Shown: piece after piece, positions 1-26,714 of the stretch | How the letters are laid out: every line of letters begins with the position of its first letter | Position numbering within the stretch: position 1 is the first letter of the stretch | DNA from: a virus | IMG/VR virus record: IMGVR_UViG_3300031857_001155 | Span: 1-26,714 of that record | DNA length: 26,714 nucleotides | Direction: 5' to 3' (one strand) | Position numbers and translations under genes: made by a program | Notes under the pieces: model-generated | What the model was told of the DNA's origin: nothing | Databases searched by the model: none | What the model saw: the letters and a program-made list of their open reading frames with translations, nothing else

Positions 1-1087
1 AGTCGTCCGAGGGGTGAGCGGTCATGCCGTTGAACGTCTTTACGAGTCCGAGATCCAGCATTGCACGTTGGCGCCCATATGGGTGATCCTTAATCTTGCA
101 AGAAGACCAGACGGAATCAAAGCAGAGGTGATCGTAGTCCGATCCTGGTTTGACATAGTTTTCCACCCATCGAATGAAGTCACAGCAGACGTCTTCGGCG
201 TTATAAGGATAGGCCCCGGTATCAGCATAAATCTTCTCCATTACCTTGTCAAGAAATACTTCTTGCTTCAATCTATCTGTGTTGTTTGCCAGGTACGAGA
301 TGCACTCGACTGCGTTCGTACCGTAGTAGAACGGGCTTTCGAGATTGACGTACTCTGGATACCAGTCAGCGATATCTGCTACGACAGCTGCATATTGGAA
401 CTTGTACTGGCGGAGACCGTTGGCAACATTCCATGCCAGCATCCAGTCGCCGATCTCACGAAGATCTCTCTTGGCATTGCTGGCCTGCAACCACTCGGCC
501 AAATCGCGTGCTAGTCGTGGAGCAAACTCTGAGAGGTAGTAGTCGCCACCCTTCTTGTAGTTAGAACCGGCCGGTACCTTCGGGAATGCAGGGAACTGAT
601 AACCAACCGACGTATAGAACGGATACGGATGGTGGTTGACACGCCGAACCATGTCCTCAATCGACATACACTCGTACAGATGAGGAAGTAGTGTGTTGTG
701 ATAACCTGACGGCTTCTTCGAGTAGTTGATTCCAGAGCCAGTTACACGATGCAAGATGAAGACATACAGCCATTCTGGGAGACTAAAATCAGCATGCTTG
801 CCCGTCCAATCGCGCGCAATGTACCCACGTTCGCGTGTATGGATTCCTTTTTCCATCTTATGGAAGTATGGATGTTCTGGTGTCCAACCATAGAAGACGT
901 CGTTAATGATCTGAGAGAAGCCGGCAAACTTCCGTTCTACGACGTCATAGAGTTCGACGTTCTCGAGGAGATCGTCGTTCATATTACTTTCAAGGTATGG
1001 AATCGTGCCTAGGTTGCACTTTGCCTGTTGGTCTTTGGCCAGTTCAAAGTATCGTAGATACTCATCATAATATTCTGTCATTTCCAT
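1..1087 (-). CDS. Partial large ORF, candidate DNA-base hypermodification enzyme (left edge)
   Basis: Reading the minus strand from ATG at 1087 (a second ATG follows at 1081) there is no stop codon down to position 2, so at least 361 codons are open and the C-terminus lies outside the window. The gene starts 5 nt after the dCMP deaminase stop and is the last visible member of the nucleotide-modification cassette. The product is soluble-looking and rich in aromatic residues. Distinctive segments are HRVTGSGINYSKKPSGYHNT (about residues 118-137), YTSVGYQFPAFPKVPAG (about 160-177) and ESPFYYGTNAVECISYLANN (about 267-286). From memory these resemble phage proteins labelled amino acid:DNA transferase or glutamyl/putrescinyl-thymine pyrophosphorylase, which act on activated hydroxymethyl-pyrimidines in DNA. 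I cannot verify that, so the reading frame is sure and the function is only a candidate. Confidence 0.75.
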   Translation of the reverse strand, partial: MEMTEYYDEYLRYFELAKDQQAKCNLGTIPYLESNMNDDLLENVELYDVVERKFAGFSQIINDVFYGWTPEHPYFHKMEKGIHTRERGYIARDWTGKHADFSLPEWLYVFILHRVTGSGINYSKKPSGYHNTLLPHLYECMSIEDMVRRVNHHPYPFYTSVGYQFPAFPKVPAGSNYKKGGDYYLSEFAPRLARDLAEWLQASNAKRDLREIGDWMLAWNVANGLRQYKFQYAAVVADIADWYPEYVNLESPFYYGTNAVECISYLANNTDRLKQEVFLDKVMEKIYADTGAYPYNAEDVCCDFIRWVENYVKPGSDYDHLCFDSVWSSCKIKDHPYGRQRAMLDLGLVKTFNGMTAHPSDD

Positions 1088-1092
1088 AATTT

Positions 1093-1536
1093 TTATACTT
1101 CATAAGTAAGAAATACGACGCCAGACTCTTTGAACATTTGCGATGTGGTCTTCATTGAATTGCGCCAGCGATCAGGAATATCCTTTGGGTACTCCATAAT
1201 CACACGCTTAATGCCAACCTGAATGATACCCTTTGCACATTCAGAACAGACAGGCAACCCAGTTACATACAATGTTGCACCGTCAAGAGAAGCACCAGAG
1301 TGACAGGCGTTGTAGATGGCATTCATCTCGCCATGCACAACATACTTATACTTCTCTTCGCGGTCTTCATAACGATCATCAGTGTCCTTGACACCACGTG
1401 GAAAACCATTATAACCCTGGCTGAGAATCTGCCCCTTCGTTCCTACGGCAACGGCGCCGACCTTGACAGACGGATCCTTTGACCACTTTGAAACTTCACT
1501 GGCAATATCCAGATAACGGCGTGTCCACTTATTCAT
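1093..1536 (-). CDS. cd: dCMP deaminase
   Basis: 147-residue zinc-dependent deoxycytidylate deaminase, converting dCMP to dUMP to feed dTMP synthesis. The zinc and catalytic motif is HGEMNAI (His68, Glu70) and the second zinc motif is CSEC (Cys97, Cys100). The substrate-side motif GYNGFPRG (about 41-48) is typical of the family. It has Gly where most relatives have Ala in HAE, and Val between Pro and the first Cys. It is shorter than T4 Cd (193 residues), so the extra regulatory part of T4 Cd is probably reduced. The start overlaps the gene 42 stop as TAATG, which suggests translational coupling. In a phage that also hydroxymethylates dCMP, this enzyme splits the dCMP pool between thymine and modified cytosine. 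Confidence 0.93.
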   Translation of the reverse strand: MNKWTRRYLDIASEVSKWSKDPSVKVGAVAVGTKGQILSQGYNGFPRGVKDTDDRYEDREEKYKYVVHGEMNAIYNACHSGASLDGATLYVTGLPVCSECAKGIIQVGIKRVIMEYPKDIPDRWRNSMKTTSQMFKESGVVFLTYEV

Positions 1537-2186
1537 TACTTTACCTTATCGAAATGGCGCTCATAAACGTGAAGCGATCCAACATGCCAAATAATATGTG
1601 GTTCCTTTGTGAGATTCAGGTCTGCAGACAGACAATCAGCAACATACTTCTGCCATGCGTAATCATTACGATAACCAAAGACAACGTCATTCGAACGCAT
1701 CTGAACAACAGCAATTAGCTGATTGTCGCGAATCATGTACTGAACCGTATTGGTGCACATGAAATCACTCATACCATCACGGTTGTAATCTTCCCACATC
1801 GAAGGACGAGTATAGATCATCACAGCACGACGACTATTCGGCGAGAAGGTCAGTTCATTGAGAACCCGAGAGTGCTGAAGGTAGTTGTCCTTGTGCCAGA
1901 TAGCCCAGCCATAGTTCGAGTTAATCTTGCCAGAACGGTCGGCAACCTGCTGCCAGATAGCCGGAGTCTTACCAGGAATATCCTCGACATAAAGAGACAT
2001 CGACTTGTACCACTCGAGCTCGCGCTCGACATAGTCCTCATTGACCTCACCAAAGATCATCGGTTCATTTGCCTCGAAGGTGGCACCGATCATCTCGATA
2101 GTCTTGACACCGGTCTTATCAACAACAAAGCGTTCTGACTTCAGTTCTTGAATGAAGTAATCACGAATATACTCGACCTTAAGCAT
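1536..2186 (-). CDS. 42: Deoxycytidylate 5-hydroxymethylase (gp42-like)
   Basis: 216-residue member of the thymidylate synthase superfamily. Long stretches such as VVDKTGVKTIEMIGATF and IWQQVADRSGKINSNYGWAI match T4 gp42 as I remember it. The nucleophile is Cys144 in DFMCTNTVQY, the phosphate-binding segment is RSND (164-167), and Asp175 in GYRNDYAW sits where thymidylate synthase has the Asn that selects dUMP. Relative to T4 gp42 (Cys148, Asp179, Glu60) the offset is a constant 4, and Glu56 fills the Glu60 position. This points to dCMP plus methylene-tetrahydrofolate giving 5-hydroxymethyl-dCMP. It ends about 25-30 residues before the T4 C-terminus. The start overlaps the Nmad1 gene by 8 nt, with an AAGGTG ribosome site. 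Confidence 0.93.
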   Translation of the reverse strand: MLKVEYIRDYFIQELKSERFVVDKTGVKTIEMIGATFEANEPMIFGEVNEDYVERELEWYKSMSLYVEDIPGKTPAIWQQVADRSGKINSNYGWAIWHKDNYLQHSRVLNELTFSPNSRRAVMIYTRPSMWEDYNRDGMSDFMCTNTVQYMIRDNQLIAVVQMRSNDVVFGYRNDYAWQKYVADCLSADLNLTKEPHIIWHVGSLHVYERHFDKVK

Positions 2187-2520
2187 CGAACTTCACCTTC
2201 TTTGGTCGGTTGAGATAGTCACGGTTCGGATCCTGGCCTTCCATCTTGCCACGAATGTACGAGACGGCAAAGCTGGCGTAGTTGATCAGGTCCTTATAGG
2301 TGTCTTCGAGCGACTCGAAGTTAGCAGTCGAGCCAGACTCAAGCAGAGACTGTGCACGAAGCATCTTGCCATGCATCGTGTCATGGATCGAGTCGACACC
2401 ACGACGATAGTGCATTGCCTGCACCACGTTCGAGTTGGGATTCTGATAATCCTGAGACTTCTTGAGCTGCAACTCGATGCACTCTTGCAGGACTTTTACT
2501 GATTCGCGTTCATTAGACAT
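2179..2520 (-). CDS. Nmad1-like nucleotide-modification-associated protein
   Basis: 113 residues, apparently all-helical. The segments KSQDYQNPNSNVVQA (about 21-35), RRGVDSIHDTMHGKMLR (about 39-55) and NFESLEDTYKDLINYASFAV (about 68-87) match what I remember of nucleotide modification associated domain 1 (DUF1599), common in marine T4-like phages and found next to base-modification genes. The biochemical role of the family is not established. Here it lies directly upstream of gene 42 and overlaps it by 8 nt, and it overlaps the preceding 177-residue gene by 8 nt, so the four genes down to the left edge look co-translated. Family assignment is fairly confident; function is inferred only from company. 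Confidence 0.8.
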   Translation of the reverse strand: MSNERESVKVLQECIELQLKKSQDYQNPNSNVVQAMHYRRGVDSIHDTMHGKMLRAQSLLESGSTANFESLEDTYKDLINYASFAVSYIRGKMEGQDPNRDYLNRPKKVKFDA

Positions 2521-3046
2521 ATTTTGGCACCCTATAAAACTTGCCGCCGTATTGCGACGGCTGTAATGAATCTAATACGTATTGAGAATTAAGTACATTG
2601 ATAAGTTCAAAACGCACAACATCGCCGGCCCGAAGAGGACGATCTTCAGGACGATACATGCGGTAGAAGCAATAGTCGGTCAGGAGACCGTCATCCACTC
2701 CCTGTTGTACCCATGGATGTGTCTCGAGTTTTTCCTTCGACACATTGTAGTACAGATTCATATCAATGCACTTAAAATCGATGTATGCAGTATCTACACG
2801 ACAGTCATATACACATGCTCCGCCTTTGGTATGATGCTCAAGAAGAGGTGCGTCAACCTTACCTAAGGCGATAAGCCACTCCTCGAGCATCAAACAATCG
2901 ACATCCTTCGTAAACTTAAAATCAGATCGATTGCCTTGACGAAGATGCCCACGTTTTTCATCACGAAGTCGAATAAACTCTTCAGTGATAGTCACCTCTC
3001 CGATGTCATCGAAGATGGATTTCATTTTTTCTAATAGTTCAGTCAT
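2513..3046 (-). CDS. Hypothetical protein (177 aa), possible nuclease-like fold
   Basis: Not recognised. No signal peptide or membrane segment. The start overlaps the stop of the upstream gene as TAATG and its own stop overlaps the Nmad1 gene, so it is part of the tight operon and is very likely real. One feature to note is a strand-like segment, DTAYIDFKCIDMNLYY (about residues 85-100), holding D-x-K after an earlier acidic residue. That loosely resembles the core of PD-(D/E)xK nucleases, but the motif is too short to claim. A C-terminal stretch, RPLRAGDVVRFELI (about 137-150), looks like a small beta-barrel turn. No obvious Shine-Dalgarno precedes the start, which fits coupling to the upstream gene. 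Confidence 0.8.
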   Translation of the reverse strand: MTELLEKMKSIFDDIGEVTITEEFIRLRDEKRGHLRQGNRSDFKFTKDVDCLMLEEWLIALGKVDAPLLEHHTKGGACVYDCRVDTAYIDFKCIDMNLYYNVSKEKLETHPWVQQGVDDGLLTDYCFYRMYRPEDRPLRAGDVVRFELINVLNSQYVLDSLQPSQYGGKFYRVPKYV

Positions 3047-3618
3047 TATATACGTTCACGCTTCCAATCTGGATACAAGCCACGCTTATCTTTAACACAT
3101 CGGTTGTTCACCGCGGCCCGAGAGCAGTTATATTTTTTCATTACGTCAAGAATATTATTATACCGCACACCTTCAATAATGTACACATATTTTTTAGCCG
3201 TCTTGCGGACATATGGAACTAGTTCGATTTGGGCTGCTTCGTATTGTTCTTCCCAGGTATCATACCCAGAACCAATCTTTTGAAACTTCTTCAGAGCCTC
3301 ATTTTCTTCTTTGGTCACATAATGAACCTGGCATACCTTTATAATAAAGGCGGTCAGTTCTTCCTTTGTAACACCAGCATCAAGCATCTCAAACATTTTG
3401 TGAGCACTGGCTTGTCGAGGATAAAAATGTTCCTTGACCAGCTCAGATACCTTAAGATGTTGGCCCTTTTTAGAGACGAATCCGGTAAAAATAATCGGGC
3501 AGTCAAAAATAACATTCCGGAATGCGGAGATCATCATCTGACGGTGTTCTGGTTTGTCTTTATATAGATTGTAGTTGCCAATTACACAGTCGGCCATCAA
3601 TTCGTATTTTTGAGACAT
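3046..3618 (-). CDS. Hypothetical protein with C-terminal helix-turn-helix
   Basis: 190 residues from the ATG at 3618. An earlier in-frame ATG at 3651 lies inside a hairpin, whereas 3618 has AAAGG about 9 nt upstream, so the shorter start is preferred. The N-terminal two thirds (starting MSQKYELMADC) are not recognised. The last 45 residues, around VYIIEGVRYNNILDVMKKYN and CSRAAVNNRC, look like the small beta-hairpin plus helix-turn-helix DNA-binding modules (NUMOD1-like) common at the ends of phage homing endonucleases and orphan regulators. No HNH or GIY-YIG nuclease motif is visible, so it may be a DNA-binding protein only. It follows the intergenic hairpin at 3633-3665 and begins the co-translated group that runs to the left edge. 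Confidence 0.8.
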   Translation of the reverse strand: MSQKYELMADCVIGNYNLYKDKPEHRQMMISAFRNVIFDCPIIFTGFVSKKGQHLKVSELVKEHFYPRQASAHKMFEMLDAGVTKEELTAFIIKVCQVHYVTKEENEALKKFQKIGSGYDTWEEQYEAAQIELVPYVRKTAKKYVYIIEGVRYNNILDVMKKYNCSRAAVNNRCVKDKRGLYPDWKRERI

Positions 3619-3632
3619 GATACAAAACCTTT

Positions 3633-3665
3633 CGGGTTGGTATAAGGCCACCCTACACCAACCCG
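3633..3665 (-). terminator. Intergenic hairpin, possible terminator or RNA regulatory element
   Basis: On the minus strand CGGGTTGGTGTA pairs with TATACCAACCCG (12 pairs, one G-T) around a 9-base loop. It lies between the MazG-like gene stop (3682) and the preferred start of the next gene (3618). There is no strong T-run after it, only AAAGGTTTT, and that stretch contains the ribosome site of the next gene. It may be a weak terminator, a processing site, or an RNA structure limiting translation. Confidence 0.6.
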
Positions 3666-3681
3666 AATAAAATGTACATAG

Positions 3682-4083
3682 TTATTTTAGTTTTGATAAC
3701 AAACCGTGATTGCCACTATGGTCCGGAGCAACCCACCATTCAGGCTTGATCAGGTCCGGCAACCCAAGTGGATTCGGACGGCTTGCCTTCACGCCGACTT
3801 GCTTATTCATATTTGCGTCGTGTACTTCATTCCATGCAAGACGAGGATTCACGTCAAATGCATTCAGAGTGCCGATAGCAACCACACACAGGTCGATAAG
3901 GGCATCAACAATCTCTTCAGGATTGTCCATGTTGTCCTTCAGTTCATTCAGTTCCTCTTCAAGGAACTTGACACGAAACTCGAGGAACTGCTTCAGCTTC
4001 TCGGCGTCAAACTGACGCACCTTTTCATTCACACCGTACTTGGTGTGCATATCTTCAATATCACTTACCCAATCCATACTCAT
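3682..4083 (-). CDS. MazG-like nucleotide pyrophosphohydrolase
   Basis: 133-residue all-alpha NTP pyrophosphohydrolase. The metal-binding acidic helices are visible: LEEELNEL (41-48) and EEIVDALIDL (56-65), followed by the family's EVHDANMNK motif (86-94). Such enzymes cut nucleoside triphosphates to monophosphate and pyrophosphate; marine T4-like phages often label this form phosphoribosyl-ATP pyrophosphohydrolase-like. The tail PEWWVAPDHSGNHG is a distinct C-terminal extension. It has a strong ribosome site (AAGGAG, 8 nt upstream). Because the phage carries a gp42-type hydroxymethylase, this enzyme could do the job of T4 gp56 (dCTP removal). That is inference; a housekeeping or ppGpp-lowering role, as proposed for cyanophage MazG, is an alternative. 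Confidence 0.87.
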   Translation of the reverse strand: MSMDWVSDIEDMHTKYGVNEKVRQFDAEKLKQFLEFRVKFLEEELNELKDNMDNPEEIVDALIDLCVVAIGTLNAFDVNPRLAWNEVHDANMNKQVGVKASRPNPLGLPDLIKPEWWVAPDHSGNHGLLSKLK

Positions 4084-4110
4084 TATAATCTCCTTGTTGG
4101 AATCTTTATT

Positions 4111-4314
4111 TTACTGATTAGCCTGTGAACCAAGCATTAAAAGAATTGTAATAAGATATATCGGAATAGACACAATTGGAGCTAACTGATCTTTATATTT
4201 CCAGCGTCTACCGGTCTTAGCCACGGATCTTTTTCGCCCCCATTCGTGAGTAAAAAAGTATGTTATGGCAATATAAAGATAGCCTGGCCACCAAAGAAAA
4301 TATCTATAGTTCAT
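4111..4314 (-). CDS. Small membrane protein, unknown function
   Basis: 67 residues from ATG at 4314; a TTG at 4338 would extend it by 8 residues but has no good ribosome site. Two hydrophobic segments are visible: YFLWWPGYLYIAITYFF near the N-terminus (about 3-19) and IVSIPIYLITILLMLG near the C-terminus (about 46-61). They are separated by a basic loop (HEWGRKRSVAKTGRRWKYKD) that should stay in the cytoplasm. No family recognised. It lies between the peptide deformylase and MazG-like genes, with 33 nt before and 27 nt after. A small phage inner-membrane protein could act in host takeover, superinfection exclusion or lysis timing, but nothing in the sequence selects one. Confidence 0.65.
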   Translation of the reverse strand: MNYRYFLWWPGYLYIAITYFFTHEWGRKRSVAKTGRRWKYKDQLAPIVSIPIYLITILLMLGSQANQ

Positions 4315-4347
4315 AATCTTCTTACCACACTCTTTCAAAAGTGTACA

Positions 4348-4917
4348 TTAGTTTTTGAGGGCTTCTAGAAGCTGTTCTGCTTCTGGGGTCAAACTCTTAA
4401 TTCGCAAACCGTTTGCAGTCACCGGTGTGCCCTTGTTTAGTTTCGCCTGAAGCTTCTTTGCTTGTTCAAGATGATAGCGGTTGGCACGCTTAGTATGAAC
4501 AATGCCTTCAAGATGATCAAACTCATGCTGAAACACACGAGCAGACATGCCGTCAAAGACCCGGGTCTCGGTCTGGCCGTCAGGATGTGTAAAACGAACC
4601 TTGATCTTCTTTGGTCGCTTGACTTTGACCCATAGGTTCGGATAGCTCAAGCATCCTTCTTCAAGATACACCATCTCGCTAGAGATGTCAACGATCCTAG
4701 GATTAAACACACCGATGATATTCTCGGCTCGCATGACAAATGCACGGTAGGGAAGACCTACCTGTGGTGCGGCGAGACCGAGACCATCATTCTCTCTCAT
4801 GGTCTCAGCGAGATCATTATAGAGTTCTACGGGGTTAATTGGCGGGTTTGTAAAGTCGAAGTTCTCAGTCTTCTGCTTGAGAATTGGATCATTACAATCT
4901 ACAAGTTCACGAATCAT
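4348..4917 (-). CDS. def: Peptide deformylase
   Basis: 189-residue metal-dependent deformylase that removes the formyl group from the N-terminal Met of nascent proteins. All three family motifs are intact: GLGLAAPQ (45-52), EGCLS (87-91, metal-ligand Cys89) and HEFDH (131-135, two His ligands and the catalytic Glu). It has roughly 50 residues after the HEFDH helix, so it is closer in size to bacterial enzymes than to the short cyanophage deformylases, which end soon after that motif. The start overlaps the 41-residue gene as ATGA, with AGGA upstream. Phage deformylases are thought to help process phage proteins during infection. Confidence 0.96.
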   Translation of the reverse strand: MIRELVDCNDPILKQKTENFDFTNPPINPVELYNDLAETMRENDGLGLAAPQVGLPYRAFVMRAENIIGVFNPRIVDISSEMVYLEEGCLSYPNLWVKVKRPKKIKVRFTHPDGQTETRVFDGMSARVFQHEFDHLEGIVHTKRANRYHLEQAKKLQAKLNKGTPVTANGLRIKSLTPEAEQLLEALKN

Positions 4918-4928
4918 GCTGCTATCCT
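4914..4928 (-). repeat. Direct repeat copy 1 (with 5036-5050)
   Basis: On the minus strand AGGATAGCAGCATGA, matching AGGATGGCAGCATGA at 5036-5050 in 14 of 15 bases. Each copy holds the ribosome site and stop/start overlap at one end of the 41-residue gene. Confidence 0.8.
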
Positions 4929-5039
4929 ATTCAAAGAACAAAACACTCTCTTCTTTGCCTGAGAATATCTAATACGAAATTTCCAGCCGTAACCCATAAT
5001 AACATATGTTGTTAATAGCCAATTTTTAATTTTGTTCAT
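4914..5039 (-). CDS. 41-residue protein fitted between gene 46 and peptide deformylase
   Basis: A short ORF starting MNKIKNWLLTTYVIMGYGWK and ending NRIAA. Its ATG overlaps the gene 46 stop as ATGA, and its TGA overlaps the deformylase start as ATGA. It fills the whole gap between the two genes and has an AGGA ribosome site 8 nt upstream. The product is basic, with a hydrophobic and aromatic first half (about 7-19) and a Lys/Arg-rich second half, so it may be membrane-associated. No family recognised. The exact fit on both sides is the main evidence that it is translated. A 15-base direct repeat flanks it. Confidence 0.7.
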   Translation of the reverse strand: MNKIKNWLLTTYVIMGYGWKFRIRYSQAKKRVFCSLNRIAA

Positions 5040-5050
5040 GCTGCCATCCT
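5036..5050 (-). repeat. Direct repeat copy 2 (with 4914-4928)
   Basis: On the minus strand AGGATGGCAGCATGA. It codes for the last residues of gp46 (RMAA, stop) and supplies the ribosome site of the 41-residue gene. The other copy codes for RIAA, stop, and serves the deformylase gene. Confidence 0.8.
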
Positions 5051-6751
5051 CGAAAAATTAGCGTGCTTTTCAAATTTGATCACCGAGTGGAACTTATCAT
5101 AAAGCTGATCGCCCTTATGACTGATCACAAACGTATTCGTATCCTGCGTCAGACCATCCAGGATCTTCATGAACTCTTCCGTGCCGCCGACGTCAAGTGA
5201 CGAGTCGAAGACTTCATCCATGATGAGAAGGTTGGTCGAAGCAGAATTGCGGAGCTTAGCAATAGCCCTCCAGGTAAACATAAGGCTAAGATCAATGCGC
5301 ATTTTTTCTCCCTCGGAGAAAGAGGCATAGCTGAAATCGTCTCTGTAACGCGACTTAATAGTTTCATTAAAGTTCTCATCCAATTCAAACTGGACGAAGA
5401 AGTCCATCGCAGCCAGATATTTATTGATCAGCTTGTTCATCACAGGGACATATTGCTTGATGATCTTAGTCTTGATGCCAGTATCCTTCAACAGAACACC
5501 TGCAACCTCAAGAACCTGACGATGATGCATCAGTTCTTCTTTACGAGTCTTGGTGTTCTTCAGATCAAGCTTGAAGGCGTCAATATCATCATTGCCACTA
5601 TCGATTGCTCGAGTGTTGTTGCGGATTGATTCGATCTCAGCATTCAGAGTCTTGATTGAGTTTTGCCACGAACGAATGTCTGCATTATGGCCAGTGATCT
5701 GCGTGTTAAGGGAGGTGATTTGAGCATTGATCGACGAGATCTCGTTGAGACGATCTTCGATACTTTCCATTTGCCGCTCGATCGAGGCCATAGCCTCGGT
5801 AATCTCGGCAGTCTTAGATACTCGATTATCGATCCATTCTTTCTTAAAGTCATGATCGATACCCTGCCTACATGTTGGACAGTTGTCGTGATCATGGAAG
5901 AATGAGATCTCCTTTTTGAATTTACGGATTTTCGTTTCAAGTTCAGACTCCATTTGCAGAAGCTTTGCTTTACGATTAGCTACTTTGCTATGATCTTCGA
6001 TACCGGCAGACAGCGCCAAGATCTCAGTAGACACCTTTTCAATTACTTGCCCAGTAGCGTTGATACGATCTTCAAGCTCTGCAATCATATCTTGCTTAGC
6101 TCTGATCAAGTCTTCATTATTGGTACGAAGAGATGCAATATGCTTCTCGGCCAACTCGATCTTGTTCTCGATCAGAGTAACCTTGTGGTCGGTTTCATGA
6201 ATCTCATTACGGTTCTCAAGAATCTTTTCTTTCAAGAGAGTATTCATCGTACTGAAGATTTGGATATCCAATAGATCTTCAATCACCTCACGGCGTGCGT
6301 GAGCAGGAAGCTGCATAAACGGCAAATAATTCGCAGAACCCAAAACTACGATTTGTCCGAAAGATTTGAAACTTAGTTTTAAGATTTGCTTTTCAAAGTA
6401 ATCTTGATAATCCTTGATAGAACTATTTTGATTAATTAGTACACCATTTTGATATATTTCAAATAAATTAGGTTTCATACCTCTTTTTACTAGAAATTCG
6501 TTTTTCCCTATGGTGAACTCACATTCCACAAGAAGGTTCTTATTTGTCATCGAATTGATGAGCTGCGGCTTGTTGATGTTACGAAACGCCTTACCGTATA
6601 GAACATACGACAAGGCGTCCAGAATCGTGGACTTGCCGGCACCGTTCTCGCCGACGATGAGTGTAGACTTGCTACGATCCAGAAGGATCTCGGTCATTTG
6701 ATTGCCGGTTGACAGAAGGTTCTGCCAACGGAGCTTTTTAAAGTGAATCAT
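5036..6751 (-). CDS. 46: Recombination endonuclease subunit gp46 (Rad50/SbcC-like)
   Basis: 571-residue SMC-type ATPase, partner of gp47, which resects DNA ends for recombination-dependent replication and host DNA breakdown. Walker A is GENGAGKS (34-41). Long coiled-coil arms flank the zinc hook CPTC (291-294). The ABC signature is SFSEGEKMRIDLSLM (477-491), Walker B is LLIMDEVFD (508-516), and the H-loop is VISHK. Length is close to T4 gp46 (560). It overlaps the upstream 56-residue gene by 3 nt and the downstream 41-residue gene by 3 nt. It has an AGGG ribosome site before the ATG. Confidence 0.97.
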   Translation of the reverse strand: MIHFKKLRWQNLLSTGNQMTEILLDRSKSTLIVGENGAGKSTILDALSYVLYGKAFRNINKPQLINSMTNKNLLVECEFTIGKNEFLVKRGMKPNLFEIYQNGVLINQNSSIKDYQDYFEKQILKLSFKSFGQIVVLGSANYLPFMQLPAHARREVIEDLLDIQIFSTMNTLLKEKILENRNEIHETDHKVTLIENKIELAEKHIASLRTNNEDLIRAKQDMIAELEDRINATGQVIEKVSTEILALSAGIEDHSKVANRKAKLLQMESELETKIRKFKKEISFFHDHDNCPTCRQGIDHDFKKEWIDNRVSKTAEITEAMASIERQMESIEDRLNEISSINAQITSLNTQITGHNADIRSWQNSIKTLNAEIESIRNNTRAIDSGNDDIDAFKLDLKNTKTRKEELMHHRQVLEVAGVLLKDTGIKTKIIKQYVPVMNKLINKYLAAMDFFVQFELDENFNETIKSRYRDDFSYASFSEGEKMRIDLSLMFTWRAIAKLRNSASTNLLIMDEVFDSSLDVGGTEEFMKILDGLTQDTNTFVISHKGDQLYDKFHSVIKFEKHANFSRMAA

Positions 6752-6908
6752 ATTTACCCTGTTCGTAACCAGCTTGGTATGCTGCTTTTAGCCAATTGAC
6801 AATACCATCTTGTGGAGCACCGCCGGCGAGTAGATCTAATTGTTCGTAGAATCTTTCACTACGAAGACCAAAGTTTTCGATCTCGTTGAACCAGTCTTCG
6901 AATGTCAT
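6738..6908 (-). CDS. 56-residue acidic protein between genes 47 and 46
   Basis: A short ORF starting MTFEDWFNEIENFGLRSERF and ending AAYQAGYEQGKYDSL. The ATG at 6908 has GGAG 6 nt upstream, just after the gene 47 stop, and the end overlaps the start of gene 46 by 14 nt. It fills an otherwise empty 159-nt gap. The product is helical-looking and acidic with no membrane segment. I recall similar small proteins at the same place in T4-like cyanophages, but none with a known role. Its position suggests a possible accessory to the gp46/gp47 complex, which is inference only. Confidence 0.72.
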   Translation of the reverse strand: MTFEDWFNEIENFGLRSERFYEQLDLLAGGAPQDGIVNWLKAAYQAGYEQGKYDSL

Positions 6909-6910
6909 AA

Positions 6911-7972
6911 CTACTCCACACTTAAAGCTTCACCATACAACGTAGTTAGAAAATTGTACAATCTTTTTTTGTCGACTGGAGTATCCCACTGATCGACTAC
7001 CTTTGTCAGAATAGTCAGTGTGTCCTCGGCCTCGTTGACGATATCACTATCATCCTCGAGTTGAAGATTGAGGTTGTCCTCGACTACCTGCAGGTCCAGG
7101 ACTCCGGCCTTCTCGATCTTGTCGACGAACATGTCGAACCAGTACGGGTTGTTCTTGCTATGTACGATCAGCTTGACATAAGATCCCTTGTAGTGATCAA
7201 AGTCGACGGCCATGATCTCGTCAAGTACCCGGTCCTGATCGTTGTAATGGATCTTGTTGAACATCGTTAACGGGTTGCGGATGAACGTCAGTTCCCTCGT
7301 CTCCGTATCGAAGATATGAAACCCTCGAGGGTCATTGTAATCAGACCAAGACATCTCATAAGGAGCACCGAGATAGTTAATGTTACCACGAGTAGACTTG
7401 TGATGAAAATGCCCGGAACATACAAGATCAAACTTGTCAAAAATCTTTGAGTCGAACCCATGGTCATTTACTGCGCCCTTGTACATCTCGAAACCGGCAA
7501 GTTCCAAGTGGCCGAAAAGAATCTGTGCGGATGTATTCTGTATAAACTCCATCGACTCGTTGTAGTTCCCGGAACAGATCCATGGAAGAACGGCGATGGT
7601 GGTGCCACCGATGTCAACGTCGGTCGGCTCATCGTAATAGTGGATGTTATACGTCGAGTGCTCGAAGAGTTCCCTCATCGAGTTCACCTCGTTCGTGTTC
7701 TTGAACGAGGTATCATGGTTACCGATGATAACGTCTAGGCGGATTCCTGCCCTATCACAGTGCTCGACGAACTTTCGTAGGTGTCTGGCCGTAACGAAGT
7801 TGATATACTTTCGACGATCAACGATATCACCCAGGTGAAAAATATTGCTAATACCATGAGTAGCAAGATACGGAAAGAAATGGTCATAGTAAAACCTATT
7901 GAAATATTCGGCGAACGCAGGACTGTCCCCGCGTGCACCCCAGTGAGTGTCGGTGATCAAAGCAATTTTCAT
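6911..7972 (-). CDS. 47: Recombination endonuclease subunit gp47 (Mre11/SbcD-like)
   Basis: 353-residue calcineurin-like phosphoesterase, nuclease subunit of the gp46/gp47 complex. The metal-binding motifs appear in order: DTHWG (Asp8, His10), GDIVDRR (48-54), GNHD (84-87), a His in FGHLELAG (155) and GHFHHKS (187-193, several His ligands). Length is close to T4 gp47 (339). The start overlaps the preceding 56-residue gene's stop as TAATG, with GAGAGG upstream. The C-terminal 130 residues form the less conserved capping region that contacts gp46. Confidence 0.97.
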   Translation of the reverse strand: MKIALITDTHWGARGDSPAFAEYFNRFYYDHFFPYLATHGISNIFHLGDIVDRRKYINFVTARHLRKFVEHCDRAGIRLDVIIGNHDTSFKNTNEVNSMRELFEHSTYNIHYYDEPTDVDIGGTTIAVLPWICSGNYNESMEFIQNTSAQILFGHLELAGFEMYKGAVNDHGFDSKIFDKFDLVCSGHFHHKSTRGNINYLGAPYEMSWSDYNDPRGFHIFDTETRELTFIRNPLTMFNKIHYNDQDRVLDEIMAVDFDHYKGSYVKLIVHSKNNPYWFDMFVDKIEKAGVLDLQVVEDNLNLQLEDDSDIVNEAEDTLTILTKVVDQWDTPVDKKRLYNFLTTLYGEALSVE

Positions 7973-8142
7973 TAACGGCCTCTCTTGAGTTCTGCCTTAT
8001 CATATTCTTTCAATGACTGTTCGGCATACTCTTTAATAGAACGCATCGTTTGACTGTAGTTGAATCGTACGGTCGGCGATGCCTTTGCGTCCAGCATGTT
8101 TTCTCGGATCTGCTCAAGCAGAGGTGGAATGTTAAGTTTCAT
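7972..8142 (-). CDS. 56-residue protein between genes 55 and 47
   Basis: From ATG at 8142 (MKLNIPPLLEQIREN...) the product is 56 residues and ends with basic KAELKRGR. A longer in-frame start at 8157 exists, but AGGA lies about 8 nt before 8142, so that start is chosen. The gene overlaps the 3' end of gene 55 by 11 nt and its stop overlaps the gene 47 start as TAATG. The sequence is predicted helical and charged, with no membrane segment and no family I recognise. Both overlaps support a translated gene; function unknown. Confidence 0.7.
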   Translation of the reverse strand: MKLNIPPLLEQIRENMLDAKASPTVRFNYSQTMRSIKEYAEQSLKEYDKAELKRGR

Positions 8143-8713
8143 CGTTATCGTCCTCAATAAATTTCTCTACACCCTTCTTCGCCTTCGGCGCAACAGGGTT
8201 CTTTGCCTCAAACTTATCTACGAGTTCACCCAGCTTCTCGGATACGTTTATAAAGGCAGCGGAGTAATGGCTTCTGTCTTCTGGTGCCATATCAACCAAC
8301 GTGTTCATGATGATGCTGTTCTCAAAGCTCTTGTGTTTGATGTACAGCTGCTTCTTCTCTTTCTGGATACGACGAAGGAAAGCATAGTAGATGATCTGTG
8401 TGAAATATGCAAACGGATTCGTCGACTTCTCAGGATTAAAGTTGTGAATATATGCAAGACAGTTCTCGATACCGTCAGAGATCATCTCATCCTTGTACGA
8501 GTAACCGACAAAGTTAGGTCGAGTTGCTAACCGGGTGGCGATCAACATGATACATTCGCCGATGTACCGTGATACGATCGGACGTGGTTCCCCAGCTGCA
8601 GTCGCCTCGTCACATAACCGACGATAGACGACCATCTCTGTGTAGAACTTCTTGTTGTCGATATAGTTATTCGACTTTTTCTTCTTTACCGGATTTGGCA
8701 CTGAATCTTTCAT
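8132..8713 (-). CDS. 55: Late-transcription sigma factor gp55
   Basis: 193-residue phage sigma factor that directs host RNA polymerase to TATAAATA late promoters, together with the gp33 and gp45 partners known in T4. The segment NPFAYFTQIIYYAFLRRIQK (about 114-133) is the family's region-2 signature (DNA melting and -10 recognition). It is preceded by DEMISDGIENCLAYIHNF, the polymerase-binding helix region. The C-terminus is acidic and Lys-rich. Length is near T4 gp55 (185). AAGGA precedes the start, 10 nt after the upstream gene's stop. Seven promoters of the expected type occur in this same window. Confidence 0.95.
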   Translation of the reverse strand: MKDSVPNPVKKKKSNNYIDNKKFYTEMVVYRRLCDEATAAGEPRPIVSRYIGECIMLIATRLATRPNFVGYSYKDEMISDGIENCLAYIHNFNPEKSTNPFAYFTQIIYYAFLRRIQKEKKQLYIKHKSFENSIIMNTLVDMAPEDRSHYSAAFINVSEKLGELVDKFEAKNPVAPKAKKGVEKFIEDDNDET

Positions 8714-8723
8714 TATATATTCC

Positions 8724-9101
8724 TTAGTTAACCGTTGACCCGCCTACGAGTCTATTTGAAATAATGCTGCGCATCTTCTCATCCATGTCGTCCATCTCCT
8801 TGATGGCGTCGTCGATCATCTTTGCCATGGATCCACGATTCTGAGCAGCGAGCAGCTTTTCATAGTAACGAACCATGAGTTCGTTTGCCTCGAACGAAAA
8901 TACTACATGGCTACTACTTATAGTAATACACTGTTCTTTAGAAAATGTACATACATTTATTAGCGACATGCCATTATTACCATGCTCATCCTGCGAATCA
9001 ATGATATAGAACGGATCCTCGATAGTAATATCAGAATTTCCAGGTGACACCGACTTACCGATGATCTGTTCACCGTTGATGAGTGTATAGATTCTAAGCA
9101 T
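8724..9101 (-). CDS. Conserved T4-like phage protein, unknown function
   Basis: 125 residues. The N-terminus MLRIYTLINGEQIIGKSV followed by an IEDPFYII strand and a SLINVCTF strand looks like a small beta-barrel resembling the Sm/Lsm layout. The C-terminal third is helical and charged (about 73-115). I recall similar proteins between uvsW and gene 55 in marine T4-like phages, all of unknown role. The start overlaps the uvsW stop as TAATG and gene 55 follows 10 nt later. An RNA- or protein-binding accessory role in replication or late transcription is possible but not shown by the sequence. Confidence 0.82.
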   Translation of the reverse strand: MLRIYTLINGEQIIGKSVSPGNSDITIEDPFYIIDSQDEHGNNGMSLINVCTFSKEQCITISSSHVVFSFEANELMVRYYEKLLAAQNRGSMAKMIDDAIKEMDDMDEKMRSIISNRLVGGSTVN

Positions 9102-10576
9102 TATAACCTCACGTTGTAGATTTCATATTCGAACTTCTCGGCGTCGTAGATCTTACAGCGTTCCAGGAAGTGGTTGAGTGTAAAGTTGGTTTGTGACTTG
9201 TATGAGAGGTCGTCGACGATATCGTAGAGGATCGCCTCCTCCTTCTCGGCATGCATACGCAACATACGACCGATAGACTGTAGCACCTTGATCTTCGACT
9301 TCGAGGGCGATGCAGCGATCATATGGTGGAGCTTGTTAATACTCACACCCGTCGACGTGGTCCCGAGCGACGCGATGAGGACAGCATTCTCCTCATCTTC
9401 AAGAGCGCGACGTATACTTTCCCTGTCCACGCCTGATACAGAACCATCAATGTAAAACACATTATGGTCAGACACTGAACTAATGGCAGTATGTAGGAGC
9501 TTTCCATGATCAATAATCCTAAAGAAGAGTAGTTTGTTTCCCTTGAGCGAGAGGGTCAGGTTCTTCAAATACTTGTTACGTTTCTCGTGGTTTACCAGGA
9601 AGTCGATCTCATCCTGATACGATTTCTTCTTCTTGTTCACCGGCGTGTGGAACTGTTTCTTCACGTCTTCCGGATACTTCAAGATGATGCACTTGATCTT
9701 GAGTTTGGCAACGTGGCCATCCTTCATCAACTGTGCGGTAGTGGTTGGTCTGTACTGTGGTCCGAAGAGTCCTTCGATCGTAGTTTCATTAAGTGGTTGG
9801 CCGTCGAGTGTGCCTGTTGTACCAAAGCGGTATTTGCAGCTTTCGAGACTTGATAGGATTTGTATGAGGCTCGTTGCCTTGCATCCGTGAGCTTCATCTC
9901 CAAACACGCACCCGAATTGGGCGTACCATTGCTTTGGCATCTTGGTTTTGCCGTTGTTGAGAGACTGCCACGTAGTAATAACAATGTCACAGTCGATATC
10001 ATTAGATTTGCTAAGACCGCCAGTGCTAACATGTATATTACCAGTGTATCCATAATCTCTAAAGTCACTTTCCATCTGCCCGACAAGACCGATCGTAGGA
10101 ACGATGATCAGGCCCTTGTGTTGTTGATACCATCTCATGATGATGTAGATCATGAGAGACTTACCCGATGACGTAGGACTGACGAGAGTTCTACGACCCG
10201 AGCGAATGCATTTCAGAATCGCCTTGAACTGATAGTCACGAATCTGATACTTCTCTGGAATGTTCAGAGTCTTGATGAACTCCGTCAGCTCGTACTCCGA
10301 TACGTTTGAGTAGATGAGCTCATCGTCGAACGTCAGTGTATAGTCGCGTGCATCACAGAACTTCTTGATCTTCTGCGCAAGACCACCGTAGATGGTACCG
10401 GACAGGTTGTTCAGGAGACGGATCTTACCGTCCCACATCCTTGCCTTGTACTTCGGGTGCCACTTGTAGTTGTCTGCATAGAATGTGAAATGATCCGACA
10501 ACTCCATGATGGTCGACGGATCTGCACATACCTTGATGTGTACGCTGTTGATGTATTTCAGATGGACATCACTCAT
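9101..10576 (-). CDS. uvsW: UvsW helicase
   Basis: 491-residue superfamily 2 RNA-DNA/DNA helicase. In T4 it unwinds R-loops and branched recombination intermediates and switches replication from origin- to recombination-dependent mode. An N-terminal domain (about 1-100) precedes Walker A PTSSGKS (134-140), DEAH (227-230), motif III GTTGT (252-256), and motif VI SIGRMLR in the C-terminal RecA-like domain. Length agrees with T4 UvsW. It overlaps uvsY as TAATG at its start, so both recombination proteins are made together. Confidence 0.96.
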   Translation of the reverse strand: MSDVHLKYINSVHIKVCADPSTIMELSDHFTFYADNYKWHPKYKARMWDGKIRLLNNLSGTIYGGLAQKIKKFCDARDYTLTFDDELIYSNVSEYELTEFIKTLNIPEKYQIRDYQFKAILKCIRSGRRTLVSPTSSGKSLMIYIIMRWYQQHKGLIIVPTIGLVGQMESDFRDYGYTGNIHVSTGGLSKSNDIDCDIVITTWQSLNNGKTKMPKQWYAQFGCVFGDEAHGCKATSLIQILSSLESCKYRFGTTGTLDGQPLNETTIEGLFGPQYRPTTTAQLMKDGHVAKLKIKCIILKYPEDVKKQFHTPVNKKKKSYQDEIDFLVNHEKRNKYLKNLTLSLKGNKLLFFRIIDHGKLLHTAISSVSDHNVFYIDGSVSGVDRESIRRALEDEENAVLIASLGTTSTGVSINKLHHMIAASPSKSKIKVLQSIGRMLRMHAEKEEAILYDIVDDLSYKSQTNFTLNHFLERCKIYDAEKFEYEIYNVRL

Positions 10577-11010
10577 TAAATACCAACTTTAAACTTCTCC
10601 CACTCGATTGCAGCCTTGATGTTGAAACCGCGTCCGGTCAGGGATTTGATGATCGATTCAAGAAGCTCGATCTTTTCTTGTTGGATACCGATACGTAGTG
10701 TCATATCGACAACCTCTTGATCTGCCTCTATATAGTTATTCACGTCTGAACGAAGGATCTTACCCTGGGGAGGAAGTCTCCATCCCTTGGCATGTGTCTC
10801 CTCCGTCGGGCCCATGGTAAAGAACTCGTTCTTCGCCAACTTCAGTTGCTTGAGTTCGGCTTCGTACTTACGAAGAAGCAGTCGTTCGTTCGTAAAGATT
10901 TTAAAATATTTGTGGTGGAGTTTCGGGATGTTCAGCGCCTCGTTTCCAAGCTCCGAACGATCGATACGGGAATCCTGTTCCCATTCGGCAAAGATGTCAT
11001 CTATTTTCAT
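10576..11010 (-). CDS. uvsY: UvsY recombination mediator
   Basis: 144-residue protein that loads UvsX recombinase onto gp32-covered single strands. Family-typical features are the Lys-rich N-terminal helical region with HHKYFKIFTNERLLLRKYE (about 31-49), the central WRLPPQGKILRSDV, and the C-terminus IKAAIEWEKFKVGI. Length is close to T4 UvsY (137). AAGG lies 7 nt before the ATG. The 40-nt gap before it carries no late promoter of the TATAAATA type. The gene precedes uvsW with a TAATG overlap, as in T4-like phages generally. Confidence 0.94.
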   Translation of the reverse strand: MKIDDIFAEWEQDSRIDRSELGNEALNIPKLHHKYFKIFTNERLLLRKYEAELKQLKLAKNEFFTMGPTEETHAKGWRLPPQGKILRSDVNNYIEADQEVVDMTLRIGIQQEKIELLESIIKSLTGRGFNIKAAIEWEKFKVGI

Positions 11011-11050
11011 AATAACCTTATATCACAGCTGGTAAATTAAGTACACCTAA

Positions 11051-11569
11051 TTATTCGACCAAATCGACGGTATATCTCAGATATTCAAAGTCGACCGTGC
11101 ACTGCATATAGTTGACGTCGGTGTCTGTAGTATTGAACTGAAGATCTCCGATAGAGATCGGAAACGCGTCGATAAATTTTACTCTAATATTCGGTCTCAT
11201 AGCACTGTTCGTGATAAGTAGAGTGATATCCGAATAAACAGTCTTTGGATTTCCTGGTTCGGCCGCCTTCAACGCCTTGTACTGGTCAAAGCTCTCCGGA
11301 GCGCCGAGGCCGACCATCCAATTGTGGATTTCAAGATAGTCGTCAAGATCCTCACTCACACGGAACGATACCGACAACGGATTGTATGTGATATGGCTGG
11401 CGATAGGAATCGTTACGAACGGTGTAGGTGACTCTGCCTGACTCAACTGCAGACCTGGGATACGTGCATCTTGGACGTTAAAGTTTAGGTTTGGAGCACG
11501 CGTAAGACTGAACCTGAACCCAAGAGGCGATAAGAAGTTCTTATTTGCTGGAACGTTGAGAGCAGACAT
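11051..11569 (-). CDS. Tail-tube-fold structural protein (gp19/gp54-like) between 23 and uvsY
   Basis: 172 residues from ATG at 11569, chosen because AAGGA lies just upstream; an ATG at 11605 is too close to the late promoter. The start MSALNVPANKNFLSPLGFRF, the VQDARIPGLQL segment and the DLDDYLEIHNWMVGLG segment (about 73-88) resemble the tail-tube/baseplate-tube initiator family. It would therefore be a second tube-like protein besides gp19. In marine T4-like phages the gene at this place is sometimes annotated as a tail completion protein (gp3); I cannot decide between those names. It has its own late promoter right after the gene 23 terminator. Confidence 0.8.
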   Translation of the reverse strand: MSALNVPANKNFLSPLGFRFSLTRAPNLNFNVQDARIPGLQLSQAESPTPFVTIPIASHITYNPLSVSFRVSEDLDDYLEIHNWMVGLGAPESFDQYKALKAAEPGNPKTVYSDITLLITNSAMRPNIRVKFIDAFPISIGDLQFNTTDTDVNYMQCTVDFEYLRYTVDLVE

Positions 11570-11606
11570 ATTATTCCTTGAATGCTTAAATTCATTATAC
11601 CACATC

Positions 11607-11614
11607 TATTTATA
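11607..11614 (-). promoter_or_regulatory. Late promoter before the tube-like gene
   Basis: TATAAATA on the minus strand, an exact match to the T4 late consensus recognised by gp55. It sits 9 nt past the T-run of the gene 23 terminator and about 37 nt before the chosen start. Confidence 0.85.
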
Positions 11615-11622
11615 ATGTACAT

Positions 11623-11653
11623 AAAAAAAGAGAGGGGACCGAAGTCCCCTCTC
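11623..11653 (-). terminator. Intrinsic terminator after gene 23
   Basis: On the minus strand GAGAGGGGAC, loop TTCG, GTCCCCTCTC, then seven T. A perfect 10-pair stem with a stable UUCG tetraloop, 32 nt after the gene 23 stop. Confidence 0.95.
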
Positions 11654-11684
11654 AGTATCGGTTGGTTTGTCCCAACTCTTATGA

Positions 11685-13040
11685 TTACATAAGGTTCGAG
11701 ATAAGAACGCGACGGTAGTACTTGTTCGAATCCTGCTCAAGAGTTGCAGTTGCGTCAGCAGTTGCAGTACCCTTAGCGAATGGATTTGGAGCCATGCCGT
11801 AGCGAGTCTTGAAGCCGATCTTTGGCTGGAATGAGCCTGGATCAACTGCACGAACCATCTGTAGAGGAACGTATGGGCAGTAGAACAGACCAGCGTCATA
11901 TGGGTTCGAACCCTTATAACCAACTACCAGGTAGTTTGTGCCAGCGTATGGATCGATGTAAACCTTGATGCGACCGTTGATAACACCAGCGAAGGTATTA
12001 CCTGTGTCGTCAATGTTCAGCGAGTTTGTGTTAAGAGCTGGAGCGTAATCCAGAACACCAGCCATCTGAAGTGCAGAAGCTACGTCTGACGAACAGATGA
12101 TGATGTTACCCTTACCACGACGGGTTTGCTTAGCAATCTGGTTGCATTCGCGTTCGATTTGGAACAGAAGACCCTTGAACTTTTCAACCATCCAACGACC
12201 GTTTGAGTCGGTGTCAAGATCGAAGAAGCCCTGAGTTGTTGTACCGTCAGCAGCACCGCGCTCAGCAGTGATGATGATCGAGCGAACAACTTCACGGTTG
12301 ATTTCTGCAAGGATTTCAGCTGACAGAATGTTTGAAAGTTCTGTTTCAGCGTCAAGGCCGTGAATTGCCTTCAGGTCCTGTGCAAGTTCGAGAGTGTATT
12401 CTGCCTTCAGAGCGCGAGTCTTAGCAGCAACAGTTACCTTCTCGATCGAGAAGCCCATTTCTGGGAATACGTAAGTGCTGTTTGCACCAAGAAGTTCGCC
12501 CGAACCAAGCAGAAGACCCATTGTGTAGTTATAGGTCGAGTTGCCTGCGTTGTTCGAAGCACCTGGAGCTGTACCAACTGTGTTAGCACCAACAGCTGTT
12601 GCAGAACCTGCACCAGTGTTAGCAGCGTTTACGCCAGCGCCGAGACGCGAAGCGTGGCCAGTGTTTGCTTCGCCGTAGAATGCTTCGTCACCAAGAGCGG
12701 TTGAGTTAGCATACTTCGAACGCATTGCGAAGATAAGACCTGTTGGGCCCGACATTGGCTGAACGCCGCAGATGTCGTAAGCGATCAGGTTTGGCATCGA
12801 ACGACGAACCAGCGAGATAAGTACTGGGTCGAAGTTTGCAGCGTTGCCAGCAACGTTAACGTGTGTGGCTTCACCAAGAAGTTGTTGTGCACCACCCTGT
12901 GCAGCCGACTCGCGAAGGGCTGCTTCGGTGTTTTCTAGAATCTGTGCGGTTACGTAGCGCTTGTGTGCGTTACCGATCTCTGGGAGATCAGTGTGCTCAA
13001 GCACTGGCTTCCACTTGTTTTGTAGTTCCTCAGCTAACAT
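11685..13040 (-). CDS. 23: Major capsid protein gp23
   Basis: 451-residue HK97-fold major capsid protein. The N-terminal prohead segment is followed by LGE|A (cleavage expected after Glu57), fitting the gp21 protease rule (L/I)-x-E before Ala, Gly or Ser. After it comes the conserved FDPVLISLVRRSMPNLIAYD (about 70-89), then VQPMSGPTGLIFAMRSKY. A low-complexity Ala/Gly/Asn-rich stretch (about 125-170) probably forms the surface insertion. It is shorter than T4 gp23 (521), as in marine relatives. It has its own late promoter, a GGGAG ribosome site and a strong terminator, consistent with very high expression. Confidence 0.97.
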   Translation of the reverse strand: MLAEELQNKWKPVLEHTDLPEIGNAHKRYVTAQILENTEAALRESAAQGGAQQLLGEATHVNVAGNAANFDPVLISLVRRSMPNLIAYDICGVQPMSGPTGLIFAMRSKYANSTALGDEAFYGEANTGHASRLGAGVNAANTGAGSATAVGANTVGTAPGASNNAGNSTYNYTMGLLLGSGELLGANSTYVFPEMGFSIEKVTVAAKTRALKAEYTLELAQDLKAIHGLDAETELSNILSAEILAEINREVVRSIIITAERGAADGTTTQGFFDLDTDSNGRWMVEKFKGLLFQIERECNQIAKQTRRGKGNIIICSSDVASALQMAGVLDYAPALNTNSLNIDDTGNTFAGVINGRIKVYIDPYAGTNYLVVGYKGSNPYDAGLFYCPYVPLQMVRAVDPGSFQPKIGFKTRYGMAPNPFAKGTATADATATLEQDSNKYYRRVLISNLM

Positions 13041-13077
13041 TTTATTCTCCCTTTACCTTTCTGGGTATTTGGTATTT

Positions 13078-13085
13078 TATTTATT
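13078..13085 (-). promoter_or_regulatory. Late promoter before gene 23
   Basis: AATAAATA on the minus strand, one base from the T4 consensus, overlapping the gene 22 stop codon. It lies about 38 nt before the gene 23 start. Confidence 0.75.
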
Positions 13086-14067
13086 ACTTTACGTTTCTTG
13101 AAATAGCGCTTACGTAGTGAGCCATATGTGCTGGTACTTCTACAGTACGATCAACACCGTCTTCGGCTTCTTCAGTAACGACACCGGTTGATGTGACTTC
13201 CTTCTTCTCTGAGAAGTACTTGTCCTTGATGATGTGTAGCTTCTTGGCATATGTTTCAGCATCGCCGAATTCAAGGCCTTCTGCTAGAGTACGAAGCTTT
13301 TCAACCTGAGTGGCTGCTAGACCTTCGCTCACCTCGTCGAATGTAGCTTCCTTGGTAGCTTCATCGATTACCGACTGAAGTTCAAGTTGCTGATTGATCG
13401 ACTCATCAAGCTTGCCTTCGAGATCTTCGATCTGAGCCTGCAGTTCACCAAGAACGTCAAGCTTTTCGTCAGGCACATTAATGTAGTTTTCAGCAAACAG
13501 GTTACGTAGACCTTCCATGAAGTCTTCCGTTACCTGTGCGCGGATTGAAGACTCGATAGCAAGCTTGTTGTCTTCGATCCATTGCTCTACTACGTAGTCA
13601 AGGTATTGGTCGACCTTCTCGGTAACTTCTTCCTTGACAGCAACTACAGCTTCATCAAGCTTAGTTGCAAATTCTTCTTCGAGGCGAACTGCTTCGAGGT
13701 TCGCACGAGCTGCTACAGCGGCTTCAAAGATTGTTGATGCACGATCCTTGAACTCTTCCGAAAGGTCGTCGCCTTCAAACATCTCAGCAACGTCTTCCTT
13801 CATAGCACCGAGTGTCGCAGCTGGCATCTGACCAAGAGCTGGTCCACCACCTGGAGCTGTTGCCGAAGGAACACCGTCTGGGCTGTACTTCTTAATTGAG
13901 TCGTTGAAGAAATGTGATAGGTCTTCCTTACCCAGCTGAGCCATCAGCGAGGTCATGGTTGCTAGCATTTCAACACGAGTTGGATTAGGCTTCAGAGTTT
14001 CTGAAGCAGCCGATTCATCGAGATTGTCTTCATTCTCAACGATATCAGTTAGTTCCTTATCTGACAT
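13084..14067 (-). CDS. 22: Prohead scaffold protein gp22
   Basis: 327 residues, very acidic and mostly helical, with long predicted coiled coil (about 115-260, rich in Glu, Leu and Ala). It is the main prohead core scaffold around which gp23 assembles and which gp21 later digests. A Gly/Pro/Ala-rich linker (about 65-88) separates the N-terminal part. It is longer than T4 gp22 (269). It lies between genes 21 and 23 as in all T4-like phages, with its own late promoter and an AAGGAG ribosome site. Confidence 0.92.
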   Translation of the reverse strand: MSDKELTDIVENEDNLDESAASETLKPNPTRVEMLATMTSLMAQLGKEDLSHFFNDSIKKYSPDGVPSATAPGGGPALGQMPAATLGAMKEDVAEMFEGDDLSEEFKDRASTIFEAAVAARANLEAVRLEEEFATKLDEAVVAVKEEVTEKVDQYLDYVVEQWIEDNKLAIESSIRAQVTEDFMEGLRNLFAENYINVPDEKLDVLGELQAQIEDLEGKLDESINQQLELQSVIDEATKEATFDEVSEGLAATQVEKLRTLAEGLEFGDAETYAKKLHIIKDKYFSEKKEVTSTGVVTEEAEDGVDRTVEVPAHMAHYVSAISRNVK

Positions 14068-14092
14068 TTTACACTCCTTAGTGAATTTAACT

Positions 14093-14100
14093 TATTTATT
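14093..14100 (-). promoter_or_regulatory. Late promoter before gene 22
   Basis: AATAAATA on the minus strand, in the 37-nt gap between genes 21 and 22, about 26 nt before the gene 22 start. Confidence 0.72.
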
Positions 14101-14104
14101 TTAT

Positions 14105-14776
14105 TCAGGATTTCGAAATTTCGTTGAGAAAATTCTCAAAGATCTTAAATTTCTTGGCTTCCAGTTCTCTAGAAGATACCGCTTTTTCAATTGTAGCTAC
14201 TGTCTGTTCAACAACCTGTGTCTTCTTTGCGATTAGCAGATCATTTTCCCAGATCCATTCTACACCTTCCATGATACCATTAACAAAGGCATCCGGAGCA
14301 GAAGGATCTGCTACGATGTCGGCTGCAGTAGCTAGATAGAAATCGTCTTGTACTTCATTGATTCCTTCCTTGTTGAGTTTCAGAGAGCCCATACCACGAG
14401 AAGAAACACCAAGCTTTACACCTTCACCAACAAGGCCCTTGGCGATGTTACCGAATGGTGTATCCATTAGCTTAGCTTTACCAATGAAGTTATTACCTTC
14501 TTGGCGAAGATTGGTGATCAGGTGAGAAACTCGATCGAGATTAATCTGTGGACCTTCTGGGTGACCAAGTTCACCAAGAGCTCTACCCGACTTTACGTAT
14601 GATTCGTTGTAGCGTTCTACTTCCTTGGCAAGAGTCTCAACTGGATACATACGTCCGTTGCGGTTCTTGATGCCACCCTGAAGGAACACACCCTCGATGT
14701 ATACGTTCTTCTTACCGTCTTCGCGAGCTTCGGTAATTGTTCTTAGGTCTTCAAAGACTTCTGTAATGAGCTTCAT
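14105..14776 (-). CDS. 21: Prohead core protease gp21
   Basis: 223-residue serine protease that cleaves the scaffold and the gp23 N-terminus during capsid maturation. The catalytic His lies in GELGHPEG (His72, with a second candidate at His85) and the Ser in GVSSRG (123-128). The preceding FLQGGIKNRNGRMYP segment is typical of the family. Length is close to T4 gp21 (212). It begins 9 nt after the 132-residue gene, with AAGG upstream, and no late promoter is seen directly before it, so it is probably read from the gene 67 promoter. Confidence 0.95.
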   Translation of the reverse strand: MKLITEVFEDLRTITEAREDGKKNVYIEGVFLQGGIKNRNGRMYPVETLAKEVERYNESYVKSGRALGELGHPEGPQINLDRVSHLITNLRQEGNNFIGKAKLMDTPFGNIAKGLVGEGVKLGVSSRGMGSLKLNKEGINEVQDDFYLATAADIVADPSAPDAFVNGIMEGVEWIWENDLLIAKKTQVVEQTVATIEKAVSSRELEAKKFKIFENFLNEISKS

Positions 14777-14785
14777 CTTTTTACC

Positions 14786-15184
14786 TTACGTGTTATTATA
14801 TTCTGAGATAAAGGTACCGACCTTCTGGACTTCCATAAGAACATAACCATTTGCAGTTCCGACAAACTCTACGGTAAGATTTGCTGTCTGGCCCACGGTC
14901 AGAGCCATACCACAGCCGGCATAGTCCTTATAACCCGTCGAATCGTAGATAGCAACTGGAGTTGTACCGCGCTTGAGTACTGCATAACCGTTTGGATCAA
15001 TACCCCAGTATACCTGAGCAATGTAAGCTCCTGAAAGAACTTCATTGTCTACAGCAAGACATGTAGAAGTCGCATCTACGTTTGTGGTTGTGCTATTGCC
15101 TGATACCTTAATGGTAGTGTTAGCAACCGAAACGTGAATAGTGGCAGAAGTATTCTTCTTATTTGAAATAATTGATACGGCCAT
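14786..15184 (-). CDS. Small beta-rich protein in the head cluster, possible capsid decoration
   Basis: 132 residues with alternating hydrophobic and Ser/Thr residues, predicted all-beta, with no signal peptide, membrane segment or coiled coil. Segments such as SGAYIAQVYWGIDPNGYAV (about 51-69) suggest a compact beta-sandwich. It sits between the repeat-rich core protein and gp21; its start overlaps the upstream stop as TAATG with an AGAGGTG ribosome site. I do not recognise a family. The place in the head-assembly operon suggests a virion protein such as a decoration or head-stabilising protein. T4 has no gene here, so it is an accessory of this lineage. Confidence 0.75.
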   Translation of the reverse strand: MAVSIISNKKNTSATIHVSVANTTIKVSGNSTTTNVDATSTCLAVDNEVLSGAYIAQVYWGIDPNGYAVLKRGTTPVAIYDSTGYKDYAGCGMALTVGQTANLTVEFVGTANGYVLMEVQKVGTFISEYNNT

Positions 15185-16452
15185 TATTCACCTCTATGAC
15201 TAATTGCGAAGTCGAGCATGTGTTCAATACCTTCTTCGGTTTCACAAGCTTCTAGGAACTTCTTTTGGTTGTCTTCATTTAATTTATCAAAAACAGAAAG
15301 CATGGTACGACGATGTGTTTCTGTTAGATCGCCAAGAAGATCAGCTAGCTTTTCTTCCTTACGAAGTGGCTTGCCACCGCGTTCTGCAGTGAGCTTAGCA
15401 GCAATTGCCATTACACGGCGCTTGTCCTGTGACTTACCCTTGAACTGCGGAGCATCAGACTTTTGGAAGTCCTTAATAACATCGCCCATGGAAGCCTTGT
15501 CCATGTTTAGCTTTTCTTCAAGCTCAGCTTCTTCCTTGGCCATAACCTTAGCTTTTTCGATACCGGCCATTCTACCGCCGTATGACTTACGACCAGCCAG
15601 TTCGCGGCCTTGAGTACGCTGTTTACCGCCATGATCAGCAATAGACTTTGCTTTCATTCTATAACTACGAAGTGTATCATTCGAAAGCTCATCTAGTTCT
15701 TCAGCTTCTTCCTTAACATTAACTTTTGCTTTGCCTGCAAGCTTTCTTGTAGCTTGTGAAATACCTACCTGGCGTGTTAAGCTCTTAAGAATCTTACCCG
15801 AATCGTACTTACCTTCACCACCTTCTTTCTTACCGGCACGGTAAGCTTGGTTATGAACGTCTTGAGCAGATTTTTCAATGTACGAATGAAGAGTGTTCTT
15901 TGACAGTTCTTCTAGATCTTCAACTTCTTCAGTCTTCAGGCTTTCACCACGCTTGACAAGTTGCTTACCCGACATCTGAGCACCAGCAGCTCTCTTACGG
16001 AGAGTCTTGGTGTCCTTCTGATCCTTCGACCAGTCTCCACCACCCATCTTCATCTTATCGACGATTGCATTACCTTGAGCACGAGCTTTCTTACGATAAC
16101 CTTGAAGGGTGGCTGTTGAAAGCTCTTCTAGTTCTTCTACTTCCTCGGCAACCTTTTTCTTCTTGCGAAGAAGCTTGAAGTCATGAGCATCGACCTTGCC
16201 ATTCTTGTTGGCATCGATCTTGTGCTGGTTGCCCTTGAGTTCTTCGTATACCTTCTCGTCTTCGCCAGGATTATAACCGTGACGGTCCTTACGACGGTCG
16301 ATCGGTTTCACCTTCGAACCCTTGAATACTTCATCGTCGTTGCCATTGCGATCTGCATGCTTGGCAACAACGTGCTTATCCACGAACTTCTGCTCGTCAG
16401 GATTCTTAACTTTTAGGTAACCTTCTAGGAATTGATTAAGCGTCTTCGCCAT
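15184..16452 (-). CDS. Repeat-rich prohead core/internal head protein with EF-hand-like loop
   Basis: 422 residues, highly charged (Lys and Glu), no membrane segment. Three helical repeats are visible at about 103-126, 175-198 and 248-272, each built as acidic ...EELS..TL.SY..KA.... The loop DANKNGKVDAHD (80-91) fits the 12-residue EF-hand calcium pattern. It overlaps gene 67 by 17 nt and precedes the 132-residue gene and gp21. It stands where T4 has gene 68, so a prohead core role, with cleavage by gp21 leaving internal basic peptides, is the best guess. Similar ELS..TL.SY repeats occur in other T4-like phage proteins as I recall. Confidence 0.85.
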   Translation of the reverse strand: MAKTLNQFLEGYLKVKNPDEQKFVDKHVVAKHADRNGNDDEVFKGSKVKPIDRRKDRHGYNPGEDEKVYEELKGNQHKIDANKNGKVDAHDFKLLRKKKKVAEEVEELEELSTATLQGYRKKARAQGNAIVDKMKMGGGDWSKDQKDTKTLRKRAAGAQMSGKQLVKRGESLKTEEVEDLEELSKNTLHSYIEKSAQDVHNQAYRAGKKEGGEGKYDSGKILKSLTRQVGISQATRKLAGKAKVNVKEEAEELDELSNDTLRSYRMKAKSIADHGGKQRTQGRELAGRKSYGGRMAGIEKAKVMAKEEAELEEKLNMDKASMGDVIKDFQKSDAPQFKGKSQDKRRVMAIAAKLTAERGGKPLRKEEKLADLLGDLTETHRRTMLSVFDKLNEDNQKKFLEACETEEGIEHMLDFAISHRGE

Positions 16453-16774
16453 CGTCTTCGAATCCTTCTAAATCTTCGTCGTCTAAATCGAAATCTTCGT
16501 CGTCTAGGTCGATGTCATCAAGATCGTCGTCGCTAAGATCCAGATCGTCGTTATCATCGAGATCTAGATCATCATCGTCGTCAAGATCGAAATCGTCATC
16601 GTCATCGTCTTCGACTGCGTCTTCTTCTGCACCAAACATACTTTGTGCTACAGTGATCTTCATATCATCGATAGCAGCAGTTGCCTTTTGACCCATGATT
16701 TCATCGAATGCAGAAGCGAACTTAGTTGGCTGCTGATTCATAGAAAAGTTGATAAGATCATCAATATCGGCCAT
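16436..16774 (-). CDS. 67: Prohead core protein gp67
   Basis: 112 residues from ATG at 16774, which has a strong GGAGG site; an ATG four codons earlier lacks one. The N-terminal half (MADIDDLINFSMNQQ, then the helix ending ITVAQSMFG at 40-48) matches prohead core gp67 of T4-like phages. Residues 49-112 are almost entirely Asp, Leu, Glu and Phe. In T4, gp67 is cleaved to acidic internal peptides that stay with the packaged DNA; this version is longer than T4 gp67 (80). It has its own late promoter and sits between the portal gene and the other core gene. Confidence 0.88.
   Translation of the reverse strand: MADIDDLINFSMNQQPTKFASAFDEIMGQKATAAIDDMKITVAQSMFGAEEDAVEDDDDDDFDLDDDDDLDLDDNDDLDLSDDDLDDIDLDDEDFDLDDEDLEGFEDDGEDA
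16487..16612 (-). repeat. GAT/GAC-type codon repeat in gene 67
   Basis: The DNA coding for the acidic tail is an imperfect run of GAT, GAC and GAC-CTG type units. Such runs can expand or contract by slippage, which may explain the long tail. Confidence 0.7.
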
Positions 16775-16795
16775 AGTTTCCTCCAAAATTTTTAT

Positions 16796-16803
16796 TATTT
16801 ATA
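16796..16803 (-). promoter_or_regulatory. Late promoter before gene 67
   Basis: TATAAATA on the minus strand, an exact T4 late consensus in the short gap between genes 20 and 67, about 22 nt before the start. Confidence 0.85.
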
Positions 16804-16804
16804 A

Positions 16805-18448
16805 TCACGCTGGTTTCTTCACCAGGTCTGGAACCTTCGGTAGAGACGGAACCTTAGTTGCTTGTCCTGTCTCTGGGCCAAGTGCTCCACTTGTATCCTC
16901 TGGTCCTGGTGCGTCTACTGGCTGGCCATCAGGTCCCATTTCAGCCGGCGGATTGTATTGCTCATTATCCTGTTCTTCAACGATCTGCTCGTCGATTTCC
17001 TTCATGTCTTCTTCAGTTTGATACAGAACATTACGACGTACCCATTCGTGTGAATAGTACTTGCCTGTATAGTCATCAATATCACGAAGCATTGAGATAC
17101 GATCGCGAAGAATTTCAGTGTTTCTTAATTCAGCAAAGTGGTTGTCTTCAGAATATTCATACTTGAAGTTTGTTCTAAACTCTTGCCAATCTTCGCTGGT
17201 GATAACTCCCTTCAGGATCAATTGCTTCTCAAGGATGCGATTGAAGAGCTCTGAGAACTTACCACGAAGACGAGTCACGAACTTGGCGAACTTCACCTCG
17301 TCTCTTGAGATCTCGGTAGCACGACCAAAGTTGTACTGTGCTTCTGGATCAAGACGAGTAATAGGAACGTTCAGTGACTTGTAAAGCTTGCGTTGGAAGT
17401 AGATGATATCATCGATCTGACCAAGGTTTTGTCCACCAGGCAGTGTAGTGATCTCTGTACCCTTACCACCTTCACGACGTGGCAACCAGAAATCTTCAAG
17501 CATTGTCATGTGCTTACGGTCGTCACGAATCTCACCGGTCTGCGCATCGTAAACTACACGGTTCTTAAAGCGAGTCATGATATCACGAAGATACTGCTCG
17601 GCCTTCATCTTTGGTAGGTTACCAACGTCGATGTAGAAGATACGACGTTCTGGCGCACGAGAGATACGATAGATCACCAGTGAGTCTTCCATCGACTTCA
17701 ACTGGTTCAGAGGCTTGATCGCCTTCTGTAGATATCCGATAACCATATCACCACCGACGTTGACAAGTCCTGATGATACGTTAACAACCGAGTCAACGGC
17801 GATTCGAATACCCTGAGAAGCAGGATCGTTATAGGTAGATCCCTGCGTAGGTGCCTTGGCGAATCCCTTATCGTTATAGATGTAGAACTCTTCGGCGGTC
17901 TTGTTGATAATTACGTTTGTATTCTTATTTGCTTTGACTCGTCTTTGAGTCTTGATCTTACGAATCTTACGTGGATCGATATATCTAAGTTCTTTGATAC
18001 CTTCACGCGGAGCTTTCTCGTCGATGATGGCATGATAATAGAGTCTACCATCGACATACCACTTACGAAAGATCTCGTATGCGTGCTGGTTAAATTCAAG
18101 AAGCTCAACGACATTGTCGAACTCTTCCAGAATCATCTTCTTGATGTTCTCTGGCTGTTCTAGATCGTCAAGGTTAAGTGATACTATCTCTTTCTTCGGA
18201 TCCATAACAATAGCTTCATTGACAATATCGTCAACAGCCATTTCAACATCCGGATGCATAGAGATCTCACGATACTTGCTAACAAGTTCTGCTTCATTTC
18301 GTACCGCGCCTTCAAGATCTACGTATTGGCCGTAAGCACCACCTTCAGAAACGACAAGTGCCCCATCCTCTTCGAGCTTTGGCGCGAAGGAAGGGAGTTC
18401 TTCTTGCGGTTTCTTTCGAATAATTTCAAAACCAAATAATTCGGCCAT
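16805..18448 (-). CDS. 20: Portal vertex protein gp20
   Basis: 547-residue portal protein forming the dodecameric ring through which DNA is packaged and to which the neck binds. Family features are the N-terminal MAELFGFEIIRKK, the stretch HPDVEMAVDDIVNEAIV (about 65-81), RYIDPRKIRKIK, and the long helix region around SEDWQEFRTNF. Length is close to T4 gp20 (524). The last 65 residues are a Pro/Gly-rich low-complexity tail. It follows the gene 19 terminator by 15 nt with no visible late promoter between, so it may depend on read-through. Confidence 0.97.
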   Translation of the reverse strand: MAELFGFEIIRKKPQEELPSFAPKLEEDGALVVSEGGAYGQYVDLEGAVRNEAELVSKYREISMHPDVEMAVDDIVNEAIVMDPKKEIVSLNLDDLEQPENIKKMILEEFDNVVELLEFNQHAYEIFRKWYVDGRLYYHAIIDEKAPREGIKELRYIDPRKIRKIKTQRRVKANKNTNVIINKTAEEFYIYNDKGFAKAPTQGSTYNDPASQGIRIAVDSVVNVSSGLVNVGGDMVIGYLQKAIKPLNQLKSMEDSLVIYRISRAPERRIFYIDVGNLPKMKAEQYLRDIMTRFKNRVVYDAQTGEIRDDRKHMTMLEDFWLPRREGGKGTEITTLPGGQNLGQIDDIIYFQRKLYKSLNVPITRLDPEAQYNFGRATEISRDEVKFAKFVTRLRGKFSELFNRILEKQLILKGVITSEDWQEFRTNFKYEYSEDNHFAELRNTEILRDRISMLRDIDDYTGKYYSHEWVRRNVLYQTEEDMKEIDEQIVEEQDNEQYNPPAEMGPDGQPVDAPGPEDTSGALGPETGQATKVPSLPKVPDLVKKPA

Positions 18449-18463
18449 TTGGACTCCTGTTCA

Positions 18464-18497
18464 CAAAAAAAGTAAGGGGAATGGTTACCCCTTACTT
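18464..18497 (-). terminator. Intrinsic terminator after gene 19
   Basis: On the minus strand AAGTAAGGGG, an 8-base loop, CCCCTTACTT, then T-run. Ten paired bases, 1 nt after the gene 19 stop. Gene 20 begins 15 nt beyond it. Confidence 0.95.
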
Positions 18498-18498
18498 A

Positions 18499-19035
18499 TT
18501 ATCTTCCACCAGCATCGCTGGTAGTACCACCACTTACAGTCCAGTAATCGTATGAGAATGTAACCTGGAATGATTCGATCTGATCGGTTGTTGCCCAGTC
18601 GAGCTCGATCGGCGAGATCACGCTTGGGAAGATACCATCAAATCGGTATTCACGAATCGCCGTACCGTCTTTACCGTACTGAACTACAGTAGCGTTTGAC
18701 TTGTAACGATTGATTTCACGAACGTTACGCTCAAGACGATTGATTCGGTTCGACCACTCTTCCATGGCGTTACGAATCAGGAAGTCTTCATCGTTGATAA
18801 CTGTTACTGTCCAGTCACCGAATGTTCTATCTCCGGCCAACTTCATTTGTCGGCCGAAGTAGAATACTGGAATGACACCGAGTGCAGCTTCTGGAATCTG
18901 AGCAGCCTGGACCATGAAAGGCGTCTTCAGATCACCAGCAGAATTTGCAGGGTTGTTGATACGCACCTGGAAAAGATTCTGACGTGCACCGCCGTAGACC
19001 AGTTGGCTTCTCATTTCATTGATATTAAAAGCCAT
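18499..19035 (-). CDS. 19: Tail tube protein gp19
   Basis: 178-residue tail tube subunit, present in many copies inside the sheath. The N-terminal MAFNINEMRSQLVYGGARQN is followed by the tube-fold strands FQVRINNP and FMVQAAQIPEA, and the FGDWTVTVINDEDF segment (about 74-87) typical of the family. Length is close to T4 gp19 (163). It has its own late promoter, an AGGAGG ribosome site and a strong terminator, so it forms a one-gene high-expression unit within the operon. Confidence 0.95.
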   Translation of the reverse strand: MAFNINEMRSQLVYGGARQNLFQVRINNPANSAGDLKTPFMVQAAQIPEAALGVIPVFYFGRQMKLAGDRTFGDWTVTVINDEDFLIRNAMEEWSNRINRLERNVREINRYKSNATVVQYGKDGTAIREYRFDGIFPSVISPIELDWATTDQIESFQVTFSYDYWTVSGGTTSDAGGR

Positions 19036-19059
19036 TTCTTATTTCCTCCTAGTTTCTTT

Positions 19060-19067
19060 TATTTATT
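19060..19067 (-). promoter_or_regulatory. Late promoter before gene 19
   Basis: AATAAATA on the minus strand, overlapping the gene 18 stop, about 25 nt before the gene 19 start. Confidence 0.75.
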
Positions 19068-21393
19068 AGAACTGGCCGACAACTTCGTTGAACTCTACAC
19101 CGGATCTTACGGCGACGAAGTTCAGCTGGATGAAGTTGATGCTCTTTGCTGGCTTGATGTAGATGTCACCAACAAAGCGGTTTGTATCCACAACCTCTGG
19201 AGTATTGTTTGTCTCGTCACAAACAACACGGAAGTCGGTGATACCACGGCGGCCTTGAACGTCACGGAGGAATGGTTCCACCAGATTGAGGAACTGAGCT
19301 CTTGTGAACTCATCGTTGAATTCGAAGAGCATCTGGTTAGCAGCTGTTGCAATTGTCTTTTCTAGAACAATGAACAGGCGGCGAACGTTAATGCGATCGA
19401 AAGCGCTTGGACGACCAAGAGCAGTCTTATCGCCGAACAGAACGGTTCCTTGACCTGGCTGTGTGATTACTGGGTTAACGTCGTTCTTGTACAGAAGATC
19501 ACGGTCTGTCTTGCTTGGGCTATAAGCAAGCTTGACAAGGTTCTTGATCTGGCCACGATTGAAGCCAGCTGGCGAGAACCAAGGATCACGTAGATCGTCT
19601 GAACGAGCTGTTAGACCTGCAATATCACCATTCAACGGAACATAGCGATATACGTCGTTATACTTGTCGTACTGGTACTTGTAGCCAGAATCGATGAATG
19701 CATACGAGCTGTTACGTACACTCTGACGGAATGTTACGATGTTTGAAGCTTGTGATCCTTCAACCGCAGAACCAACAACATCTTCCTTCTGTGGCGATAC
19801 AAATACCACGCAGTCCTTACGAACTTCAGCGATATTGTCAATCAGATAGTTAGCTAGCTGAGCACCGTTCGATGCGCCAACAGCCTTACCTGCCATCAGA
19901 AGCGATACGTCAACCGATGAGGCATCAGCAAAGATGTCGTAAGCAGAAGCGAGAGCAGCAACCGTAGCCGTGTTCTCGTTCACACCATCACGTCCACCGA
20001 TGAATGACTTCGAGTATGGAAGTGAGGTTGTTGAGTTAGCAAGACTTGCTGCAGCAGTTGTAACTGCTTCTGGACGATCATTTGTAGCCCACACGTAACG
20101 CGAGTTATCGTTGATGAGTGTCTTGTAGAAGGCGGTTGTACCGTCTTCACCGATAGCATCCGAAGCACGTGATAGATTCTCGTAAACTTCAAGAACGGTA
20201 CCTGGTGTGCCAGTGTGCATGCCGTCCTCGTCTACAACTACAACACTTACTTGATCAACTGCTGTTAGACCGCGGTCTGATAGGTAACGCGAAGTACCTG
20301 GAGCGGTTGGAACAGTATTGAAGAACTCCCACTTACGTGAGATTGTATTTGCTGTAAAGTTCGAAGCACGATTCCAAGTATCTTCAAATGTGATATTGAA
20401 GAATGCCTGGGTTACCGCGTCTTCCGAAGTAACTGCTGGAAGCGATTTGATCTTCAGAGTCTGTGTACCAACAGTGCTGTTACCTAGTTCGATGTAGTCA
20501 CCGACCGAGAGAGACTGAAGGATTGTGTTTGCAGCAGTCTTTGTTTCAGCGTATGTAAGGGTCGAAGCACCCGAATCCCATGTAAGGAAGACGTTAGCTG
20601 TTGTCGAGTTTACGTTGATCGTGATACCGGCTGCAGACAGCTGATCAAGACGGTACGTAGCAGCTGTTCCACCAACGCTTGTATTGCTGAATGGGTTGAT
20701 TGTGCGGCTGTATTGTGCTGCAGAATCACACATTGAAACGCGAAGCGAGTTACCTAGATCACCTGGATAACGAGCTACGAACTGTGTGCTTGCAAAGGTA
20801 GCATTTGCAGGACCCTTGTCTTCGAAGTCATCGGCGTTCTTGACGATGTTGTCTGCAAGCTCAACAATACCGCTGTTAGCAACCGCATTCAGTGCAAGGG
20901 TATTTGCATAGAAGTTTAGCTGAGCATCTGTAGAAGATGTGGCATTTGCAGTTAGAACGACAGCAAGAGCGGTTGAGTTAGCTGTAACAGTCGAAACGAA
21001 TGTTCCTTCTGGAATACCAGCACCAAATACTGCATGTCCGGCCTGTACACCGTGGTTGTTACCGGTGAGGATAACCGTCGAGTTGCTGTTCAGGTTTGCT
21101 GAAGCAGCAGAAACAGTGTTCGAAAAACCAGTTGTAACAGCTGCACGACTTACATACAGAGCATTGCCGTATGCAAGGAAGTTAGCCGCAGTAAAGAATG
21201 TTTCGAAGTTGTCTGATGTTGGCTTGCCATAACGTGCGGCAAGAGTATTTTCTGAATCTACTAGAATGAACTTTCCGACTGGACCCCAACGGAACACACC
21301 ACCGAAAGCACCGACAGTGGTAGCCAGCGATGGGATGCTAGTTGTTAGATCGATCTCAGATACATTAATTCCAGGGCTGACTTGAAACGCCAT
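19066..21393 (-). CDS. 18: Tail sheath protein gp18
   Basis: 775-residue contractile sheath subunit. The N-terminus PGINVSEIDLTTSIPSLATT and the FGGVFRWGPVGKF segment are the family hallmark; the C-terminal domain around GRRGITDFRVVCDETNN and SINFIQLNFVAVRSGVEFNE is the conserved inner, tube-facing part. It is about 115 residues longer than T4 gp18 (659). Extra length lies in Ser/Thr/Asn-rich outer domains (about 90-350), including GIPEGTFVSTVTANSTALAV, a small beta motif also met in other virion proteins. It has its own late promoter and ribosome site. Confidence 0.97.
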   Translation of the reverse strand: MAFQVSPGINVSEIDLTTSIPSLATTVGAFGGVFRWGPVGKFILVDSENTLAARYGKPTSDNFETFFTAANFLAYGNALYVSRAAVTTGFSNTVSAASANLNSNSTVILTGNNHGVQAGHAVFGAGIPEGTFVSTVTANSTALAVVLTANATSSTDAQLNFYANTLALNAVANSGIVELADNIVKNADDFEDKGPANATFASTQFVARYPGDLGNSLRVSMCDSAAQYSRTINPFSNTSVGGTAATYRLDQLSAAGITINVNSTTANVFLTWDSGASTLTYAETKTAANTILQSLSVGDYIELGNSTVGTQTLKIKSLPAVTSEDAVTQAFFNITFEDTWNRASNFTANTISRKWEFFNTVPTAPGTSRYLSDRGLTAVDQVSVVVVDEDGMHTGTPGTVLEVYENLSRASDAIGEDGTTAFYKTLINDNSRYVWATNDRPEAVTTAAASLANSTTSLPYSKSFIGGRDGVNENTATVAALASAYDIFADASSVDVSLLMAGKAVGASNGAQLANYLIDNIAEVRKDCVVFVSPQKEDVVGSAVEGSQASNIVTFRQSVRNSSYAFIDSGYKYQYDKYNDVYRYVPLNGDIAGLTARSDDLRDPWFSPAGFNRGQIKNLVKLAYSPSKTDRDLLYKNDVNPVITQPGQGTVLFGDKTALGRPSAFDRINVRRLFIVLEKTIATAANQMLFEFNDEFTRAQFLNLVEPFLRDVQGRRGITDFRVVCDETNNTPEVVDTNRFVGDIYIKPAKSINFIQLNFVAVRSGVEFNEVVGQF

Positions 21394-21436
21394 TGTTATC
21401 TCCCTTAGTCGAAGGTGTTATATACTAGTTTTGCTT

Positions 21437-21444
21437 TATTTATA
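21437..21444 (-). promoter_or_regulatory. Late promoter before gene 18
   Basis: TATAAATA on the minus strand, an exact T4 late consensus overlapping the gene 17 stop, about 44 nt before the gene 18 start. Confidence 0.85.
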
Positions 21445-23113
21445 AGTTGAGGAAATTGCGTTTCTGCTCTGCCCAAAACTCGTCTCTGTATGTATTGTCA
21501 TTACCAATCAAAGATTCATTGGTTTGATTATCATATTCATCATCGCCGGTACTCATAAGACCAAACGGAAGCATCTCTTCCTCGAACATCTTCTCGTTCT
21601 GATCATAGATCTGCTTGCGGATATCAAGGTCCGTGAGTTCTTTTAAGTACGGTTGTGTTGTTAGCCATGCAAAGAGAACGCAGCACATGGCCATATCATC
21701 ATGGCCTTCTTCGGCTTCGTATGACTGATTACCCTTCAGGCTGTTCTTCAGTGAGAATCGTGTCAATTCATAGATGGTATCATAGTCTACAATGATAAGC
21801 TTGTCAGATTCTACAAGGGTCTTGAGTGTGGCACAACCGATTCTCTTGACCTGCTTCGTGGTTCTGACGCCACGGGTAGTTGATGCAGCGAATCCACCCG
21901 ACAGGCTTTGACCTGAACGACCATTGTTGGCTGTCACAAAGATGCCCTCGTACTCGAGATCATAGTGAAGGATATCTGCCACCTGCTGGCCGATATCGTT
22001 TGTTTCTACAAGAACGACGGCGTCATTGTACTTCTTTGCCACCTCATAGATGATGTTAGGATATAAAAGCGGACTGAGCAGATTGTTTCTAAAACAGGCA
22101 ACCTGACGATACGGTAGGTTGTTTACGTTATAGACGATGAAGGCAGAGTAGTCGGCACCGGCTCCTCGAGAGGTATCGACTACGATCGCATAGATCGTAT
22201 CCTTAATCGGTTCCTCATATACCTTCAACCCGGCCGGCGTCGTATGGATAGGTTGCTTATAAACCATGTTACGAAGCTTGTTCGGATTGATGAGAGTATT
22301 CGATGATCCAAGGAACTCACACTCGTATTCCTGGCGGAACTGGTCCTCAGACGTATTGCTGATCGTCTCTTCTTTCCATGCCTCATCACGGCCTGGAATC
22401 TGTGACCAGTGAACGTCGACGCGAGCATAGGCGTTTCTACCCTCTTCGGACTCCGTCCAGATACGGTAGAACATGTTCATACCGTTCGGAGTCGAGGTGA
22501 TCAGAACCTTTGAGCTCTGACCAGATGAGATGGTAGGATATACCGACGCGAAGAACTCGTCCTGAATGTTGGTAGGAACGAACGCGAACTCGTCCAGGTA
22601 TACCATGTTTTGAGACGTACCACGAATGGCCGATGATGAGGTAGCCGAGGCAAGGATTTCAGATCCGTTCTCAAGCTTGATGTTACCCTTGTTCCATTCG
22701 GTAACACCCATCTGAAGCCACTTCGGAAGGTGTTCGAACATGAGCTGGATACGTCCAAGAATCTCTCGAGCCTGTCTGTCCTTGTTTGCCAGGATAGCGA
22801 TCGAGTATTCTTCGTTAAAGAGGATCTTCCAGAGCAGATAGGCAGCAACGGTAGTCGTCTTACCAACCTGACGAGGCATCTTACAGATGACGAATCGGTT
22901 GTCTTCAAAGGCGAGAATCATCTCCTTCTGGAATTCCCAGAGCGGGAACACGATCAGACCTTTATCGATGTTAACGATCTTACAATAGGTTAAGATGAAA
23001 TAGATCGGATCCTGAGAACACTTGATGTACTCGGATACCTGTTCTGGAGTATACTCTACCTTAGTGTCTGCGCGTTTGAGTCTCGGATTACCGAGATAGT
23101 TTTCACTCGCCAT
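21440..23113 (-). CDS. 17: Terminase large subunit gp17
   Basis: 557-residue packaging motor ATPase and nuclease. The ATPase domain shows Walker A PRQVGKTT (80-87), Walker B MVYLDE (170-175) and coupling motif ITSTPNG (205-211). The nuclease domain shows the acidic residues Asp313 (VVDTSRG), Glu370 (VLVETND) and Asp472/Asp473 (GHDDM), matching T4 Asp401, Glu458 and Asp542. It overlaps gene 16 by 11 nt, as in T4, and has only a weak ribosome site. It is shorter than T4 gp17 (610), mostly at the termini. Confidence 0.98.
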   Translation of the reverse strand: MASENYLGNPRLKRADTKVEYTPEQVSEYIKCSQDPIYFILTYCKIVNIDKGLIVFPLWEFQKEMILAFEDNRFVICKMPRQVGKTTTVAAYLLWKILFNEEYSIAILANKDRQAREILGRIQLMFEHLPKWLQMGVTEWNKGNIKLENGSEILASATSSSAIRGTSQNMVYLDEFAFVPTNIQDEFFASVYPTISSGQSSKVLITSTPNGMNMFYRIWTESEEGRNAYARVDVHWSQIPGRDEAWKEETISNTSEDQFRQEYECEFLGSSNTLINPNKLRNMVYKQPIHTTPAGLKVYEEPIKDTIYAIVVDTSRGAGADYSAFIVYNVNNLPYRQVACFRNNLLSPLLYPNIIYEVAKKYNDAVVLVETNDIGQQVADILHYDLEYEGIFVTANNGRSGQSLSGGFAASTTRGVRTTKQVKRIGCATLKTLVESDKLIIVDYDTIYELTRFSLKNSLKGNQSYEAEEGHDDMAMCCVLFAWLTTQPYLKELTDLDIRKQIYDQNEKMFEEEMLPFGLMSTGDDEYDNQTNESLIGNDNTYRDEFWAEQKRNFLNL

Positions 23114-23480
23114 TTGACTTCTGTTGTTTTAAGTACTTTTGCAATTCTGCTGTCGATCCGACAAAGAGATTGTTTGTGACTTGTTGCGGTGTAGCTGCAG
23201 GATCGTCCTCAAGAAGCTTTTTCTTCTTGGCTTGCAGATCGAGTAGGTCTTTACTGGCACCGACCATGGTATTCATCATAGTCGAAAGGACCTCGTACGC
23301 TCTCGGATGCTGGCTCTGACGAGCCACATCCATCAGATCGAACAGAGCTTCCTGGCCCTTGTTGATCACGTCCATCAGGTTCTCGCGAGCAAACTCAAAG
23401 TCTGCATCGACCTGCGTTATCTTCTTCTGCTCAATAACAGCCGGCAATCCACCGCCGGTAAATTTATCTAGGTTACTCAT
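23103..23480 (-). CDS. 16: Terminase small subunit gp16
   Basis: 125 residues, mostly helical, with a central coiled-coil-like region (about 25-92) that in this family forms a ring stimulating the gp17 ATPase. The segment ENLMDVINKGQEALFDLMDVA (part, about 33-53) and AYEVLSTMMNTM are typical. It is shorter than T4 gp16 (164), lacking part of the N-terminal DNA-binding portion. It lies directly before gene 17 and starts on a TAATG overlap with gene 15. Confidence 0.93.
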   Translation of the reverse strand: MSNLDKFTGGGLPAVIEQKKITQVDADFEFARENLMDVINKGQEALFDLMDVARQSQHPRAYEVLSTMMNTMVGASKDLLDLQAKKKKLLEDDPAATPQQVTNNLFVGSTAELQKYLKQQKSNGE

Positions 23481-24292
23481 TAGAACTTCTCTATAAAGTC
23501 ATTGATGAATCCATAGTTATCTGTCGATTTGATTTCAAGATAATCAATAGAGTTTGCTGCGTTACTTGTTGGTTGACCGTTTGCAGTCAGACCTGGTTGT
23601 GCTGTCACCGTGACTGCCGGGTCAGAACTCTCGTCGAGTGTTGTGTGAATGTTAGCTTCAACGAACTTGATAAGACCGGACTTCTTGGTCGGACCGAATA
23701 CGTATGCCTTCATCGTGAACGTCAGATCCCAGATGATGGCTCTTCTCTCTTCGAAACTGCCTTCATAAGAATCACTAACGTTTACGTCGTTCAAGATGAT
23801 CGGAATGTCAAACGTGCCGCCGATCTCCGGAACCAGGTTTACGGTTGCTGTCCATTCCGGGGTAAAGAACGGCAGGATCTGTTCGACGATTCGCGTGCCA
23901 TCCTCTGCGTTCTTTACCATGATCGACATTTGGAATGTGATGTTGTATGGCACAGGAGCATACTGATAGGCGATGCGATCGTCTGTTCCGTTGTTTGTCG
24001 GTTGTTTATAGATTCTGTTTAGCGTATTACGTTTTCTTTCAGAGTCGTATGTGAAAGAGGTCATCTCGAAGGAGATACGTGGAAGGACTACACCGACCTT
24101 GTTCGACAGCGTTGGGTTGCTATCGACACGAGCCAGGAACTTCTCCTTCGGACCATACGAGAGAGGAACCTTCAGCGTCTGAATAGACTCGCCGTTCTTA
24201 TCGTCTCGGGTAATCCAGATATTATTGAAGACGGTTCCGAAGATGATTACGTACTTTCTCAGTACGTCATGGTGATAGGTGCGACCGAACAT
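23480..24292 (-). CDS. 15: Tail sheath terminator/stabiliser gp15
   Basis: 270-residue tail terminator that caps the sheath and tube and joins tail to head. The N-terminal MFGRTYHHDVLRKYVIIFGT, the KVPLSYGPKEKFLARV segment (about 41-56) and PRISFEMTSFTYD are characteristic. Length equals T4 gp15 (272) within two residues. The final 60 residues are low in hydrophobics and Thr/Asn-rich. It overlaps genes 14 and 16 as TAATG on both sides. Confidence 0.96.
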   Translation of the reverse strand: MFGRTYHHDVLRKYVIIFGTVFNNIWITRDDKNGESIQTLKVPLSYGPKEKFLARVDSNPTLSNKVGVVLPRISFEMTSFTYDSERKRNTLNRIYKQPTNNGTDDRIAYQYAPVPYNITFQMSIMVKNAEDGTRIVEQILPFFTPEWTATVNLVPEIGGTFDIPIILNDVNVSDSYEGSFEERRAIIWDLTFTMKAYVFGPTKKSGLIKFVEANIHTTLDESSDPAVTVTAQPGLTANGQPTSNAANSIDYLEIKSTDNYGFINDFIEKF

Positions 24293-25020
24293 TATACGTT
24301 CCCTTCGCTAAATGGGTCGATTTGAGTCCAGTCAAGAATGCTTTCACCCTCCACTTGGAATTCGGTATTGTCTTCGTATGGATCTCTTGCTTGAGTTTCG
24401 AAGTTATATCCGCTTTGAATGATCTGATATCCGTCTTGGTCAGTGATAATGAACCCGTCCTGTGTAAGAAGCGAGTAGTCGGACGCGTTCAGTGAAAGAT
24501 CCTTTTCAATACTATCGATGGCTTCGATGCCGGTATTGAGTTTTTCGGAGCTGTATTCAAACATCTCGCAGACCAGATCGTACATCTGGATCGAGCCCAT
24601 CTGATAGAACACGGCGTTCTTACTTACGTACTTGATGATGAACAGACGATCAAGCATTGGAATATAGATGAGATCGCCTTCTCGAGGACGATCGATGGTT
24701 GCAATACTACCAACCTCGTTCATGAAGTTTCTAAATGACACGGTCAGAGTCATCTGATCACGAATCTCAAGATTGAACTTGGATAGGAAGGTGCCATCGC
24801 CTTCATAACTATCGACGTTCTTGATATACAGGTCGATTAGATAAGCGCTGTTATATTCTGAGATCGTGTCTTCACCATAGATATCGTCTTTTGCTACCAA
24901 GGTTCTAGGACAATACCACATATCATGGCCATAGATCTTGATAGACTCAAGCACGAGATCCTCTATCAAAAGCTGTTCTTGGCTATTCTGAAAATTATTG
25001 AAATAGAAATTGGTAGTCAA
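24292..25020 (-). CDS. 14: Neck protein gp14
   Basis: 242-residue head-completion/neck protein, acting with gp13 to close the portal after packaging and to provide the tail attachment site. The N-terminal NFYFNNFQNSQEQLLIEDLV, the GHDMWYCPRTLVAKDDIYGE segment (about 34-53) and RPREGDLIYIPMLDRLFIIK are typical of the family. Length is close to T4 gp14 (256). It starts 4 nt after the gene 13 stop. Confidence 0.96.
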   Translation of the reverse strand: MTTNFYFNNFQNSQEQLLIEDLVLESIKIYGHDMWYCPRTLVAKDDIYGEDTISEYNSAYLIDLYIKNVDSYEGDGTFLSKFNLEIRDQMTLTVSFRNFMNEVGSIATIDRPREGDLIYIPMLDRLFIIKYVSKNAVFYQMGSIQMYDLVCEMFEYSSEKLNTGIEAIDSIEKDLSLNASDYSLLTQDGFIITDQDGYQIIQSGYNFETQARDPYEDNTEFQVEGESILDWTQIDPFSEGNV

Positions 25021-25024
25021 GATC

Positions 25025-25768
25025 TTATCCGATCATGTCAAGTACTGGAAGAGAGTAAGATGAGATCATCTCGTCTTCCATACGACGAATCTCTTCGGTA
25101 GCATCGTCGTAGATCTTTTCCCCGTTAAACTGTACACCGCCAGGAAGCTGCATGCCTGTAAACTTAGTGAGGTTCGATCCCCACTGTCTCTTGATCAGAG
25201 TCGTCGCGTAGTTCTGGAGCCAACGATCGTTCCATGCATCTGTCCATGTCTCTGGATTCACAACCTCGTACGCCTCGACAAGGAGGTATGTACCGGCCGG
25301 AACAGTATTCCAGTCCATATCGACATGGAGGCGGTCTTTGTGACGAGCATAACGAATCGGTTGCTGGCCGACAAGAAGCTCGGTGACAAGTGCAAGATGT
25401 TCCATTACCATATAGTAAGGAACGAGAGAGACGTTTGTCAATGTATAGAGGTCGTTCAGAGCGATCTGGTAACGAATATTGAAGAGGTCGTCGGCGCGGA
25501 TTGATGGATCGCCGATCTGGAAGACGCGAACCGCGCCGATAATATTCTCTGGAAGAGTAATATACTTGTTGGCTTTGTCAGTATCAGTTACCTGATGCTT
25601 ATAGTAGATTCTGTCTGAGCCATCGAAGTGGTAGTCGTACCAATAACGAATCGCCTCGTCGATGCGATCGTCTACCTGATCATCATCAACGTTGATCTCA
25701 ATTACCGGCTTACCTAGTTTACGTAGGCAATATTCTTTGAACTCAGCTTTTGTTGTTGGTACAGCCAT
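25025..25768 (-). CDS. 13: Neck protein gp13
   Basis: 247-residue head-completion protein. The N-terminus FKEYCLRKLGKPVIEINVDD, then DRIDEAIRYWYDYHFDGSD (about 32-50), and LPENIIGAVRVFQIGDPS are family signatures. It is shorter than T4 gp13 (309), lacking part of the C-terminal region as in marine relatives. It is preceded by a doubled late promoter motif and an AGGA ribosome site and heads the 13-14-15-16-17 unit, whose members overlap or nearly abut. Confidence 0.95.
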   Translation of the reverse strand: MAVPTTKAEFKEYCLRKLGKPVIEINVDDDQVDDRIDEAIRYWYDYHFDGSDRIYYKHQVTDTDKANKYITLPENIIGAVRVFQIGDPSIRADDLFNIRYQIALNDLYTLTNVSLVPYYMVMEHLALVTELLVGQQPIRYARHKDRLHVDMDWNTVPAGTYLLVEAYEVVNPETWTDAWNDRWLQNYATTLIKRQWGSNLTKFTGMQLPGGVQFNGEKIYDDATEEIRRMEDEMISSYSLPVLDMIG

Positions 25769-25789
25769 ATTAGCATCCTATTTTTTCTT

Positions 25790-25801
25790 TATTTATTTAT
25801 T
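25790..25801 (-). promoter_or_regulatory. Late promoter (doubled motif) before gene 13
   Basis: AATAAATAAATA on the minus strand gives two overlapping AATAAATA matches, about 22-33 nt before the gene 13 start. This drives the neck-terminase unit. Confidence 0.75.
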
Positions 25802-25872
25802 CATAGAATGCCAATTTGATTTTAGAATCCGGCTGACAGGTTAGAAACTTTGGGTTAAGGCTTTATAAGCCA

Positions 25873-26367
25873 TCAGGGCGCCTGACCTTCGTTGGACAAC
25901 GACCAATTCCAGCTACCAATTGTAGAGCCTCCGGAAGTCGCTGTTATAGTTCCGTTAGCGGAGGCTGCAAAATATCCTGTTTCACCCACTTCTAATATAC
26001 CATTGTTGTTGAGATCGTCCCAATACGTGTTCGAATCTAAGTAAATAGTAATCGATGTTGAGGCTATACTCGAAGAAACAGTCCCCCCAGAGGAGCTTGA
26101 TGTAGTGAAAGTAAACGTAACAGCAGCACTAGATGATACTGTTACAGACGATGATATAATACCGGTGTTCGATACTGTACCGCCAGATGCAGGTGTAAAC
26201 GTAATAGCAGATTTGCCGTAAAGATTAGATAAAGAAATAGTCCCCGACGCTACTCCGGCCAACGTACGAACTGCAGATTCGTTTAAAGAAATATTGGTAG
26301 TGGAACTTCTGCCTAGCTCGACATTAACGTTAGCCAAGGAGATAGCACCAGAGGACTGTAGTGTCAT
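25873..26367 (-). CDS. Low-complexity beta-rich virion protein, possibly fibre-associated
   Basis: 164 residues. The first 50 (SSGAISLANVNVELGRSSTT and ESAVRTLAGVASGTISLSNL) form a module I recall from many phage structural proteins of marine and environmental phages. The rest is Ser/Thr/Gly-rich with alternating beta strands. The segment DLNNNGILEVGE (about 125-136) fits a 12-residue calcium-binding loop. No signal peptide or membrane segment. It starts 3 nt after the lipoprotein stop and lies upstream of gene 13. A tail-fibre or surface-decoration role is likely but unproven. Confidence 0.8.
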   Translation of the reverse strand: MTLQSSGAISLANVNVELGRSSTTNISLNESAVRTLAGVASGTISLSNLYGKSAITFTPASGGTVSNTGIISSSVTVSSSAAVTFTFTTSSSSGGTVSSSIASTSITIYLDSNTYWDDLNNNGILEVGETGYFAASANGTITATSGGSTIGSWNWSLSNEGQAP

Positions 26368-26370
26368 TTA

Positions 26371-26529
26371 TTATTTTTGTTGTTCGTCTAGACTTGGGGC
26401 GTTAACACCATCACCTTCTCCTCCGCCAGCCTCGCCGCCTACATTTGGATCTGCTGGTGGTGTTGGTTCAGATGGTGTACATGCGGCTAGAAAAGCAGCG
26501 GCAAGAGCTAGAAATGCTATATTCTTCAT
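26371..26529 (-). CDS. Small lipoprotein (52 aa)
   Basis: A short ORF starting MKNIAFLALAAAFLAACTP. Lys2 and the hydrophobic stretch (4-14) followed by LAAC (14-17) form a lipoprotein signal peptide with lipidation at Cys17. The mature part is 36 residues, rich in Pro, Gly and acidic residues (TPSEPTPPADP then GGEAGGGEGDG), and ends DEQQK. It starts 6 nt after the stop of the edge gene and is followed after 3 nt by the next gene. Small Pro-rich phage lipoproteins include outer-membrane spanins (Rz1-like) and superinfection-exclusion proteins; neither can be assigned, and no inner-membrane spanin gene is seen nearby. Confidence 0.75.
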   Translation of the reverse strand: MKNIAFLALAAAFLAACTPSEPTPPADPNVGGEAGGGEGDGVNAPSLDEQQK

Positions 26530-26535
26530 ATGTTA

Positions 26536-26714
26536 TTACCCTTGGTTCAGTTGTGCTTGCGCCTGCTCCATGAGCTTGCGCAGAAGAGGATCTGCTACGC
26601 GGTGTGGAAGCTCCTGAAGAGCGGCCATGACCACGTTAAGCTCATTTACGTTCAATTCAAGTTTAACTACTGGAACCGGTTGCGCCTGCTGGTTTTCAAC
26701 AAGCTTCGGGTCAA
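26536..26714 (-). CDS. Partial unknown gene at right edge (C-terminal 59 codons)
   Basis: Only the end is inside the window: about 59 residues ending LRKLMEQAQAQLNQG. It contains a Gln/Pro/Val-rich linker (ENQQAQPVPVVKLELNVNEL) and a helical segment NELNVVMAALQELPHRVADP. I recall similar short helical tails in phage hypothetical proteins, without a known function. The stop is TAATAA, followed directly by the lipoprotein gene. The 5' end lies beyond the right edge. Confidence 0.7.
   Translation of the reverse strand, partial: DPKLVENQQAQPVPVVKLELNVNELNVVMAALQELPHRVADPLLRKLMEQAQAQLNQG

Follow-up and report, generated by a model that had tools for sequence, protein, structure and literature searches.

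Hypermodification of hydroxymethylcytosine (hmC) has long been known from T-even phages, whose hmC is glucosylated; in T4 this involves gp42 and alpha- or beta-glucosyltransferase. TET-phages also carry hypermodified 5hmC, and we know of no core made of a PLP enzyme and a protein of the amino acid:DNA transferase (ADDT) superfamily in TET-type systems or in Shewanella phage Thanatos. In the latter, cytosine is modified with a pentose (PMC12838424). Like the system proposed here, Thanatos and the TET-phages represent cytosine hypermodification by phages, but through sugar or TET-derived routes. The nearest characterised systems, those of Pseudomonas phage M6, Salmonella phage ViI and Delftia phage PhiW-14, all modify thymidine and include an ADDT. 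In M6 the ADDT adjoins a fold-II PLP enzyme, and the gene of a P-loop 5-HMdU kinase directly precedes that of HMUDK_hel (PF18723).

The Locus and the Gene c0

The stretch of DNA analysed here (the window, 26,714 bases) is an entire IMG/VR record and belongs to a T4-like phage. The features considered, all on the minus strand, are the following:

2..1087, minus strand: c0, end missing at the contig edge, 362 of about 383 codons; predicted helical protein, putative member of the aGPT-PPlase/HMUDK_hel/ADDT superfamily
167..205, minus strand: C-terminal signature YNAEDVCCDFIRW (E-x3-C-x3-[KR]), common to the c0, c4, HMUDK_hel and ADDT families
1093..1536, minus strand: dCMP deaminase (PF00383, E 4e-22; phrog_174)
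1536..2186, minus strand: gp42-like dCMP hydroxymethylase (PF00303; phrog_160, E 6e-55), with Asp at the base-specificity position (MRSNDVVFGYRNDY)
2179..2520, minus strand: Nmad1/DUF1599 nucleotide-modification-associated protein (PF07659, E 7e-7)
3682..4083, minus strand: MazG-like nucleotide pyrophosphohydrolase (PF01503)

An earlier note on this DNA had described a long open frame after dCMP deaminase, gp42 and an Nmad1-like gene. The frame begins with an ATG at 1087 and stays open for 362 codons until it meets the contig edge (base 2), and the identity of the neighbours was confirmed by Pfam. The MazG-like protein is possibly a nucleotide-pool enzyme and may be tied to the modification system. 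The complete c0, of 383 aa, was read from a second contig (L082), which overlaps the window end over 7,374 nt with 99.76% identity.

A first scan of viral contigs with c0 returned 82 relatives, of which 80 were kept (68-99% identical); a second scan, of IMG/VR with an alignment as query, returned at least 508, and four more were found in GTDB metagenome bins with 60-82% identity. The dN/dS values of c0 against its relatives were 0.03-0.11. It is a genuine gene under purifying selection, far beyond chance, and the plus-strand ORF at 2..514 is taken as its antisense by-product. No additional loci were obtained when the viral-contig scan was seeded with the most distant relative (L138), and a tblastn search of a cultured-phage collection found relatives of neither c0 nor c4, a second gene described below. 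In a single contig (L077:4218-5184) the c0 frame is interrupted after 158 codons, by an assembly error or an insertion.

Family and Predicted Fold of c0

The c0 ORF and the family alignments had no match in Pfam, PHROGs, NCBIfam or the PDB sequences. The Pfam ADDT model (PF18724), whose use the earlier note had proposed as a check, recovered ViI, M6 and PhiW-14; it gave no match to 16 and 20 members of the c0 family at E<=10 and left c0 unmatched when it was run on the genomes of nine relatives. With the Pfam HMUDK_hel model both c0 and c4 were below detection, and the direct profile-profile comparison of c0 with ADDT scored 18.5, which is the control level, that is, background. A weak PDB sequence match to a TatD nuclease (E 0.03-0.13) was dismissed as noise.

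The structure of c0 was predicted by AlphaFold with 35 relatives, and an all-helical model of medium confidence was obtained (pLDDT 74.5). A PDB fold search with this model returned nothing. In a viral structure library, the best Foldseek match was a 68%-identical protein labelled in UniProt as amino acid:DNA transferase domain-containing, followed at ranks 2-3 by uncharacterised relatives with 28% and 23% identity. Further matches were a second ADDT-labelled protein (E 4e-4), a clade 1 aGPT-PPlase (prob 0.99) and, alongside two unnamed proteins, the HMUDK_hel of PhiW-14 (prob 0.44); matches past rank 8 were noise. The ADDT-labelled matches are c0 or c4 relatives that carry the name by UniProt label, and the ADDT of M6 or ViI was not identified among the matches. 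Together with aGPT-PPlase1 and the PhiW-14 HMUDK_hel, they are the only named matches with prob >0.4.

The second gene, c4, encodes about 330 aa and often lies downstream of c0; it is present in 65 of 104 loci (16 of 29 after dereplication). Its predicted structure (pLDDT 87.4) is better than the c0 model, and Foldseek paired it with aGPT-PPlase1 (prob 1.00, E 6e-4), with a c0-family protein (prob 1.00, E 1.4e-3) and with two HMUDK_hel proteins (prob 0.99 and 0.97). Among the proteins with a name, HMUDK_hel and aGPT-PPlase clade 1 match c0 and c4 best in structure. The profile alignment of c4 with HMUDK_hel extended over 147 columns (E 0.003), and the Pfam ADDT model matched no c4 member tested. 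Judging from the models, the affinity to the superfamily is stronger in this sister gene than in c0. We also considered c4 as an essential partner and rejected it, as neither contig G002, 164 kb in length, nor the L082 operon, which represents the window's own lineage, contains it.

Profile-profile comparison linked the families in a chain, with marginal E-values: c0 with c4 (E 0.012), c4 with HMUDK_hel (E 0.003) and HMUDK_hel with ADDT (E 0.001). Control pairs mostly scored <22, and since a few unrelated ones reached 25-27, the c0-c4 score does not settle the matter by itself. The signature E-x3-C-x(2-3)-[KR] occurs in 100% of c0, 97% of c4, 96% of HMUDK_hel and 97% of ADDT sequences, and in 0-6% of those of eight control families; considering that it was defined after viewing the family alignments, it supports kinship and does not prove it. 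The helical fold, the C-terminal signature and the marginal profile chain place c0, as far as prediction can, in the aGPT-PPlase/HMUDK_hel/ADDT superfamily. With the ADDT proteins of M6, ViI and PhiW-14 it would have in common the helical superfamily, on transitive and structural evidence, as well as the signature; unlike them, it has no Pfam match, and no direct profile similarity to them. Because the Pfam ADDT model and the direct profile comparison both fail, we describe c0 as a new family of the superfamily and not as a demonstrated ADDT. By analogy, c0 may attach amino acids to 5-hydroxymethyl pyrimidines that have been activated in the DNA.

The likeness to ADDT-type proteins that the earlier note had put forward is accordingly upheld in part: the predicted fold does group with the aGPT-PPlase, HMUDK_hel and ADDT proteins of hydroxymethyluracil phages, and the PLP neighbour is of the M6 type, but the Pfam ADDT and HMUDK_hel models and the c0-ADDT profile comparison lend it nothing. 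The three segments quoted as marks of a transferase do occur in c0 (residues 113-122, 158-169 and 250-263; window 751-722, 616-581 and 340-299), but they are specific to the c0 family; the signature that c0 has in common with the known families is located elsewhere, in YNAEDVCCDFIRW at 205-167.

The Conserved Gene Set

The gene neighbourhood was surveyed in 113 c0 loci, which form 30 lineages at 90% identity; the denominators given are the contigs with a long enough flank. Downstream of c0, the gene c1 was found in 99/99 loci (25/25 dereplicated) and c2 in 85/85 (22/22), and upstream of it gp42 was found in 61/67 (15/19). In L082, c0 and c1 overlap by ATGA.

The product of c1 belongs to the fold-II PLP enzymes, with matches to phrog_7093 (threonine dehydratase, E 1e-37) and to cysteine synthase in the PDB (E 1e-4), and its alignment conserves the PLP lysine and the phosphate loop. 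Searched against the ORFs of the ADDT loci, the c1 profile matched only the M6-type PLP enzyme that adjoins ADDT (best E 1.5e-7; M6 itself, 6e-6). The partner of c0 and that of the M6 ADDT belong to the same clade. The c2 proteins have invariant GDSH, GxIDxRxH and H motifs, which we take to recall SGNH hydrolases. The model of T4 beta-glucosyltransferase (PF09198) matched the N-terminus of 6 of 19 c2 members, with a best E of 3e-4 and 20.8 bits, under the cut-off of 27; in the records G001, G002 and G004, c2 was its sole match.

Other operon genes depend on the lineage; the product of one is GT-A-like, that of another C5-methylase-like. The latter, a homologue of C5-cytosine methylases (PF00145), is seen at L110:14072-15271 and also in L117, L116, L137 and L020, and it is an operon insert in 8 loci; PCAG replaces PCQG in it, and the classical SAM motif I was not seen by eye.

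The Expected Base and the Proposed Pathway

In thymidylate synthase and T4 gp42, Asn at the specificity position selects U and Asp selects C. The gp42 of the window, a homologue of T4 gp42, has 67% identity with dCMP hydroxymethylases of the T4 type and the motif MRSNDVVFG[YF]RNDY in common with RB5. All 73 of its relatives carry Asp at the position in question, as RB5 does, and M6, ViI and PhiW-14 have Asn. The records G001-G004 (117-167 kb) contain no thymidylate-synthase-family gene besides gp42. Taking into account the 67% identity, the constant Asp and the lone gene of this family, hmC and not hmU is the expected substrate, and at the level of sequence it is likely that the c0 system acts on it; the hmC cassette of the earlier note is thus borne out with regard to gp42, a dCMP-type hydroxymethylase. 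Both the ADDT phages and the c0 phages would therefore make a 5-hydroxymethyl pyrimidine, but the base differs. In RB5 the gene of a modifying enzyme adjoins gp42, and in the window dCMP deaminase and c0 occupy that slot. Unlike in T4, the modifying enzyme would not be a glucosyltransferase, and the core includes a PLP enzyme.

We lean towards the reading that c0 serves T4-like phages as an enzyme of DNA-base hypermodification and acts post-replicatively on hmC, most likely with amino-acid-type chemistry. From its strong homology, gp42 would make hydroxymethyl-dCMP, and hmC would be incorporated into DNA as in T4. The next step, as superfamily and context suggest, would be the recognition of DNA-borne hmC by c0, which would replace the hydroxyl of the base or put a substituent on it. 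An amino acid is the most likely group to be attached, and c1 might trim or rearrange it, for example by decarboxylation. With its SGNH motifs and possible beta-glucosyltransferase-like N-terminus, c2 may act on the same group or on the DNA, and c4, the GT-A-like protein and the C5-methylase-like protein would be lineage-dependent additions. Resistance to host nucleases is the presumable purpose.

A profile of M6-type 5-HMdU kinases recovered those of M6, ViI and PhiW-14 (E 1e-100 to 1e-16) and nothing in G001-G004, records which may be incomplete; a search for a P-loop kinase among the c0 operon genes found none either. Since this kinase, a part of the thymidine pathway, did not turn up, activation and chemistry are both inferred. 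Either another kinase serves or the activation is different, and this absence is the main weakness of carrying the thymidine pathway over to cytosine in a simple manner. In many viral-contig loci of L211-L268, it is a helicase-like P-loop protein (GPPGTGKTTYLL), and not an M6-type kinase, that lies ahead of HMUDK_hel.

It is also conceivable, though rather doubtful, that c0 acts on hmC otherwise than as an amino-acid transferase, either as a base-flipping or base-presenting partner similar to HMUDK_hel or in sugar or acyl transfer, with the PLP enzyme making a different small substituent. This would agree with the look of c0 and c4, which are closer to HMUDK_hel and aGPT-PPlase1 than to ADDT, and with the base kinase not found in G001-G004, but the HMUDK_hel of M6 goes with, and follows, precisely the P-loop kinase that the c0 phages are missing. 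The weak beta-glucosyltransferase-like N-terminus of c2 is in its favour as well, and two cultured phages treated below make sugar chemistry a live alternative, namely Luna18, where HMUDK_hel lies near glycosyltransferases and a dCMP-type hydroxymethylase, and phage 25, where a c2 relative lies near a UDP-galactopyranose mutase; against this, an M6-type PLP partner as invariable as c1 fits amino-acid chemistry. We regard it as improbable that c0 has an unrelated function, as a metabolic enzyme, a DNA repair glycosylase-like protein or a structural protein merely neighbouring gp42: the missing curated family and PDB matches would be in keeping with it, and the superfamily fold matches, the common signature and the fixed c0-c1-c2 set argue against it. 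That thymine or hydroxymethyluracil is the target, as it is in M6, ViI and PhiW-14, is scarcely credible with a T4-type gp42 that has Asp where those phages have Asn and with no second thymidylate-synthase-family gene in G001-G004, even if the nearest characterised systems modify thymidine and the dCMP deaminase could supply dUMP.

The earlier note had called hypermodification of hmC a combination that it did not know as described. Glucosylated hmC takes away the general claim, and in the reading that we prefer the novelty would be confined to the amino-acid-type chemistry: no description of an amino-acid modification of hmC was found in the open-access literature searched, to which the central papers on hypermodification of thymidine and on the TET route do not belong. 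Tentatively, these uncultured T4-like phages could hold the first amino-acid-type cytosine hypermodification, carried out by ADDT-superfamily, PLP and SGNH-like proteins on hmC made by gp42, with an activation other than by 5-HMdU kinase. If this is true, amino-acid hypermodification reaches beyond thymine to cytosine, abundant environmental T4-like phages possess a new protective DNA chemistry, and the compact set of three genes named here can be tested directly in laboratory E. coli with a T4 hmC background.

Related Proteins in Cultured Phages

In Aeromonas phages of the 44RR type, which are T4-like too, a homologue of c2 forms one fused protein with a C-terminal HMUDK_hel-like region. The protein of 44RR2.8t, ORF233c (L271:7001-9388), is a single hypothetical protein of 795 aa in which homology to c2 takes up the N-terminal half (E 5e-39), and the same arrangement is seen in phages 31, AS4 and others; homologues of c0 and c1 were not found in 44RR. 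The Pfam HMUDK_hel model matched the C-terminal region below threshold in two orthologues that are 80% identical (E 0.0036 and 0.0029). Since the c0 and c4 profiles gave no signal in this region, the link rests on these sub-threshold matches, and in ORF233c cultured T4-like phages have a candidate enzyme of DNA modification.

Luna18 (L277), a cultured Microbacterium phage, has an Asp-type hydroxymethylase, a protein that clearly matches HMUDK_hel (E 4e-31) and two proteins annotated as glycosyltransferases. Its gp50, gp53 and gp45-47 comprise the thymidylate-synthase-like hydroxymethylase, HMUDK_hel, the glycosyltransferases and an annotated thymidylate kinase. Cytosine hypermodification is probable in Luna18, and perhaps many Microbacterium phages do likewise. 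By their sequences, the 44RR-type phages and Luna18 would both carry a protein of the superfamily where hmC is expected to be made. If the proposed reading is true, it also ties to DNA-base modification some hypothetical genes of phages that have been known for long (44RR, 31, Microbacterium phages).

In Aeromonas phage 25 a c2 relative is close to a UDP-galactopyranose mutase, and therefore sugars are indicated there. Its two neighbours were considered as kin of c0 or c4 and rejected, one being this mutase and the other unrelated. Among the genes tested in the neighbourhoods of Effie and ctokW459 there was no superfamily member. Acinetobacter phage Effie (L279) has an Asp-type hydroxymethylase and a dCMP deaminase with a carbamoyltransferase-like protein nearby, and carbamoylated hmC is possible in it. 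Finally, gp050 of Tenacibaculum phage PTm1 (L276:5566-6585), located beside ribonucleotide reductase genes, is a weak relative of the c2-like N-terminal part of ORF233c (25% over 187 aa, E 3e-8).
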